From the NCBI RefSeq assembly GCF_003173335.1, contig NZ_QGMZ01000018.1, forward strand, positions 186,001 to 250,000: DNA of 64,000 bases. The letters are read 5' to 3'. This document shows positions 1-64,000 of the stretch, piece after piece. The notes below the pieces were generated by a model, which was given only the letters and a program-made list of their open reading frames with translations, was not told the DNA's origin and ran no database searches. The first letter of the stretch is position 1; every line of letters begins with the position of its first letter. A program made the translations under genes and the position numbers. Source of the DNA: Methanospirillum stamsii. Lineage in GTDB: Archaea; Halobacteriota; Methanomicrobia; Methanomicrobiales; Methanospirillaceae.

Positions 1-1
1 G

Positions 2-331
2 GATGTAAGCAGCGTTGCAAAGGAGAGACTTGAAGCTGTTTTTGATAAATCTGTATCGGTTGAGGAAATTACTCCTGAAGTAACCAGGTTCAGGGTGTGT
101 AATTTTGCCTATGTGGATAACAAGACCTGCACAAGTCCGTCATTTCAGTTTCTGCAGGCCGAAGACCTCTTTGATAAAAACTTGCTATGGGTGAAAGACA
201 GCCTTTCTTTGGATTTCACTCCAAAGGTAACAAAAGTTCATTTTTTTGATGGGTATATTGAAACATTTGAAGATACGGATTCAATTCCGAAAATCAGGCA
301 TACTCTCAACTCTCCTGGTTCAGCACCATGA
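2..331 (+). CDS. C-terminal part of an unrecognised protein (5' end outside window)
   Basis: An open frame runs from the first bases of the window to a TGA at 329-331, giving about 109 residues with no stop, so the gene is cut by the left edge. An internal GTG at 95 is in frame but has no ribosome binding site, and coding continues upstream of it. The tail is rich in acidic and aromatic residues, with three cysteines (one in a VCNFAY segment and two just after) and no membrane helix. I recognise no family. It ends about 50 bases before the inverted repeat that precedes the leucine-type operon. Confidence 0.5.
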   Translation, partial: DVSSVAKERLEAVFDKSVSVEEITPEVTRFRVCNFAYVDNKTCTSPSFQFLQAEDLFDKNLLWVKDSLSLDFTPKVTKVHFFDGYIETFEDTDSIPKIRHTLNSPGSAP

Positions 332-382
332 TTGCATCGATCTGCACCAAAAACCGTTCCCGCATCACCTCGCCCTGAGGTT

Positions 383-415
383 CTGGTGCAATTCCCTCTC
401 ATTCGTATGCACCAG
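383..415. promoter_or_regulatory. Inverted repeat upstream of the leuA promoter
   Basis: Perfect 8-bp arms CTGGTGCA (383-390) and TGCACCAG (408-415) are separated by 17 bases and lie just upstream of a TATA-like element (CATATATTA, 425-433). A further TGCACCA half-site occurs at 343-349 in the same orientation as the right arm. The position suits a regulator binding site for the amino-acid operon. It could instead be a terminator stem for the upstream gene, but no T-run follows it. Confidence 0.4.
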
Positions 416-424
416 TGATCAAAA

Positions 425-433
425 CATATATTA
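425..433 (+). promoter_or_regulatory. TATA box of the leu-type operon
   Basis: CATATATTA is an archaeal TATA-like element in an A-rich stretch, preceded by AAAA that could serve as part of a BRE. It would place the transcript start near 455-460 and a leader of about 40 bases before the GTG start at 499. Confidence 0.4.
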
Positions 434-498
434 ATCGCAACTTACTACCTGTATGATCATGTCTCAACAAGTAACCGGGACAGGGAACGTCGTATCAT

Positions 499-2034
499 GT
501 GGTACGGCAGGTCGCTTTCTCCAGCGATAAGAATAGCAGACGAAGAATTACTGTTTTCGATACGACACTCCGTGACGGTGAACAAACGCCGGGTGTGTCA
601 TTTACGCCTTCAGATAAAATCGAGATCGCTCATCAGCTGTCTGACATTGGTGTTCACATCATTGAGGCAGGTTTTCCGGCATCATCGGCCGATGAATACT
701 CGACGGTAAAAGCCATCGCAGCAGAAAATCTGGATGTAATTATCTGTGGCCTGGCTCGTTCGGTTAAACAGGATGTTGACCGGTGCATCGATGCCGGAGT
801 TGACATGGTACATGTCTTTATCCCGACATCTGAAGTCCAGCGGATCCATACCATCCGGAAAAGCCACGAGGAAGTTGTAGCAATCACCGGAGATATTGTC
901 AGGTATGCACGTGACCATGCGGACAAAGTGCTTTTTTCTGCGATGGATGCAACACGGACCGGCATTCCTGAGTTGATTGAAGTTTATACTGCAGCAGTTG
1001 AGGCCGGTGCTACCGCTATTAATGTGCCAGATACTGTGGGTGTTGCAACACCGACATTCATGCAGGCAATGATTGGTGCGTTACGCCCGAAGATTCCGGT
1101 CACTATTGATGTCCATTGCCACAATGACTTTGGGATGGCCACTGCCAATACCATTTCAGCAGTAGAAGCAGGTGCTGATCAGGTCCAGGTGACGGTGAAC
1201 GGGATCGGGGAACGTGCGGGTAATGCAGACTTAGCCTGCACGGTGATGGTTATCGAGTCAATCTTCGGATGTAACACCGGAATTAAAACCGAACGGCTGG
1301 TTGAGACTTCGCGGATGATTTCACGATTTTCCGGCATCATGGTCCCGCCGACCTATCCGGTAACCGGAGAGTTTGCCTTCTCACATGAGAGTGGTATCCA
1401 CTCACAGGGGGTCATAGAAAATTCCAGTACCTTTGAGCCTGGGATCATGACTCCGGAGATGGTAGGTCATAGGCGAAGGCTGAAACTGGGTAAACATGTC
1501 GGAAGGCATGCAGTCCGTGAAATGTTAAGCCAGGTTCATATCTCACCTGATGATGCACAGATGGACGAGATTATCAGCAGGATTAAACAGATCTCCTCAA
1601 AAGGAAAGAAGGTCACCGAACATGATCTGTATGAAATTGCAGAGACCGTAACCGGAATGTCCACCGGGGGTCGTTATGTTGAACTGGTGGATATTGCCAT
1701 CATGACTGGCAATCACATGATCCCGACTGCTACTGTAAGGGCGAGAGTGAATGGTGTGGAAGAGGTCTGTTGCAGGACCGGAAACGGGGCAGTGGATGCT
1801 GCTATCAAAGCCCTGATTGGAACCGTTCCAAAGCCGGCGACCTTAAAAGAGTTTCATATCTCTGCGATATCTGAAGGAAGTGATGCAATCGGTCATGTCA
1901 CTCTGGTGGTCGAAGATGAAAAGGGCAGAGTGTTTGATGCTGCCGCATCAGGTGATGACGTGGTTTTAGCGTCTACGGAGGCAATGATTAACGCAATAAA
2001 CATGGTGTACCGCAATGGCAGGAACAATCACTGA
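499..2034 (+). CDS. leuA: 2-isopropylmalate synthase-type enzyme (LeuA/CimA/AksA family)
   Basis: 511-residue Claisen-condensing aldolase of the DRE-TIM metallolyase family: acetyl-CoA plus a 2-oxoacid gives a 2-alkylmalate. DTTLRDGEQ lies at residues 21-29 (catalytic Arg and metal Asp), HCHNDFG at about 206-212 (two metal His), and NGIGERAGN at about 234-242. Residues from about 365 to the end match the LeuA dimer/allosteric regulatory domain. Homocitrate synthases of the AksA type (about 390-410 aa) usually lack that domain, so LeuA or citramalate synthase is favoured. The GTG start is the only plausible one after the in-frame stop at 472. The gene heads a tightly overlapping operon with leuC, leuD and leuB, which supports leucine synthesis. 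A role in 2-oxosuberate (coenzyme B) elongation cannot be excluded from sequence alone. Confidence 0.88.
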
Positions 2035-3268
2035 GAAGATATTCTCCGCCCGGTGTGGCAAGGAGGTAGCGGCAGGCGAAGTTATCATGGCTCCGATAAG
2101 CGGGGCTATGATCCATGATATCACTGGTCCGCTTGCTATCGAGAAGTTTTATGAAATGGGTGGAAAAAAGGTCTTTGATCCGGCAAAGATCATCATGCTT
2201 TTTGATCACCAGGTACCGGCTGACTCCCTCAACGCTGCAGAAATTCAGAAAAACATGCGAATTTTTGCAAAAGAGCAGGGTATTCATAACTACGACATCA
2301 AGGAAGGTGTATGTCACCAGGTAACCCTTGAAAAAGGTCGTGTATGTCCCGGAGATATCGTCATTGGCAGTGATTCACACACCTGTATGTATGGTGCAGT
2401 TGGAGCATTTGCAACCGGAGTAGGATCAACCGACATGGGTTTTGCCCTCCGGTACGGCTGTCTTTATTTCCGGATACCGGAGAGCATCAGGGCAGATGTA
2501 ACCGGAAAATTCCAGAAACGGGTCGGTGCCAAAGATCTTATCCTCAATATTATCAAGGACATTACCGTGGACGGGGCTACTTACAAGGCAGTAGAGTTCA
2601 CCGGTGATACCATTGGTTCACTGAATATGCCAGGACGGATGACATGCTGTAACATGGCCATCGAGATGGGTGGAAAAGCAGGGATTGTTCCTCCGAACAG
2701 GGTAACAAAGGAATACCTATCTGGAAGATGTACCTGCAGGGATGAAAGCCTGGTCAGTGATCCGGATGCCGTGTATGCATCATGGCGAAATTATGATGTG
2801 TCTGACCTGGTTCCGCAGGTTGCAGTGCCCCATAATGTTGATCAGGTTGTTGATGTCACAGACATTGCCGGAACCCATGTTGACCAGGTCTTTATCGGTT
2901 CATGCACGAACGGACGGTTTGAAGATCTTATGGAGGCTGCTGAAGTCCTCGGGGACAAAAAATTCTCTGATGAGGTCAGGGTTCTTGTGATTCCGGCATC
3001 AAAAGCCGAGTATCTCAAGGCTCTCCGGGCTGGTATTATTGAGCAGTTTGTCGAGGCTGGTGCTCTCGTCGAGGCTCCCTGCTGTGGGCCATGTATGGGT
3101 GGCTCTTTCGGACTTATTGCTTCCGGAGAGGTATCCTTCTCAACTTCCAACCGGAATTTTAAGGGTAGACAGGGTTCTGCCGAAGGGAAGGTTTTCCTTG
3201 GTTCTGCAGCTACTGCTGCTGCAACTGCTATTTATGGTGAGATTACTGATCCACGGGAGGTGCGATGA
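2015..3268 (+). CDS. leuC: 3-isopropylmalate dehydratase/homoaconitase large subunit
   Basis: 417-residue aconitase-superfamily large subunit that, with the LeuD-type small subunit, isomerises 2-isopropylmalate to 3-isopropylmalate (or homocitrate to homoisocitrate). The three [4Fe-4S] ligands are visible: one Cys in SCTNGR near residue 297 and the pair in CCGPCMG near 355-361. GSDSHT occurs near residue 120. The length matches the archaeal/bacterial two-subunit class. The ATG lies inside the 3' end of leuA (20-base overlap), and the stop overlaps the ATG of leuD, so translation is probably coupled. Confidence 0.9.
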
Positions 3269-3756
3269 TGCGAACCTGGAAATTCGGTGACAACATAGAT
3301 ACCGATGCCATCATTCCAGGCAGATTTCTGACCATTAATGATGCAGCAGAACTTGCAACCCATGCCTTTGAGGGAATCAGGGATGAGTTCTCAAAAGAGG
3401 CGAAGGAGGGTGATATCATCGTTGCAGGTCGGAATTTCGGGTGTGGTTCATCACGTGAGCATGCACCCCTGGCATTGACCGGAGCCGGGATCCAGATGGT
3501 AATCGCAGAGTCATTCGCGAGAATATTTTACCGGAACAGCATTAATGTCGGGTTACTGCCGGTGATATGCCCACAGGCATCAGAGATTACTGAGAAGGAT
3601 CAGGTAATCCCTCACCTCAATGAGGGCTTTCTGGAAGTTTCCGGGAAAAAAATGCCGACTGAACCGGTCCCTGAGTTCCTCCGCCGGATTATTGATGCCG
3701 GAGGTCTTGTTGCCTATGCAAAAACCATCAGGAGTGAAGATTTGTGCACAAAGTAG
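3265..3756 (+). CDS. leuD: 3-isopropylmalate dehydratase/homoaconitase small subunit
   Basis: 163-residue swivel-domain subunit partnering Leu[15 protein letters not shown] near residues 53-66 is the family signature. The substrate-specificity loop after DTDAIIPGR reads FLTI. This is neither the YLVY-like form usual in isopropylmalate isomerases nor the YLRT form described for methanogen homoaconitase, so substrate choice is uncertain. The ATG at 3265 follows GGGAGGTGC, a strong ribosome binding site. A second ATG at 3268 is possible. The stop overlaps leuB by 13 bases. Confidence 0.88.
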
Positions 3757-4859
3757 CGGTTATTGGAGGAGACGGAATAGGACCTGAGATCATTGAATCA
3801 GGGAAAACCGTCCTCGATGCAGCAGGAGAAAAATTCGGGTTTGATATTGAATGGACCGGATTTGATATCGGTGCAGACAGATATCTTGCAACTGGCGAAC
3901 TTCTGACCGAAGAGGATCTTAAAGAACTTGAGAAATTCCAGGCAATCTACTTTGGAGCAATCGGTGATGACCGGGTAAAACCAGGAATCCTTGAGAAAGG
4001 AATTCTTTTAAACCTCCGGTTTTACTTTGACCAGTATATTAACCTTCGGCCGATCAGGATGCTTGCCGGAGTGGATACGCCGCTTGCAAACAAGAGGCCG
4101 GAAGATATTGATTTCGTAGTGGTCCGGGAAAATACCGAGGACTTCTATGTGGGTATTGGATCACGGCTGAAGGGTCATGAAAAGAAGGTCCTTGAGGTGA
4201 AACGGGATCTCTATTCCGTTAAGTTCGGACTTGATGTCGAGACAGATTCAGATGAACTTGCATATCAGATTGGGGTTATCAGTCGTGAAGGTGCAAGCCG
4301 GGTCATCTCTTATGCCTTTGATATGGCACAAAGCAGGGAGAAGAAAGTAACCTCAGTTGACAAGGCAAATGTTCTGTCTGATATATACGGTCTCTGGAGA
4401 GATGTCTTCCTTGAGACGGCGGCAAAATATCCGGGAACAACCCACGAGTTTACCTTCGTGGATGCCATCACAATGTGGTTTGTCAAAAATCCGGAATGGT
4501 TCGATGTTGTTGTTACCCCAAATATGTTTGGGGATATCATCACTGATCTTGGTGCCATGATCCAGGGAGGTCTGGGTCTTGCTCCGGGTGGAAATATTAA
4601 TCCGGACGGGACCAGCATGTTTGAACCGATTCATGGGTCAGCACCAAAATACAAGGGTCAGAATGTGGCAAATCCTCTTGCAACCATCTGGGCAGGATCA
4701 ATGCTCCTTGAACACCTTGGAGAAAAAGATGCTGCAGACCGTGTTTTGCAGGGTATTGAGGCTTCTATCCGGGAACGGGTTGTTACAAAAGATATGGGCG
4801 GTTCTGCCAGTACAAGTGGTGTTGGTGACTGGATAGCCCGGTGGATTAATAACTCATAA
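3744..4859 (+). CDS. leuB: 3-isopropylmalate/homoisocitrate dehydrogenase family
   Basis: 371-residue NAD-dependent beta-decarboxylating dehydrogenase that oxidises and decarboxylates 3-isopropylmalate (or homoisocitrate) to the elongated 2-oxoacid. GGDGIGPEI at the N terminus, NLRPIRML near residue 100, RENTEDFY near 128, and the metal-binding FGDIITDLG near 255 are family hallmarks, as is [16 protein letters not shown] in the C-terminal half. The GTG start at 3744 overlaps the end of leuD. The RENTEDFY segment and the [10 protein letters not shown] helix resemble the tartrate/isopropylmalate dehydrogenase branch. It closes the operon and is followed by a T-run. Confidence 0.88.
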
Positions 4860-4862
4860 CTC

Positions 4863-4869
4863 TTTTTTT
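4863..4869 (+). terminator. T-run terminator after leuB
   Basis: Seven consecutive T residues begin three bases after the leuB stop codon. Archaeal RNA polymerase commonly terminates on such T-tracts without a hairpin. A further AT-rich, TATA-bearing stretch follows before the next gene. Confidence 0.5.
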
Positions 4870-4988
4870 GGTATTCTTGTGTAAATTACCAAAACCCACT
4901 TTTTCACCTGTAAACTATATGATGATATATATCATTCATTTCACCTGAAAACAAATAGTTACGTTGCAACAATTATACTGGTAAAAAA

Positions 4989-5849
4989 ATGGGTGACCGA
5001 AGAGACTATAATATCCTTGCCATCATCTTTTTTCTTCTTTTGCTGGCACATCCAACAATTTCAGATGTAAGCAAGGAGGGCAATAACAGTTTGTCGGTTT
5101 ATTCACTTGTCCACCTTTCAGATACTCAAAACCTTGCGTCTTTTCATCCTGAAGTCTACAATCACACCTTTTCATATCTTGAGTCGATAAAAGAAGTGCA
5201 AAATATCTCTGCGATAATCATCACTGGAGACTTCGTTAACACATATGATAATGAAACTGAATGGAATGCATATCGTAATGCAATAAACAAGACATCTATT
5301 CCGGTTTATGCAACCGCCGGAAACCATGATACTGCATATGGTCTTGTGTACTCCTTTTTCTCTCAGTATACCGGTAACACTAAGCCATATTCTGTTACTT
5401 CAATCAATGACTTCAACCTCGTGAGCATTGATTATTCAATCGTTTCATTGGCATCTCATGAATTTCAGAGTATACGGGATAAGATGGATCAGTATCCTCA
5501 TTCGTTTACTATCATTGCAACCCACCATTATATGGAGCCGGATGGTTCCTTGTCCCTCCTTGGAGAGAACATCGATAAAGAATTAATACGTTATCCTACC
5601 CTGGTGATGGCAGGTCACCGGCATGTCCAGTCCATCAGCACCCATATCGTAGATCAATACCCGGTGATTGTTGATATTGCCAATTACCAGGATGGTGATT
5701 CACAAGGAATGAATAGAACAGATCACTCGGCCGGGACCCTTTTTACCGTAACGTCCCGTAATGGGGTCGTTGAAAAAATTTCCTCACGGATAATCCGGAT
5801 ATTTCCTGATCCAGTAATCGGTCAGGAACATGTTGTTTATGAATTATAA
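4989..5849 (+). CDS. Secreted calcineurin-like metallophosphoesterase
   Basis: 286 residues with an N-terminal hydrophobic signal or anchor (about 9-24). Metallophosphoesterase metal-binding motifs appear in order: SDTQ near 44, GDFVN near 78, GNHD near 110, a His in THHYME near 178 and GHRH near 209. The enzyme should hydrolyse a phosphoester outside the membrane with a dinuclear metal centre; the substrate is not predictable. Upstream lies an AT-rich palindromic TATA region (around 4920-4935) and no clear ribosome binding site. It stands alone, 66 bases before the tRNA-Ser gene on the other strand. Confidence 0.82.
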   Translation: MGDRRDYNILAIIFFLLLLAHPTISDVSKEGNNSLSVYSLVHLSDTQNLASFHPEVYNHTFSYLESIKEVQNISAIIITGDFVNTYDNETEWNAYRNAINKTSIPVYATAGNHDTAYGLVYSFFSQYTGNTKPYSVTSINDFNLVSIDYSIVSLASHEFQSIRDKMDQYPHSFTIIATHHYMEPDGSLSLLGENIDKELIRYPTLVMAGHRHVQSISTHIVDQYPVIVDIANYQDGDSQGMNRTDHSAGTLFTVTSRNGVVEKISSRIIRIFPDPVIGQEHVVYEL

Positions 5850-5915
5850 TCAACCCTTTTCGGGAGAATTATTTTTTTTCAGATTGAGATTATGTGATGG
5901 TGTAAAAAAAATGAG

Positions 5916-5999
5916 CGCTAAGGGGGAGATTTGAACTCCCGAGGGATTGCTCCCACAAGATTTCCAATCTTGCGCCTTCCCAGACTAGACTACCTCAGC
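5916..5999 (-). tRNA. tRNA-Ser(GGA)
   Basis: The minus strand folds into an 84-nt class II tRNA. A 7-bp acceptor pairs GCTGAGG with CCTTAGC (one G-T), the anticodon arm is CAAGA-TTGGAAA-TCTTG giving anticodon GGA, and there is a long variable arm (GGGA/TCCC) and a T-arm GGGAG-TTCAAAT-CTCCC. The discriminator is G and CCA is not encoded. The long variable arm fits serine. No intron is present. It lies just downstream of cbf5 on the same strand. Confidence 0.95.
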
Positions 6000-6033
6000 A
6001 TGAGATGCCTATATACATTAACAGTCAGTTCTT

Positions 6034-6966
6034 TTAAGACTTTTCTCTCTTTGTCTGATGGGTTTTCCACACCTTTGGATAGACTCCGATATCCTGCATC
6101 ACAATATGGGGAGCAATAACAAGACCCTTTTCCCCAGGTACAATTCGTGAACTGCTGATCAGAGCATCACCAACTGCGATAAGATCTTTTTCAACAAGGA
6201 TGGCTACCTGGTCTTCCATCTGGAAATTATCATGGCTGATGATTCCTTTGGATGAGAGCCTTGCTCCATGACAGATTGCATCTGCTGCAGACTCCTTGAT
6301 GTACACACGGGGTATTCCTTCAAGTGCTTCAAGAGGAGAACGAACAATACTTCGTAGTGGTGCATCATCTCCTGCTCTTGCCAATTCCACAGCATCACGC
6401 AGAGTATGAAGGGTGACACAATCTTTCTCAAGGAACGGTCCGGATCTGGTTCTCCGGAGTTCTGCCATGTGTCCTCCGACTCCGCATGCCAAACCGATGT
6501 GATGACAGAGGGATCTGATGTATGTTCCTGAATCACACCTGACCCTGAGCAGAACAAGTCGCCCTTCCCGTGACAGGAGCTCAATATCCTGAATCTCCCT
6601 AATTCGAAGTGCCCGCTTTACTGCACTTCTTTTCGGTGGTTTTTGGTAAATCCTTCCTGTGAAAAGTGCAATGACTTCTTTGAGTTCTGCATCCGAAACA
6701 TCTCCCTGCAATCGAAGAAGAGCAATGTACTCCTTATCATCCTGGTGAAGGATAGTGGTAAGACGCACTGCTCTTCCAATCAGGATTACCAGAACTCCTG
6801 AAACCGGAGGATCAAGGGTTCCTGTGTGACCTACCGACGAAACTCCGGTCATATCCCTGACCCATGCAGCAACCTGGTGGCTTGATGGTCCACGTGGTTT
6901 GTCTATCAGGATAACGGAACCCTGATGGGATGAAATGTCTTGTAAAACTGATGTTTTTGTCTCCAT
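6034..6966 (-). CDS. cbf5: tRNA/rRNA pseudouridine synthase Cbf5 (H/ACA RNP)
   Basis: 310-residue TruB/Cbf5-family enzyme, the catalytic subunit of archaeal H/ACA guide RNPs that also makes tRNA Psi55. The catalytic motif GHTGTLDP is at residues 46-53 (Asp52). IDKPRGPSSH near residue 21 and the CDSGTYIRSL motif near 150 are typical, and a C-terminal PUA domain covers about 220-295. The start ATG overlaps the hemD stop in a TAATG arrangement, so the two are translated together. In many archaea cbf5 sits at the end of the ribosomal cluster after cmk; here it is about 30 kb away and on the opposite strand. Confidence 0.93.
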   Translation of the reverse strand: METKTSVLQDISSHQGSVILIDKPRGPSSHQVAAWVRDMTGVSSVGHTGTLDPPVSGVLVILIGRAVRLTTILHQDDKEYIALLRLQGDVSDAELKEVIALFTGRIYQKPPKRSAVKRALRIREIQDIELLSREGRLVLLRVRCDSGTYIRSLCHHIGLACGVGGHMAELRRTRSGPFLEKDCVTLHTLRDAVELARAGDDAPLRSIVRSPLEALEGIPRVYIKESAADAICHGARLSSKGIISHDNFQMEDQVAILVEKDLIAVGDALISSSRIVPGEKGLVIAPHIVMQDIGVYPKVWKTHQTKREKS

Positions 6967-7661
6967 TATCCACCTGGATTCATGAGAAGAAAGAGATTGA
7001 GTTCATCAAGAGTTCCTTCCAGTGATCCATCTCCAACTACATCTGGAGAAAGACCTGCTTCTTCCATTGCTTCTGCAGTCACATCACCAATTGCAATCAG
7101 AATAAGATCCTCCCTTCTTTTCCAGAGAGCAGACTTAAAGGATAAGGCACTGGTAAAAAGGATAGCCTCGGCACCATTTAGGTTCAATAGTTCATAAGTC
7201 GGAATCAGAGAGTAAATTTGATACTCAATTGGAAACCCCCCAGCATCCCTGATTCCATCAAGAAGTTTTTGGTTGGGTGCATCAGATCGTGGAATTCCTA
7301 CCTTTTTGTTAACAATCCAATCGCCAAGGTATGGGACAAATGCCCGGGAATAAAATTCATGAAGGACTTCACAAATGATTCCATACTCACGGAGTGCTTT
7401 TGCAGTCTGGGGTCCAATTGCAATTACCCGGGGGAGAGGGAGATCCTGAAGGATTGGCCCGAGCTGGCCTGCTGGAAGGGCACTTGTAAAGAAAATACAG
7501 TTAAATTTTCTGTCTTTTACATCCTGAATAAACAGATCAATGGTATCATGATTCATCTCTCCAATCATTGGGGATATTGAAAAACAATCATGGCCTCTTC
7601 GTGCGCACCTTGCCTGGTCATCTCCCTCTTTTCCTTTCAGACGTGTTATTGCAATCCGCAT
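6966..7661 (-). CDS. hemD: Uroporphyrinogen-III synthase
   Basis: 231-residue HemD-type protein that closes hydroxymethylbilane to uroporphyrinogen III, the precursor of sirohaem, F430 and cobamides in methanogens. It has the two-lobed HemD pattern: MRIAITRLKG at the N terminus, NCIFFTSA near 60-70, RVIAIGPQTAKAL near 88-100, and a second-lobe AILFTSALSF followed by LIAIGDVTAEAM. I chose the ATG at 7661 because GGGGGATGAT directly precedes it. A longer start at 7679 would add six residues. Low sequence conservation is normal for this family. It shares a TAATG junction with cbf5. Confidence 0.82.
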   Translation of the reverse strand: MRIAITRLKGKEGDDQARCARRGHDCFSISPMIGEMNHDTIDLFIQDVKDRKFNCIFFTSALPAGQLGPILQDLPLPRVIAIGPQTAKALREYGIICEVLHEFYSRAFVPYLGDWIVNKKVGIPRSDAPNQKLLDGIRDAGGFPIEYQIYSLIPTYELLNLNGAEAILFTSALSFKSALWKRREDLILIAIGDVTAEAMEEAGLSPDVVGDGSLEGTLDELNLFLLMNPGG

Positions 7662-7739
7662 ATCATCCCCCGGCCCCAATTTTTCAGAACGGATGCGGAT
7701 ATTTTATGCGTTCTATACACTTAAATCCATGAGAACCAG

Positions 7740-8951
7740 ATGTTTCACGTTTTGGCCGGTAGTATCGGTGGTGTAGTATGTGGTATGATCAGTGGTCTGA
7801 CGCCAGGAATTCATGCAAATATGATTGCAGCCCTCATGCTTGGGTTTTCGCCTGCAATTCTCTCCTTCCTCGGGCCCGAAGGATTGGCAGCAATTCTTAT
7901 TGCCACGCTTATTACCCATTCATTTCTGGAAATTGTACCTGCAACCTTTTTGGGAGTGCCCGATGACGGCACTTCTCTTTCAATTCTTCCTGCTCATTCA
8001 CTTACGATGGATGGAAAAGGTGAAGAAGCGGTCCGGATTTCTGCTCTTGGAAGTCTCTGGGGGGTAATTCTTACAATCCCCCTGGCGTTATCTGCATTAT
8101 GGTTCATTCCTCTCATGCAACCCTCAATAGATGTGCTGACCGGTTCAATCCTGGTTTTAATCATGGGAATGATAATCGTGCGCAGTGAAGCGTCCGGGTG
8201 GCTATTTGCACTGTGTATTGTATCAGGTATTCTCGGACTTTTCTCATTCAGATTTGAATATCTTTTATGGAATACGCTTGGTGCAGGTAGCATCCTGATG
8301 CCACTTCTGACCGGGCTTTTTGGTCTCCCTTTTCTTCTGACAGCATCTGAAGGCACTATTCCCAGGCAACACTTTTCAGGAACTATCATTTCAGGAAGTT
8401 CGGTTATCAAATCTGCAATTCCCGGGACCTTTGCCGGGCTGGTGGTTGGATGGCTCCCAGGATTATCCACCGCTTCGGCAAATACTCTTGTATCCGGGTT
8501 CATTCCATATGATAATAAGCGACGAAATTACCTGGCAGCTACCGGGGCTTCAACATTGGCCAATAGTATTATTGGCATTGCAGTCTTCATTGCAATTGGC
8601 AGGATGAGAAATGGAGTTATGGCTGTTTTCTCCGGATTTGAAACTCCTCCGGTTTTTCTTCTCCTTTTTGTCGCTGGATTTTCCGCTCTCCTGGCATATG
8701 GTCTCACGATTTTCTGTGCAGGAAAAGCAGAATTGTTATCAGGGCTGAATAGTTCATCTCTGAATACTTTTGTTGCAATATGTCTGGTTATTGTTTGTGG
8801 CGTTCTGACCGGTCCTTTTGGTCTGGTGATTCTCATCCTTGCAACAGCTGTTGGAATGATACCTGAAATTCTCGATATTTCCCGTATTCCCTGCATGGGT
8901 GTTGTTACAATTCCGGTAATTCTCTATTCATTCGGAATAATGGGGCTATGA
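7740..8951 (+). CDS. TctA-like (DUF112) integral membrane protein
   Basis: 403 residues with about ten hydrophobic helices. The start, with GMISGLTPGIHANM near residues 15-28, and the repeated GWLPGLSTASANT near 240 match the TctA/DUF112 permease fold, which is internally duplicated. Bacterial TctA is the large subunit of tripartite tricarboxylate transporters. No TctB or TctC partner is present here, so the archaeal protein probably acts alone; the substrate is unknown. It starts without an obvious ribosome binding site, about 30 bases after a TATA-like ATATTTTAT. The gene is followed directly by nop5 and fibrillarin. Confidence 0.75.
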   Translation: MFHVLAGSIGGVVCGMISGLTPGIHANMIAALMLGFSPAILSFLGPEGLAAILIATLITHSFLEIVPATFLGVPDDGTSLSILPAHSLTMDGKGEEAVRISALGSLWGVILTIPLALSALWFIPLMQPSIDVLTGSILVLIMGMIIVRSEASGWLFALCIVSGILGLFSFRFEYLLWNTLGAGSILMPLLTGLFGLPFLLTASEGTIPRQHFSGTIISGSSVIKSAIPGTFAGLVVGWLPGLSTASANTLVSGFIPYDNKRRNYLAATGASTLANSIIGIAVFIAIGRMRNGVMAVFSGFETPPVFLLLFVAGFSALLAYGLTIFCAGKAELLSGLNSSSLNTFVAICLVIVCGVLTGPFGLVILILATAVGMIPEILDISRIPCMGVVTIPVILYSFGIMGL

Positions 8952-8958
8952 GGTGAAC

Positions 8959-9840
8959 ATGGATGTGAAGACATTAGAAAAAAAATACTGGTATCATCTT
9001 TGCATTGATGAGCAGGGTTCAATTATGAGTTCTGTTTCACGAATCCCTGAAAAAATCATAACAGATGTTCAAAGAAAAAGAGAGGAAGGATGTATCAGTT
9101 TCCATCCAAGTTGGCGGGATGCGGTAGCGGAAGGTATTGTCGCAGACCGGGCCGGATATCTTTCGCTTCTTCGGGATCTTTCTATCGGACTTGTTGTTCG
9201 TGAACTTGCAGATAATTCGGATAAAGATGAAGCTTCTCTTATTCATCTTGTCAGGATTCTTGATGAGGCAGACCGTTCACTTTCAAAATTGTCAGAAAAA
9301 ATTGAGGATTATTACATTGCACTGAACCCTGCCGAACTCGCCGGATACCAGAGAAATATCAGGTCTCTGATAGACACACTCACGAAAACTACTGAAGATC
9401 CGCTTAACCGGATGGCAAAAGATCTCCAAAGGCTCCAGGAAACAAGAACTACTCTGGCCCATGATATCGGCAGGCTGGCAGAAAAAATCCTTCCAAATAT
9501 GTCTGCCCTGTGTGGCCCTCTTGTTTCAGCCCGGTTACTTGCAAAAGCAGGGAGTAAACAGCATCTTGCAAGCATGCCTGCATCCTCTCTCCAGGTTTTT
9601 GGGGCAGGATCTTCTCTTTTTGTCCATCTGACTGCTGGTACAAACCCTCCGAAACATGGAATTATATATCAATATAAGGGAATTCGTCATGCAAAAAGAA
9701 GATTCAGAGGACGTGTCAGCAGGGTTGTAGCCTGTCAACTGGGAATTGCAGCAAAAATTGATCTTTACCGTGGTGTTTCGGATGAAATTTTCATTAAAAA
9801 AGCAGGTGAGCGGATATGCAGGGCCGGAAAGGAAACCTAA
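8959..9840 (+). CDS. nop5: Nop5 (Nop56/58) box C/D RNP core protein, short form
   Basis: 293-residue scaffold of the archaeal box C/D 2'-O-methylation RNP, bridging L7Ae-bound guide RNA and fibrillarin. The central part (about 95-185) is predicted helical/coiled coil. The C-terminal Nop domain is clear: LQVFGAGSSLFVHL near 215, PKHGIIYQ near 236 and RFRGRVSRVVACQLGIAAK near 253-271. The usual NOSIC motif (WYGLHFPEL-like) is degenerate, reading DYYIALNPAEL, and the protein is shorter than many archaeal Nop5 proteins. I chose ATG 8959 because GAGGTGAA precedes it. It overlaps flpA by 25 bases. Confidence 0.87.
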   Translation: MDVKTLEKKYWYHLCIDEQGSIMSSVSRIPEKIITDVQRKREEGCISFHPSWRDAVAEGIVADRAGYLSLLRDLSIGLVVRELADNSDKDEASLIHLVRILDEADRSLSKLSEKIEDYYIALNPAELAGYQRNIRSLIDTLTKTTEDPLNRMAKDLQRLQETRTTLAHDIGRLAEKILPNMSALCGPLVSARLLAKAGSKQHLASMPASSLQVFGAGSSLFVHLTAGTNPPKHGIIYQYKGIRHAKRRFRGRVSRVVACQLGIAAKIDLYRGVSDEIFIKKAGERICRAGKET

Positions 9841-10454
9841 TCTGGCAGGATGGTAATCTTCTATCTCCTGGACGGATATTACCAGGAGATCGGGTTTATA
9901 ATGGAAAACGTGTTTGGGAGCCGAAGCGGAGTAAAGTTGCTGCTCTTTGTCACCTTGGTTTTGAACCGCCCCTTGATAATACACGGGTGCTCTATCTTGG
10001 GGCTGCAGCCGGTACAACGGTATCATTTGTAGCCGATTATGCTGAAGTGGTATATGCTATCGAGTTTGCATATCGTCCGGTTCGAAATCTTGTCCGTCTC
10101 GCGAACCAGCGATCTAATATTATTCCATTTTTTCAGGATGCCAGATATCCGGAGCGGTATACTCCTTTTGTTGAAGTGGTGGATGTTTTGATCCAGGATA
10201 TTGCACAACGGGACCAGGCTGAAATAGCGATTAAAAATCTCTTCATGCTTAAAAATGGAGGATTGTTAATCCTCTTTTTGAAAATGTTATCTATGGGGGT
10301 CCAGAAGGAGAAGAATGAACTTATCGAAAATGTTTGCAGTTTACTTTTAGATGCAGGAGTAGGCAATATCGAGGTGATAGAAATTGGAACCTATCACACT
10401 GGTCACGTAGGCATAATTGGCATATACTCTTCAAAAAAGAATTATGAAAAATAA
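9816..10454 (+). CDS. flpA: Fibrillarin-like rRNA/tRNA 2'-O-methyltransferase
   Basis: 212-residue SAM-dependent methyltransferase, the catalytic subunit of box C/D RNPs. The SAM site is visible: VLYLGAAAGTTVSFVAD near residues 59-75, AIEFAYRPVRNL near 81-92 and the acidic loop VDVLIQDIAQ near 122-131, with the catalytic-type Lys in LFLKMLSMG near 155. The ATG lies inside nop5 behind GGTGAGCGG, so the two are translated together. The stop codon ends at 10454, immediately next to the 3' end of the convergent tRNA-Gln. Confidence 0.93.
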   Translation: MQGRKGNLIWQDGNLLSPGRILPGDRVYNGKRVWEPKRSKVAALCHLGFEPPLDNTRVLYLGAAAGTTVSFVADYAEVVYAIEFAYRPVRNLVRLANQRSNIIPFFQDARYPERYTPFVEVVDVLIQDIAQRDQAEIAIKNLFMLKNGGLLILFLKMLSMGVQKEKNELIENVCSLLLDAGVGNIEVIEIGTYHTGHVGIIGIYSSKKNYEK

Positions 10455-10527
10455 TAGCCCGAAGCAGATTCGAACTGCTGTCACAAGGTCCAGAGCCTTG
10501 TATGATTGACCTCTACACTATCGGGCT
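10455..10527 (-). tRNA. tRNA-Gln(CTG)
   Basis: The minus strand folds as a 73-nt tRNA: acceptor AGCCCGA/TCGGGCT, anticodon arm CAAGG-CTCTGGA-CCTTG (anticodon CTG), T-arm AGCAG-TTCGAAT-CTGCT, discriminator A. The A1-T72 pair is typical of tRNA-Gln. No intron or encoded CCA. Its 3' end abuts the flpA stop codon with no spacer. Confidence 0.94.
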
Positions 10528-10625
10528 GCGAGCCTCTATATGTTACCTTACTTTGCAGATAAATGTTTTGCCGTCTTCCCTGGCTGTATGAGTATCAGGA
10601 ATGTAAATGCGCGAAAAAGGTCTCC

Positions 10626-10643
10626 AGATTCAGATCTGAATCT
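10626..10643. promoter_or_regulatory. 18-bp palindrome upstream of the S-layer promoter
   Basis: AGATTCAGATCTGAATCT reads identically on both strands. Its core AGATCTGAA recurs at 10669-10677, 36 bases downstream, about three to four helical turns away. Both copies lie upstream of the TATA box of the S-layer gene, so a dimeric regulator is a reasonable guess. Confidence 0.35.
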
Positions 10644-10753
10644 TTGGTCTGCCACAGCTGTTAAGAGAAGATCTGAAATTCTCATGAAATTTTGGGATAA
10701 TCCAAAATTGAGCACACATTTTTTTCATTTTTTTTTGAGTAATACCAAAAAGG

Positions 10754-10761
10754 ATATAAAA
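10754..10761 (+). promoter_or_regulatory. TATA box of the S-layer gene
   Basis: ATATAAAA sits in the context CCAAAAAGG-ATATAAAA, a near-consensus archaeal promoter. It predicts transcription from about 10785 and a leader of about 105 bases, unusually long for archaea. A long leader and strong TATA fit a highly expressed envelope protein. Confidence 0.6.
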
Positions 10762-10889
10762 GGCTCTTCACAAATATCTATTCATACTTCGATTTCTCGG
10801 AGTATGTGCATACCTCCGGTGAACAGTCACCAATAACAATGACTGATCGGCGGATGAATGCGAACGAACGTTTGTTCGGAGGACATGTA

Positions 10890-13472
10890 ATGAACGCAAA
10901 ATTAGCAGTTGTCATGATGGTGCTCGTTGCACTTGCAATTGTGGCATTCCCGGCATCTGCAGCAATCAACAAGATTCCTGCAGGAGGAGAAGTCTTCCTT
11001 GGAGAAAAGAGTCTTGATGTTTCTGCAGCTGTTGGCGGTTCCAGCCAGATTGCATGGTGGCAGCCAGGTACCAACACAGAGACTGAGCAGCCTGCAGATA
11101 TCCAGCAGGTAACCAATGCACAGTCATTTTACGTTTCACCTGATATCTTCGTCGGGAAGACCGGCAACTGGTATCAGTGGAATGGAAGCATAAAAGGCCA
11201 GCTTGCCTTTAATATCAAGGAACCCTCCCTGAACCTTAAAATCTGGGACGGATCTGTTGATGAAGATGTAACCGGCAAGGCAATTCCGGTAGGTAACTAC
11301 GGAAACTTTGTCGTTGAGACCAACATGCAGAGCATCATCACCCGTCCGGGTTACCAGCCTGCAGATGCACCTTTCAAGATCAAAGTAAAGAGTGCAGATG
11401 GTGGTGTCTATACCACTCTCGTTGGAAACAACGGTAAGGAAATTGCGCTTACCCAGCTTTCTGTTAACCAGCAACTCTGGTACTGGGTAAGTCCGGATAA
11501 CAAGCACACTGAACCAGCAACCAACGATGGTTGGTACACTGCAGCCGAAGACAAATACGGTAACCGTATGTACAAGGCTGGTACCTACACAGTCTGGGCA
11601 GAGTGTAATGCCAACAGCATGAAGGATCAGTATACCGCACCTGATGGTTCTGATTATACCGGTAAGACTATCTCTGCAGTAAAGAGTGTTCAGATCGCCA
11701 CCGACCAGGTGAAGATCGAAGCCAACAAGGACACAGTAGTCCGTGGCAACCCCTTCTCTGTAACCATCACTGGTGTTCCGAATGCTGAGTACTATGTCTG
11801 GGCAAAGGGAACCGGTTCAATGACCGGCCAGCCTGATGACCAGCCCCCGATGATCCTCGATGCCCAGGTTGACGTCAAGCAGGACGCAGCCGCAGGTCCA
11901 TACGAAATCGGTAAGTACCAGTATGAAGGCGGAGCAGGAAAGAGCATTAAGCAAGATGTCCCCGACGATCCCGATTATCACGGAACCAAGTTCTACGCAC
12001 TTGTAAAACTTAATTCCAGTGGTACCAGAACCGTAGAGTGGAAGAGTTCCAAAGACACCAAAGACAAGAAGTACACTATCCGTGTCGAACGCAAGTCCGG
12101 CAGCCAGTACAAGTCTGATGAGGTCGATGTCAAGGTAGAGAAGGGCGATGTAACCATCGTCGCATCTGGTGACCAGAGCTACTACCTTGGTGAGGAAGTC
12201 AAACTCTCCGGTACCAACTCCGAGACTGATCTTACCTATCTCTTCATAACAGGTCCAAACCTCCCAACCAATGGAGGCATGCTGAAATCTCCACGTAAGG
12301 AAGTCAACAACGACCAGGCAGCATCCTTTGACCAGGCTGATGTCCAGGACGATGACAACTACGAATTCAAGTGGCAGACCGCCAACCTTGAGATTGACGC
12401 AGGAACCTATACCGTATACGCTGTAAGCGCTCCACGTGACAAGTCTCACCTGGCTGATGCACAGTATGACACCGTATCCCTCGTAATCAAGAAACCATAC
12501 ATCCAGGCAACTGCATCTGCAAGTGTTGTTGCAAAGGGTGACAAGATGTACCTCCGTGGTACAGCAGAAGGCGACCCATCTGCAGGTATCGCAATCTGGA
12601 TTCTTGGAAAGAACAAAGTTCTCTACGCAACTGAGTCCGTTAACGATGACATGTCATTCGAGCACGAACTCAAGAGTGCAGATACTGCAAATCTTTATGC
12701 AGGACAGTACTTCGTAGTTATCCAGCACCCGATGTACAACAACGAGTTTGATGTCTATCCTGACAACCCACTCGAGCCACAGTACGTCTATGGTTCCTAC
12801 CCTACCCGGAACTCCCAGGTATTCAAGCTTGGCGGTTCAGGTGCCCTTCAGGGAACTGACGCAGCAGAGGCACTTGTGCAGGCAATCAACTCTGCAATGG
12901 TCGACGATACCTACACTAAGCTGCAGTTCCTCGTTGAGGAGCCAAAGGTCACCATCAACCCGATCGGTGAGCAGTCTGTAGGATCCAAATTCGAGATCAG
13001 CGGAACCACCAACCTCATGTATGACGACAACGATCTGCTTGTCGAGGTAACTTCATCCTCATTCAAGCCAACCGACAAGTCACAGAGTGGTGAGTTCAGC
13101 GGTGCAACCGGAACTGTCAAGGTCCAGCAGGGCACTGACGGTCTGAACAAGTGGGCATTCAATGTCGATGCAAGCACCTTCAAGCCGGATGAGTACATTG
13201 TCCGTGTCAACGGTGTTACCACCGATGTAGTCGAGACTGCACTCTTCAACGTTGTTGAAGCAGGAGCAATTCCGACCGTTGCACCCACTGTAGAACAGAC
13301 TCCGGAAGCAACTCCAGAGCCAACTCCAGAGCCGACCACCGTTCCACCAACTCCGGAACCAACTACCGTCCCACCAACCCCTGAGCCGACCCAGCAGTCC
13401 CCAGGATTTGGAGCACTGGTAGCTCTTGCAGGTCTTGGTGCAGTCGCATTCCTTGTAATGCGCCGGAACTAA
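10890..13472 (+). CDS. S-layer/envelope glycoprotein with DUF3821 domain and PGF-CTERM
   Basis: 860-residue exported protein. The signal peptide (about 1-24, ending near FPASA) is followed by IPAGGEVFLGEKSLD and an IAWWQPG segment, the start of the DUF3821 domain typical of Methanomicrobia S-layer proteins. The middle contains beta-rich repeats. The C terminus has a Pro-Thr-Glu linker with PEPT repeats, then SPGFGALVALAGLGAVAFLVMRRN-type tail (SPGF, hydrophobic helix, RR), a PGF-CTERM archaeosortase signal. ATG 10890 was chosen over an upstream in-frame start because CGGAGGAC precedes it and the signal peptide begins there. Codon choice is strongly biased, consistent with very high expression. 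It is the likely main surface-layer protein. Confidence 0.85.
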   Translation: MNAKLAVVMMVLVALAIVAFPASAAINKIPAGGEVFLGEKSLDVSAAVGGSSQIAWWQPGTNTETEQPADIQQVTNAQSFYVSPDIFVGKTGNWYQWNGSIKGQLAFNIKEPSLNLKIWDGSVDEDVTGKAIPVGNYGNFVVETNMQSIITRPGYQPADAPFKIKVKSADGGVYTTLVGNNGKEIALTQLSVNQQLWYWVSPDNKHTEPATNDGWYTAAEDKYGNRMYKAGTYTVWAECNANSMKDQYTAPDGSDYTGKTISAVKSVQIATDQVKIEANKDTVVRGNPFSVTITGVPNAEYYVWAKGTGSMTGQPDDQPPMILDAQVDVKQDAAAGPYEIGKYQYEGGAGKSIKQDVPDDPDYHGTKFYALVKLNSSGTRTVEWKSSKDTKDKKYTIRVERKSGSQYKSDEVDVKVEKGDVTIVASGDQSYYLGEEVKLSGTNSETDLTYLFITGPNLPTNGGMLKSPRKEVNNDQAASFDQADVQDDDNYEFKWQTANLEIDAGTYTVYAVSAPRDKSHLADAQYDTVSLVIKKPYIQATASASVVAKGDKMYLRGTAEGDPSAGIAIWILGKNKVLYATESVNDDMSFEHELKSADTANLYAGQYFVVIQHPMYNNEFDVYPDNPLEPQYVYGSYPTRNSQVFKLGGSGALQGTDAAEALVQAINSAMVDDTYTKLQFLVEEPKVTINPIGEQSVGSKFEISGTTNLMYDDNDLLVEVTSSSFKPTDKSQSGEFSGATGTVKVQQGTDGLNKWAFNVDASTFKPDEYIVRVNGVTTDVVETALFNVVEAGAIPTVAPTVEQTPEATPEPTPEPTTVPPTPEPTTVPPTPEPTQQSPGFGALVALAGLGAVAFLVMRRN

Positions 13473-13487
13473 TCGGAAACTCAACTC

Positions 13488-13497
13488 TTTTTTTTTT
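13488..13497 (+). terminator. T-run terminator after the S-layer gene
   Basis: Ten consecutive T residues lie 15 bases after the S-layer stop codon, the longest T-tract near a gene end in this window and a typical strong archaeal terminator. Confidence 0.6.
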
Positions 13498-13556
13498 ATT
13501 AATTTCAGTTGTTCAAATCAGACGGCCATAAATAGAATCAGGCTGTATGTACCGGT

Positions 13557-15107
13557 ATGAGACTTACCGTCAGACTGGTGGATATCGCTGCAAGAGGAAT
13601 ACTTTTGCATCAGAACGATGCGAAATCTCTTGGCGTTTTGCCTGGTGACCGTATTATGATATCCTGTCCGGAAACCGGGAAAGCCACTGCTGATTATGTT
13701 GAAACAACAACAACCCTGATAGATCAGGGACGGATTGGTGTATATCACCATACAAAGGAACAATTAAACCTTCATGAAAGTGAAGTCGTTGAAGTAAGGG
13801 TTGCAGATCGTCCGGCTTCCCTCGATCTCATTAAAAAGAAGATGAATGGGGAGAAACTCTCCCGCGATGATATCAGAGGTATTGTTGCTGATATTGTTCA
13901 GGATACGCTATCTCCTAGTGAAATTACTGCATTTGTTGTAAGTTCTTATATCAATCAGCTTGACATGGATGAGATTGAATCTCTTACCCGGGCCATGGTT
14001 GAAACCGGAGACCAGATAACATTTCATGCGGGTCCGATTGTTGATAAACATTCGATTGGTGGGGTTCCGGGAAATAAGATCTCCCTTATTGTAGTGCCAA
14101 TTATTGCTGCCAGCGGGTTATTCATTCCAAAAACCAGTTCCCGTGCAATCACCGGTGCAGGGGGTACTGCTGATCTCATGGAAGTACTTTGCCCGGTTGA
14201 GTTTAGTGCAACAGAAGTTCAGGAAATGACCATGAAAACCGGTGGTGTTATCGTCTGGGGGGGTGCGACAAATATTGCACCAGCCGATGATAAGATCATT
14301 CTCCAGGAGTACCCATTTAAAATTGACCAGATCGGTCAGATGATTGCAAGTGTAATGGCCAAAAAATTTGCCGTTGGTGCAGATGTTGTTGCGATTGACA
14401 TCCCGGTTGGTAAGTACTGCAAGGTGAATTCAATAGAAGAAGGAAGAAAACTCGCACGTCAATTTATTGACTTAGGCGAACGGCTGAATATGCGGGTTGA
14501 ATGTGCACTGACATATGGTGATGCACCGGTGGGACGTGCTATTGGGCCGAAATTGGAGATAAAGGAAGCTTTGAGCGTTCTGGAAGGAAATGATTCTCCC
14601 CGATCACTTATTCAGAAAAGTTGTGTTATTGCCGGCATAGCATTTGAACTGGCAGGAAAATCGAACAGGGGAGAAGGAGCAGAACTTGCATTAGAGTTAC
14701 TCAAATCAGGCAAAGCACACAAAAAATTCCTTGAAATAATTGAAGTTCAGGGCGGCAGTCCTGATATTAAATCAGATCAGATAAACCCTGGTGAGCATTT
14801 TTACATCGTGCGTGCAGACAGCAACGGGTATGTGATTGATCTGAATAACCATTCCCTGATCTCAATTGCCAGAACTGCAGGTGCGCCGGCAGATCATGGG
14901 GCAGGAGTCTATCTTCATGCAAAACACGGAACAAGTCTTTCCAAGGGGGACCCGATATTTACGATCTATGCAGACCGAAAATGGCGGCTTGAGAAGGCAA
15001 TAGAAGAAGCAAGAAGGCTCCGACCAGTCATGGTGGAAGGTATGCTCATTGATCGTGTTCCGAATATCAGGGAATGGACTCCTGGAAGATCACGCACCAT
15101 TGAATAG
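13557..15107 (+). CDS. deoA: AMP phosphorylase (archaeal thymidine-phosphorylase family)
   Basis: 516-residue enzyme of the archaeal AMP phosphorylase class, which converts NMP plus phosphate to ribose-1,5-bisphosphate and base and feeds ribose-1,5-bisphosphate isomerase and type III RuBisCO. The phosphate/nucleoside site [11 protein letters not shown] is near residues 164-174, and [19 protein letters not shown] near 197-215 is diagnostic. The extra N-terminal domain (about 85 residues) distinguishes AMP phosphorylase from bacterial thymidine phosphorylase (about 440 aa). It stands alone between two T-rich/palindromic signals. Confidence 0.9.
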
Positions 15108-15120
15108 CGGGATATCCCGC
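15107..15120. terminator. Palindrome at the deoA stop codon
   Basis: GCGGGATATCCCGC is a perfect 14-bp palindrome that begins at the last base of the deoA stop and is followed by ATCCTTTT. It may act as a 3'-end stem or terminator, or as a protein site for the next gene. Confidence 0.35.
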
Positions 15121-15159
15121 ATCCTTTTGTTATAGAACCACCAACACACTATATTACGT

Positions 15160-16590
15160 ATGCATATTCCTGGCGCATGTTTCGTTAGTATCTGTCTTAT
15201 CCTGTCAATGTTCCTTGTATCAGGTTCTTCTGTGATGGTAATAGTATTTGAACAGTCAGATCGCACTGTTCTGATTCCTGATGCAATCATTTATGCTGAT
15301 GGAAAAATCGCTGGAAAAACTGATATTAACGGTGCATATAACCTGAGTTTTGAAGGGCATCATCCCAGTATCAGGGTGGCAAAGGGGGGATATTCGGAAT
15401 GGACTGGTTCTCCAGCTGAAAATGATACGGCAATGCTGGTCCCTTTGCAGGTGCGGAATAGTACATTACACATAGATGTTTTTGACGCAGATACGTTAAA
15501 CCCGATAAAGGATGCATACATTTTTGCGACCAGTGAAGATGGAGTCCGGAGTGAAGCCAATTCTGCATTTGACGGGAAAGCTGAAATTGCACTTCGTGCA
15601 GACCAGGTATACAATATTGAGATAAAGGCACAGGATTTCCAGGCTGTCCGCGATACAATTGTAACCGGGGCAGATTTCTCTACCGTCCAATATCCGCTTG
15701 TGCGAAATGATAGGATTTCAATCCGGGTAACAGATTCTGTTAGCGGTGTTTCGATTCCTTTGGCAGTTATCAAAATAGATGGGGCAATTGCCGGAATCAC
15801 AAATGAAAGGGGGGTTGTTATCTCCAATATCAGTCGTAATGTTGAACATGCATATGATGTCTCTGCAGAAGGATATGACCTGGCAAACCTGACAAAAACG
15901 ATATCATTCGAAGACCAGGTTGTGGACATACCCCTGGTAAAAGCAAAAACTACCGTATTTGTATCAGTATATAACAAGGATCAAAAACCATTGTCCGGAG
16001 CAAAGGTCACTCTTGATGGCAATTTAAAAGGTGATACTAACGAATTTGGCCGGATAATGATAAGTTCTCTTGAGATGAAGCCCTACGAATTCGGCGTTAC
16101 CCACGATGGATACAAGAAAAATACTCTCTCTTATGCTCCGGGAAATGAGACGGGAGAACTCATTGTGGTTCTGGAAAGTGAACTTATTGATCTGTCGGTT
16201 TTTGTTAGTGATAATTATGGAAAACCACTCTGCAACGTCTCTGTTAATCTCCTGGGCGATGGCCAGGAAACTTTGAGTACAAATGAAACCGGGCTTGACG
16301 GAATGAGTGTTCTCCCGGCGATAGAAGGGAAACCATACCGGGTCAAAGCTGAGAAAGGTGGATTCTACCCAAATACAACTGCGGTAAATACACAAAATAA
16401 TCCGAACCAGATTGTTCTCCACACTCCTGCTACGATTAATGCATCTTCACCCTCGGAAGGTGGTATCCCTTGGGTATTTGTGATTGGATTACTGGTTGTT
16501 CTTGCAGGAGGGGCTGGAATCTATGGTGCAATGTCTAAAAAGAAACATCCGCGAAGAAAAAGCAGGAGTAGTCGGCGAAAGTCCCTGTAA
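15160..16590 (+). CDS. Membrane-anchored surface protein with carboxypeptidase-regulatory-like repeats
   Basis: 476 residues. A hydrophobic N terminus (about 8-30) acts as signal or anchor. The body has about five beta-sandwich repeats of about 80 residues. Several carry the turn found in CarboxypepD_reg/PEGA-like domains (DINGAYN, TNERGVV, TNEFGRI, TNETGLD). A single membrane helix near 440-462 is followed by a very basic tail (KKKHPRRKSRSSRRKSL), which should lie in the cytoplasm. Function is unknown; the layout suggests a stalk-like envelope protein with a cytoplasmic nucleic-acid- or membrane-binding tail. The tRNA-Arg gene begins four bases after its stop on the opposite strand. Confidence 0.7.
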   Translation: MHIPGACFVSICLILSMFLVSGSSVMVIVFEQSDRTVLIPDAIIYADGKIAGKTDINGAYNLSFEGHHPSIRVAKGGYSEWTGSPAENDTAMLVPLQVRNSTLHIDVFDADTLNPIKDAYIFATSEDGVRSEANSAFDGKAEIALRADQVYNIEIKAQDFQAVRDTIVTGADFSTVQYPLVRNDRISIRVTDSVSGVSIPLAVIKIDGAIAGITNERGVVISNISRNVEHAYDVSAEGYDLANLTKTISFEDQVVDIPLVKAKTTVFVSVYNKDQKPLSGAKVTLDGNLKGDTNEFGRIMISSLEMKPYEFGVTHDGYKKNTLSYAPGNETGELIVVLESELIDLSVFVSDNYGKPLCNVSVNLLGDGQETLSTNETGLDGMSVLPAIEGKPYRVKAEKGGFYPNTTAVNTQNNPNQIVLHTPATINASSPSEGGIPWVFVIGLLVVLAGGAGIYGAMSKKKHPRRKSRSSRRKSL

Positions 16591-16593
16591 TGA

Positions 16594-16665
16594 CGGATCC
16601 AGTGGGAATCGAACCCACGTCACCGGGTCCGAAGCCCGGTAGGATATCCGCTACCCTATGGATCC
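16594..16665 (-). tRNA. tRNA-Arg(TCG)
   Basis: A 72-nt tRNA on the minus strand: acceptor GGATCCA/TGGATCC, anticodon arm CCGGG-CTTCGGA-CCCGG (anticodon TCG), T-arm GTGGG-TTCGATT-CCCAC, discriminator G. No intron, no encoded CCA. An AT-rich element around 16687-16700 is at the right distance upstream for its TATA box. Confidence 0.95.
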
Positions 16666-16718
16666 CCTCATAACTTCTATCCATAAGCTGATAATCTTTA
16701 TTCTCCCACATTTAGGAT

Positions 16719-17156
16719 ATGATTCTGTCATCAAATTCAATACGTCTTCGATTGGAAAAACCCTCTGAAATGGGTGGTCTGATCCTGAATCCCTATGCTG
16801 AGGAGAGTCAGCAGCCTGCATCTTATGATCTCAGGGCATCCGAAACCATCATGATTAGACGAAATATTATGACTCTTCTAGCTAGCAAGGAGTGGGTTGA
16901 ACTCCCCTTAGACATTGCCGCGACACTTCGGTGTCGATCTTCATATGCAAGGCGCGGAATTTTTATCAGCGGAGGGTTTGTGGATCCGGGTTTTCGTGGA
17001 CATCTCACGTTATGTCTTTACAATTGTGGAACGGAAGATGTATCTGTGCAGGAAGGAGACAGAATAATACAAATGGTCTTTCATGAAGTAGATACGCCTA
17101 CTGATGGATACTCCGGCCGGTATCAGGATAGTCATGGGGTGGTTACAGCACGATGA
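16719..17156 (+). CDS. dCTP deaminase/dUTPase family protein, probably dUTPase
   Basis: 145-residue trimeric dUTPase-fold protein. QPASYDLRASE near residue 31, the phosphate-binding RSSYARRG near 73-80, FVDPGFRGHLTL near 87-98 and EGDRIIQMVF near 112 align with dCTP deaminases. The general-base Glu of dCTP deaminase (in the LEFYN/LEL segment) is replaced by Cys in LTLCLYN, while the Asp of FVDPGF, used by dUTPases, is kept. The protein is also shorter than Dcd (about 170-200 aa). I therefore favour dUTP hydrolysis over dCTP deamination; this is inference. Its stop overlaps the ATG of the NrpR-like gene (ATGA). Confidence 0.75.
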   Translation: MILSSNSIRLRLEKPSEMGGLILNPYAEESQQPASYDLRASETIMIRRNIMTLLASKEWVELPLDIAATLRCRSSYARRGIFISGGFVDPGFRGHLTLCLYNCGTEDVSVQEGDRIIQMVFHEVDTPTDGYSGRYQDSHGVVTAR

Positions 17157-18103
17157 TCAAGACCGAGCATAAATATATCGAAATTCTCCGGATTTTAAAA
17201 GACCATCAGGAACCGATGGGGGCCAAGCGGTTATCTGAGTTATTGGCAGAACGTGGGTATGTCATGACTGATCGTGCTGTCCAGTACTATCTTCGATATC
17301 TTGATACTCGTGGGTTTACTGAAAAAGTTGGGAACCAAGGGAGGATCCTTACGACCTCCGGGATAATGGAAACCGATCGGGCACTTGTTGATGACCGGAT
17401 TGGTTTTGTTATTTCAAAACTGGAGAGGCTTGCCTTTCGAAGTACATTTGATCCATCCAGTTCTACCGGGGATGTTGCATATAATCTCACCATTGTACCG
17501 AATGAAATTCTTGAACCGGTTTCACACTTATTTGATCAGGTACGGGACGCCGGTTGTAGTTTTTTCTCCGGTTATTCTTTCATCGACCGGGATCCGCGTG
17601 TTCCTCCGGGACATACCGGAATTCTGACCCTTTGCAGTATAACAATGGACGGGGTATTCCAGCATAATGGCATTCCAGTTAAAGTTGCATATGGTGGAAC
17701 CATTCAGGTTGAAGAAAAAAAACCTCTTCGTTTCATGGACATTATCGGCTATCAGGGTTCAACCGTTGATCCCCTACAGCTCTTTATCGGAGCAGGTCTT
17801 ACGACCATTCATAATTATATAAATACCGGGTCTGGTTTTCTCCTGGCAAATGTCAGGCAAATACCCGGTAGAGCAGAAGAACGAGGCAGATCATTAATCT
17901 CTCAAATGCAGGATTGTGGGTTTCGTTTTCCTCTGACCATGGGAAAGGGTAGGATTTTTAATCTCCTTACCGATCCCCAGCGGTTATCCCTGGTCTCATT
18001 TTCCGGTATGAATTCTATTGGTTGCGCATTTGAAGCGGGCTATAAATTGCGAACAGAAATAGGGGCAGGGACTATTCCCTTTTCGAAAGTAGTGGATAAA
18101 TAA
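17153..18103 (+). CDS. nrpR: NrpR-like transcriptional regulator (one NrpR domain)
   Basis: 316 residues. A winged-helix domain (about 1-70: ILRILKDHQEPMGAKRLSE, then RAVQYYLRYLD) is followed by one NrpR (DUF128) domain (about 80-300). Euryarchaeal NrpR represses nif and glnA operators and is relieved by 2-oxoglutarate. Methanococcal NrpR carries two NrpR domains; the single-domain form resembles the DNA-binding NrpRI of Methanosarcina, whose partner NrpRII would be elsewhere. It is translationally coupled to the dUTPase-like gene, an unexpected operon partner. Confidence 0.82.
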   Translation: MIKTEHKYIEILRILKDHQEPMGAKRLSELLAERGYVMTDRAVQYYLRYLDTRGFTEKVGNQGRILTTSGIMETDRALVDDRIGFVISKLERLAFRSTFDPSSSTGDVAYNLTIVPNEILEPVSHLFDQVRDAGCSFFSGYSFIDRDPRVPPGHTGILTLCSITMDGVFQHNGIPVKVAYGGTIQVEEKKPLRFMDIIGYQGSTVDPLQLFIGAGLTTIHNYINTGSGFLLANVRQIPGRAEERGRSLISQMQDCGFRFPLTMGKGRIFNLLTDPQRLSLVSFSGMNSIGCAFEAGYKLRTEIGAGTIPFSKVVDK

Positions 18104-18110
18104 TTAAAAT

Positions 18111-19241
18111 TCACTCTTTTTTTCCAAACCGTTCATATAGGTCCTGAACTCTGGTTACCGTTGGAAGACCAGAAAATAATATGAGGACCGAAACATGGTT
18201 CATGTATCTGGCTGATACGGGATTGTCTCCAGATCTCATCTCAAATCCGTCAATACTTTCATCAATCCATTTTCGTACAGCCATGTACCCTTTCATGGAT
18301 AATTCATCTTCAGGGCCGGAAAGAAGTATAAGGGCTTTTTTTGCCGTAGTAAAATCACAATATGCTGAAATTTCCCTGAATACTGCCCTTTCAGCTAATT
18401 TTACAATTCTCGCCGCTCGTTCCTGTCTTCCTACGCGGGACTCATTCCTTTGCCTGAGAATACTGATTTTCCCTGAATCAGGGAGTTCTTCTTCAGCATA
18501 ACCGATGGTAATGAGTGACATTCCGGTAATGGTGTTCAGGATTTCACGTGAGTCAAGAACGGTCTGGGGTGCTCCTTTTTGAATCTCTCCCGCGTTGATG
18601 AGAATCCTGATTCTGCGTGCGATGTGTCTGTTTACCAGATCAAAAGGTCCGAGGTTTTCTTTTTCGGAAGTTCCGGGAAGCCAGAACTTTTCAGATAATC
18701 CGGTCTCCTTTTGCATCAATGTATCCTGCATTTCTCCTCTTGCCTTGTCCAGCCAGAGTTGATTATCAAATATTATGACGCCATCAACAAGCGGGCGTAT
18801 CATCTGCAGGTTTTTCATCGCCTGGATTAATCTGGTTTCACCTTCTTCTTCAGCAGGTATGGTAACAAGAGAAAAGACCGGTTCATACATCGTTTCTCTG
18901 ATTATTGACACCAAATGAGGTACCAGGTTGACCAGACCTCCACCAAGGCCGGCACAAAGGAGGATTGCATCATGGGTGCCTACATCAAATCCTTTGAGTT
19001 TGGATTTCACTTCGTCAATGGTAAACCGTGTCGTCAGAAGTTCCGGGTTATCTATGTTATCTTTCGGGAAATAGAATTTTGCCTCTTCATCTATGTAATT
19101 CAGGTGTTCAAGAACATCAGGGTCGTTATCTACTGTTATAGCATGTAAATCAGAACAGCGGGATGAACTACCTGAGGGTCTGACTATCGCATCAGCAATT
19201 TTACTTCCTGCAGTTCCAAGCCCGATAATTAACAGTCTCAT
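18111..19241 (-). CDS. Divergent tubulin/FtsZ-superfamily protein
   Basis: 376 residues. The N-terminal Rossmann start LLIIGLGTAGSKIADAI and the placing of LLCAGLGGGLVN near residue 93 follow the FtsZ/CetZ/tubulin pattern, with later IGYAEEE-type and C-terminal sheet segments. The tubulin signature GGGTGSG, which binds GTP phosphates, is changed to AGLGGGL: the Thr-Gly core is missing and glycines are shifted. It may be a non-canonical tubulin relative that binds nucleotide weakly or not at all. It is a lone gene on the minus strand, convergent with nrpR (7-base gap) and divergent from mer. Confidence 0.7.
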   Translation of the reverse strand: MRLLIIGLGTAGSKIADAIVRPSGSSSRCSDLHAITVDNDPDVLEHLNYIDEEAKFYFPKDNIDNPELLTTRFTIDEVKSKLKGFDVGTHDAILLCAGLGGGLVNLVPHLVSIIRETMYEPVFSLVTIPAEEEGETRLIQAMKNLQMIRPLVDGVIIFDNQLWLDKARGEMQDTLMQKETGLSEKFWLPGTSEKENLGPFDLVNRHIARRIRILINAGEIQKGAPQTVLDSREILNTITGMSLITIGYAEEELPDSGKISILRQRNESRVGRQERAARIVKLAERAVFREISAYCDFTTAKKALILLSGPEDELSMKGYMAVRKWIDESIDGFEMRSGDNPVSARYMNHVSVLILFSGLPTVTRVQDLYERFGKKE

Positions 19242-19522
19242 ATCGTTATGTCACGCCCGTGTTGTCTCCACTGGTAATATGAATATATGTATTCAGTTCA
19301 TCTGATACAAGTGTTCCTGAAATAATTTTGTGATATCCACATAATGTGCGTTTATCACACAGAAACCGATGCGTTAAGCAGGATATTTTACAATTCTTAT
19401 CCTCGTGTCGTCAAATTGTTATGAATTGTCTTATCGGATGCGAAATTTTCCTAAAAAACCCAATATCAAATGATAATATTTTTACCGGTATGGGTGTTAA
19501 TAGTGAATTGAGGTGTTTTACC
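19242..19522. other. Divergent promoter region between the tubulin-like gene and mer
   Basis: About 280 bases without a gene. It includes TGAATA-TATG-TATTCA (19280-19295), a palindromic TATA-like element suitable for the minus-strand gene, and an ATAATATTTTTA element near 19473-19484 suitable for mer. An upstream in-frame extension of mer through this region (from 19346) lacks coding character. Confidence 0.4.
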
Positions 19523-20509
19523 TTGAGTTATGGAATAGAATTCGTTCCGGGAAATATTAGCGTCAAACAGGTAGTCAATTATTGTAAACTTGCAGAATCA
19601 AAAGATATCGATTTTGCATGGATTACCAACCACTACAACAACCGCCACTGCTATCCGACCCTTGCTGCAATTGCACAGGCAACCACAACCCTGAAGATGG
19701 GTCCGGGTATCATGAACGCATTTACCGACACACCTGCAGCAATGGCCTCATTTGCATGCACTCTTAATGAGATTTCCGATGGCCGTGCTGTAATGGGTAT
19801 CGGACCAGGTGACCTTTCAACCCTCCCGAAGCTCGCAATCAGCCCTGACAAACCAGTTGGCCGTCTTGAAGAAGCAGTCATACAGATGCGCAAACTCTGG
19901 GGTGGAGAAGAGGTTAAAAAGAGCGGGATGAAATTCTTTGACTACGACGGTGCAAAGCTCACTGGTGTCACTCTGCCTGGAAAGAAGGGTATTCCTGTAT
20001 ATATCGGTGCACAGGGACCAAAAGTTCTCGAACTTGCAGGAACTATCGGAGATGGTGCACTGATTAATGCATCCAACCCAAAGGACTTCGATGTCGCAAT
20101 TCCAATCATCAAGGCAGCCTGTGAGAAAGTAGGCAAAAAAGGCTTTGACATTGGTGCATACACTGCTATGTCCATTGACATGAATGAGAAGAAAGCACGG
20201 AATGCAGCAAAGATTGTTGCAGCATTTATCGCAGCAGGATCTCCGGAACCACTGCTCCAGCGTCATGGACTTGATCTTGCCAAGGTTGCAAATATCAAGG
20301 CAGCACTTGCAAAGTTCGACTTCAAGACTGCAGGTGAGAATGTCGATGATAAAACCATCGATGCATTTACCATCGCAGGTAGTCCTGACACGGTGAAGCA
20401 GAAGTGTGAAGACCTGACCAAGTCTGGTGTGACCCAGATTATCTTTGGTTCACCACTCGGACCTGACATGGTTAACTCCATCCGTCTGCTCGGCAAATAC
20501 GTCGTGTAA
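19523..20509 (+). CDS. mer: F420-dependent 5,10-methylene-H4MPT reductase
   Basis: 328-residue luciferase-like TIM-barrel enzyme that reduces methylene-tetrahydromethanopterin to methyl-H4MPT with F420H2 in methanogenesis. The N terminus reads SYGIEFVPG, as in known Mer proteins. FAWITNHYNNRHCYPTLAA near residue 32-50, MGPGIMNAFTD near 59-69 and GIGPGDLSTLP near 90-100 form the F420 and pterin sites. I chose the TTG at 19523: it gives the normal Mer length and N terminus and has GAGGTG at 19510-19515. An upstream ATG would add a 59-residue extension not seen in the family. Confidence 0.95.
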   Translation: MSYGIEFVPGNISVKQVVNYCKLAESKDIDFAWITNHYNNRHCYPTLAAIAQATTTLKMGPGIMNAFTDTPAAMASFACTLNEISDGRAVMGIGPGDLSTLPKLAISPDKPVGRLEEAVIQMRKLWGGEEVKKSGMKFFDYDGAKLTGVTLPGKKGIPVYIGAQGPKVLELAGTIGDGALINASNPKDFDVAIPIIKAACEKVGKKGFDIGAYTAMSIDMNEKKARNAAKIVAAFIAAGSPEPLLQRHGLDLAKVANIKAALAKFDFKTAGENVDDKTIDAFTIAGSPDTVKQKCEDLTKSGVTQIIFGSPLGPDMVNSIRLLGKYVV

Positions 20510-20524
20510 TTTTAATTTATACTC

Positions 20525-20532
20525 TTTTTTTT
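20525..20532 (+). terminator. T-run terminator after mer
   Basis: Eight T residues lie 15 bases after the mer stop, followed by a weak stem (CAGAA-TTTTT-CTG). Archaeal T-tract termination fits. Confidence 0.5.
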
Positions 20533-20607
20533 GTGAAGCAGACAGAATTTTTCTGTTCACATTCTGATACAAACAATGATATCTCCTGAGGGGGATGAAA
20601 AGATGAG

Positions 20608-21543
20608 ATGTTTCAGTCCAACCGTCATGAGCATGCAAGCGGGTTTATTGAGTTCAGAACTGAATCACTGACTGGTATCCGAACACGGATCTGTCCGGAG
20701 AGGGTAAAACGGGGTATTGGTGTTCCGGACATCCCGGAATATTCAGAAGAAGGGTGTCCTTTTTGTCCTGAAAAGGTCTGTCAGGTTACTCCGGTTTTTC
20801 CTGATGGTTCAAGGCTCAAAGTTGGAGATAGCATTACGTTTCCGAATCTCTATCCCTTTGCACACTATCATACCGTGACTGTTATGTCCGGGGAACATGT
20901 TGTTCGCCGTTTTACCTATGATTTGATTCACAATGCCTTATCTGGGCAGATAAGGGCGATGAAAGATCAATCCGGGTATGTTTCTATTAACTGGAATTAT
21001 CTTCCATCTGCAGGTGCATCATTACCACATCCTCATCTCCAGGGACTTTGTGATGCGGTTCCGGATACTTTGCTAATGAAATATCTCCGGGGATCACTGG
21101 AGTATTATAATGAGCACAATCAATCCTGGTGGAATTATTTGAAGGAATCTGAATCTCAAACTGAGCGGTGTCTGAAAGGGACCGACCTTTTCTGGTATGC
21201 GCATCATGTTCCGGTGGGTGAGAAGGAAATCAGGTGTATTCTACCGGCTACAACAGTTTCAGATTTTCAAGCATCCGTTTCATTATTTTCCGAAGATCTT
21301 ATCCGGATCCTTGAATTTTACCAGGATATGGGTCATGGTGCATGGAATATGTCAATTTTCTTTGCAACAGATGATGAACGTGAATACTTTTCTGCATTTG
21401 CAACTCTTGTTGCTCGAATAAACCCAAATCCTCTTTCTACCTCTGATACTGCTTTTATGGAAAAACTTCACCTTGAACCGGTAATTCTTACCCTTCCAGA
21501 AGATCTAGGAAACATCTGGCGTAATTGTAATGGTAATCAATAA
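20608..21543 (+). CDS. GalT/HIT-superfamily nucleotidyltransferase-like protein
   Basis: 311 residues resembling galactose-1-phosphate uridylyltransferase. CPFCPE at 50-55 looks like the N-terminal zinc-binding pair, and HPHLQ at 141-145 matches the catalytic His-x-His-x-Gln of GalT (nucleotidyl-His intermediate). A second half with HHVPVGEKEIRCILP is also typical. It probably transfers or phosphorolyses a nucleotide sugar; sugar and nucleotide are unknown. It lies between mer and mtd, with its own GGGGGATG ribosome binding site. Confidence 0.7.
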   Translation: MFQSNRHEHASGFIEFRTESLTGIRTRICPERVKRGIGVPDIPEYSEEGCPFCPEKVCQVTPVFPDGSRLKVGDSITFPNLYPFAHYHTVTVMSGEHVVRRFTYDLIHNALSGQIRAMKDQSGYVSINWNYLPSAGASLPHPHLQGLCDAVPDTLLMKYLRGSLEYYNEHNQSWWNYLKESESQTERCLKGTDLFWYAHHVPVGEKEIRCILPATTVSDFQASVSLFSEDLIRILEFYQDMGHGAWNMSIFFATDDEREYFSAFATLVARINPNPLSTSDTAFMEKLHLEPVILTLPEDLGNIWRNCNGNQ

Positions 21544-21580
21544 GCGCCAATAATTGAAAAAAGAAGAATTTTATAGGATT

Positions 21581-22423
21581 TTATTCTGGCTTGCTGATGA
21601 GTGTTTTCTTTGCAACCCGTGTACCATCGTTCTTGTGTGGTTTACGGATTACTGCATCAGTTGCCTTTTCCATCTCGCGTGCTTCATCACAGAGAACCAT
21701 TGCCTGGCGCATCATCTCATGTGCAGATGCAACTATCGGGGTGTAGTTTTCAAATCCTTTTGTCATGAAACAACCCTTGACATTAACGCCGGCTACTGCC
21801 TGCGCGATTTCATATGCTGCACGTGCCTTTGCATATGCGTATGGGTTGCTGAATTCTCCCTCAACAGCTTTGTCTGAAGTCATGACGATCTTCGGGAGTG
21901 CAAGATCCTTACCCTTCTTTCCTGCTTTAACCTGGTCGATTACTTCATCGAGAGCAACCTGGAGTTTTCTGAATGCCCCGGTGAGGGAGAGAACTTTTAC
22001 CAGGTTACCGTTGTAGTCTGCCATTTCAATGGGGTCAAGGAATTCACGACGGGCACCGATCATGGAGTCTCCCTTCATGATGATGTATCCGAATTCGCTT
22101 GCCTTGAGTGCTTCCCACTCCTCTTTCTTGGAGGTAATGTCATCGGTTATGACAACACAGGGGATGCCAGCTGCGCCGAGTGCTTCACGTGCGCCCTTTG
22201 GTCCTGGGAGAACTCCGTTCGGGGAGACCACAATACAGAAATCTGGTGCCCATGCTTTCATGTTGGTAACTACGCGGTCGATATCTTCCGGCTGGAGTTT
22301 TGTTCCTGAAGTGGCCATGAAGGTCTGCATGTCTTCACGGTCTGCACGCTCGTCAAGGAGAAGTTCAGCCATGACACCGCTGGCGATATTTCCAAGTTTT
22401 GCAATTCCTACTTTTACAACCAT
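21581..22423 (-). CDS. mtd: F420-dependent methylene-H4MPT dehydrogenase
   Basis: 280-residue enzyme that reduces methenyl-H4MPT to methylene-H4MPT with F420H2, the step before Mer. The N terminus [33 protein letters not shown] near 64-81, CVVITDD near 90, and the long helical C-terminal half ending in KTLISKPE are characteristic of Mtd, a family with few paralogues. ATG 22423 was chosen because GAGGTG lies just upstream; a start at 22444 would add seven residues. It is a single gene divergent from tfx and has an inverted repeat around its TATA box. Confidence 0.96.
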
Positions 22424-22450
22424 TCTACACCTCTGTGTGTTCAACGATAC

Positions 22451-22497
22451 TTTGACAAAATATCATAATAAATATTGTGAAATCGTTTTTTGTCAAA
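22451..22497. promoter_or_regulatory. 10-bp inverted repeat flanking the mtd TATA box
   Basis: TTTGACAAAA (22451-22460) and TTTTGTCAAA (22488-22497) are perfect inverted arms 27 bases apart. Between them, on the minus strand, lies ATATTTATTA, the only good TATA element for mtd. A regulator bound here would sit on both sides of TBP, so an operator is likely. The regulator is unknown; the adjacent Tfx is a candidate. Confidence 0.5.
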
Positions 22498-22520
22498 AAA
22501 CACCCGGAGGGCGCGGATAG

Positions 22521-22530
22521 ATATATTTTA
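22521..22530 (+). promoter_or_regulatory. TATA box of tfx
   Basis: ATATATTTTA lies about 90-97 bases before the tfx start codon, predicting a transcript start near 22550, at the left arm of the GTTAACC inverted repeat. Confidence 0.45.
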
Positions 22531-22550
22531 TCGGTAATTGGTTGTTTATT

Positions 22551-22582
22551 GTTAACCTTGTCTGATTATTGACCGGGTTAAC
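22551..22582. promoter_or_regulatory. GTTAACC inverted repeat at the tfx transcript start
   Basis: GTTAACC (22551-22557) and GGTTAAC (22576-22582) are inverted arms with an 18-base spacer, located at and just after the predicted transcription start of tfx. The position suits repression, possibly autoregulation. Confidence 0.35.
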
Positions 22583-22617
22583 GAAACCAGTTTAAATTTT
22601 GATGTTCAAGATTCTTT

Positions 22618-23022
22618 ATGAAAGAAGGGCTATTAACTGACCGTCAAAAAGAAGTGCTCAGGTACAGGCGTTCAGGCCTTACTCAACAGCAAATTGCCGA
22701 TATTATTCACACTTCAAAAGCAAACATCTGCACAATCGAAAAATCGGCAATGGAAAATATTAAAAGAGCCCGCGAGACCCTTGATTTCTTTTATAGTCTT
22801 GATGCACAGCATCTTTGTACAATCGAGAAAGGATCTGATCTCTTTGAAGCTGTCACTAAAATTTTTGAAGAAGCTGAAAGTGCCGGAATTAAGGTAAAAT
22901 ATGATAGTATTCAATTAATGAACCGGATTCGGGATGATATACCTGAGAAAAATAAATCGCGCCTCATCCGGGAAAAAATTGAGGTCTACCTTAAGGATGA
23001 TGGCGATCTTTACTTTGAATGA
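22618..23022 (+). CDS. tfx: Tfx-family DNA-binding regulator
   Basis: 134 residues. The N-terminal helix-turn-helix (LLTDRQKEVLRYRRSGLTQ, then QIADIIHTSKANICTIEK, residues 5-42) matches Tfx, described in Methanothermobacter as a protein binding the fmdECB (molybdenum formylmethanofuran dehydrogenase) promoter region. The C-terminal part (about 60-134) is the Tfx-specific domain. Placed divergently from mtd, it may control mtd, itself, or a distant fwd/fmd operon. Confidence 0.87.
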   Translation: MKEGLLTDRQKEVLRYRRSGLTQQQIADIIHTSKANICTIEKSAMENIKRARETLDFFYSLDAQHLCTIEKGSDLFEAVTKIFEEAESAGIKVKYDSIQLMNRIRDDIPEKNKSRLIREKIEVYLKDDGDLYFE

Positions 23023-23036
23023 GTAGGATGCCAAAT

Positions 23037-23043
23037 CTTTATA
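23037..23043 (+). promoter_or_regulatory. TATA-like element before the structured RNA region
   Basis: CTTTATA, 15 bases after the tfx stop codon, predicts transcription from about 23066, just before the first of a series of stem-loops and well upstream of the ribosomal operon. Confidence 0.35.
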
Positions 23044-23065
23044 CCCTATTTTGGTGAATATTAAG

Positions 23066-23300
23066 GAAGCCTAGGCACCAGGGAATCTGATTCCTGGTTG
23101 TCTGAATGTTATGATTCTGACTTTTTTCAGTCATGAAACAGACTAAAATTGCTTTAATTGCAATGGGCTGATAGAGTGGGATGTGATGTCGGCAAGGGTG
23201 GACGATGCGGCCCGAACCCTGCTTGCAGGGTAAGCCGAGTTATCACGCATCTTACGAGAGACCGGTATCCAGGCGATTTAAAACGATCTGTCTACACGTG
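23066..23300 (+). ncRNA. Candidate structured RNA or ribosomal-operon leader
   Basis: This non-coding stretch folds locally. Stems: CCAGGGAAT/ATTCCTGG (23078-23097, one bulge); ATGA-TT-CTGA/TCAG-TCAT with a T-rich loop (23111-23134); ATTGC/GCAAT after it; and a nested element in which ACCCTG-CTTG-CAGGGT (23216-23231) sits inside either TCGGC/GCCGA plus GTGAT/ATCAC (23183-23246) or CGGC/GCCG plus GATG/CATC (23204-23251). AGGGT at 23195-23199 can also pair with ACCCT at 23216-23220. The outer stems are mutually exclusive, as in regulatory leaders. It does not match SRP RNA, RNase P RNA, 5S rRNA or tRNA that I know. It could be an independent RNA gene or an autoregulatory leader. Confidence 0.4.
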
Positions 23301-23402
23301 TGAGTAGTTATTCTGGCAGGTTCTCTGCATATCCAAGAGGATCTCCGCGATGTAGGGAGGGATCATAGAATCGTTCCTGGCAGACAGCAGTTATCGCGAA
23401 AG

Positions 23403-23410
23403 CGCATATA
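23403..23410 (+). promoter_or_regulatory. Proximal TATA box of the ribosomal operon
   Basis: GCATATAC about 91-98 bases before the L3 start predicts a transcript start near 23430-23435. Together with the element at 23037 it allows a short and a long leader for the operon. Confidence 0.35.
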
Positions 23411-23500
23411 CAGCTCATGTCCCGTGTCTCTTTCCTGCATCGAAACATGTGCGGATTTCGCAGATGTTCCCAGATACAGTAAAGAAGGACTGATTGATAC

Positions 23501-24514
23501 ATGCCAAATATTCACAGACCTCGCATGGGTTCTCTGGCTTACAGCCCAAGGAAGAGAGCAAAAGGCCCTGTTCCAAAGTACCATGCCTGGCCCGCGTACC
23601 AGGGAGAACCTGCACTCCAGGGTTTTGCAGGATACAAAGTGGGGATGACCCATATTGTCATGGTAGATGACCATGTCAGCAGCCCGAATGAAGGAAAGGA
23701 TGTCATGGTGCCAGTCACGGTGATAGAGGTTCCGGATATGCGGATTGCAGCAATTCGTGTCTATCGCCATGACACCTATGGAAACCATGTCCTGACAGAA
23801 ATCTGGGCAGACTCTTTTGATAAGGAACTGAGCCGGAGACTGAATCTTTCAAAGAACTACAAGCGCGAAGATGCAGAAAAGAAGATTCGTGAAGCGCTTG
23901 AGGCAGATAAGATTGTAGATGTCTTTGCTCTTACCTACACTCATCCCGCAGTTCTGACCGGTGTTCCAAAGAAGGTCCCGGACCTTATGGAAACACGCAT
24001 TGACGGTGGTTCAATGACTGAACGGTTCGAGTACGGGCTGAGTGTTCTTGGCAAGGACTTTGACATCCGGTCTCTTTTCCAGGTGGGTCAGTACACTGAT
24101 GTGACTGCCATCACCAAAGGAAAAGGGACCCAGGGTCCGGTAAAACGCTGGGGTGTACACCTCAGGAAAAGAAAACATTCCCGTGGTAAAAAAGAGCGTC
24201 ATGTCGGAACTCTTGGACCATGGACTCCACATCACGTCCGCTGGCAGGTTCCGATGATGGGTCAGATGGGATATCACCAGAGAACCGAATTTAACAAGCG
24301 TCTGCTTAAGATTGGTGAAAACGGTGCTGAAATAACTCCTGAAGGCGGATTCATTAACTATGGAGAAGTCCGTGCACGGTATGTGCTGATAAAAGGTTCA
24401 GTTCCAGGACCGTCCAAGCGTTTGATTAGAATCAGACATGCAATACGCCTCGGAGAACACAAGATCCGTGAACCGACTATCGGGTTTGTGAGTCTGGAGA
24501 GTAAGCAGGGGTGA
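23501..24514 (+). CDS. rpl3: Ribosomal protein L3 (uL3)
   Basis: 337-residue archaeal uL3, a large-subunit assembly protein reaching the peptidyl transferase centre. [19 protein letters not shown] at the start and the loop [15 protein letters not shown] near residue 205-219 are diagnostic. First gene of the super-operon; a weak GAAGGAC precedes the ATG. L4 follows after five bases. Confidence 0.97.
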
Positions 24515-24519
24515 AATAA

Positions 24520-25269
24520 ATGAAAGCACAGGTATTGACACTTACCGGAACTGTGGCCCATGAAATTGATCTTCCATCGGTCTTCAGTTCAGAATATCGC
24601 CCTGATCTCATCAAAAAAGCGGTCATCGCTCAACAGAGCCGCCGATACCAGCCACATGGTGCATATCCCTATGCAGGAATTTCTGCATCTGCTGTCGGGT
24701 GGGGAAGTGGCCGTGGTGTTTCACACGTTCCACGTCTGAAAAACAGTTCCCGAGCCGCAAAGGTACCGCAGGCAAAGGGTGGGCGTGAGGCACATCCTCC
24801 CAAAGTTGAGAAAATTCTGGTTCGCGCAATCAACCAGAAAGAAAAGCGGAAAGCGATAAATTCAGCGATTGCAGCAACCATCTCTGATGAACTTGTTCGT
24901 TCAAGAGGTCACGTTTTCAGCGGTTCTCTTCCGTTTGTTCTTTCAGGCGAGTTTGAATCATTGAAAAAGACGAAAGAAGTAATTACTGCGCTTCGTGCAA
25001 TTGGTGTATATGGAGATGTTGAACGGGCAGAACGGTCACGGAAGGTCCGTGCCGGCCGTGGTAAACTTCGTGGACGCCGTTACAAACAGCGTAAGAGTCT
25101 TCTTATTGTCACCGCGAATGAAAACCTCCGGGCAGCCAAAAACCTTGCTGGTGTTGATGTTTGTCTTGTGGATAACCTCAATGTCGAACTGCTTGCACCC
25201 GGAACTCATGCAGCCCGGCTTACACTCTGGACTGAAGATGCCGTAAAAAAACTCGGTGGTGAGCAGTAA
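24520..25269 (+). CDS. rpl4: Ribosomal protein L4 (uL4)
   Basis: 249-residue archaeal L4/L1e. The extended tunnel loop [13 protein letters not shown] near residues 61-73 and the basic [18 protein letters not shown] segment near 167-184 identify it. GGGGTGA before the ATG is a strong binding site. Its stop TAA shares a base with the ATG of L23. Confidence 0.97.
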
Positions 25270-25517
25270 TGATTCTGAAATATCCCTACGCAACAGAAAA
25301 AGCAAGTATGATCGTTGAGCGTGACGGTCAGATTCAGTTCATTGTTGACCGTAAGGCATCAAAATTCCAGATTAAACTTGCAATAGAAAAGATGTTTGAT
25401 CAGCAGGTGACAGCGGTCCGGACTATGATGACAAACCGGGGAGAAAAGAAAGCAATGGTGAGTTTTTCAAATCCGAAAGCCGCCGAAGAGATTCTCAGCC
25501 GGCTTGGAATAATGTGA
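25269..25517 (+). CDS. rpl23: Ribosomal protein L23 (uL23)
   Basis: 82-residue L23, which lies at the tunnel exit and forms the SRP docking site. YPYATEKASMIVE near the start and FDRQVTAVRT-like segment (FDQQVTAVRT) near 40 are typical of the short archaeal form. TAATG junction with L4. Confidence 0.95.
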   Translation: MILKYPYATEKASMIVERDGQIQFIVDRKASKFQIKLAIEKMFDQQVTAVRTMMTNRGEKKAMVSFSNPKAAEEILSRLGIM

Positions 25518-25526
25518 GGTGCAAGC

Positions 25527-26240
25527 ATGGGACATAGAATAACAACACAGAGTCGTGGACATGGAAGCCCGACATATCGTGCACCTTCACACCGGTATAA
25601 AGCTGCACTCAGACACCTCGGTCGTTCTGGCGAGACAGTCACTTATAAGATTGTGGATATTGAGCATGACCCGGCACGTCATACTCCGATTGCCCTGGTT
25701 GATGTTCCGGGTGAAAAAGAGACCTACGTTCTGGTAACTGAAGGTATGGGTATCGGAGATATGCTTGCCTGGGGTCCTGAAGCAGAAATCAAGAATGGAA
25801 ATACTCTTCCGCTTCAGTCAATTCCAACAGGTTCATCAGTCTGTAACATTGAAGCAAGTCCAAATGACGGCGGAAAGTTTGTCCGCGCCAGTGGTGTCCA
25901 GGCAACAGTTACCGATAAGATGGAAGGTCGCGTTGCAGTCAAGATGCCAAGTGGTTCAACCAAGTGGTTTAACGGTCTGTGTCGTGCAACAATTGGTATC
26001 GTTGCCGGTGGTGGGCGGAATGAAAAGCCGTTCGTGAAAGCCGGTAAGAAATATCATAAGATGAAAAATACCGCAAGTACCTGGCCAAGAGTCAGAGGTA
26101 TTGCCATGAATGTCATCGATCACCCATTCGGTGGTGGAGGTCATCAGCATCCGGGCAGACCAAAGACGGTAAGTCGTGGTACTTCTCCTGGTAGAAAGGT
26201 TGGGCATGTTGCAGCCAGGCGGACTGGAAGAAGGAGGTGA
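25527..26240 (+). CDS. rpl2: Ribosomal protein L2 (uL2)
   Basis: 237-residue uL2. [20 protein letters not shown] at the start and the conserved [17 protein letters not shown] near residue 196-212, with the peptidyl-transferase-proximal His, are diagnostic. GAGGTGCAAGC precedes the ATG. The C terminus overlaps the S19 binding site. Confidence 0.98.
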
Positions 26241-26245
26241 ACGGG

Positions 26246-26659
26246 ATGGCAAAGAAAGTACAGAAGAAACTGCCACGACGGAAGGAGGAATTTACCTACC
26301 ATGGCTATAAAATTGATGAACTTCGTGAATTGAGTCTGCAGGATCTGCTCCCGGTCATGCCCTCCTATGCCCGGAGGAAAGTGAACCGCGGCTGGACGAT
26401 TGGAGAAGAAAAACTCCTTTCTGACATCCGCGAGGGAAGATCACGTATCAGGACTCATCAGCGTGATATGATCATTCTCCCGGAAATGATTGGACGGGAA
26501 CTGGAGATTTATAACGGAAAGGATTTTATCCGTGTTGAACTTCAACCCGAATCTGTATTTCATTATCTTGGAGAGTTTGCATTAACCAGAAGGCGGGTTT
26601 CCCACGGTTCTGCCGGTATCGGTGCAACCAGGTCGAGTAAATTCGTTCCGCTGAAGTGA
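26246..26659 (+). CDS. rps19: Ribosomal protein S19 (uS19)
   Basis: 137-residue archaeal S19/S15. [11 protein letters not shown] near the start and the C-terminal [18 protein letters not shown] are characteristic. I chose ATG 26246 (MAKKVQ) behind GGAGGTGAAC; a GTG at 26237 would add three residues. It overlaps or abuts L22. Confidence 0.95.
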
Positions 26660-26664
26660 TGAAT

Positions 26665-27129
26665 ATGGCCAGATTTGATTATTCAAACCAGGTAACCGGG
26701 AAGGACATCGCCCGTGGCCGCGTGAACGAGGCTCCGATCTCACCAAAACATGCAATTGAAATTGCACGGTTTATCAAGGGTATGAAACTGGATGATGCAT
26801 CTGCATATCTGCAGGGTGTTCTCACTCTTGAAAAACCAATCCCGTTCAAGCGGTTTAACCGCAATGTTCCTCACCGGAAGGGTCTTGTCGGCTGGGATGC
26901 CGGCCGGTACCCACATAAAGCCAGCCGTGTATATCTCCGGCTGCTGAATAATGTCCGTAAGAATGCAGAATACAACGGACTTGAAGGCGAACAACTTCGT
27001 ATTGTCCACGTGTGTGCAAACCGAGGTATCAGAAGAAGGAGTTTCATGCCTCGTGCAATGGGACGGGCAACTCCCAAAGATCGTCAGACGGTAAACATTG
27101 AGCTGGTCGTCCGCGAGCAGGAGGCCTGA
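26665..27129 (+). CDS. rpl22: Ribosomal protein L22 (uL22)
   Basis: 154 residues from ATG 26665 (MARFDYSNQ); GTG 26656 and ATG 26659 are alternative in-frame starts that overlap the S19 stop. [20 protein letters not shown]-type segment and the tunnel hairpin [19 protein letters not shown] near 121-139 identify L22. Confidence 0.95.
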
Positions 27130-27133
27130 TATT

Positions 27134-27847
27134 GTGGCAGTAGAACGAAAATTTGTTGCAGACGGAGTCAGGAAAGTCCGTGTCGAAAGACATCTTGGTC
27201 ATGAACTGAAACGTGCAGGATACGGAGGTATGGACCTCATCCGGACTCCTCTTGGCACTCAGGTGACAATCTTTGCTGAGAAGCCTGGTATTGTCATCGG
27301 AAAAGGTGGTAAGGTTGTAAGAGGTCTGACACAGGATCTTGCTACCACTTATGGTGTCGAATCCCCGCAGATTGAAGTGCAGCAGGTCGATAATCCAAAC
27401 CTGAATGCCCAGATAATGGCAGAGAGACTTGCAAGTGCTCTTGAACGTGGCTGGTATTTCAGGAAAGCCGGGTCTTCAACCCTCCGGCGGATTATGGATT
27501 CTGGAGCACTTGGGTGCGAGGTCGTTATATCCGGGAAACTCACTGGTGCCCGTGGTCGTGTCCAGAAGTTTGTTGAAGGATATATCAAGCATTCAGGTGA
27601 CCCGGTAAATACGCTTGTTGATAAGGGATATGCAGTTGCAATCAAGAAACTTGGTGTAATTGGTGTTCAGGTAAGACTTATTCCACCGGGCGCCCAGCTT
27701 CCTGACCACTTTGAGGTTACTGCAGAAGTGACTCAGAAAAAGCGGAACATGGCTCACATCACTCGTATTCCTGAAGATTACGATGAGGAAAACCTGGATC
27801 TTGATGCAATCGTGAATGAGCCTGATGACTTCATGGAGGACGAGTAA
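27134..27847 (+). CDS. rps3: Ribosomal protein S3 (uS3)
   Basis: 237-residue archaeal S3. The KH-2 domain includes [16 protein letters not shown] near residues 53-68. The GTG at 27134 gives the normal start (M)[13 protein letters not shown] and follows GGAGG at 27119; the longer frame from 27098 reads over the L22 end and is not supported. Acidic C-terminal tail. Confidence 0.96.
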
Positions 27848-28051
27848 ATGGCAATATTCCGAGCACGGGACGTTTCACAGCTCTCTGATGTGGAACTTGT
27901 CGAACAGGTCGATAAACTCCGGATGGAACTTATCCAGTACCATGGAAAGGTCAGTGCCGGAGGTTCCACTGAAAACGCCGGCAGGATTCGCGAAATTCGT
28001 CGGACCATTGCCCGGATGAAAACCGAGCAGAACCGCAGAATACACGCATGA
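27848..28051 (+). CDS. rpl29: Ribosomal protein L29 (uL29)
   Basis: 67-residue helical-hairpin protein at the tunnel exit. MAIFRARDVSQLSDVEL and RIREIRRTIARMKTEQ-like segment are typical. It follows S3 directly and overlaps rnp1 by four bases. Confidence 0.94.
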   Translation: MAIFRARDVSQLSDVELVEQVDKLRMELIQYHGKVSAGGSTENAGRIREIRRTIARMKTEQNRRIHA

Positions 28052-28323
28052 TCACCCCACAGAATATCCTCCGGCATGAACTGACCGGTCTGGATGTCCG
28101 GGTGAAACAAGCAAAAAACCAGTATCTTGAAGGGATTTCCGGGACGGTTGTGGAAGAGACACGAAATATGTTTCTTTTAAAAACTGTTGACGGAATCCGG
28201 AATATTCCAAAAAATGTGGCAATATTTCGTGTGACCCTCCCTTCAGGAACCACTGTTGATGTGAATGGTCAGGCGCTTGTAATGGCGCCGGAAAAACGCA
28301 TCAGCATGAGAATCAAGAGATAG
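28048..28323 (+). CDS. rnp1: RNase P protein component 1 (Rpp29/Pop4)
   Basis: 91-residue Sm-like beta-barrel subunit of archaeal RNase P, which removes tRNA 5' leaders. ITPQNILRHELTGLDV at the start and LPSGTTVDVNGQALVMAPEKR near the end match Rpp29/Rnp1. Its position between L29 and S17 is the usual archaeal location. The SUI1 gene often found here is missing. Confidence 0.92.
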   Translation: MITPQNILRHELTGLDVRVKQAKNQYLEGISGTVVEETRNMFLLKTVDGIRNIPKNVAIFRVTLPSGTTVDVNGQALVMAPEKRISMRIKR

Positions 28324-28332
28324 AGGCTCATA

Positions 28333-28659
28333 ATGGCAAGAGATATCGGATTAAACGTCCCGGTCCCTGAAACGGACTGCAGTGACGTAAACTGCCCGTT
28401 TCACGGCACCTTGCCGGTGCGCGGCCAGGTGATCACCGGCAAGGTCGTGAGCGATAAGATGACAGGATCGATAGTAGTTCAGCGGGACTACCTTCATTTT
28501 GTCAGAAAATATCAGCGATACGAGAAGCGGAGTTCAAAGATCCATGCACACAACCCTCCATGCCTCCACGCACGGGTTGGTGACATGGTAAGTATAGCAG
28601 AATGCAGGCCTATTTCCAAGACGAAAACATACGTCGTGGTTGAGGTGAACCGGTCATGA
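28333..28659 (+). CDS. rps17: Ribosomal protein S17 (uS17)
   Basis: 108-residue archaeal S17. [18 protein letters not shown] near 14-31 and the [12 protein letters not shown] segment near 72 are diagnostic. Its stop overlaps L14. Confidence 0.96.
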
Positions 28660-29054
28660 AGGGTCTTGGGATAAAAGTCCCACGAGCAGTCAGCACCGGT
28701 ACAAAGCTTGTCTGTGCTGATAACACCGGTGCACGTGTTGTCCAGGTGGTATCAGTCTTCGGATATCACGGTGTCCGGAGAAGGCAGCCAAAATTAGGGC
28801 TGGCAGATATTGCAACCGTGTCGGTCAAAAAAGGTACGCCCGACATGCGGAGAAAACTGGTTCGTGCAGTTGTTATCCGTCAGAAGAAAGAAATCCGGCG
28901 CCCGAGTGGTCTCCGGCTTAGCTTTGAGGATAATGCAGTTGTTGTTGTGGATGACAAGAACGAACCAAGAGGAACTGAAATCAAAGGTCCGGTAGCCCGT
29001 GAGGTTGCTATTCGGTATCCCCGTATCGGTTCAATGGCCACCATCATTGTGTGA
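28656..29054 (+). CDS. rpl14: Ribosomal protein L14 (uL14)
   Basis: 132-residue uL14. [15 protein letters not shown] near residues 20-34 and [15 protein letters not shown] near 101-115 are conserved. ATGA overlap with S17. Confidence 0.97.
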
Positions 29055-29064
29055 GGAGAGGTAC

Positions 29065-29427
29065 ATGGTACGAGTAATTAGTAGTCAGCCAAGGAAACAG
29101 AGGAAGGCCAGGTACAATGCTCCGCATCATATGCGTGGCTCACTCCTGCATGCCGCTCTTTCCAAGGAGCTGCAGGGGAAATACAAGCGCCGGAGTATTC
29201 GGGTAATTAAGGGTGACACCGTAAAGGTTCTCCGTGGAGACCATGCCGGATCTTCCGGGCTTGTTGACTTTGTCATCACTAAGGATGCACGAATTGTGGT
29301 CGATGGAGTTTCTGTCAAGAAAGCAGATGGGACTGAAGTTCCCCGTCCGGTTGATCCCTCAAATGTGGTGATTACCGATCTGAATCTTGAGGACAAGAAA
29401 CGTGAGCAGAAACTGAGCGGTGAGTAA
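29065..29427 (+). CDS. rpl24: Ribosomal protein L24 (uL24)
   Basis: 120 residues from ATG 29065 ([18 protein letters not shown]), behind GAGGAGAGG. KOW motif [18 protein letters not shown] near 51-68. A longer in-frame reading from 28999 runs over the L14 3' end and is not supported. Confidence 0.95.
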
Positions 29428-29429
29428 AG

Positions 29430-30155
29430 ATGGGACATCACCTCAAGCGGGTAGTATCTCCAAAATCCTGGGGAATTGCAAGAAAAAGTGATAAATTTGT
29501 CACAAAAACTTCTCCAGGCCCGCACAATAAAAATGCACTTCCGATTGTTGTCTGGGCTCGTGACCAGATGGGCATTGTCCGGAACATGAAGGAAGTAAAG
29601 CACGTACTTCGTGCTCGTGACATAATCGTAAATGGCAGACCTGTCCGTCATTCGGATATGGGTATTGGTATCTTTGACATCGTATCCATTCCAAAGAGCG
29701 GAAAACACTACCGGATTCTCCGTGACAAAAAGGGAAGACATGTTTCTATTCCTATCGATGAGGAAGCAGCATCCTCTCGTCTTGTGAAGATTACCAACAA
29801 GACGATTGTAAAGGGTGGAAAGATCCAGTTAAACCTCCGTGACGGTTCAAACGTCATTACTGACCAGCAGTACAAGTCCGGTGATTCAATCGTCCTTTCA
29901 CTAAAGGATGGAGAGAAGAACAAGATTGTGGGGCACTTCCCATTCCAGACCGGTAACATGGCAATGATTATCGGTGGAAAACACTCCGGGATTGTCGGAC
30001 GGGTAACTGAATGTATTACTGTTCCGGGCAGCCTTCCAAATCGTGTCATCCTGAAAGATGAACAGTCTGGTGAAACCTTTGAGACCATTGAAGAATACGT
30101 CGTGATGGTTGGAAGAGAATCACCTGCAATTGACCGTTGGGGGATTGAAGAATGA
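29430..30155 (+). CDS. rps4e: Ribosomal protein S4e (eS4)
   Basis: 241-residue archaeal/eukaryotic-type S4. MGHHLKRVVSPKSWGIARK, an S4-like RNA-binding segment (LRARDIIVNGRPVRHSDMG) near 61-79 and a KOW motif (GNMAMIIGGKHSGIVGRV) near 172-189 are clear. ATGA overlap with L5. Confidence 0.97.
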   Translation: MGHHLKRVVSPKSWGIARKSDKFVTKTSPGPHNKNALPIVVWARDQMGIVRNMKEVKHVLRARDIIVNGRPVRHSDMGIGIFDIVSIPKSGKHYRILRDKKGRHVSIPIDEEAASSRLVKITNKTIVKGGKIQLNLRDGSNVITDQQYKSGDSIVLSLKDGEKNKIVGHFPFQTGNMAMIIGGKHSGIVGRVTECITVPGSLPNRVILKDEQSGETFETIEEYVVMVGRESPAIDRWGIEE

Positions 30156-30658
30156 ACCCGAACAGGGCGGTTGCTGTAGACAAAGTCGTCGTACACATGG
30201 GTGTCGGAGAAGCCGGTGACAAACTGGTCAATGCAGAAAGAATCATCTCCGAGATTACCGGAAACACTCCGGTTCGGAGTGTTGCAAAACAGACTCTGCC
30301 GGCTTTCGGTATTCGGAAAGGGGCTCCCATGAGCTGCCGTGTTACCCTTCGGGGCGATACTGCTCATAAATTCCTTGAGACTTCAATCCGTATCGTTGAA
30401 AATAAAATAAATTCCCGCGCCTTTGACAAACAAGGCAACTTTTCCTTTGGTATTGAAGAACACACCGATTATCCTGGCCAGAGTTATGATCCAAAGGTTG
30501 GTATCTTTGGTCTTGATGTGACCGTTGTTCTTCGAAGAAATGGTGTCCGGATTGCAAGACGCCACATCCAGCAGAAGAAATTACCGCTAAAGCAGCAGGT
30601 AACCATTGATGATGCGAAAGTCTTCCTGAAAGATCGCTATAGCGTGGAGGTACAGTAA
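30152..30658 (+). CDS. rpl5: Ribosomal protein L5 (uL5)
   Basis: 168-residue uL5, 5S rRNA-binding protein. [20 protein letters not shown] near the start and [20 protein letters not shown] near residue 107 are characteristic. TAATG junction with S14. Confidence 0.96.
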
Positions 30659-30828
30659 TGGCAAATAACAAAGCCGGGAAGGAACGGACCAAGATATTTG
30701 GCCGTGGATCCCATGAATGTCTGCTTTGTGGTCGGAAACAGGGACTTGTCCGCAGATACAATATATTCTTCTGCCGCCAGTGTTTCCGTGAATGGGCCTC
30801 TAAAATGGGCTTTAAGAAACTGAACTGA
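30658..30828 (+). CDS. rps14: Ribosomal protein S14 (uS14), zinc form
   Basis: A 56-residue gene between L5 and S8. The zinc ribbon has C21-x-x-C24 (CLLC) and C39-x-x-C42 (CRQC), with FGRG and [12 protein letters not shown] flanking. The ATG shares an A with the L5 stop. Its size and position are exactly those of archaeal S14. Confidence 0.95.
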
Positions 30829-30838
30829 GGGGAGTGTC

Positions 30839-31231
30839 ATGGCAAGACTGAATACAGTGGCGGATGCTATGAGCACGCTAAAGAATGCCTCTGATACCGG
30901 CCGGTCTGAATGTATTTTACAGCCCGCCGGGAGGCTGATTGGCGAGCTCCTCCGCATTATGAAAGAAGCCGGATATATCAAGGATTATACCCGGATTGAG
31001 GACGGTCGTGGTGGCCAGTACAAAGTGGCCATGTCTGGTTTGATTAACAAGTGTGGTTGTATCTCTCCCCGGTACTCGGTATCTCTTGATGAGATGGAAT
31101 ACTGGGAACAGCAATACCTTCCGTCCAAAAGTATTGGAATGCTTATGATTTCCACTTCAAAGGGAGTCATGGGTCATCATGATGCCCGCCGGAATGGAGT
31201 CGGCGGTGAATTGCTCGGATACGTATACTGA
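30839..31231 (+). CDS. rps8: Ribosomal protein S8 (uS8)
   Basis: 130-residue uS8. [13 protein letters not shown] at the start and the C-terminal [20 protein letters not shown]-like stretch followed by [11 protein letters not shown] are diagnostic. GGGGAG precedes the ATG. Confidence 0.97.
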
Positions 31232-31239
31232 GGAAAATA

Positions 31240-31770
31240 ATGGCAGTTGAGAGAATAGTATCCATACCTGCGGGAGTTTCTGTCACGATGGATGGAAGCG
31301 TCCTGAACGTGAAAGGTCCGAAAGGTGACCTTAAGCGGGATATGTGGTATCCGGGAATTGAAATCACCGTTGGTTCTGAAGATGTCCGGTTTTCAACCGA
31401 GTCACATAAGAAAGCGGTAACCTCAATGATTGGGACCCTTGCAAGTCACTGCACCAATATGTGTGCAGGGGTGAACAAGGGATATCTGTATACAATGAAA
31501 GTTGTATACGCCCACTTTCCCATCCAGTTAAAAGTTCAGGGAGAACGTCTGGAAATCGTAAATTTCATAGGCGAAAAACACCCCCGCTACGCACGCATTC
31601 TTCCAGGTACCACCGTAAAGGTTGGAACTGATGAAGTTACCGTGACTGGCATCGATAAAGAAATTGTCGGTTCCACTGCAGCAAATATTGAGCGTGCAAC
31701 TCATATCCGCAACCGGGATCCCCGGGTTTTCCAGGATGGTATTTACATTATATCACGGAGTGTGCAGTAA
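31240..31770 (+). CDS. rpl6: Ribosomal protein L6 (uL6)
   Basis: 176-residue archaeal L6 with two homologous domains. IPAGVSVTMDGSVLNVKGPKG near the start and the second-domain GIDKEIVGSTAANIE near 141-155 are conserved. TAATG junction with L32e. Confidence 0.97.
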   Translation: MAVERIVSIPAGVSVTMDGSVLNVKGPKGDLKRDMWYPGIEITVGSEDVRFSTESHKKAVTSMIGTLASHCTNMCAGVNKGYLYTMKVVYAHFPIQLKVQGERLEIVNFIGEKHPRYARILPGTTVKVGTDEVTVTGIDKEIVGSTAANIERATHIRNRDPRVFQDGIYIISRSVQ

Positions 31771-32216
31771 TGGCAGATGAAATCCGCCGGCTTTTAAAAG
31801 TCCGGAAATCCAAAGATGCACGCTTTAAACGTGAAGGTGTTGATAAGAAGAAAACTATCGCTGACTCCTGGAGAAGGCCCCGCGGTCTGCACAGCAAGCA
31901 GAGAAAACTACGGAAAGCGAAAGGTCCACATCCGACACCCGGATATGGAAGTCCTCTTGCCGTCAGAGGGATGCATCCCTGTGGTCTTAAGGAAATCCGG
32001 GTTTTTAACCTCAAAGATCTTGAAGGTGTTGACCCGGCAGTTCAGGCAATCAGGATTGCTGCAACAGTCGGCAGAAAAAAACGCGAACTTGTGCAGAACA
32101 AGGCAGCTGAAATGAAGATCCGGATTTTGAACTACAAGGATGCAAGCCATCCGGGTTCAAAGAAGGCATCTGAAGAAAAAGTTGCAGAAGAAGAGAGAAC
32201 TGAGGAGGAGGAGTAA
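31770..32216 (+). CDS. rpl32e: Ribosomal protein L32e (eL32)
   Basis: 148-residue archaeal/eukaryotic protein. DSWRRPRGLHSKQRK near 31-45 and GYGSPLAVRGMHPCGLKE near 57-74 identify it. The C-terminal tail is strongly acidic (EEKVAEEERTEEEE), an extension variable in the family. Confidence 0.94.
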   Translation: MADEIRRLLKVRKSKDARFKREGVDKKKTIADSWRRPRGLHSKQRKLRKAKGPHPTPGYGSPLAVRGMHPCGLKEIRVFNLKDLEGVDPAVQAIRIAATVGRKKRELVQNKAAEMKIRILNYKDASHPGSKKASEEKVAEEERTEEEE

Positions 32217-32663
32217 ATGAGTCAGATTTCTGGTCAGAGACGCCTCGCTGCTGATGTTATCGGATGTGGTGTGAACCGTGTATGGTTTAACCCCGAGAAA
32301 CTGAGCGAAGTGCAGCAGGCCATCTCACGAGAGGATATCAGAAACCTGATCCAGGAGGGCGTTATCGCCGCCCACCAGAAGCGGGGAAATTCCCGTGGCA
32401 GAGCCCGAGCAAAAATGGCCAAACGAAGTTATGGTCATTGTAAGGGTCCGGGTCGCAGGAAAGGAGCCGCAGGATCACGTACGAATAGTAAAGATCGCTG
32501 GATTCAGCGGATACGAGCACAACGCCGTGTGCTTCGCGAACTTCGTGAATCCGGAGATATCGAACGGTCAATGTACCGGACTTTCTACCGCCGTGCAGCC
32601 GGAGGTCAGTTCAGGACTGTTTCCCATATGAAAGCCCAGATAGAAATCGGGAGGAACCAGTAA
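32217..32663 (+). CDS. rpl19e: Ribosomal protein L19e (eL19)
   Basis: 148-residue basic protein. QRRLAADVIGCGVNRVW near residue 7, HKKRGNSRGRARAK-like segment and GPGRRKGAAGSRTNSKDRW near 79-97 are typical. It follows L32e with no gap. Confidence 0.95.
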   Translation: MSQISGQRRLAADVIGCGVNRVWFNPEKLSEVQQAISREDIRNLIQEGVIAAHQKRGNSRGRARAKMAKRSYGHCKGPGRRKGAAGSRTNSKDRWIQRIRAQRRVLRELRESGDIERSMYRTFYRRAAGGQFRTVSHMKAQIEIGRNQ

Positions 32664-33190
32664 TGGCAACCGGCCCACGATACTTTGTTTCATTCCGTCG
32701 TCGCCGTGATGGAAGAACCAATTATCATGCTAGAACGAAACTGGTTGTTGCCACCCGGCCACGACTGGTTGTAAGAAAGACCAACCGTCACATTATCTGT
32801 CAGATTGTCACTGCACACATGGAAGGAGACAAAACCCATGTTGCGGTTAACTCTTCAGAACTCCGAAAATTCGGATATGAAGGTTCATTGAACAACACAC
32901 CGGCAGCATATCTGACCGGAATGCTCCTTGCAGTCCGAGCTCTCAAAGTCGGTCAGGAAGGGGCAATTATGGATATTGGTCTTCACCGTGCTACCCGGGG
33001 TGCCCGGGTATTTGCTGCTTTGAAAGGGGCAGTAGAAGCTGGATTTGACATTCCTCACAACGAGGAAATACTTCCGGCTGATGAACGGTGTAAAGGAGAA
33101 CACATTGCGGCATATGCTCCGGACCGTGCGGGCAGCCTTCCTGCAAATGTAGCAGCAACGGTTGACGCAATCATGGGGGAGCTGAACTGA
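32663..33190 (+). CDS. rpl18: Ribosomal protein L18 (uL18)
   Basis: 175-residue archaeal L18/L5e, 5S rRNA-binding. [18 protein letters not shown] near the start and [20 protein letters not shown] near 101-120 are conserved. One-base overlap with L19e. Confidence 0.96.
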
Positions 33191-33191
33191 T

Positions 33192-33809
33192 ATGGCATTT
33201 GACAAGTCAGAATGGGTGCCCCTGACCGGCCTTGGACGTATGGTCCAGGCTGGTGAAATTAAGAGTATTGACGAGATACTCACCAGCGGGAAACCCATCA
33301 AGGAACCTGAGATCGTCGATGCATTCCTCCCGGACCTCGTCGATGAGGTGCTCGACATCAATATGGTACAGCGGATGACCGACTCTGGTCGCCGGGTAAA
33401 ATTCAGAGCAGTTGTAATTGTCGGAAATCGCGACGGATACGTCGGATTCGGACAGGGAAAAGATGCTCAGGTTGGAGAAGCCATTAAAAAGGCTATTGTG
33501 AGTGCCAAGATAAATCTTGTTAAAGTCCGTCGTGGCTGTGGTTCATGGGAATGTGGCTGCAGTCATCCGCACTCTATTCCGATGCTTGTCACCGGAAACG
33601 CTGGTAGTGTTCGTGTAACACTCCGTCCGGCTCCACAGGGTATCGGTCTTGTAACCGGAGATATTGGTAAGAAAGTGCTTGAGCTCGCAGGTATCCGTGA
33701 TGTCTGGGTACAGACCCAGGGACAGACCCGGACTACCATCAACTATGCGAAAGCAATGTTCAATGCATTGCAAGCAACGAATATGATTCGTCTCGGAGGA
33801 ATGGAGTAA
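33192..33809 (+). CDS. rps5: Ribosomal protein S5 (uS5)
   Basis: 205-residue archaeal S5/S2e. [15 protein letters not shown] near the start, [18 protein letters not shown]-like segment ([18 protein letters not shown] near 69-86) and the C-terminal S5 fold with [13 protein letters not shown] are clear. Confidence 0.97.
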
Positions 33810-34270
33810 TGTATGCGGTTGTACAGGTCCGCGGAACGGTTAAGACCCGTCGTGAGATAAAAGACACCCTTAAGATGCTCCGCCTGCATCATATCAACCA
33901 TTGTGTCCTTATCCCGGATACTCCGGCATATGCCGGAATGATTCGGAAAGTAAAGGATTTCATCGCTTATGGTGAAGTGAATGCATCAATCCTCGAAGAA
34001 TTGCTTACTAACCGTGGTCGTCTTATCGGTGATATTCGCCTTACTGATGAGTATGTGAAGGAGAATTCCCAGTATGGTGGAATTTCAGAATTTGCAACAG
34101 CACTTGCCGGTGGACAGGCCCGCCTGACAGATGTACCCGGATTAAAGCCGGTACTTCGTCTCCACCCGCCACGGAAAGGATATAAGACTACGAAGAGGAC
34201 TGTCCAACAGGGTGGTTCCCTGGGTTATCACGGGGAGAATATCAATGATCTCCTCTACAAAATGAGGTAA
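33809..34270 (+). CDS. rpl30: Ribosomal protein L30 (uL30)
   Basis: 153-residue archaeal/eukaryotic long-form L30. [20 protein letters not shown] at the start and [20 protein letters not shown] near 119-138 are characteristic. Its ATG overlaps the S5 stop. Confidence 0.96.
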
Positions 34271-34275
34271 TTGCA

Positions 34276-34707
34276 ATGCCAGTAAATAAGCGTTCCAAGT
34301 ACCGGGGTTCTCGAACCTGTGGTGGAGGAACTCATAAAAACCGTCGTGGTGCAGGGAACCGTGGAGGTCGTGGCAGAGGAGGATCCCGAGATCACAAATT
34401 CGTGAGAGGGGTTGTCCATGCCAACTGGACTTATGGTACCTGTGGATTTAAACACCACCACCGTTCTTCAATGACTGGTGATGTGCTTGACATTGGTCTG
34501 ATTGACCAGATCATTCCATCACTTCTGGAGCAGGGAACAGCAACCCGCGATGGGGAATGCGTCGTTCTCAATGCAGCAGATATAGGAATTGCGAAGGTTC
34601 TTGGTGGTGGTCAGATCACCTGCAAGATGAATATCACAGCAGAGGCGTTCTCCCAGTCCGCGATCCAGAAGATCGAGGCCAAGGGCGGTCAGGCCCTGCT
34701 CTCCTGA
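34276..34707 (+). CDS. rpl15: Ribosomal protein L15 (uL15)
   Basis: 143-residue L15. The Gly/Arg-rich start SRTCGGGTHKNRRGAGNRGG-type stretch and GFKHH near residue 57 fit the archaeal L15/L27a form. It precedes secY by 22 bases. Confidence 0.95.
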   Translation: MPVNKRSKYRGSRTCGGGTHKNRRGAGNRGGRGRGGSRDHKFVRGVVHANWTYGTCGFKHHHRSSMTGDVLDIGLIDQIIPSLLEQGTATRDGECVVLNAADIGIAKVLGGGQITCKMNITAEAFSQSAIQKIEAKGGQALLS

Positions 34708-34729
34708 TTTATTTTTGGGGAGGTTCTGA

Positions 34730-36169
34730 ATGGGTGAGATACTCGACCGGATGGAGCCGATTCTGGCTAAGATGCCATCTGTCAAATCGCCAGAAGGCCA
34801 TGTTCATTTTAAGAACAAACTTGCCTGGACAGCTGCAATTTTAATTGTATATTTTATTCTCACGAATATTCCTGTATTTGGACTTTCAGCCGAATCGCAG
34901 GATATGTTCCAGTACTTCCGTGCTCTTCTTGCAGGTTCAAGCGGATCCATTGTTCACTTAGGAATTGGACCGATTGTTACTGCCTCAATTGTTCTTCAGC
35001 TCCTCAAGGGTGCGGATCTCATTCACATTGATACATCTGAGATACGTGGTCAGATTCAGTACATGGGTCTGCAGAAACTCATGATCTTCATCATGATCGT
35101 GGTAGAGGCTCTCCCGATGATTGTCGGAGGATTTTTACAGCCGGACCAGGCAGTAGCATCTGCACTGTTCGGAGGAAATGCCACAATCCTTTCATTGTTG
35201 ATATTTGTTCAGATCTGTATCGGTGGAGTGCTCATCTTCCTGATGGATGAAGTAGTAACCAAATGGGGTATTGGTTCAGGAGTCGGGCTGTTCATTATTG
35301 CAGGTATATCCGAAGCAATTATTAACGGTTTTATTAACTGGGCCCCTGTAAACGATGCATATCCTGTCGGTTTCTTCCCACGGATTTTTGCCGTTGTGCT
35401 CGATGGAGCTAACTTTATCCAGTACTTCGGAACGGATTTGATCGCATTTATCACTACCGTCGCAATATTCCTGCTTATTGTGTATGTGGAATCCACCCGT
35501 GTTGAGATTCCCCTTGCACATACTCAGGTCCGGGGAGCCAGGGCGAGGTTCCCGGTAAAGCTGATTTACGCAAGTGTTCTGCCAATGATTCTCGTTCGTG
35601 TTTTGCAGGCAAATTTCCAGATGATTGGATTGTTCCTAAATAATGTCGGGATTACGATCTTTGGGACATTTGACGGACAGAGTCCAACAAGTGGTCTGAT
35701 GTGGTATCTGGCCCCAATTAACAGTCCAAGTGACTGGATGTGGTGGATGCCGATGTATACCGGAGGTCATATGCCATGGGAGGTACTCATTCGTCTTGGA
35801 ATTGATACTGTCTTCATGGTCGTCGGTGGTGCAATATTTGCCCTGTTCTGGGTTAAAACCGCTGGACTTGATTCAAAAGCGGTTGCACGTCAGATTCAGA
35901 TGTCCGGAATGTCCATTCCTGGTTACCGGCGAAACCCGGCAGTCCTTGAAAAAGTGCTTGACCGTTACATTCCCCGTGTAACTATAATTGGTGGGGTATT
36001 TATCGGTTTAATGTCGGTTGTAGCCAATCTCTTTGGTGTGATCGGTTCTGTATCCGGTACCGGTCTCTTACTGACTGTTTCCATTACATACCGCCTCTAT
36101 GAACAGATCGCCAGTGAACAGATCATGGAAATGTATCCGTTCATGCGAACATTCTTTGGTAAAGAATAA
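34730..36169 (+). CDS. secY: Protein translocase subunit SecY
   Basis: 479-residue channel subunit of the SecYEbeta translocon with ten membrane helices. The plug/TM2 region (GIGPIVTASIVLQLL near 78-92), the cytoplasmic loop VESTRVEIPLAHTQVRG near 251-267 and PGYRRNPAVLEKVLDRYIP near 403-421 identify archaeal SecY. GGGGAGG precedes the ATG. As usual in archaea it ends the ribosomal part of the operon. Confidence 0.97.
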   Translation: MGEILDRMEPILAKMPSVKSPEGHVHFKNKLAWTAAILIVYFILTNIPVFGLSAESQDMFQYFRALLAGSSGSIVHLGIGPIVTASIVLQLLKGADLIHIDTSEIRGQIQYMGLQKLMIFIMIVVEALPMIVGGFLQPDQAVASALFGGNATILSLLIFVQICIGGVLIFLMDEVVTKWGIGSGVGLFIIAGISEAIINGFINWAPVNDAYPVGFFPRIFAVVLDGANFIQYFGTDLIAFITTVAIFLLIVYVESTRVEIPLAHTQVRGARARFPVKLIYASVLPMILVRVLQANFQMIGLFLNNVGITIFGTFDGQSPTSGLMWYLAPINSPSDWMWWMPMYTGGHMPWEVLIRLGIDTVFMVVGGAIFALFWVKTAGLDSKAVARQIQMSGMSIPGYRRNPAVLEKVLDRYIPRVTIIGGVFIGLMSVVANLFGVIGSVSGTGLLLTVSITYRLYEQIASEQIMEMYPFMRTFFGKE

Positions 36170-36182
36170 AAGAGATTCCAAT

Positions 36183-36755
36183 ATGACCGGGAAGAAAGTC
36201 ATTATTACCGGAGTGCCCGGGGTCGGAAAGACCTCGGTCATTACTGAGTCAATCAGACGGCTTGAGGAAGAAGGGGTACCATATCAGAGTATTAATTTTG
36301 GTACCTTTATGTTTGAAGTTGCACAAAAAGAGAATATGGTTCAGGACCGCGATGAAATGCGGAAACTGGATAAAAACACTCAAAAACGGCTTCAACAACT
36401 AGCTTCCCAGGCGATTGCCCGGATTGATGGGAACGTCATAATCGATACTCATGCATCGGTTAAGACTCCTGTCGGTTTTCTTGCCGGACTACCTGAATGG
36501 GTATTAAAAGAATTAAAACCCGATCTAATAATTCTTGTAGAGACAGATTCTGATCAAATTCTGAAACGCAGGTTATCTGACGCATCACGAGTTCGGGATA
36601 TTGAAGGATACAGGGATATTCAGGATCATCAGGATTTTAACCGTGCAGTAGCAGCAGCATATGCGATGTTTACCGGATGTACGATTCGATATATCAAAAA
36701 TCCGGACTTTTTGCTTGAAAAAGCAGTAGAAGATATGGTCCAGACCCTTAGGTAA
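36183..36755 (+). CDS. adkA: Archaeal adenylate kinase
   Basis: 190-residue AdkA-type kinase (AMP + ATP to 2 ADP). P-loop GVPGVGKTS near residues 9-17, then INFGTFMFEVA near 37 and IDTHASVKTPVGFLAGLP near 87-104 match the archaeal trimeric AdkA class rather than bacterial Adk. ATG 36183 gives the normal N terminus (MTGKKVIITG); the longer frame reads over the secY end. Standard position after secY. Confidence 0.92.
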   Translation: MTGKKVIITGVPGVGKTSVITESIRRLEEEGVPYQSINFGTFMFEVAQKENMVQDRDEMRKLDKNTQKRLQQLASQAIARIDGNVIIDTHASVKTPVGFLAGLPEWVLKELKPDLIILVETDSDQILKRRLSDASRVRDIEGYRDIQDHQDFNRAVAAAYAMFTGCTIRYIKNPDFLLEKAVEDMVQTLR

Positions 36756-36759
36756 CATA

Positions 36760-37362
36760 ATGGCATCTCAATCAACAACGATGAGTATGATGCCCCTGAT
36801 CCTGGCGATGGGGCTGCTTTTTATAGCGAGTATTGAATCTGTCAGGAATACCTTAGGAACATCACTAAATGTGGTATTAGGTCCTCTTGTTGATTCTTTT
36901 CATATACCATTTTATATTGTTATTATCATCCTTTCTGCGATGACCGGTTTTTATTCTTCTATCATCCAGAAATATACTATTAATTATAAGAAGATGAAAG
37001 AGACGCAAAACCGGATGAAAGAGTTCCAAAAGGAATATCGGGAAGCGATGCTCTCAAAGGATGAGAAAAAGATTAAGAAGATGGAATCCAAGCGGGATAA
37101 AATGATGAAGGACCAGATGGAGATGAGTCAGGCCCAGTTTAAGCCGATGGGGTACATTATGGTCATAACGTTACCCATCTTCTTCTGGCTCATATTTAGG
37201 CTCAATAATTTTGATGCCATGATCAATATGCCATTCTTTGGTCTGGTTCATCTGACCGACCTGATTCTTGGGCCGGCTCCTGCCTGGATCATCTGGTACA
37301 TGCTTTGTTCCATAACACTTTCCCAGGTAATCAGGAAGGCCCTTGATATCGGGGGACTGTAA
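36760..37362 (+). CDS. YidC/Oxa1/EMC3-superfamily membrane insertase (DUF106)
   Basis: 200 residues with three membrane segments (about 11-30, 49-67, 126-150 and a C-terminal helix near 172-190) and a charged cytoplasmic coiled coil (about 70-118, rich in Lys, Met and Glu). This is the archaeal DUF106 form related to YidC/Oxa1/EMC3, thought to help insert membrane proteins. Its position between adkA and cmk, just after secY, is conserved in euryarchaea. Confidence 0.88.
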   Translation: MASQSTTMSMMPLILAMGLLFIASIESVRNTLGTSLNVVLGPLVDSFHIPFYIVIIILSAMTGFYSSIIQKYTINYKKMKETQNRMKEFQKEYREAMLSKDEKKIKKMESKRDKMMKDQMEMSQAQFKPMGYIMVITLPIFFWLIFRLNNFDAMINMPFFGLVHLTDLILGPAPAWIIWYMLCSITLSQVIRKALDIGGL

Positions 37363-37895
37363 TGCGCATTACGATCAGCGGGCTTCCTGGTAGTGGAACC
37401 ACCTCACTCACCTATCATCTTGCTGAAATTCACCGGATGGATGTCATATCCGCCGGAGAAGTATTCAGGCAGATGGCAAAAGAGCGAGGGCATACTCTTG
37501 CAGAATTTGGTGCTTTCTGTGAGGAAGATCCATCGGTTGATAAGCTGATCGATGAAAGACAACGGGATATTGTTCTCTCAAATCCTCATATTATTGCTGA
37601 AGCAAGATTATCCGGATGGATGATTCCTGAAGCAGATTTGAAAATATGGCTCAAAGCCTCGCTTGAATGCAGGGTGAAACGAATTCTTGCTCGTGATCAA
37701 TTTGCTGACTTTGATGCGGCAATGAAGGCAACTGAAGAACGTGAAGCAAGTGAAGCACTTCGCTATAAAAAATATTATAATATTGATATTTGTTCTCTGA
37801 CTCCTTATCAAATGGTGCTGGATACTGAGATGTGGACCGTTGAACAATTGGGGAATATTGTCTCTTCTGCAATAAATGCAATAAAAAACCCCTGA
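37362..37895 (+). CDS. cmk: Cytidylate kinase
   Basis: 177-residue archaeal CMP kinase. P-loop GLPGSGTTSL near residues 7-16 and the archaeal VISAGEVFRQMA near 30-41 are typical; ARDQF/DAAMKATEEREASEALRYKKYY near 124-151 is the lid and substrate region. It overlaps the preceding stop by one base and ends the super-operon. The L34e/L14e/cbf5 genes that often follow in other archaea are absent here. Confidence 0.92.
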   Translation: MRITISGLPGSGTTSLTYHLAEIHRMDVISAGEVFRQMAKERGHTLAEFGAFCEEDPSVDKLIDERQRDIVLSNPHIIAEARLSGWMIPEADLKIWLKASLECRVKRILARDQFADFDAAMKATEEREASEALRYKKYYNIDICSLTPYQMVLDTEMWTVEQLGNIVSSAINAIKNP

Positions 37896-37905
37896 ATAAG
37901 GGGTT
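37887..37905. terminator. Bidirectional hairpin between cmk and the F390 synthetase gene
   Basis: AACCCC (37887-37892), a 7-base loop and GGGGTT (37900-37905) form a perfect stem that contains the stop codon of cmk and reaches the stop codon of the convergent gene. It can serve both strands. Confidence 0.5.
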
Positions 37906-39256
37906 ATCTCCTATCAATTAATCTTTTAGGTCTGCCTCGTATCTGGTGTAATTCTAATCCTCCAGGTCCGGTTATGTGGATCAGAATCTGAAATACTCCT
38001 TCATCATAACTTCCGGCGAGTTTGGGCTTATTTTTTAATATTGAGTTGATGATGGTATCTGAAATATCGTGAATGCTGCATGCATCCTTATCCTCGGCTT
38101 CGACTGATATCCGGAGAGTAATTTCGTTCTCTTCTTCTCCATATACAAATGCTTCATATTCGCCGGTTAGGGAAGGAAGGTTTTCTGGCTGGAATACAGC
38201 ACGTTCTATATCTATCCGGTTAATCGGAACCTCGAAGATCTGAATGGTTTCTGTTTCCCGCCATGGATTTTTTATCCTCATGTGGGTTCTACCACAGGAA
38301 CACCTGCTTCTGCTGATTACTTTTGTTGTGTCATCAGTATCATAATTGATGAGCAGCGAGCCACACTTTTCTCCAGGTTTCAGGAGGGTTGTAAGTACGA
38401 TATGTCCCTCTTCCCCATCCGGAAGGAATCTCTGGTGCCTTGGATCATGAATATCGAGATGAACGATATCCTCCGGAACATGAAGGCCGGCAAGTGCTTT
38501 GCATTCTCCACACATAGTTCCTTCAGTGCTTCCATAACTGTTGTAAACTTCACAATCATAGAGCTCCTGTACATATTTTCTTGATTCATCTGCAAAACTC
38601 TCCCCTCCGATTACGAGACGTTGCAGACTTGAAGATGCAGGGTCCATCCCTTCTGTTTTCATTCTCCGCGCCAGGCGCAAAAATTTGAATACACTCCCAA
38701 CTATCCCGGTTGGTTTATATGATTGGATAAGACGTATCGGGAAGGTGCATTTTCCGGTTGGGATAATGCTCATTCCTACTTCTCGTGCTGCAAGGGTCAT
38801 GGTGTTGGCACCGACGTTCATTCCATAACTGGCACAGATAATCAGTTTGTCTCCAGGTGAAAACCCTTGTGAGACAAATATTCGTCCGTATTTTTCTGCA
38901 TATCGTTTCCAGTCATCCCAGGAGAGGAAAAAACTCTTTGGCGTACCACTGGTCCCGCTGGTTTCATGAATAGTGTAGACATCTTTCCAGTCAAGGCTTT
39001 TAAGCATAAATTCCTGCGTTACCGGGGGTTGGTTCTCCCTGATAACCTGACCGTTTATAACGGGTAATTCAAGCAGGTCTTCATGACTTTTGATATCTCC
39101 CGGGGTAACGTTGTGTTCCCGGAAATATTTTTTATAAAAAGGTGAATGCTCTGCAGCATAGTCTATTGTATATCGGATCCGCTCGTCAATCAGGGCTTCA
39201 AGATCCGGATAATTCATCGTTTCTATTTCAGGTCTGAGATACTCTGATGCGTGCAT
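37904..39256 (-). CDS. Coenzyme F390 synthetase-like / PaaK-family adenylate-forming enzyme
   Basis: 450-residue ANL-superfamily protein. Adenylate motifs: ETSGTSGTPKSFF near residue 97-109, YNSYGSTEGTMCGE near 244-257 and the C-terminal hinge region. The family contains phenylacetyl-CoA ligase and the coenzyme F390 synthetases of methanogens, which adenylylate oxidised F420. In a hydrogenotrophic methanogen F390 synthetase is the likelier role, but sequence alone cannot separate it from an acyl-CoA ligase. It is divergent from the first pseudokinase gene with a 57-base shared promoter region. Confidence 0.75.
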   Translation of the reverse strand: MHASEYLRPEIETMNYPDLEALIDERIRYTIDYAAEHSPFYKKYFREHNVTPGDIKSHEDLLELPVINGQVIRENQPPVTQEFMLKSLDWKDVYTIHETSGTSGTPKSFFLSWDDWKRYAEKYGRIFVSQGFSPGDKLIICASYGMNVGANTMTLAAREVGMSIIPTGKCTFPIRLIQSYKPTGIVGSVFKFLRLARRMKTEGMDPASSSLQRLVIGGESFADESRKYVQELYDCEVYNSYGSTEGTMCGECKALAGLHVPEDIVHLDIHDPRHQRFLPDGEEGHIVLTTLLKPGEKCGSLLINYDTDDTTKVISRSRCSCGRTHMRIKNPWRETETIQIFEVPINRIDIERAVFQPENLPSLTGEYEAFVYGEEENEITLRISVEAEDKDACSIHDISDTIINSILKNKPKLAGSYDEGVFQILIHITGPGGLELHQIRGRPKRLIDRR

Positions 39257-39313
39257 TTTTGAATCATAGGTGCAAGAATTGTTTATACATTTCTTAGGTT
39301 TTGGAAGGGACGA

Positions 39314-41356
39314 ATGCCAGGTTCAGATTATTTCAGAGAAAAATTTGTCAGATTTGTAATAATCAGTCTTATTTTCATTTTTTTTCAGGGCGTTCCTGTT
39401 TTAGCGGTGAATGGAATGTATGACAATCCCTCCTCCAATGTCGGATATTACATGGGAGAGTATGTTTCAGATACGATTCCTTCGAGCATTGAAGCAGGTT
39501 CAACATATCCGATAACCATTACCTATCGGAATGCCGGTATGGTCTCATGGGAATGGGGCGTTGAAAAATTCGGGCTCCTTTACCAGGGATTACAATCTTC
39601 AATAGAAGTTGAACCTGTTTTTTCTCAAATTCCATCTGATATTAAGGTGGAAACACAGGAGGATTTTTCTTTTCCCTTCACCCTCACCCCGCCGGAAAAA
39701 CCGGGAGAGTATGATCTCAGTTTTTCCATGTCTACCCGGAAGGGAGATAACAAGTATACTCCTTTCTCCAATGGGTTTACCAAAAAGATAACCGTAATAC
39801 CAAAGGAAGGTGTCTCTTCCGGAGATGTCGGATCAATAATCGTTGATTCTAATCCCTCAAAGGCAACCGTTCAGATGGGCGGGGAAGAGAAAGGAATAAC
39901 TCCCCTGACGCTCCCTGATTTAAATCCTGCGAAATATGAAATTACCATTACCCATCCTGATTACCCGACAAAATGGACCCAGGTCCAGGTAGAGGCCGGA
40001 TCGGTCAGCAGAGTTACTGTTGATCTGACAACCGGTGAGATACCTTCCGTAAAAACTGAAAAGCTTCTAAAATTTACCCCCCTTGGATGGGTAATCGATA
40101 ACCTGCCTCTGCTTATTATTACTATTGTTGTATTATTCCTGGGATTTCAAATCCTCATGATGAATACCACCCGTATTCCTGAAAATCACCCGATACGGCG
40201 GTTTACAAGGCCGATTATTCTTGTATCCTCCTCTCCGGATGGAAAAGGAAGATTTCGAAGGGCTGAAAAAGAAAAGGGAAAAGGGGGTACATCGGGTGAC
40301 AGCACAACGAATACCGGGCCTGGAGGATTATCGGAGCAGAAGAAGTCTGTAAAAACTTCCGGTTCAGGCACGGGAAAAGAAAATGCAGTGCGTGACCGGA
40401 CTTTACGACGGGAAGAAGGGGGTGGTATTCAGAAACCCATTGAAACCGATGAGGAAAACCCGGATATCAATGTGGATGATCCAGACCAGGAAGGGAAAGA
40501 AATTGAAGGCATGTGGGGGTTTCCGCATGCTCTTCGTGATCGGTATGAACCACTGGGCATTGCCGGATCTGATTCATATGCCCGTGTCTATAAAGTCCGG
40601 AAAAAAGATACCGGAGCGGTAAGGGCCTTAAAAATTGGTAATATGAAACAGGAAGGAAGCGAAATACTACAGAAGGAGACTTCAGTATGGCGCTCACTTC
40701 GTCATCCAAATATTGTTCATCTGTTTCGGTCTGAATTTCTTGATGATATGTCCTATCTTGAGAATGAGTACCTTGGGGGAATAACGTACAAGGGGAACCA
40801 CCATACCTCATTGTGCGGGCTCCCAAAACCAATCCGGGAGCATTATGCAGTCTCCCTTATAAATGATATTGCGGAGGGCCTCAAATATGCCCATGATATC
40901 GGTGTCCGGCATTACCACCTTCAGACCGGAGATGTTCTCCTGACTCCCAAACTCCGGGCAAAGGTATCCGGATTTGCGAGGGGGAGGAATGAACTTGGGT
41001 TTTCCATCAAGGATTCTGATGTTCGTGAAGCAGATGCTGCTTTTATATCCCCCGAACAAAAAAATTCAGAACGATATGGTAATCCTGGTAGAAGAACTGA
41101 TATTTATCAGCTTGGTGTAATCTTTTATGAACTCCTGACCGGATACCTCCCATATAGTCCGGAAGCGTTCAAGGCATCAGGAAAACCCGGATCTTTTAAG
41201 GATCACTCTGAAGAGTTGGTTCTTCCTTCTGAGATCCGGAAAAATCTGGCAGTCTATGATCCAATCGTCTTAAAAATGTTATCCCTGAAGAAATCTGATC
41301 GATATGACCTGATGGATGAATTATTATCTGACTTGAATGCTTTCAGAAAGGCCTAA
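39314..41356 (+). CDS. Receptor-like membrane pseudokinase 1 (Ig-like, PEGA, TM, kinase fold)
   Basis: 680 residues. Signal helix 13-32; Ig-like domain about 45-162 with RNAGMVSWEWG; PEGA domain about 172-238 (ITPLTLPDLNPAKYEITI); membrane helix about 264-284; low-complexity charged linker 300-400; protein-kinase fold 411-676. Kinase landmarks: beta3 Lys440 (RALKIG) and alphaC Glu455 are kept, the SPE motif is at 579-581 and the alphaF TDIYQLG at 595-601. The catalytic HRD is HYH (533-535), the catalytic-loop Asn is Asp, and DFG is GFA (553-555). It should lack phosphotransfer by the usual mechanism. It might bind ATP or act as a scaffold. GGAAGGGA precedes the ATG. It heads a block of three paralogues. 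Confidence 0.85.
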   Translation: MPGSDYFREKFVRFVIISLIFIFFQGVPVLAVNGMYDNPSSNVGYYMGEYVSDTIPSSIEAGSTYPITITYRNAGMVSWEWGVEKFGLLYQGLQSSIEVEPVFSQIPSDIKVETQEDFSFPFTLTPPEKPGEYDLSFSMSTRKGDNKYTPFSNGFTKKITVIPKEGVSSGDVGSIIVDSNPSKATVQMGGEEKGITPLTLPDLNPAKYEITITHPDYPTKWTQVQVEAGSVSRVTVDLTTGEIPSVKTEKLLKFTPLGWVIDNLPLLIITIVVLFLGFQILMMNTTRIPENHPIRRFTRPIILVSSSPDGKGRFRRAEKEKGKGGTSGDSTTNTGPGGLSEQKKSVKTSGSGTGKENAVRDRTLRREEGGGIQKPIETDEENPDINVDDPDQEGKEIEGMWGFPHALRDRYEPLGIAGSDSYARVYKVRKKDTGAVRALKIGNMKQEGSEILQKETSVWRSLRHPNIVHLFRSEFLDDMSYLENEYLGGITYKGNHHTSLCGLPKPIREHYAVSLINDIAEGLKYAHDIGVRHYHLQTGDVLLTPKLRAKVSGFARGRNELGFSIKDSDVREADAAFISPEQKNSERYGNPGRRTDIYQLGVIFYELLTGYLPYSPEAFKASGKPGSFKDHSEELVLPSEIRKNLAVYDPIVLKMLSLKKSDRYDLMDELLSDLNAFRKA

Positions 41357-41364
41357 TCCACGCA

Positions 41365-41372
41365 TTTATATA
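41365..41372 (+). promoter_or_regulatory. TATA box before pseudokinase 2
   Basis: TTTATATA, eight bases after the pseudokinase 1 stop, predicts transcription from about 41397 and a leader of about 14 bases. The second and third pseudokinases and the TPR gene may therefore have their own promoter. Confidence 0.45.
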
Positions 41373-41410
41373 GGCGGCACACCTACTAGATTGATTATTG
41401 GTAATTCCGG

Positions 41411-43882
41411 ATGTATGCCCGAATTCTTGCGTTATGCCTAATTTGTACTTCCCCTTTTATAGCCGGAGCGTTGGCAGATCTGGATATTGGTATTCCAGGT
41501 TTTGGTCCTTCATATGTGAGTGACACGATTCCTGACCGGGTACTTCCCGGTCATTCATACCCGGTTCTTGTTTCGTTCAGGAATAGCGGACTTGTGAGCT
41601 GGGAAGATGAGATGAGGCGGTTTGGCCTGTTATATGAAGGAGATTATTCAAAAATTACGGCAATCCCTTCATTTGTCGGGTTAACAAAAGGCATGAACAT
41701 CACTCCGGGGAAAGTGGCAACATTCGGTTTTACACTGCTTCCTCTTGGTATTCCCGGGACGTATGATCTGAAATTTTCTGTGGTTATGCGGTCCGGAACA
41801 GGTGATCAGAAAGTTACCGAAACCTATGTGAAAAGGGTAGTAATTGTTCCAACAGATGGAATTTCTTCACCGGTGAATGGATCTGTTTTTGTCGAGAGTC
41901 CGATTCTTGATATGAAAGTATCAATGGGTTCTCAGACAATTGGTAACATTCCTGCAATAATCGCAGATATCAAACCTGGTAGTTATGAAATCCGCGTTTC
42001 CAATCAATCCTTTGATAAAACCTATCCGGCTGATGTTGAACGGGGTACGATGACCCGGCTATTTATCCGGGGTGATGAAAACCCTCCGGTCATTGAGAAA
42101 AAAAAGGCCGGACCTGTTTCAGATGGCACGCTTCTTGGATATATCGAAGCAAATATTCCACTAATCCTGATTATCCTTCTGATAATTTGTGCTTGTTCTG
42201 GTGTGGCAATACATGGGCTCCGAAAAAGAAGGCGACTTGAAGAAAAGCAGGAAAAGAAAGAAGAAAAAGATAATGAATCTGAAGATCGGGATAGCGAGAG
42301 ATTAAAACAGGAAAAAAAACTCCTTGAAAAAGTCCATAGTAAAAAACCACTTATTGAGGGGATTTCATCAACCGGAACCGGTGGATCAGGAGGGATGGAC
42401 TCCGCCCGAATGGAGGATCCAGGTAAATCAATTAAATCCGGAAACGTTGTGCGAAAGGACGGGACTATCTCTCACAAAAAGAAAGCATCTGCACAGAAAA
42501 GCAAGGATAAAAGTTCCTCATTACCTGATATAGATATTCAGGTCCGTGACATTGAGGCAAAACCAGGGTCTGCTGTTGCAAGTATCGGTATATCCAATCA
42601 TTCAGAGAACGGAATACGTGTTGAGGATATGGATATCGGGGCTGGTGGTTTTGGGATACTCCCCGTCGAATTATCTGAACCAACAGACGATGCACCTGAG
42701 GTCGTTCTCCCTCTCCGAATACTCATAAGCGGTTCTGAATTCTTAAAGAACATTTCAATACCCTATAATCGTGGTGTTGCCCTTCTTGCCCGTGGAGTTG
42801 TAGAAAAAGCATATGAATATTTCAGGACCTTGTTGCAGTCTGACCCGGATAATGTTGAAGCGAATATCAATCAGGCTCAAATCCTTTTAAAATGGGGATT
42901 GGAGGAAGAAGCCGCTTTATTGCTGGAAGAAATCCTGAAATCAGATCCCTCAAATGAAGAAATTCTTGAAGCAATAGAGAGGATACGGGAAGCGAATAAT
43001 CGAAAGAAAAAGAAGGCTGAACCTGAAATAGTGAAAAAAATTCCCGGGTATCCGGATGAATTACTTGACCGATATACTCCTATCCGGGTGCTGGGAGATG
43101 ATCCTTTTGCTACGGTTATTCTTGTAAGAAGGAATGATACCGGAGAATTACGGGCTTTAAAAATTCCACGAACAACAGAAACAATTAGTTCATCATTGTA
43201 TACGGAAATTTCACTGCTTTATCAACTAAAGCATCCGTATGTACTCCGGATGTTCAGGGCAGAATTTTCACCGATCGTCATGCTTGAACTGGAGTATGTT
43301 GCAGGAGGGTTTTATGACGGAAAACAGAGGATGAATCTGTTTGATCTCCCGGTGCCTCTCCCTGAGGATATCTGGTTTCCCCTTTTAGAGAAAATTTCAG
43401 AGGGTCTTTTATATCTACACAAACAGGGTGTTCGCCACTATCATTTATCTCCTAAGCACATTCTCCTTGATGAACCGATGGTGCCTAAAATATCTGGTCT
43501 CATCCGGGAATCGCTCAGGGGTGCCGGAGGAAGTGGGAAAGAAGAATTTTTTGCTCGTGCTCCTGAACAAATAGATCCTGAATTTTTTGGAAAACCCGGG
43601 AAAAGAACCGATATTTTTTTACTTGGTGCCATATGGTTCTGGTTTGTCAGTGGGAAAATTATCAATCCTGAAGGGGTTGATGTCGATTCCGGAGATGATA
43701 AACTTCGTCTGTCATCAATCGATATGCATTATGCCCGGTATGATTATTGTTTTCAGAAACTTGTTGCACGGTATAAACGCGATCGCTATTCTTCTGTTGA
43801 AATCTTTTTACGCGATATCCGAGAAATGAATCAGTTGCCGCATGAATCTGATGATTTGTTGATTTCTGGAGACGAGTCATGA
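41411..43882 (+). CDS. Receptor-like membrane pseudokinase 2 (with TPR)
   Basis: 823 residues. Signal about 1-22; Ig-like domain about 30-147 with FRNSGLVSWED; PEGA-like domain about 156-220; membrane helix about 248-267; long Lys/Glu-rich coiled linker 270-370; a beta-rich domain about 372-450; TPR-like helices about 451-528; kinase fold 555-808. Beta3 Lys584 and alphaC Glu599 are present, the Gly loop is weakened (LGDDPFATV), HRD is HYH (676-678), the loop Asn is His, DFG is GLI (696-698), and APE is intact at 717-719. ATGA overlap with pseudokinase 3. The function is unknown; the layout implies an envelope-facing sensor or adaptor. Confidence 0.85.
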   Translation: MYARILALCLICTSPFIAGALADLDIGIPGFGPSYVSDTIPDRVLPGHSYPVLVSFRNSGLVSWEDEMRRFGLLYEGDYSKITAIPSFVGLTKGMNITPGKVATFGFTLLPLGIPGTYDLKFSVVMRSGTGDQKVTETYVKRVVIVPTDGISSPVNGSVFVESPILDMKVSMGSQTIGNIPAIIADIKPGSYEIRVSNQSFDKTYPADVERGTMTRLFIRGDENPPVIEKKKAGPVSDGTLLGYIEANIPLILIILLIICACSGVAIHGLRKRRRLEEKQEKKEEKDNESEDRDSERLKQEKKLLEKVHSKKPLIEGISSTGTGGSGGMDSARMEDPGKSIKSGNVVRKDGTISHKKKASAQKSKDKSSSLPDIDIQVRDIEAKPGSAVASIGISNHSENGIRVEDMDIGAGGFGILPVELSEPTDDAPEVVLPLRILISGSEFLKNISIPYNRGVALLARGVVEKAYEYFRTLLQSDPDNVEANINQAQILLKWGLEEEAALLLEEILKSDPSNEEILEAIERIREANNRKKKKAEPEIVKKIPGYPDELLDRYTPIRVLGDDPFATVILVRRNDTGELRALKIPRTTETISSSLYTEISLLYQLKHPYVLRMFRAEFSPIVMLELEYVAGGFYDGKQRMNLFDLPVPLPEDIWFPLLEKISEGLLYLHKQGVRHYHLSPKHILLDEPMVPKISGLIRESLRGAGGSGKEEFFARAPEQIDPEFFGKPGKRTDIFLLGAIWFWFVSGKIINPEGVDVDSGDDKLRLSSIDMHYARYDYCFQKLVARYKRDRYSSVEIFLRDIREMNQLPHESDDLLISGDES

Positions 43883-46416
43883 CCGGAAGTAATGAATGGT
43901 CTTATTTATCTCCGATTCTCTTTTTTCTGCTCATTTTTTCAGTCTTAATCTCCGGAGTATGTTCTGATGTTACCGGAGGAATACCTGGTATTTCCTACTA
44001 TGGAGGTGAGTTCAGTACAGATACTATTCCTCGTACCCTGATCACAGGGCAGGAAATTCAGGTTATGATTGAGTTTCGAAACTCTGGCATGACTGCATGG
44101 GAATATGATGTAGAAAAGTTTGGTGTTCAGTATTCAGGAGATAATAGTCTTATCAATGTTGATCCTCTCATCAGTCCTCTTCAGAAAGGTTCACGTGTCC
44201 ATAGCGGACAGAGTTACCAATTTCCGTTCTTGATAACTGCATATAATCCTGGCCATGTGGATCTTCAGTTTGCTGTTGTAAAAATCCTTCCTTCAGGAAA
44301 AACAACTCCTGTCTCCGATTTTACTGTAATCCCAGTGGAGATCAGTGAAGGCGTTGTACAAACAGGTGATTCTGGCACAATACAGGTATCCGGAGGTGAT
44401 TCACATTTTCCTGTTGCGTTGGATGGGACTCATGTAGGGGTTACCCCACTCACAATCCCTGGTATTTCTGTTGGTTATCATACCATCACGGTTGATGGAA
44501 ATGAAGGTGTTATGGAGCAAAAAGTTCAGGTCCTTCCGAATTCGATAATCGAAGTTACCTATAGTCCTGAAAGATCATTCATAACCATAGAAACAAAAAA
44601 GTCTTTTTTACTTGACAACCCCGACCCCGTTCTGACCCTCATTCTCTCGAATTTTTTTATTATCCTGGGACTTGTCCTGACTCTTACCGCTATAGGTGTA
44701 TGTGCTGTTGTAGTTATGACCGGGAGGCTTAAGCGGGTGAAATATGTAGTTTCGCAAATAATACCTCCTTCTATCTCAAAAAAAGGGAAAAGGTATGTTT
44801 CGATTGTAAAGAAAAGAAACATGAGTAAAGAAGAGGTTAAGTTTGATCCAATAGCCGGTTTGTTTCATCAGGGAGAGAAAAAAATTCTCAAAGTCAAGGT
44901 TTTCAATAAAGGATTAAAGGAAATAATCATAGATAATCTTTCTATTCCTCCAGGGGAATTCAGGATCCTAATCCGGGAGTTAATGGATGATGATCCTGGA
45001 GATAATGCCACTGAAATTGATTTCACATTCACCGGTGATGATGGAAAAGAGAAAAACCGGGTTGTTCATTTCCAATATCGCATCCTCTCCAAAGTGCCTG
45101 ATTTATCCTGGATATTTGATAAATTTTACCAAAAAAATGACAAAATAATTGCAGTTATAAAAATAAACAATAAAAACCTCTTTGATCTGACTGCAGATAC
45201 CACTACGATTAAAGCAGGAGAAGAGGAGCCTGTCGAACTGGAAATGGAGGATCCTGATAACGATGCATCATCAATTTTCAGAAAAATATCTCTCTCTTTT
45301 AAAGAGAGGTCATCTCTTATTATTCCTGTCAGGATTCCATATAATAAGGGAATTTATCTCTACTTTTCTCGTCAGTTCACAGAGTCACTGGAATGGTTTA
45401 AACAGAGAATAGAGGATGGTGATTCTGATCCGGTACTTCAGAGGTACAAAAATCTGGTAGAGAAAAAATTATCCGACACTAATAACGGAGGCACTTTAAA
45501 ATCTTCTGTTTCTGATAATGATTCGAAAACTGCGACCATTATAAAAAATCAATCTCCTTCTATTGATGTCACTGGTAGTAATAAGTCTGCTATCCCCACT
45601 TTTTCAGAATTCCCTGATTCATTACTTTCCCTGTATCAACCAGTATCACTCGTTAGTACTGACCGGATGGGAACAATTTATCACGCTATAAAATCTTCAG
45701 ATTCAGAATCTGTAGCTCTTCGTATCCTTAATCCTGGCAATGTCCCCATTTCAAGTGTAGAGTTGCAAATTCAGGCATGGAGGTCACTAAAGCATCAGAA
45801 TATTCTGCAAATAAAGTATTGGGAACGTGATCCGGTCTATTTTTTGGAATTTGATCTGCCTTCCGGAGCGATTCAGAAAAAAAGACGGGTGTATACTCTT
45901 GCAGATCTAAAGGTGCCGATTCCTCCGTCTGCTGCCTTACGGATTGTCCGGGGTCTTGCCCACGGTATTGCCTATACTCATCGTCAGGGAGTTAGGCATT
46001 ATTTACTAGAGCCTTCTGTAATCCTCCTTGATAAAGGATTGAATCCGAAAATTTCCGGGTTTGATACTTCTGTTTTGATTCAGTCCCGTATCCCTGATAA
46101 GTGCTGGATTGCAGCTCCGGAACAGTCTGATCCTGACAATTATGGGAATCCTGGGAAAAAAACAGATATTTATCAGGTAGGGGCCATTTTTTATTACCTT
46201 ATTACTGGTCTTATGCCTTCAGTTACAAATCCTCTTGCAACATTACCATCGGATCATAAAGCAGGGTATTCAAAATTTGATACCCTCATCTCTAATTGCA
46301 TGTCTCCTGATAAAAATCAGAGATATGGAGAGATTGATGACCTGATGCAGGAACTTGATCTTTTATATGCGCATTTTTCTCAAAAACAAGAAAAGGTTTC
46401 TTACCGTGATGCATAA
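43879..46416 (+). CDS. Receptor-like membrane pseudokinase 3 (most degenerate)
   Basis: 845 residues. Signal about 11-29; Ig-like domain about 40-152 with FRNSGMTAWEYD; PEGA domain about 164-228 (VTPLTIPGI); membrane helix about 252-280; a cytoplasmic region with one or two beta-sandwich-like domains (about 325-485); a short TPR-like hairpin (487-530); Ser/Thr-rich linker; kinase fold 585-828. The beta3 Lys is Arg615 (VALRIL), the alphaC Glu is Gln630, HRD is HYL (707-709), DFG is GFD (727-729), and APE is kept (746-748). So ATP binding as well as catalysis is probably lost. Its 3' end overlaps the TPR gene by eight bases. Confidence 0.85.
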   Translation: MTGSNEWSYLSPILFFLLIFSVLISGVCSDVTGGIPGISYYGGEFSTDTIPRTLITGQEIQVMIEFRNSGMTAWEYDVEKFGVQYSGDNSLINVDPLISPLQKGSRVHSGQSYQFPFLITAYNPGHVDLQFAVVKILPSGKTTPVSDFTVIPVEISEGVVQTGDSGTIQVSGGDSHFPVALDGTHVGVTPLTIPGISVGYHTITVDGNEGVMEQKVQVLPNSIIEVTYSPERSFITIETKKSFLLDNPDPVLTLILSNFFIILGLVLTLTAIGVCAVVVMTGRLKRVKYVVSQIIPPSISKKGKRYVSIVKKRNMSKEEVKFDPIAGLFHQGEKKILKVKVFNKGLKEIIIDNLSIPPGEFRILIRELMDDDPGDNATEIDFTFTGDDGKEKNRVVHFQYRILSKVPDLSWIFDKFYQKNDKIIAVIKINNKNLFDLTADTTTIKAGEEEPVELEMEDPDNDASSIFRKISLSFKERSSLIIPVRIPYNKGIYLYFSRQFTESLEWFKQRIEDGDSDPVLQRYKNLVEKKLSDTNNGGTLKSSVSDNDSKTATIIKNQSPSIDVTGSNKSAIPTFSEFPDSLLSLYQPVSLVSTDRMGTIYHAIKSSDSESVALRILNPGNVPISSVELQIQAWRSLKHQNILQIKYWERDPVYFLEFDLPSGAIQKKRRVYTLADLKVPIPPSAALRIVRGLAHGIAYTHRQGVRHYLLEPSVILLDKGLNPKISGFDTSVLIQSRIPDKCWIAAPEQSDPDNYGNPGKKTDIYQVGAIFYYLITGLMPSVTNPLATLPSDHKAGYSKFDTLISNCMSPDKNQRYGEIDDLMQELDLLYAHFSQKQEKVSYRDA

Positions 46417-47584
46417 ATCCGGAAGATGGCCGATTATCTATCAGATCAGTCTGATGGTGTTTATTATTATTTTATTGTCCGGGATTGCATCCGGAGTTAT
46501 CCAAAGTGATTCTGAGGTTAGCCTTACTGAAGGAGTTGTAGCATATAATTCTGGAGATCTTGAGTATTCACTTCAGATTTTTGAGTTAATAGTTCAAAAA
46601 GATCCATTGTGGCCAAATGGGTGGTTATGGAAAGGAGAAGTACTATCAGATTTGGGCAGACAGGATGAAGCAGATATAGCATTTAAAACCGGAAGATGTC
46701 TACAAAATCCCGGTTCCTGTCAGGTTCCATTGGAAGAAAACACGGTCAAAAATGCAGGTTTCAACGGTCACCATGCAGGAAATACATACTCCTCTCCATC
46801 AGTTGAGGATCCGGTTCCTGAATTTATAAGCGGCCATGGAGATCCGATAAGCCATGATGTCAGTTTAAGTCCTTCTAATAGCATCTCACCAGATAATAAT
46901 CAAAATCCTGCAGAGAGTTATGAAAAACAGGGGGACTATTCTTTTGATAGATCTGAGTGGGATAAAGCCCTTCAGTTCTACAAAATGGCTGAAAAATTGG
47001 ATCCTGATAACCCGGATTATTCTGATAAAGAAGGAGAAGCACATGCAAAAAAAGGAGACTTAATTTCTGCATTATCTGCATGGAATCGTACTCTTGAGCA
47101 TGAATCTAACCAAACTCTCCGCGATGAATTGTTTCAAAAGCGAAGTGAGGCATTTTCCAACCTGAATCAATCACTTGAGGCAGCAAAAGAACTGGAAAAT
47201 ATGAGTCCTGCTTCAAGAAATCCACAAAACCTCATCCGGAAGGGAGATCTCTATTCCATGGTCGGTGATCTTCCATCCGCGGAGAAGGCATACCTTGATT
47301 CATTATCTTTATTACCCGGGGATGTTGATACTTCACTGAGTCTTGCAAAACTCCGGATACAACAGGGGCGATATCCGGACGCGAAAGATATTCTAAACTC
47401 TATTCCGGAAATCTCACTAACGCCACCTCAAAGCAGGTTCCTGAATCAGTTGAAGAAACAGGTTCCTCATGACAGTACTGAAACATCAGATAATCTTTCA
47501 GTGCTTTTTTCAAGACCTGAATTTTATATTTTGACTCTGATAGGATTTGGGGTTGTATTTTACTTGAGAAAAAAGATATTCTGA
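46409..47584 (+). CDS. Membrane-anchored extracytoplasmic TPR protein
   Basis: 391 residues from ATG 46409. Signal/anchor helix about 9-30 (IIYQISLMVFIIILL), a first TPR pair (about 38-95: AYNSGDLEYSLQIFE, GWLWKGEVLSDLGRQDEAD), a low-complexity spacer, a second TPR array (about 165-345: GDYSFDRSEWDKALQFYKMAEKLDP and later repeats), and a C-terminal membrane helix about 369-388 ending in RKKIF. The repeats therefore face outside. Start choice: the upstream in-frame starts precede the signal helix by a charged, pseudokinase-encoded stretch. It overlaps pseudokinase 3, so it probably works with it as a partner-binding scaffold. Confidence 0.75.
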   Translation: MHKSGRWPIIYQISLMVFIIILLSGIASGVIQSDSEVSLTEGVVAYNSGDLEYSLQIFELIVQKDPLWPNGWLWKGEVLSDLGRQDEADIAFKTGRCLQNPGSCQVPLEENTVKNAGFNGHHAGNTYSSPSVEDPVPEFISGHGDPISHDVSLSPSNSISPDNNQNPAESYEKQGDYSFDRSEWDKALQFYKMAEKLDPDNPDYSDKEGEAHAKKGDLISALSAWNRTLEHESNQTLRDELFQKRSEAFSNLNQSLEAAKELENMSPASRNPQNLIRKGDLYSMVGDLPSAEKAYLDSLSLLPGDVDTSLSLAKLRIQQGRYPDAKDILNSIPEISLTPPQSRFLNQLKKQVPHDSTETSDNLSVLFSRPEFYILTLIGFGVVFYLRKKIF

Positions 47585-47596
47585 TCTTCCTTTTCT

Positions 47597-48085
47597 CTAA
47601 GAACATCCACAATCACTGATGGCTGAACCTGGTTTCGGATGTGTCACCTGAATATTTGTCTTTGCTTTCATTGTGCTGATTACTCCATTACTGCTCTCTT
47701 GATCATCCAGGATGAGCCCTATTTCAAGTGAATAAACACCAGGTTGAAGGGAAGGGATGGTAAATGGTATCGTATAGGTTCTTTCTTCCCCTTTTGCCGG
47801 AACCGGCCATTCAGCATTTGTGGTAATAAGAGTCCTCGGGCCGAGTGATCCGGTAAACTTTAATGATTCTGCCTGTCCGGGTTTGATATCCCGGTTAACT
47901 ACAGTTATTATCGGGGAGATATTCATGCCCGGACTCACGATCGTACTATCAGATGGAAGGTTGATACTTGCAATATAAATCTCCGAATTATCTCCCGACA
48001 CCGGAGAAATAATGGCGATGAATGTGATGCAGAGTGTCAGAAAAAATACTGGATTAAAATATCCTAGCGAACGAGAATGTGTCAT
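47597..48085 (-). CDS. Small secreted CARDB-like protein
   Basis: 162 residues from ATG 48085: signal helix about 8-30 (PVFFLTLCITFIAII), then one CARDB/Ig-like beta-sandwich (NLPSDSTIVSPGMNISPIITVVN, then SLQPGVYSLEIGLIL), ending in DCGCS. The TATA element GGATATAA at 48111-48118 lies 26-33 bases upstream of this ATG, so a nearly leaderless message starting here fits better than the upstream ATG at 48145. Its beta-sandwich type resembles the extracytoplasmic domains of the pseudokinases, and it is convergent with the TPR gene (12-base gap). Confidence 0.6.
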   Translation of the reverse strand: MTHSRSLGYFNPVFFLTLCITFIAIISPVSGDNSEIYIASINLPSDSTIVSPGMNISPIITVVNRDIKPGQAESLKFTGSLGPRTLITTNAEWPVPAKGEERTYTIPFTIPSLQPGVYSLEIGLILDDQESSNGVISTMKAKTNIQVTHPKPGSAISDCGCS

Positions 48086-48110
48086 ATACTCAGATAGTAA
48101 TTGTTTCGGT

Positions 48111-48118
48111 TTATATCC
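48111..48118 (-). promoter_or_regulatory. TATA box of the small secreted protein gene
   Basis: GGATATAA on the minus strand, about 26-33 bases before ATG 48085, implying a leaderless or near-leaderless transcript. Confidence 0.45.
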
Positions 48119-48180
48119 TGTCATTGAAATAAAATTCCTGCACATGCACTGACTTTTTATTCCTCTGATAGAATGATACT

Positions 48181-48930
48181 ATGATAATGGATATCATCAG
48201 TCTTTCATCACCTGAAAAAACAGGCACGCCATCAGATCTTCAGAGGGAGCTCTATGATGAGGTTCCGACAGCAATTTTCATCAATGGAAAACATGTCTCT
48301 ACTATCCTTTTAGCGCCCGGAAATCAGGAAGAATATTTCACAGGGTTCTTGTTCACCGAGCAATACATCTCAAAAATTGAAGAGATAGAGTCTATAAGAC
48401 CTGAAAAAAACCGGATTAGTGTTCTTACAACAAACATCTTCACAAGTCCGGGTCCGAAAAAAACAATCCTCTCCGGGTGTGGAGGAGCAGTTTCATATGT
48501 TGACCCCGGAAAACTACCGGTGATTTCATCTGATTTTTCTGTCAGTGTAGAGGATCTGAAAACAGGAATATCCGGATTCAATGCGTTCAATCGTGCAAGT
48601 TCCAATAGCCCGTCAATTTCATCTCTCTTTTTGGGGCCGGAGGTTCTTTATCAGCGGTCTGATATCGGTGATGAACAGGTGACTGACCGGATAATCGGTG
48701 CTGCTCTTATGGGATCAATCAATTTTTCCACGACCTGGTGTATGAGTACAGTCATCATTACCTCTGAAATTGTGAGAAAATGCCTGATAGTTGGAATTCC
48801 CCTCATTCTTACAGCCAGCCACCTAACTAAACTGGCACAGGAGATTGGACAGAAAAACGGAATATGTATTGCCAGTCTCCAAAATGATTCCCTGGTGATA
48901 TATGCTCATCCGGAACGAATAATCCGCTGA
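48181..48930 (+). CDS. fdhD: FdhD-like formate dehydrogenase sulfurtransferase
   Basis: 249-residue FdhD-family protein, which in bacteria passes sulfur from a cysteine desulfurase to the Mo/W-bis-MGD cofactor of formate dehydrogenase. Conserved: DEVPTAIFINGKHVSTILLAP near residue 24-44, EEYFTGFLFTEQYI near 50-63 and the C-terminal domain (TDRIIGAALM, LIVGIPLILTASHLTKLA). The usual C-x-x-C sulfur-carrying loop reads SGCGGAV: the first Cys is there, the second is Ala. The 3' end abuts the stop of the desulfurase fusion on the other strand. There is no formate dehydrogenase gene in the window. Confidence 0.82.
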   Translation: MIMDIISLSSPEKTGTPSDLQRELYDEVPTAIFINGKHVSTILLAPGNQEEYFTGFLFTEQYISKIEEIESIRPEKNRISVLTTNIFTSPGPKKTILSGCGGAVSYVDPGKLPVISSDFSVSVEDLKTGISGFNAFNRASSNSPSISSLFLGPEVLYQRSDIGDEQVTDRIIGAALMGSINFSTTWCMSTVIITSEIVRKCLIVGIPLILTASHLTKLAQEIGQKNGICIASLQNDSLVIYAHPERIIR

Positions 48931-51555
48931 TTATTTGGCAATAATCTCTTTTAAAGTTGCGATAAAGAGGTCAATGTCATCTATTGTTGTATAAATACCA
49001 AGGCTTACTCTTACGGTTCCGTTCGGAAGACCAAGAGCATACATTAAGGGATGACAACAATGGAGTCCAGACCTGACAAGGATGTCATGTTCATCAAGCT
49101 GCTGAGCCATTTCATGAGGGTGCATTCCTTCAACCGTGAATGATACAACACCTATACGGTTTTCTGGAAGAGGAGGCGCAAATACCGTTATTCTGTCCAG
49201 AGTTTTCAGGATGCTGATGAGATGGGTGGTAAGGGTTGATTCATGGTCATGGATCTTTTCCATGCCGATTTTCCGAAGATAATCAATTGCAATGCCAAGA
49301 GCTATTCCCCCGGAAATATTCGGGGTTCCTGCTTCATACTGCTCATAGCCCTCAAGCACGGTGATATCCTTTTCTGTAACCGATTCAACCATACCTCCCC
49401 CCATCATCATTGGTTTCAGGATTGGATCTCTCATCCAGAGAACACCGGTTCCGGTAGGCCCGAGCATTTTATGCCCGGAAAAACAGTAAAAGTCACATCC
49501 TATTTTTGCCACATCAACCGGAATATGAGGAGCTCCCTGTGCTCCGTCCACAAGGAGTAATGTCCCGCATTTTCTGCAAATGTCTGCTATCTCTTCTACT
49601 GGAAGAAGTGTTCCAAGTACATTTGATGCATGAGTAATTGCGACCAATTTTACCGGAGTTACGAGGGCATTCCTGAACGCTTCCATGTCCAGCATAAAGT
49701 CCGGAGTAATGCCAATTACTTCAACGATAACGCCCAGTTTTTCAAGAGCCTTCCAGGGAAGGAAGTTTGAATGATGTTCGAGTATCGTTGTAACAATCCT
49801 GTCACCCGGACTCCAGGAAAGACCATAGGCAACCATATTAATTGCTTCGGTGGTATTTTTAGTAAAAACTGTGATACCTGCTGTTCCCCCGATGAATTTC
49901 GAAACCTTCTCATGGGCATGCCAGTACCGCTGGGTTGCTATCCGGGTTAGCCGGTGAACTCCCCTCCCTACATTGGACCTGTACTGATGTTCGAATTCCA
50001 CCAATGCCTGGACAACCGGTTCAGGTGAGCAACTAGTAGCGGCATTATCAAGGTAGATGACATCACCAAGAATCGGAAAATCGTGCTTAATATCCCTGAA
50101 AATATCCTGCTCTATTTGTAGAGGCTCTCTTGTAGGGATATTTTGAGCAGAAACCTGTTCTTGTTTCTTTTTTGTTCGCGTCCCCTTTGCAAGGGTAAAG
50201 TCATCATGTACCAGGACTCCCATATTCCTACATAATTCCCGCATCTTGGGAGGAAGAGCCCGCCATCGCCAGAGCCCCCAGTCGGTGTATGCATCAGGCA
50301 TCTGTTTTTTCTCTGCCCATTTATCCAGGAAATCATCCCACCTATCAGTCATCTCCGGATGGGTTTTTTTAATTCCCTCGTATTCACTTTCCAGCATAGC
50401 CGGACAGAGGTAACAGCCTATCCGCTCAATTCCTCTTTCATAGAGGGGGTTCATCGGGATTTTTTTCCACCAGAGGTAGAGGAAGACTTCGAATGCTCTC
50501 CAACTTCTGATGGGTGAGATATTCAGTTGAAGGGGATTTGCCGGGTTCTGGCTGGTTTCATCAAGACCGGCCCGGTTCCAGGATTCATACCAGCGGTTCC
50601 CCTGAATAGTGACGCATGGTCCGACATCAGCAAGATATATCTTCAGGGGATGGAGTTTAAGCAGTTTACAACACCACCGGTTGTCTTTGCCCGGTGGACC
50701 TGCTTTCTCCGCTGCCTGAAAAAAATCACCGCCTTTCCGAATAATTTCAGCCCCCTGTTCCTCAATAAACCGGATAGTCTCGGGAAATTCAAGTCCGGTA
50801 TCGATAAAAAAGGATTTTGTAACTCCTGCTTTTTTTGCCAGATGAAGTATTGCAGTACTGTCTTTTCCCCCTGAAAACGATACATTTGCAGTCGGCCGGT
50901 CATTGATATGACTCTTTATGGTCCGGATTGCATTTCTTTCAAGGTTTTTCAGATGATACTGATTCTGTGCAATCACGGCCTCCCAGTCAGGGTCAGGATA
51001 TGTCCGGGGAGTTACCTGAAGGAGTTCTTTAACCCGGATATATCCTTCTTTTACAACTCCGGTCCCATATTTTCCATTTGCGGTGATAATTACCGTTCCG
51101 TCAGAGAGAGGCTCTGATAATTTGAATCTCTTCCCGCCTATCCTCCCCTTTTCGGATTTCAGGTCAACTATTCTGGTAAGATCTACAATCCCTCTCTTGA
51201 TGTGGGTCAGGAGAAAAGGGAGGGCTTCGGGAGTGATATCCAGGGAAAATTTTCTGGTAACCGGATCAAAGGTAAGCCATCCAAACCTTTCTCCGTTTAT
51301 AATGACCAGTTCTGCCCGGTCATATCCTCCGGTTTTATTGAGGAGGATGACTTTTGGAAGAGGGATCTCTCCAAACTGTGATGCAATTAATTCGTAGATG
51401 AGATTCCGGTCTGCAGAAAGAGCTGGCCGGAGGTCGTATGGCTGAAGAAGAGGGATGGTTTTTCCCTCTCCCCCGCAACTACAACTCCGTGCGATGAGTG
51501 GAATATTGCAGTGTTCACACCAATAAAGAGTTTTTTTCACAGCCGGCTCGTGCAT
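48931..51555 (-). CDS. Fusion of PAPS-reductase-family PP-loop protein and cysteine desulfurase
   Basis: 874 residues. N-terminal zinc ribbon (C13-x-x-C16, C25-x-C27); PUA-like segment about 130-180; PP-loop ATPase of the PAPS reductase family with SFSGGKDSTA at 226-235, adjacent Cys295-Cys296 and CYLCP at 381-385 (possible Fe-S ligands); then a complete SufS/CsdA-type cysteine desulfurase from about 485, with PLP Lys696 in SGHKMLGPTGTG and a catalytic Cys at 833/834 in RSGLHCCHP. A desulfurase producing persulfide fused to an adenylating PP-loop enzyme suggests direct sulfur transfer to an adenylated acceptor (for example RNA or a sulfur carrier) rather than sulfate reduction. The acceptor is unknown. 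It is a single gene with no frameshift. Confidence 0.85.
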   Translation of the reverse strand: MHEPAVKKTLYWCEHCNIPLIARSCSCGGEGKTIPLLQPYDLRPALSADRNLIYELIASQFGEIPLPKVILLNKTGGYDRAELVIINGERFGWLTFDPVTRKFSLDITPEALPFLLTHIKRGIVDLTRIVDLKSEKGRIGGKRFKLSEPLSDGTVIITANGKYGTGVVKEGYIRVKELLQVTPRTYPDPDWEAVIAQNQYHLKNLERNAIRTIKSHINDRPTANVSFSGGKDSTAILHLAKKAGVTKSFFIDTGLEFPETIRFIEEQGAEIIRKGGDFFQAAEKAGPPGKDNRWCCKLLKLHPLKIYLADVGPCVTIQGNRWYESWNRAGLDETSQNPANPLQLNISPIRSWRAFEVFLYLWWKKIPMNPLYERGIERIGCYLCPAMLESEYEGIKKTHPEMTDRWDDFLDKWAEKKQMPDAYTDWGLWRWRALPPKMRELCRNMGVLVHDDFTLAKGTRTKKKQEQVSAQNIPTREPLQIEQDIFRDIKHDFPILGDVIYLDNAATSCSPEPVVQALVEFEHQYRSNVGRGVHRLTRIATQRYWHAHEKVSKFIGGTAGITVFTKNTTEAINMVAYGLSWSPGDRIVTTILEHHSNFLPWKALEKLGVIVEVIGITPDFMLDMEAFRNALVTPVKLVAITHASNVLGTLLPVEEIADICRKCGTLLLVDGAQGAPHIPVDVAKIGCDFYCFSGHKMLGPTGTGVLWMRDPILKPMMMGGGMVESVTEKDITVLEGYEQYEAGTPNISGGIALGIAIDYLRKIGMEKIHDHESTLTTHLISILKTLDRITVFAPPLPENRIGVVSFTVEGMHPHEMAQQLDEHDILVRSGLHCCHPLMYALGLPNGTVRVSLGIYTTIDDIDLFIATLKEIIAK

Positions 51556-51622
51556 TTCACTGAATAATAGGGGTTGTGGGGTAAAAAGGTACAGGCAGAT
51601 GAAAAACGGTGATGGTTTTTTT

Positions 51623-52426
51623 TTATTTTCTGGTATTTTGCGTTAGGTATTGTTCAATCTGTTGTAAACGCAACGTGATATCAGAATATCCTGCTTCCTG
51701 TCTCTCAATGGTTGCCTTGAGCAGATCAAGTTTTTCTAATATCTCTCGATCAGCCTGAACAATTGGTTCCTCTTCTTTTTTCGATGAAAGAAGTTTATTT
51801 GCAATGTATCCGGCAAATGTGGCAAATATCCCTACGCCGGTTGTCATAACCAGGATCCCAATGGCTTTTCCTGCATTGGTCACCGGGTAATGATCCCCAT
51901 ATCCTACGGTTGTAATTGTTACATAGACCCACCAGATGGCATCAGTTGCATTGATAATATTCGCATCTTCTGCTCCTCTTTCAGCCAGGAGAATGAAAAA
52001 CGATCCAAATTCAATAATGAGAAACACCATCAGAACAAGGATGTAAATGGCTGTTTCAGCACGGTTTTCTAAAAGATGTCGTCTGATATTATGTAATCCA
52101 AGGTTGTGTATAATCCGGTATGCTTTAAAAATCCTGAAAAGCCTCAAAAATCTCATAACCGGAACACATGCAAGAAGATCTGCCCAACCCCAGTTCTGAA
52201 TAAAATACTGTTTCTTTGACCTTGCCGTAATAATCCGGAAAATAAAATCCAATAGGAAAATTGCGGTAAGTCCGGTATTCATGATGAGAATGAGAGAGTG
52301 GGTATCTTCATCAAGTCCTGGAATCCAGAGTATTCCCAGGTTAAAAATGGAGATGATGGATACAATTGCGATGAAAATTTCATATCCAGGATCTTTCATT
52401 TCGGTTGAAAAAGTATGATTGACCAT
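51623..52426 (-). CDS. Voltage-gated-type potassium channel
   Basis: 267 residues with six helices. The S4-like helix MRFLRLFRIFKAYRI (91-105) carries regularly spaced Arg/Lys residues, and the selectivity filter TTVGYGD is at 172-178 between pore helix and S6. A C-terminal coiled coil (about 222-263) may tetramerise. It should conduct K+ across the cytoplasmic membrane and respond to voltage. No RCK domain is present. It is transcribed divergently from the W/Mo locus. Confidence 0.9.
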   Translation of the reverse strand: MVNHTFSTEMKDPGYEIFIAIVSIISIFNLGILWIPGLDEDTHSLILIMNTGLTAIFLLDFIFRIITARSKKQYFIQNWGWADLLACVPVMRFLRLFRIFKAYRIIHNLGLHNIRRHLLENRAETAIYILVLMVFLIIEFGSFFILLAERGAEDANIINATDAIWWVYVTITTVGYGDHYPVTNAGKAIGILVMTTGVGIFATFAGYIANKLLSSKKEEEPIVQADREILEKLDLLKATIERQEAGYSDITLRLQQIEQYLTQNTRK

Positions 52427-52485
52427 AGACTATGGTATGATTTCTTCTCCATGACTAATAGGTTAATACAGGTATGACAGGTATT

Positions 52486-52526
52486 CCTGAAATCAGGTGA
52501 TATATCATTTGATTTATGAAATCAAA
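52486..52526. promoter_or_regulatory. Two palindromes flanking the TATA box of the W/Mo uptake locus
   Basis: CCTGA-AA-TCAGG (52486-52497) and TTTGATTT-ATG-AAATCAAA (52508-52526) are perfect inverted repeats placed on either side of GATATATCAT (TATA box, about 52499-52507). The arrangement suits a repressor controlling the divergent or rightward promoter. The sequences do not match the bacterial ModE consensus. Confidence 0.45.
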
Positions 52527-52602
52527 TCGGAAATTTCTTTTTTAGAACTAGTGATCTTATTTCTGCATCTTTTTGGATTAGATGCCACGATCGGTGAATT
52601 GG

Positions 52603-54699
52603 ATGAAAGTAGGAATAAATAAAAATCAGGTTTACCTGGGCTTTGTCCTGGTAATCCTCCTTCTGATGGTTGGACCTGTTATGGGGTCTGGTGAAATTCT
52701 ATTTGAAGGTCCGTTGTCATTGTCTGATAATACTGTTGAAATTTCATCATATGTTTCGGATGAATCATATGAAATCCCTGCCAACACCCCTCTTGGAGCT
52801 TTGGCAACAGTAGTTGATCTTCCATTGAAGATCACGGACAAATCCTTTGAAAAAAACGGAATATTGATGCTTGATGCAATCGGCTCTTTTGAATATGACA
52901 AAGCCCAGGGAAAAACCTGGGTTTGTGTTGTAAATGGAGCAACCCTTGATGATTACGGGAGTCCGGAAACAGACGGACTGAATATTAAAGTTCTTTCTCC
53001 AGGTGATGAGGTTTCATTTTTCTATGGGGAGAAACCCGTAAGTGCCGATAATGCAGAAGCTTCAGTATTATTCAGCGATGAGAATTCTGGTTTGGTTCAA
53101 GATCTACCGGATAATCAGGATCAAGGTTTAGTATCTGCCGGAGATCAAATTGAGGAAGGAAATTCTTTGCAGATTGATGCAGATGAATGGTCTATCAGCC
53201 TTACCGGAGCCATTTCTGATGAAATCAACCAGACCTTCTTTGAAGAATCAGCATCCTGCCATAAAGGCTCCTTTACTGATGAAGACGGGAATGAGTACAC
53301 CGGGATTCCCCTCTGGAGACTGCTTGGATGGGTAGATGATGAAGTGTCTCATGGCTCTGAAGGATTTAATGATGCTGCTTTCGAATCCGGGTATGTGGTC
53401 GTTGTAAAAGCCGGAGACGGATATTCGAGAGAATTTTCAACGAAGGATCTTACAACTTCTGATGAAATTATCATCGCCAACAATATGAATGGAGAACCTC
53501 TCGCAGCAGATGGAGAAAAACCTTCATATCCATTGAAACTTGTCGGGCCTACCATCACCGGTGGTAATTCTGTTGGTAATATTGTCGAAATAGAATTAAT
53601 CGGATTGCCCGTTTTCTCTGAAAAATCCGGTTCAGATAGTACCGAGCAATCTGAACAAAAAGAAATTCCACAGATACATATCGTGAAGTACGAAACGGAT
53701 GGAAAAACCATCATCAACGAGACAACGGTTGATTATCAATGGATGGAGGATAATCTAGAAGTTATTGGTGATGGAAAAACCACCTATAAATATGAAGGGA
53801 TTACGAATAATCCTGAAGATCTTTGGAATAGTAACCAGTCATTTTCGAATGGTTTCAAGATTGAATCCGCAGTAAAAGGAACTCTCCTTCGCGACCTGGT
53901 AAACCTAGTTGGTGGGATGGAACCGGGAACATTGGTAAAACTGGTTGCTTCGGATGGGTATGAAACAAAACTAGGGTATCCCTCTGTATATCCCAATCCT
54001 GCTGCACTTGACCTTGCCGGAGATCCATTTCTGGCCTTCGCAAAAGGTGACAAGGTAGTCCCTGACTTTAAAGAAGGGTACCAGTTATTCTTCACCGGTG
54101 GAGATGACCAGGTCTTTTCAAACTGGGATATGCATGAGACCATGGACTCTAACCACTGGCACTATTACTGGGAAAGCGGAGTCCAGTACCCTTCAGCTGG
54201 TGGCCTTGCAGCAAAATATATTGAGACTATTGAGGTTTATTCAGAGCCGGAATCGGAATGGGGACTTATTCTTGATGGGACACAGATCGGTGGGGTGAAA
54301 ACTGATATTTCCAGTGGCTATTTCGATTCAGCTCTCGTCTGCCAGTTTGGCTCTAACCATGTGGCAACATATACCGATTCTGATGGAAAAACCTGGAAAG
54401 GTATGCCTCTCTGGTTCCTCTGTGGATTTGTAGATGATGCCGATCAACATTCGAATAATGCATACAATGAGTCTCTTGCAGATAGCGGATATCAGATTGT
54501 CATTACCGGAACAGATGGTACATCAATCACCCTTGAGAGTGCTGATGTGAAACGTTCCGGCGATTATATCCTCGCCTCTATCCGGGACGATATACTGATT
54601 CCAAAGGACGATGCATCCTGGCCACTCGTTCTCACCGGATCTGGTGTCTCTGATCCGGTTATGGCTGTAGAGAAGATAGAACTCAAATCCCTGCAATAA
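52603..54699 (+). CDS. Secreted multidomain protein with DUF4430-like and molybdopterin-oxidoreductase-like domains
   Basis: 698 residues from ATG 52603 (GGTGA five bases upstream). Signal helix about 10-28. The next domain (about 35-150: NTPLGALATVV, GKTWVCVVNG) resembles DUF4430. Three later modules resemble the oxidoreductase molybdopterin-binding (SUOX-like) fold: about 200-335 (YTGIPLWRLLGWVDD), about 365-550 (VDYQWMEDNLEVIGDG) and about 555-698 (WKGMPLWFLCGFVDD). The signature IPLWRLLG/MPLWFLCG occurs in the first and third. No sulfite-oxidase catalytic Cys is obvious. Just upstream of a WtpABC-type transporter, it may scavenge Mo/W or a pterin cofactor at the surface; this is inference. 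Confidence 0.7.
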   Translation: MKVGINKNQVYLGFVLVILLLMVGPVMGSGEILFEGPLSLSDNTVEISSYVSDESYEIPANTPLGALATVVDLPLKITDKSFEKNGILMLDAIGSFEYDKAQGKTWVCVVNGATLDDYGSPETDGLNIKVLSPGDEVSFFYGEKPVSADNAEASVLFSDENSGLVQDLPDNQDQGLVSAGDQIEEGNSLQIDADEWSISLTGAISDEINQTFFEESASCHKGSFTDEDGNEYTGIPLWRLLGWVDDEVSHGSEGFNDAAFESGYVVVVKAGDGYSREFSTKDLTTSDEIIIANNMNGEPLAADGEKPSYPLKLVGPTITGGNSVGNIVEIELIGLPVFSEKSGSDSTEQSEQKEIPQIHIVKYETDGKTIINETTVDYQWMEDNLEVIGDGKTTYKYEGITNNPEDLWNSNQSFSNGFKIESAVKGTLLRDLVNLVGGMEPGTLVKLVASDGYETKLGYPSVYPNPAALDLAGDPFLAFAKGDKVVPDFKEGYQLFFTGGDDQVFSNWDMHETMDSNHWHYYWESGVQYPSAGGLAAKYIETIEVYSEPESEWGLILDGTQIGGVKTDISSGYFDSALVCQFGSNHVATYTDSDGKTWKGMPLWFLCGFVDDADQHSNNAYNESLADSGYQIVITGTDGTSITLESADVKRSGDYILASIRDDILIPKDDASWPLVLTGSGVSDPVMAVEKIELKSLQ

Positions 54700-54710
54700 A
54701 TGGGTGATGT

Positions 54711-54731
54711 CTGATTTCGCATACGAATCAG
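54711..54731. repeat. Stem-loop between the secreted protein and the permease gene
   Basis: CTGATTTCG, a CATA loop and CGAATCAG pair with one bulged T. It lies 11 bases after the upstream stop and 48 before the permease start; it may be a 3'-end stem or a regulatory hairpin in the operon. Confidence 0.35.
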
Positions 54732-54750
54732 TATCTGACGGGGAAGTGAA

Positions 54751-54792
54751 ATGAAAAATTCAAATCCTCTGTTTTTTTATGAATCGTCCTGA
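54751..54792 (+). other. Thirteen-codon leader reading frame overlapping the permease start
   Basis: ATG at 54751 follows GGGGAAGTGA, a good ribosome binding site, and encodes 13 residues ending at TGA 54790-54792, overlapping the permease start (54779). The permease ATG itself has only a run of seven T before it and no binding site. Removing one T would fuse the leader in frame with the permease. It may be translational coupling, slippage, or a sequence error. Confidence 0.35.
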
Positions 54793-55573
54793 TCTTTTTA
54801 CTTCAGTTTGTATTTTTGCCGGATCTCTTCCGGTTTTGCTCATCATTCTTGGTCTTCTGGTACTGACCGGGCTTCAGGTTGCAGATCCGGAAACATTTAT
54901 TGATGCGATTTTGGATCCTTCTGTTATTGATTCGATTCTCCTGACCTTTACCGCTGCTGCCTGTTCTACTCTGATATTATTCGCAATTGGTACCCCCCTG
55001 GCCTATCTCCTTTCAAGACAGAAGTTTCCTTTAAAATCCGTGGTAGAAGGCCTGATTGATCTTCCTCTTGTCATTCCACATACCGTTGCAGGCATTATTG
55101 TGTATCTCCTGTGTATGAGACAGGGACTTTTAGGTCTGCCAGGATCGCTGGTTGGTATCAGGTTTGAGGAGACTATTGCAGGCATAATTATTGCAATGCT
55201 CTTTGTTTCAGTCCCGTATTACGTTAATACCGTCCGCGAGGGATTCAGTCGGGTTCCGGTCAGACTGGAACAGGTAGCACGCTCACTTGGGGCAACACCT
55301 GGGAGAGCGTTTGTTCAGATTTCACTTCCGCTGACCACTCGTCACATTCTTACCGGAGGGCTCATGGCCTGGGGGAGGGGAGTCAGTGAGTTTGCTGCAG
55401 TTGTGATGATTGCTTATCACCCGATGATTATTTCAACTCTGATTTATCAGCGGTTTAATACCGGAGGACTCTATGCTGCAACGGCGGTTGCATTTGTCAT
55501 GGTAGTCTTTTCTCTCCTTCTTTTTGTGTTTATCCGGATATTGGGCGGACGACTGCTATCGGAGGTCAGATGA
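54779..55573 (+). CDS. wtpB: Tungstate/molybdate-type ABC transporter permease
   Basis: 264 residues, five or six membrane helices. LLTFTAAACSTLILFAIGTP near residue 45-64 begins the BPD_transp_1 domain. The coupling loop around ARSLGATPGRAFVQISLPL (about 167-185) is the EAA motif contacting the ATPase. The ModB/WtpB-like N-terminal half has PLAYLLSRQKF. The next gene begins four bases before its stop. A WtpA-type binding protein three genes downstream supports tungstate or molybdate as cargo. Confidence 0.82.
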   Translation: MNRPDLFTSVCIFAGSLPVLLIILGLLVLTGLQVADPETFIDAILDPSVIDSILLTFTAAACSTLILFAIGTPLAYLLSRQKFPLKSVVEGLIDLPLVIPHTVAGIIVYLLCMRQGLLGLPGSLVGIRFEETIAGIIIAMLFVSVPYYVNTVREGFSRVPVRLEQVARSLGATPGRAFVQISLPLTTRHILTGGLMAWGRGVSEFAAVVMIAYHPMIISTLIYQRFNTGGLYAATAVAFVMVVFSLLLFVFIRILGGRLLSEVR

Positions 55574-56199
55574 TAAGAATAAGAGACCTTCTGGTCAGGG
55601 TCGGTAGTTTTGAACTACCAGTGAAAAACCTGGATGTTTCAGATAATGATTGGGTAGTGATAACCGGTCGATCAGGTTCTGGAAAAACAGTATTCCTTGA
55701 AACAATTGCCGGGTTTTTTAAACCAGAATCCGGATCAATCATTCTGGATGGGGCTGATATAACTTCTCTTCCTCCGGAAAAAAGAGGAATTTCTATTGTA
55801 TTCCAGGATTATTCCCTCTTCCCTCATATGACTGCCCGGGAAAATATCGGATATGGTCTTAAGCTCAGGAATAATCCTGAAATTCATAGTATTGTTTCAG
55901 ATTATGCCCGAATGCTGGGGATTGACTCTCTGCTTGATCGTTCTCCGGCACAACTTTCAGGCGGGGAAAAACAACGGGTTGCTATTGCACGGGCACTTGT
56001 GGTAAACCCGAAGCTGTTATTGCTTGATGAGCCTGCCAGCGCCCTTGATCATGAGACCCGGAGATCACTTTGGAATGATTTGTGTTCTCTCCATGATCGG
56101 GGGGATCTGACCATAATTCATGTAACCCATGACCGGAATGAAGCAGAAGTACTGGGCAATCGCAGAATCATAATTGATGGTGGAAAATTTGTGGAATAA
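55570..56199 (+). CDS. wtpC: Tungstate/molybdate-type ABC transporter ATPase
   Basis: 209-residue ABC ATPase. Walker A GRSGSGKT near residues 33-40, Q-loop VFQDYSLFPHMT near 77-88, signature LSGGEKQRVAIARAL near 128-142, Walker B LLLLDEPASALD near 150-161 and H-loop HVTHD near 183-187. It has no C-terminal TOBE/regulatory domain, so it is shorter than ModC or WtpC of bacteria and Pyrococcus. ATGA overlap with the permease. Confidence 0.86.
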   Translation: MIRIRDLLVRVGSFELPVKNLDVSDNDWVVITGRSGSGKTVFLETIAGFFKPESGSIILDGADITSLPPEKRGISIVFQDYSLFPHMTARENIGYGLKLRNNPEIHSIVSDYARMLGIDSLLDRSPAQLSGGEKQRVAIARALVVNPKLLLLDEPASALDHETRRSLWNDLCSLHDRGDLTIIHVTHDRNEAEVLGNRRIIIDGGKFVE

Positions 56200-56224
56200 A
56201 AAATCTCTAAATTTAGGTGTCGAT

Positions 56225-57076
56225 ATGAGTTTTAAGACAAAAAAGCGGGGAAAAAGCCCTTTCCGGATTCATGAAGTCTCATTTCTTGTGATGACATTTT
56301 TCCTGCTACTGAATCTGGTTTCTCCTGCCTTTGGGGCCCCTACAACATCTCTGACCATACAGGTAATTGAAAATAACACTACTGCTTTTGAACGAGTGCT
56401 TGATTATCAGTGGATGGAACAGAATCTTCCCGTGATTGGTGACGGAACAACACATTATTATCATCAGGGCCCGGTTTTCAAGGGAGACCCCTGGGATCCC
56501 AATGAGACAGTGAATCTTCGTGATATGGGAGCGATAAAAGGAACGGCAGTGGTGGATATCTGCAATCTTGCCGGTGGACTTGCAACAGGAGATGAAGTGA
56601 TGATTAAGGCATCAGACGGATACCATATTCAGTTCACTCCTGATTTTCTCATATCTCCACCTGATCTTGCCGGTCCGCTGACAATTGCCTGGTATAACGG
56701 AGCAGAAAGTGGGGCTGGAGAACGTCAGGGGACGGGTTATGTTCCTGAATACTTCACTGGTATGCGTCTTATGATATGTGCATCAGAAAACCCAAAAACC
56801 GGAAAACACGTATTTGGTAATACTGATATGAATATTACGCTTCCTGCAAAAGCCCAGTATTTTTATTCTGGTCTTTATCCTTCAACAAGCGGATTGTCAT
56901 CAAAATGGGTTGATGAGGTGCGTATTTACCGTGGTGGATATACCGGAGATCCAAGTGCCCCGATAAAAAGTATTCCGGAACCAACAAAGACACCTGCATC
57001 GGGTTTATCAGTTTTTTCACTCCTTGTTTCAGGTTTAGTCGGAATAACTGCTTTTTATATGAGCCGGAGGGTTTAA
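56225..57076 (+). CDS. Secreted molybdopterin-oxidoreductase-like protein with C-terminal anchor
   Basis: 283 residues from ATG 56225 (AGGTG upstream). Signal helix about 16-38; then a single domain strikingly similar to the second module of the 52603 protein (LDYQWMEQNLPVIGDGTTHY against VDYQWMEDNLEVIGDGKTTY), with DICNLAGGLATGD and a Trp-rich end. The C terminus has a Pro/Thr linker, a membrane helix (about 257-278) and SRRV, similar in layout to PGF-CTERM-type anchors but without the PGF triplet. It lies inside the transporter operon between ATPase and lipoprotein. Probably an extracytoplasmic binding or maturation factor. Confidence 0.65.
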   Translation: MSFKTKKRGKSPFRIHEVSFLVMTFFLLLNLVSPAFGAPTTSLTIQVIENNTTAFERVLDYQWMEQNLPVIGDGTTHYYHQGPVFKGDPWDPNETVNLRDMGAIKGTAVVDICNLAGGLATGDEVMIKASDGYHIQFTPDFLISPPDLAGPLTIAWYNGAESGAGERQGTGYVPEYFTGMRLMICASENPKTGKHVFGNTDMNITLPAKAQYFYSGLYPSTSGLSSKWVDEVRIYRGGYTGDPSAPIKSIPEPTKTPASGLSVFSLLVSGLVGITAFYMSRRV

Positions 57077-57639
57077 TGAATCAGAAGACAGGATGGCTGG
57101 CAGTCTCTCTTATTGTGCTTTCTCTTTTTATGTCTGGATGCATTACAGACGATACCGATGAGAATACCGGAGATGAAAACTGGAATCTTACTCTTGAATG
57201 GGATGGAAATACTCAACACATGAGTCTCTCTGATATCCGAAAAATGCCTTCCTATACCGGGCATGCCTACCTTGTCTCAACTACAGGAATACGGTATGGC
57301 CCTTATATCGGGACTGGAGCTTTATTGTCTGATATCATCGGGCCCATGGGCGAATTGAATGAAACCAGTCGTCTGTATCTGTATGGTTCGGATGAGTATC
57401 TCTGGGTGCTAGATAATATTCAGTTAAAAGGAGAAGGATACATCACCTTTGATGAAAATCTAAGTGAAACAGAGAATCAGATTATTACTCCGGTCTTGAT
57501 GTACGAACTTGATGGGAAACCTCTTTCTGAAGAAGATGGAGGGCCGGTCAGGTTTGCTCTCCTCTCAGAAAACCCTGGAGTAATAACAGAAGGAAGCGGG
57601 TGGGTGAAATGGGTTTCAAAGCTGGAGTTACATCGTTAG
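57076..57639 (+). CDS. Lipoprotein with molybdopterin-oxidoreductase-like fold
   Basis: 187 residues. Lipobox FMSGC with Cys22 after a short hydrophobic signal, then an Asp/Glu-rich spacer and a domain with LSDIRKMPSYTGHAYLVS, GPYIGTGALLSDIIGP and SGWVKWVSKLEL. The KMPSYT and GVxLSDIIG pattern is that of the SUOX/molybdopterin-binding beta fold, here without an evident metal-ligand Cys in the domain. Its 3' end overlaps the start of the binding-protein gene, so it is part of the same operon. Confidence 0.65.
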   Translation: MNQKTGWLAVSLIVLSLFMSGCITDDTDENTGDENWNLTLEWDGNTQHMSLSDIRKMPSYTGHAYLVSTTGIRYGPYIGTGALLSDIIGPMGELNETSRLYLYGSDEYLWVLDNIQLKGEGYITFDENLSETENQIITPVLMYELDGKPLSEEDGGPVRFALLSENPGVITEGSGWVKWVSKLELHR

Positions 57640-58616
57640 GAAGTATACTCTGCATCTGTCTCATCATTTTTCTATTTTTTTCCGGATGCACCGATGAGAG
57701 AGAAGAAAAAACTCAGGTTCGGGTATTAGCAGCCGGAAGTCTCCTTCTCCCTTTCGAGCAGATTGAAAAACGATTTGAAGAGAAATATCCGGAAACTGAT
57801 GTTCTTGTGGAGGGTCATGGAAGCATCCAGTGTATCAGGCAGGTTACTGATCTCAACCGGCAGTTTGACATAGTCGCAGTTGCGGATGACTCCCTGATCC
57901 CCATACTGATGTACAGACCAATGCCAAAGTCGGAAAAAAACTGGACCGATTCTCATGAATTGTTTGGCCGGACAGAAATGGTCCTGGCATACACGAACAA
58001 GAGTGCGTATGCCGGTGAAATAAGTACTGAAAACTGGTATGAAATTCTGATGAAACCTGATGTCAGGTTCGGTTGTGCAAACCCGGTTCTTGATGCTTCA
58101 GGTTACCGGGCAATTATGGTTCTTGCACTTGCTGACCGGTTTTATAACCGGACTGATATACTGGACACCATCTACACCGGACAATTTTCACCCGGTATTC
58201 CTGTCCGAATGGATGAATTGGTAACACAGATTCTTTTGCCGGATGTAATGAAACCCTCCTCGCGGAAAGTCACTATCCGGGACGGCAGTATCTTTCTGTT
58301 ATCACTCCTTCAAACCGGTGGGATAGATTATGCTCTTGAGTACCGGTGTGTAGCGGAGGGGGAGAATCTTAAATATATCAGTCTTCCTGATGCTATCAAC
58401 CTTGGGAACACCTCATATGCTGATAATTACAAATCTGCAGTTGTAGATTTAAATTTTAAAAGGTTTTCAACAATTGATCTGACCCGTATTGGTGCTCCTA
58501 TTGTATATGCTGTCTGTATCCCGGCATTAGCAGAGCATCCGGAAGAAGCGAGGGTATTTATTGCCGAACTGACTGGTGATAATAGTGATGTCTTGGGAAT
58601 GCCTTATCCAATTTAG
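57609..58616 (+). CDS. wtpA: WtpA/ModA-type tungstate/molybdate-binding lipoprotein
   Basis: 335 residues from ATG 57609 (GTG 57600 possible). Lipobox FFSGC with Cys27. The periplasmic-binding fold begins VLAAGSLLLPFEQIEKRF, then EGHGSIQCIRQVTDL. The archaeal WtpA ligands are visible: Ser in AGSL, Ser in GHGSI, Asp in NPVLDASGYRA (about 153-163) and Glu in YALEYRCVAEG (about 243-253). WtpA proteins bind tungstate or molybdate in octahedral form. The gene overlaps the preceding lipoprotein gene and closes the operon. Confidence 0.85.
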   Translation: MGFKAGVTSLGSILCICLIIFLFFSGCTDEREEKTQVRVLAAGSLLLPFEQIEKRFEEKYPETDVLVEGHGSIQCIRQVTDLNRQFDIVAVADDSLIPILMYRPMPKSEKNWTDSHELFGRTEMVLAYTNKSAYAGEISTENWYEILMKPDVRFGCANPVLDASGYRAIMVLALADRFYNRTDILDTIYTGQFSPGIPVRMDELVTQILLPDVMKPSSRKVTIRDGSIFLLSLLQTGGIDYALEYRCVAEGENLKYISLPDAINLGNTSYADNYKSAVVDLNFKRFSTIDLTRIGAPIVYAVCIPALAEHPEEARVFIAELTGDNSDVLGMPYPI

Positions 58617-58661
58617 GGATAACCCTTCACATTTTTGAAAAATGAAAACGAGAGTTGTATT

Positions 58662-59330
58662 CTACTCTGACAACTGCACGTGTATTTCTACTACTTTTGC
58701 AACAGACAGTCCCTTGGCAGAGGGATATGCAGTATTATCGGCGGTATTCATGAAAAAGTGCCAGTATTCTTCAGGCAGAGTATTTTTCATGTCCGTGTTA
58801 CTATAAAGACCGTCAGGGGCGTTAAAGTAGATGCGATATCCACTCTCCTCCGGAAGCAGTCCTTCATCTGCATTCCAGTATGCCAGTATTACTTCTCCCT
58901 GATCATCTGGAACCGAGAATACATTTTCTACCGGTAGTTTCTTTGAAAACCCATCATCAGCAACAAAGGTAATGTTTTCAATATCTTCTGAAATCCCTGC
59001 ATACTCGAGAATCTCACGTACCGGAACTCCGATAACGCGTGTTTTTAAATTGTCAACATTGAGTGTTGCGTCCTCATCCCAGAGATTATCCGGTTTGAAG
59101 GTAGGCCCCTGGAATGAGAGTTCTACGCCTCCCGGATCTCCAACGGAAGTCATGGTACTATTAATCTCTTCAAATGAAATTTCAGTCTCACTGACTATTT
59201 CTTTTCCGTCGAACGAGTAAGTGATTACTACGATACCCTGCTCTGAAGCTCCGGCTGTTGATACAATGACTATACAGAATATGGTTAAAATGGCGCATAA
59301 AGCGATGAAATGGATTTTTGGGTGATTCAT
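58662..59330 (-). CDS. Secreted protein related to the W/Mo locus domain proteins
   Basis: 222 residues. Signal helix about 9-28, then a single domain related to the second module of the 52603 protein and to the 56225 protein: ISFEEINSTM at the equivalent of DYQWMEDN, VSVREILEYAG-like VPVREILEYAG, WNADEGLLP and a Trp/Tyr-rich end with TAYPSAKGLSVAKVVEIHV. Convergent with wtpA. It is the fourth copy-type of this fold in 7 kb, so a shared role with metal or cofactor uptake is likely; no function is known. Confidence 0.6.
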   Translation of the reverse strand: MNHPKIHFIALCAILTIFCIVIVSTAGASEQGIVVITYSFDGKEIVSETEISFEEINSTMTSVGDPGGVELSFQGPTFKPDNLWDEDATLNVDNLKTRVIGVPVREILEYAGISEDIENITFVADDGFSKKLPVENVFSVPDDQGEVILAYWNADEGLLPEESGYRIYFNAPDGLYSNTDMKNTLPEEYWHFFMNTADNTAYPSAKGLSVAKVVEIHVQLSE

Positions 59331-59482
59331 TCTTTCATTTCTTCCTGCATCACTATTGAAAATGCATATGAGTTTAGGTGATTGATCCGAATATGTTTAT
59401 ATCATTGGACTTCTTCAGGGAATATTCAAGGACCAGTGCCGAATGGTTTTTTAACATTTTCGTGAGAAGAGATGAGGATACT

Positions 59483-60277
59483 ATGGAAATGCTTGGAAAA
59501 TTCATCAGTTCTGTAAGGGAAAAAACCCCACTCGTTCATCATATTACAAATTACGTCACGGTAAACGATTGTGCAAATATCACTCTCTGCATCGGTGCTT
59601 CTCCGGTTATGGCCCATGCTGAGGAAGAGGTTGAAGAGATGGTATCTATGGCCGGAGCCCTTGTCCTGAACATCGGGACTCTTGACAGCCAGCAGATAAC
59701 CCGGATGTTTCTTGCCGGAAAAGCTGCCGGAAAACTGGGTCTCCCTATCATCCTGGATCCGGTCGGTGCGGGTGCTACAAGTTTTCGGACCAAAACCGCC
59801 CAGCGAATGATACAGGAGTTACCAATTTCGGTACTTAAGGGAAATGCCGGAGAAATCGGAACCCTTGCCGGAATACAGGCAGAGGTCCGGGGAGTTGACT
59901 CAGGCGGAATGTCCGGGGATCCGGTGGAAATTACCCGGATACTTGCGGAAAGGCTTGGCAGCACCGTTGTAATGAGCGGGGTTATCGATGTTGTCAGCGA
60001 TGGGAACTGTATTATGCAGTGTGAAAATGGTCATCCTTTCATGGGTCGGTTATCCGGAACCGGATGTATGGCGGCATCTATTATCGGGGCATGTGCTGCA
60101 GTCTTTTCTGATTATCTCCGGTCATCAGCCGCCGGAATCACTGCATTTGGAATCGCCGGAGAACGGGCTGCTGCTGATGCTGCTGGTCCGGGTTCCTTTA
60201 AATATCGCCTGTTTGATCATATGGCGACAGTTACCGGAGATGATGTCAACCAATACGGAAGGGTCCGTGTTCTGTAA
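59483..60277 (+). CDS. thiM: Hydroxyethylthiazole kinase
   Basis: 264-residue ribokinase-like enzyme that phosphorylates 4-methyl-5-(2-hydroxyethyl)thiazole in thiamine salvage. [17 protein letters not shown] near residue 16-32, LDPVGAGAT near 91-99, GNAGEI near 120 and the catalytic-site [10 protein letters not shown] near 191-200 are diagnostic. ATG 59483 behind GAGGAT gives the family length; the longer frame from 59378 adds an unrelated 35 residues. No thiE is adjacent. Confidence 0.92.
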
Positions 60278-60348
60278 AACCACAAGGCAAAAACTCCGGG
60301 ATAATTTCACAACCTTCATAGCATGCCGGGTGATATTTACATCCCTTC

Positions 60349-61737
60349 ATGAAGCGGCCGGATATCCCTCTGTATACTTTAATCATCGCACTTTTTTGTG
60401 GTTTTCTTACTCCCTTTGATATTTCAGCGGTTAATATTGCCCTGCCTTCCATCGCCGATGAATTTTCTCTTGATGCGGTGTCACTGAGCTGGCTGAATAG
60501 TATCTACCTGCTGGCCTCTGCAGCATTTCTGGTTCCTTTTGGAAAAATTGGTGACATATTTGGGAGAAAAAAGGTTCTTCACATCGGAATTACTGTTTTT
60601 ACCATTGCATCCGGACTTATGATCCTCTCGGTTTCTTCAGAGATGCTCCTCTCCTCACGGTTATTACAGGGAATCGGTGCAGCCATGATCTACGGAACCG
60701 CAGTTGCCATCCTGACCTCGGTTACGAATCCCATGAAACGAGGGAAAGTGCTTGGAATCTACACAACATCCGTCTATCTTGGGCTTTCAGCCGGACCATT
60801 TCTTGGAGGTATCCTGGTATCGGAGTTTGGATGGCGTAGCATCTTTCTTATCAATATTCCCATAGGTCTTTGTATCATTGCCATGATATCGCTGTTTCTC
60901 CGGGGAGAATGGGCAGATGCAGCCGGAGAACGGTTTGACCTGAAAGGAGCCCTCCTTTATGGTATCAGTCTGACCGCAATTATGATCGGATTTTCCGAGC
61001 TTCCAAAGATCCATGGATATGCCTCACTGGCCCTTGGTTTCATTATAATGGGATTATTCATTTTCCATGACCATCGGGAAGAATATCCCTTGATTCATTT
61101 TTCGTTATTCAGTAAGAACCGGGTCTTTGCCTGTTCCAATCTAGCCGCACTCATCAACTATGGTTCTACCTTTGCGATTACGTTCTTTTTAAGTCTCTAT
61201 CTTCAGTATATCCGGGGATTTGGATCATTAGAGGCTGGGTTCATCCTGGTCGCACAACCGGTGGTGCAGGCTGCTTTTTCATCATATGCTGGAAGCTTGT
61301 CAGACCGGATTGAGCCTGGAAAAATATCCTCTGCAGGAATGGCGGTAATAGCGGTCGGTCTGATAGCACTCAGTTTTCTCTCCCCGGAAACTTCCATGAT
61401 TGTTTTGATGGTAATTCTCGCTGTTATTGGCCTTGGTTATGCTCTCTTCTCGTCTCCGAATACTAATGCCATCATGAGTTCGGTAGAAAAAAGGTATTAC
61501 GGGATTGCATCCGGAACTCTTGGAACGATGCGGCTTTTGGGCCAGATGTTCTCGATGGGAATAGCGATGATGATAATCGCCGTTGTCGTTGGAAAAGTAG
61601 AGATTACTCCGGAGGTATCCGGACAACTTATGAGTGCTATGAGTATCGGGTTTCAGTTATTCTCCGTGCTCTGTATTCTGGGGATATTCTTCTCCATGGT
61701 CCGGGGAAATCTTCGGGATCAGAATATTGGTGACTGA
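60349..61737 (+). CDS. MFS multidrug-type exporter (DHA2-like)
   Basis: 462 residues with about 12-14 membrane helices. FDISAVNIALPSIADEF near residue 22-38 and GKIGDIFGRKKV near 64-75 (motif A), plus LGLSAGPFLGGILVSEFGWRSIFLINIP near 143-170 in part, are typical of DHA2 drug:H+ antiporters. Substrate unknown. It lies 71 bases after thiM and converges on nifU. Confidence 0.82.
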   Translation: MKRPDIPLYTLIIALFCGFLTPFDISAVNIALPSIADEFSLDAVSLSWLNSIYLLASAAFLVPFGKIGDIFGRKKVLHIGITVFTIASGLMILSVSSEMLLSSRLLQGIGAAMIYGTAVAILTSVTNPMKRGKVLGIYTTSVYLGLSAGPFLGGILVSEFGWRSIFLINIPIGLCIIAMISLFLRGEWADAAGERFDLKGALLYGISLTAIMIGFSELPKIHGYASLALGFIIMGLFIFHDHREEYPLIHFSLFSKNRVFACSNLAALINYGSTFAITFFLSLYLQYIRGFGSLEAGFILVAQPVVQAAFSSYAGSLSDRIEPGKISSAGMAVIAVGLIALSFLSPETSMIVLMVILAVIGLGYALFSSPNTNAIMSSVEKRYYGIASGTLGTMRLLGQMFSMGIAMMIIAVVVGKVEITPEVSGQLMSAMSIGFQLFSVLCILGIFFSMVRGNLRDQNIGD

Positions 61738-61824
61738 TGTCACCGTTAATTTGTCAGGGACACCCGACAACTTTACCCTTGCAATTACTGACTTTCCAGG
61801 ATGAAAAGTGGTATCAAAAATTGG

Positions 61825-62253
61825 TTATTCGCCGGATTCATCATCATGACCGTGGGCGTGCCCGGCCTTTTCTTCCCAGGGTGAAAGTCCTTGTTTTATC
61901 CGGTAATCATTGATTGCCTGGTGAATCCCGTCTTCTGCAAGCACCGAGCAGTGCACCTTAACTGGTGGTAGTCCTTCAAGAGCCTCAACAACAGCCTTAT
62001 TGGACATCTCCCAGGCTTCTTCCAGGGTCTTTCCCTTGATAAGTTCGGTTGCCATACTGCTTGATGCAATGGCAGCACCACACCCGAAAGTCTGAAACTT
62101 CACATCGGTGATGATATTGTCTTTTACCTTGATGAAAATCCGCATGATATCCCCGCATGACGGGTTTCCAACCTCCCCAACACCATCGGCATCTGGGATT
62201 TCTCCCTGGTTGCGGGGGTTCATAAAATGGTCCATTACTTTTTCACTATACAT
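61825..62253 (-). CDS. nifU: NifU/IscU-type Fe-S cluster scaffold
   Basis: 142 residues, scaffold for Fe-S assembly. The three ligand cysteines are C33 (PSCGD, with Asp35), C58 (FGCGAA) and C102 (HCSVLAEDG). The fold matches the N-terminal NifU/IscU domain. The C-terminal tail GHAHGHDDESGE is His/Asp-rich. It follows nifS with a 2-base gap and partners it. Confidence 0.93.
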   Translation of the reverse strand: MYSEKVMDHFMNPRNQGEIPDADGVGEVGNPSCGDIMRIFIKVKDNIITDVKFQTFGCGAAIASSSMATELIKGKTLEEAWEMSNKAVVEALEGLPPVKVHCSVLAEDGIHQAINDYRIKQGLSPWEEKAGHAHGHDDESGE

Positions 62254-62255
62254 GG

Positions 62256-63443
62256 TTATGACCTCTTTTTCAGGTAATCAGCATACAGGGGTGATATGGA
62301 ACGGAGTTTCTCTACTGCTTTTTTAATTTCTTCACTAACATAGTTGATATCATCTTCTGTGTTCTCAATGCCAAGAGTAAGCCTGAGTGACCCATGTGCA
62401 ATCTCAATCGGGACACCGATTGCCATGAGAACGTGGGATGGTTCAAGTGACCCGGACGAACAGGCACTCCCGGTTGAAGCAGCGATTCCTGCATGGTCTA
62501 GAAGAAGAAGCAGGGATTCACCCTCGATAAACTCAAAACATATATTGATGTTTCCCGGAAGTCTCTCTGTTTTATGGCCGTTCAATCTGCAATTCGGGAT
62601 TTCCGTGAGAATCCGCTCAAGCAATCGGTTCCGTAAGTCCCGTATCCTGCTTGTTTTTAAATCCTGGTCCCGGACTGCCTTTTCTATTGCAGCACCAAGT
62701 CCGACAATACCCGGAACATTCTCTGTCCCTGCCCGTTTTCTCTTTTCCTGTGCTCCACCGTGCAGAAAGCTGTCAATCCTGATTCCTTTCCTGATATACA
62801 GGGCGCCAGTTCCTTTCGGGCCATAGAACTTGTGTCCGGAAAGAGAGAGCAGGTCAATGTTCATGGTAGCAACATTGATGGGAACATTACCTATTGCCTG
62901 GACTGCATCGGTGTGGAAAAGTATGCCTTGCTCCCTGCATAATTTCCCGATTTCCGAAACCGGTTCTATTGTTCCGATCTCATTGTTCGCAAACATCACG
63001 GATACCAGGATGGTCCTGTCTGTTATTGCTGCTTTCAGATCCTCCATCCTGACCTGACCATATTCATCAACCGGGAGGTAGGTGATATCAAATCCCTGTT
63101 TTTTAAGGTATTCACAGGTGTGCAGAATTGCGTGATGTTCTATCGCCGTGGTAATGATATGGTTTCCTTTTCCCTTGTGTGAAAATGCAGTGCCGATGAG
63201 AGCCCAGTTATCTGATTCAGTCCCTCCCGATGTAAAAAAAATCTCATCCGGTTTTGCACCGATGGCTGTTGCAACCTTTGCTCTTGCCTCATCAATTGCT
63301 ACTCTTGAAATTCCAGCCAACCGGTATATTGATGATGGATTTCCATAGGATTGGGAATACCATGGGAGCATGGCCTGCACCACTTCAGGATCCGTGGCTG
63401 TTGTAGCACTATGATCCATGTATACAGTCTTTTCACTGGCCAT
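62256..63443 (-). CDS. nifS: Cysteine desulfurase NifS/IscS
   Basis: 395-residue PLP enzyme that takes sulfur from cysteine. MDHSATTATDPEVVQAML near the start, PLP Lys in SLSGHKFYGPKGTGALY near 200-216 and catalytic Cys in ASTGSACSSGSLEPSHVL near 320-337 place it in the NifS/IscS class with a long mobile loop. Directly upstream of nifU and downstream of an ncsA-like gene, it probably supplies both cluster assembly and tRNA thiolation. Confidence 0.94.
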   Translation of the reverse strand: MASEKTVYMDHSATTATDPEVVQAMLPWYSQSYGNPSSIYRLAGISRVAIDEARAKVATAIGAKPDEIFFTSGGTESDNWALIGTAFSHKGKGNHIITTAIEHHAILHTCEYLKKQGFDITYLPVDEYGQVRMEDLKAAITDRTILVSVMFANNEIGTIEPVSEIGKLCREQGILFHTDAVQAIGNVPINVATMNIDLLSLSGHKFYGPKGTGALYIRKGIRIDSFLHGGAQEKRKRAGTENVPGIVGLGAAIEKAVRDQDLKTSRIRDLRNRLLERILTEIPNCRLNGHKTERLPGNINICFEFIEGESLLLLLDHAGIAASTGSACSSGSLEPSHVLMAIGVPIEIAHGSLRLTLGIENTEDDINYVSEEIKKAVEKLRSISPLYADYLKKRS

Positions 63444-63452
63444 TGTCTGTCC

Positions 63453-63998
63453 CTATCTGGTTTGTTCCCTTACCTGATGAGGATCGTTATCTAATGATGG
63501 CCTCCGGAGCACCATGCAGACCTGGCAAATTTTTCCTGACCCCGGCCATCCACAACCGGTACATGTCTGGTATGGCTCCCGCCTGAAAGTTCCACCCAGT
63601 TTTTCCCGGAGTTCTTCTTCGCAAAGAGCTGCATTTCTCATCGCCCCCGGATGCTCCCGCTCATACCGGTAAAGCAGGGTTCTTACCTCTCCCCGGAGTG
63701 ATGTTATGGCATAGGGGCATTCCGGAAGATCCCGGAAAAAACCGGTAAGCATGGCATAAAGGGTTACTTCACGTTCACTGACGCGTGCAAATGGTTTTAT
63801 CCTCCGTGCATACCATGTCGAAGGCCCGTATCCGGCAAAGACTTTCTTCACATCTCCAGTGATTGCATTCATAAGAGCTGTCTGTGCATGATCATCCTGG
63901 TTGTGGCCGGTTGCGATAACCCGGATACCTTGTTCACGTGCCAGGATTTCAAGTGCCCGACGCCTGAGTATTCCGCAGATTGTGCAGGCATTCCGGTC
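63453..63998 (-). CDS. ncsA: TtcA/NcsA-family tRNA thiolation enzyme (N terminus outside window)
   Basis: The frame is open to the right window edge, leaving 181 residues of the C-terminal part. CTICGILRRRALEI and IATGHNQDDHAQTALMN, followed by a C-terminal zinc-ribbon-like end CTGCGWPGSGKICQVC, match the TtcA/NcsA/Ctu1 family of ATP-dependent tRNA 2-thiolation enzymes. The PP-loop SGGKDS should lie outside the window. It precedes nifS by 9 bases in one operon, which supplies persulfide sulfur. Confidence 0.82.
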   Translation of the reverse strand, partial: DRNACTICGILRRRALEILAREQGIRVIATGHNQDDHAQTALMNAITGDVKKVFAGYGPSTWYARRIKPFARVSEREVTLYAMLTGFFRDLPECPYAITSLRGEVRTLLYRYEREHPGAMRNAALCEEELREKLGGTFRREPYQTCTGCGWPGSGKICQVCMVLRRPSLDNDPHQVREQTR

Positions 63999-64000
63999 AG

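Follow-up and report, generated by a model that had tools for sequence, protein, structure and literature searches.

A conserved family of tandem receptor pseudokinases in the archaeal genus Methanospirillum

Our analysis has revealed that three tandem genes of Methanospirillum stamsii, named here P1, P2 and P3, belong to a real and conserved family of archaeal receptor pseudokinases. The genes lie in the window, the whole stretch of 64,000 nucleotides that was analysed, and their products are probably catalytically dead single-pass receptors that act as a transmembrane switch or scaffold, as judged from their sequences. Pseudokinases have been much studied in eukaryotes. In bacteria they were classified only recently (PMC12599244), and no archaeal pseudokinase family was found in a literature search that had most subscription journals outside its reach. 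The family is a clean test case for a receptor kinase turning into a non-catalytic regulator, because catalysis was lost once at a datable point, a sister genus carries the pre-duplication form, active relatives are close and the host has been cultured.

The preliminary description had assigned three paralogues to positions 39314-46416, and this span agrees exactly with three reading frames of the ORF list. On the basis of the ORF list, Pfam, hydropathy and motif reading, each was identified as a receptor-like pseudokinase gene of the plus strand. P1 (39314-41356, 680 aa) is composed of a signal peptide (residues 14-32), an Ig-like domain (approximately 58-145), a PEGA domain (173-239), a transmembrane helix (264-282), a linker and the pseudokinase domain (approximately 404-676). 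P2 (41411-43882, 823 aa) has a signal peptide, an Ig-like domain, a weak PEGA domain, a transmembrane helix (249-267), a cytoplasmic TPR region (458-522) and the pseudokinase domain (approximately 541-805), and P3 (43879-46416, 845 aa) a signal peptide, an Ig-like domain, a weak PEGA domain, a transmembrane helix (261-279), a cytoplasmic domain and the pseudokinase domain (approximately 573-827). The three genes are co-directional and the start of P3 overlaps the stop of P2. The Pfam Pkinase profile was matched at 76.1, 49.2 and 48.6 bits by P1, P2 and P3, respectively (cut-off 31.7), and the PEGA profile at 45.2 bits by P1 and at 18.4 and 18.1 bits, both under the cut-off of 20.8, by P2 and P3. 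A weak NBR1/FW-type Ig match was given by the profile search for P1 only. Hydropathy has shown a signal peptide and a single additional hydrophobic helix in every product, and the type-I receptor topology described earlier, in which a single membrane helix joins the Ig-like and PEGA domains outside to the kinase fold in the cytoplasm, was upheld by Pfam and hydropathy. In comparison to P1, the sequence identity is 32% for P2 and 29% for P3.

AlphaFold2 models cover the kinase domains of P1 and P3, with mean pLDDT of 87.2 (31 sequences) and 87.5 (23 sequences), respectively. In the Foldseek search against the PDB, the top match was mycobacterial PknB (6i2p; E 4e-16 for P1 and 7e-14 for P3), and a PDB sequence search agreed, with PknB as the best match at 1e-17. 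Homology to the Hanks-type (eukaryotic-like) kinase fold superfamily extends across both lobes, as found with Pfam, the PDB, AlphaFold2 and Foldseek. The kinase fold, which had been proposed from motifs, was thus confirmed for P1 and P3 by folding and by the structural match to PknB; the failure to predict such a fold, named in advance as evidence against the proposal, did not occur in either model. The PknB/Stk1 PASTA kinases, the best structural and PDB sequence match, are likewise single-pass receptors with a cytoplasmic kinase fold, but they are active and their PASTA ectodomain is C-terminal to the membrane helix, in reversed domain order. In P1-P3 the Ig-like and PEGA domains stand in place of a PASTA ectodomain, and NF033483 gave 90 bits against a cut-off of 450. 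Membership of the PASTA kinase, PglW or MAD6 families was rejected, since the NCBIfam matches are far under their cut-offs and reflect the shared kinase fold only.

The catalytic motifs of the window are altered as first described, the HRD region reading HYHLQTGD in P1, HYHLSPKH in P2 and HYLLEPSV in P3, and the DFG region GFA, GLI and GFD, respectively. Motif reading also bears out the retention of S/APE, TDIYQ/TDIF and the alphaF Asp in all three copies. GVRHY had been placed ahead of the catalytic loop, which was wrong, as it is the beginning of that loop. The position of the catalytic-loop Asn is occupied by Asp in P1, His in P2 and Val in P3. In the window, P1 and P2 have retained the beta3 Lys and alphaC Glu, which in P3 are changed to Arg and Gln, respectively. 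In the alignment of 30 clade domains, the catalytic Asp (D166) is gone from every domain (His in P1 and P2, Leu in P3), as is the DFG Asp, with Gly instead. In 29 of the 30 domains, Asp has taken the place of the second Gly in the Gly-rich loop, and all 48 relatives that have this position show Gly there. Loss of the catalytic-loop Asn was seen in 27/30 domains, 3 of the 11 P1 orthologues (G006, G007 and G017) having kept it; hence the earlier statement that the Asn is lost in every copy holds for the three genes of the window and fails for the family. The APE Glu, the alphaF Asp and Arg280, all structural residues, are invariant in the 30 domains. By its residues the clade fits the definition of a pseudokinase, a kinase fold without at least one of the VAIK Lys, HRD Asp and DFG Asp, and the set of HxD Asp, catalytic-loop Asn and DFG Asp expected of an active Ser/Thr protein kinase is absent from it. 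HxDxKPxN and D[FW]G are intact in the relatives inspected across the order and the phylum; in the alignment tally, active kinases seemed to have "D or G" in these columns, which is due to an alignment shift, the raw sequences reading D[FW]G. Chance or sequencing error is ruled out, because identical changes occur in the orthologues from all 12 Methanospirillum genomes.

The family is confined to a narrow group in the genomes searched. A search of 232 genomes from the order gave 31 top matches at 324-389 bits, with the next one at 238 bits, and these 31 belong to 12 Methanospirillum genomes and to G017, from another genus of the same family. At class level, the search gave the set already found for the order. 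P2 was found in 12 of 12 Methanospirillum genomes (in G007 with partial coverage only), P1 in 11 of them, the twelfth being an incomplete assembly, and all three genes in the single-contig genome G003. P3 is missing from G010 despite an intact locus in which P1 and P2 remain, and is thus dispensable. The scan of assembled genome contigs gave Methanospirillum-type loci only, and in 393 genomes sampled from the phylum the only additions were kinases of the active type. Absence of the HYH pattern from relatives had been suggested as a sign of recent decay; this did not occur, the pattern being found across the 12 genomes of the genus. In the sister-genus genome G017, a single copy is located at the same secY-adk-DUF106-cmk locus.

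The tree was built from the 30 clade domains and 45 relatives with the catalytic motif columns removed. It has placed the 30 pseudokinases on one branch with support 100/100, apart from the 45 relatives, and the G017 copy outside P2 and P3 with support 97/86. In a first, quick tree this pseudokinase branch had support 80; in the careful tree the sampling is wider and the most extreme long-branch row, L004, is under the score threshold, and the long branches L003 and L136 remain. Since the G017 copy is outside P2 and P3 and is single at the same locus, the loss of catalysis is placed before the duplications that formed the tandem array. The tree and alignment establish one predicted pre-duplication loss of catalysis, in which the HxD Asp changed to His or Leu, the DFG Asp to Gly and the second Gly of the Gly loop to Asp, as well as descent of the clade from receptor-type Ser/Thr kinases, predicted to be active, of the same archaeal phylum. 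An inherited, shared loss of archaeal origin, as first proposed, is hence borne out. The nearest relatives of the kinase domain are active Ser/Thr receptor kinases of the Methanomicrobiales and of other lineages of the phylum, such as L062, L056 and L130. These share with P1-P3 the combination of an extracytoplasmic sensor (PEGA, NosD beta-helix, Kelch or beta-propeller) and a kinase domain, whereas they have other sensors and have kept the Gly loop, HxDxKPxN and D[FW]G. At one of them, L130 (G391:C45) from another lineage of the phylum, three receptor kinases of the active type stand in tandem, which shows that such arrays also exist outside Methanospirillum.

In the receptor pseudokinase reading that we consider probable, the Ig-like and PEGA ectodomain would sense or bind a ligand or an envelope structure outside the membrane, between the membrane and the S-layer, and the pseudokinase would provide a cytoplasmic conformational switch and a docking surface. 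Presumably encoded in one operon, P1, P2 and P3 would probably form one complex, which would not be obligatory in three parts because G010 has P1 and P2 without P3. Cytoplasmic partners may be recruited via the pseudokinase fold and the linker of P2 and P3. With their Lys-Glu pair, P1 and P2 may bind nucleotide, metal-free, as a structural ligand, and P3 probably binds none. A more specific version is a lineage-specific archaeal receptor system made up entirely of tandem pseudokinases, with P1, P2 and P3 as a heteromeric, catalysis-free transmembrane switch through which the cytoplasm would be informed of the condition of the S-layer and sheath envelope; it is tentative and rather doubtful at present.

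Known pseudokinases offer models for such a role. CASK and ErbB3-type proteins, like P1 and P2, have divergent catalytic or metal-binding motifs and have kept the beta3 Lys and the kinase fold; they are eukaryotic, and the likeness is a functional analogy with homology limited to the kinase fold. Of the two, ErbB3 is a receptor that works as part of heteromers. Among prokaryotes, the closest precedent found for the working of such a domain is mycobacterial MviN (ActPs3), a membrane protein with a catalytically dead cytoplasmic domain of Ser/Thr kinase descent, which PknB phosphorylates and FhaA reads (PMC12599244). Unlike P1-P3, it is bacterial, has VALT and no HRD-like loop, and is fused to a membrane protein needed for peptidoglycan synthesis (PMC12599244). 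The bacterial pseudokinase families named there are ActPs1-3, DLHK, GLW, CP1 and DYD, and in a comparison by printed motifs HYH...GFA equals none of the motif strings shown. By analogy with MviN, PknB and FhaA, the output of the archaeal receptors could run via trans-phosphorylation by the active kinases of the genome, with FHA proteins as readers. The same genome encodes separate active kinases, FHA proteins and PP2C phosphatases, which makes phosphorylation in trans possible; the pseudokinase gene cluster itself showed no gene for any of these three kinds of protein. Two FHA genes are near active kinases in this genome, one of them for an HTH-FHA protein. This HTH-FHA fusion (L114, 931-1695, plus strand) is immediately upstream of the active kinase L001 and is likely a phosphorylation-reading transcription regulator.

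It is unlikely that P1-P3 are instead unorthodox enzymes, in which the kinase fold moves phosphate, AMP or another group via relocated catalytic residues. Unusual pseudokinases such as SelO proved to be enzymes, which counts against a catalytically dead reading, and none of the 22 P1 and P2 domains of the clade alignment has lost the beta3 Lys or the alphaC Glu. Moreover, position 171 is Asp or Asn in P1 and P3 reads GFD where DFG is expected. However, position 171 is His or Tyr in P2, neither of the metal-binding positions has an acidic residue conserved across the three paralogues, and the Asp in the Gly loop of 29/30 domains is expected to repel phosphate. In P3 orthologues, the Lys is absent from 5 of 8 and the Lys and alphaC Glu are mostly lost.

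Quite unlikely, too, are structural envelope anchors, whose ectodomain would organise the envelope and whose pseudokinase would be a cytoplasmic plug or cytoskeletal anchor with no signalling. The envelope of Methanospirillum comprises a sheath and an S-layer built of Ig-like domains, and contains two periplasm-like spaces (PMC11641113); an S-layer-type gene is present within the same window, approximately 26 kb upstream of the array. This gene (10806-13472, plus strand) codes for a DUF3821 and PGF-CTERM protein of 888 aa, a domain composition found also in Mhun_2263, the S-layer protein of M. hungatei. The preliminary description had suggested a possible link to the S-layer space, which would follow from the topology and from the proximity of this gene, a proximity that carries no functional weight. 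Descent of the clade from receptor-type kinases, whose sensors vary within these archaea, favours sensing over pure anchoring.

In pairwise comparisons, the kinase domain gave dN/dS of 0.03-0.06 for P1, 0.08-0.27 for P2 and 0.10-0.14 for P3, from few pairs with mostly saturated synonymous sites. Reading frames are intact throughout the genus, and in P1 and P3 the kinase domain is more tightly conserved than the ectodomain. These comparisons establish that the predicted kinase fold has been maintained by purifying selection after the loss of catalysis, in agreement with the earlier view of selection and not decay, as dN/dS is far below 1 and the motif replacements are shared. Decaying receptor kinases, relaxed from selection after function was lost, are very improbable, for although P3 evolves faster, has lost more motifs, is not present in G010 and shows divergence of its ectodomain in G004, the identical replacements are retained in 12 genomes and the sister genus, along with the intact frames, low dN/dS and less conserved ectodomain. 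Recent decay was rejected for P1 and P2 from dN/dS and residue conservation, and decay is plausible at most for P3 of the G004/G005 subclade.

Downstream, a gene coupled to P3 (46397-47584, plus strand) encodes a predicted membrane-anchored, extracytoplasmic TPR protein with an N-terminal signal or transmembrane segment, a probable operon partner; a C-terminal hydrophobic segment ahead of LRKKIF was recognised by visual inspection and is below the hydropathy threshold. The gene adjoins P3 in most of the genus, is missing together with P3 in G010, and is missing in G004, where P3 has diverged, which gives a weak hint that P3 and the TPR protein function together. The convergent gene that follows (47597-48145, minus strand) encodes a small secreted protein with weak Wzt_C/S-layer-type matches. 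It ends in CGCS, a C-terminal C-x-C motif (CGCS, CNCR or CNCA in orthologues), and is a syntenic neighbour in most of the genus. A sigma-70-type promoter scan gave no excess, that promoter type being not applicable to archaea. Elsewhere in the genome, a second degenerate kinase domain (L004, G000:C2:168320-169039) with HGNL in the catalytic loop was found in a 1930-aa frame, outside the clade of the tandem array. The same genome also encodes a secreted beta-helix protein (L121, 1498-2937, minus strand), and the C-terminal domain of this protein is similar to the ectodomain of the pseudokinases (26% identity, E 3e-6).
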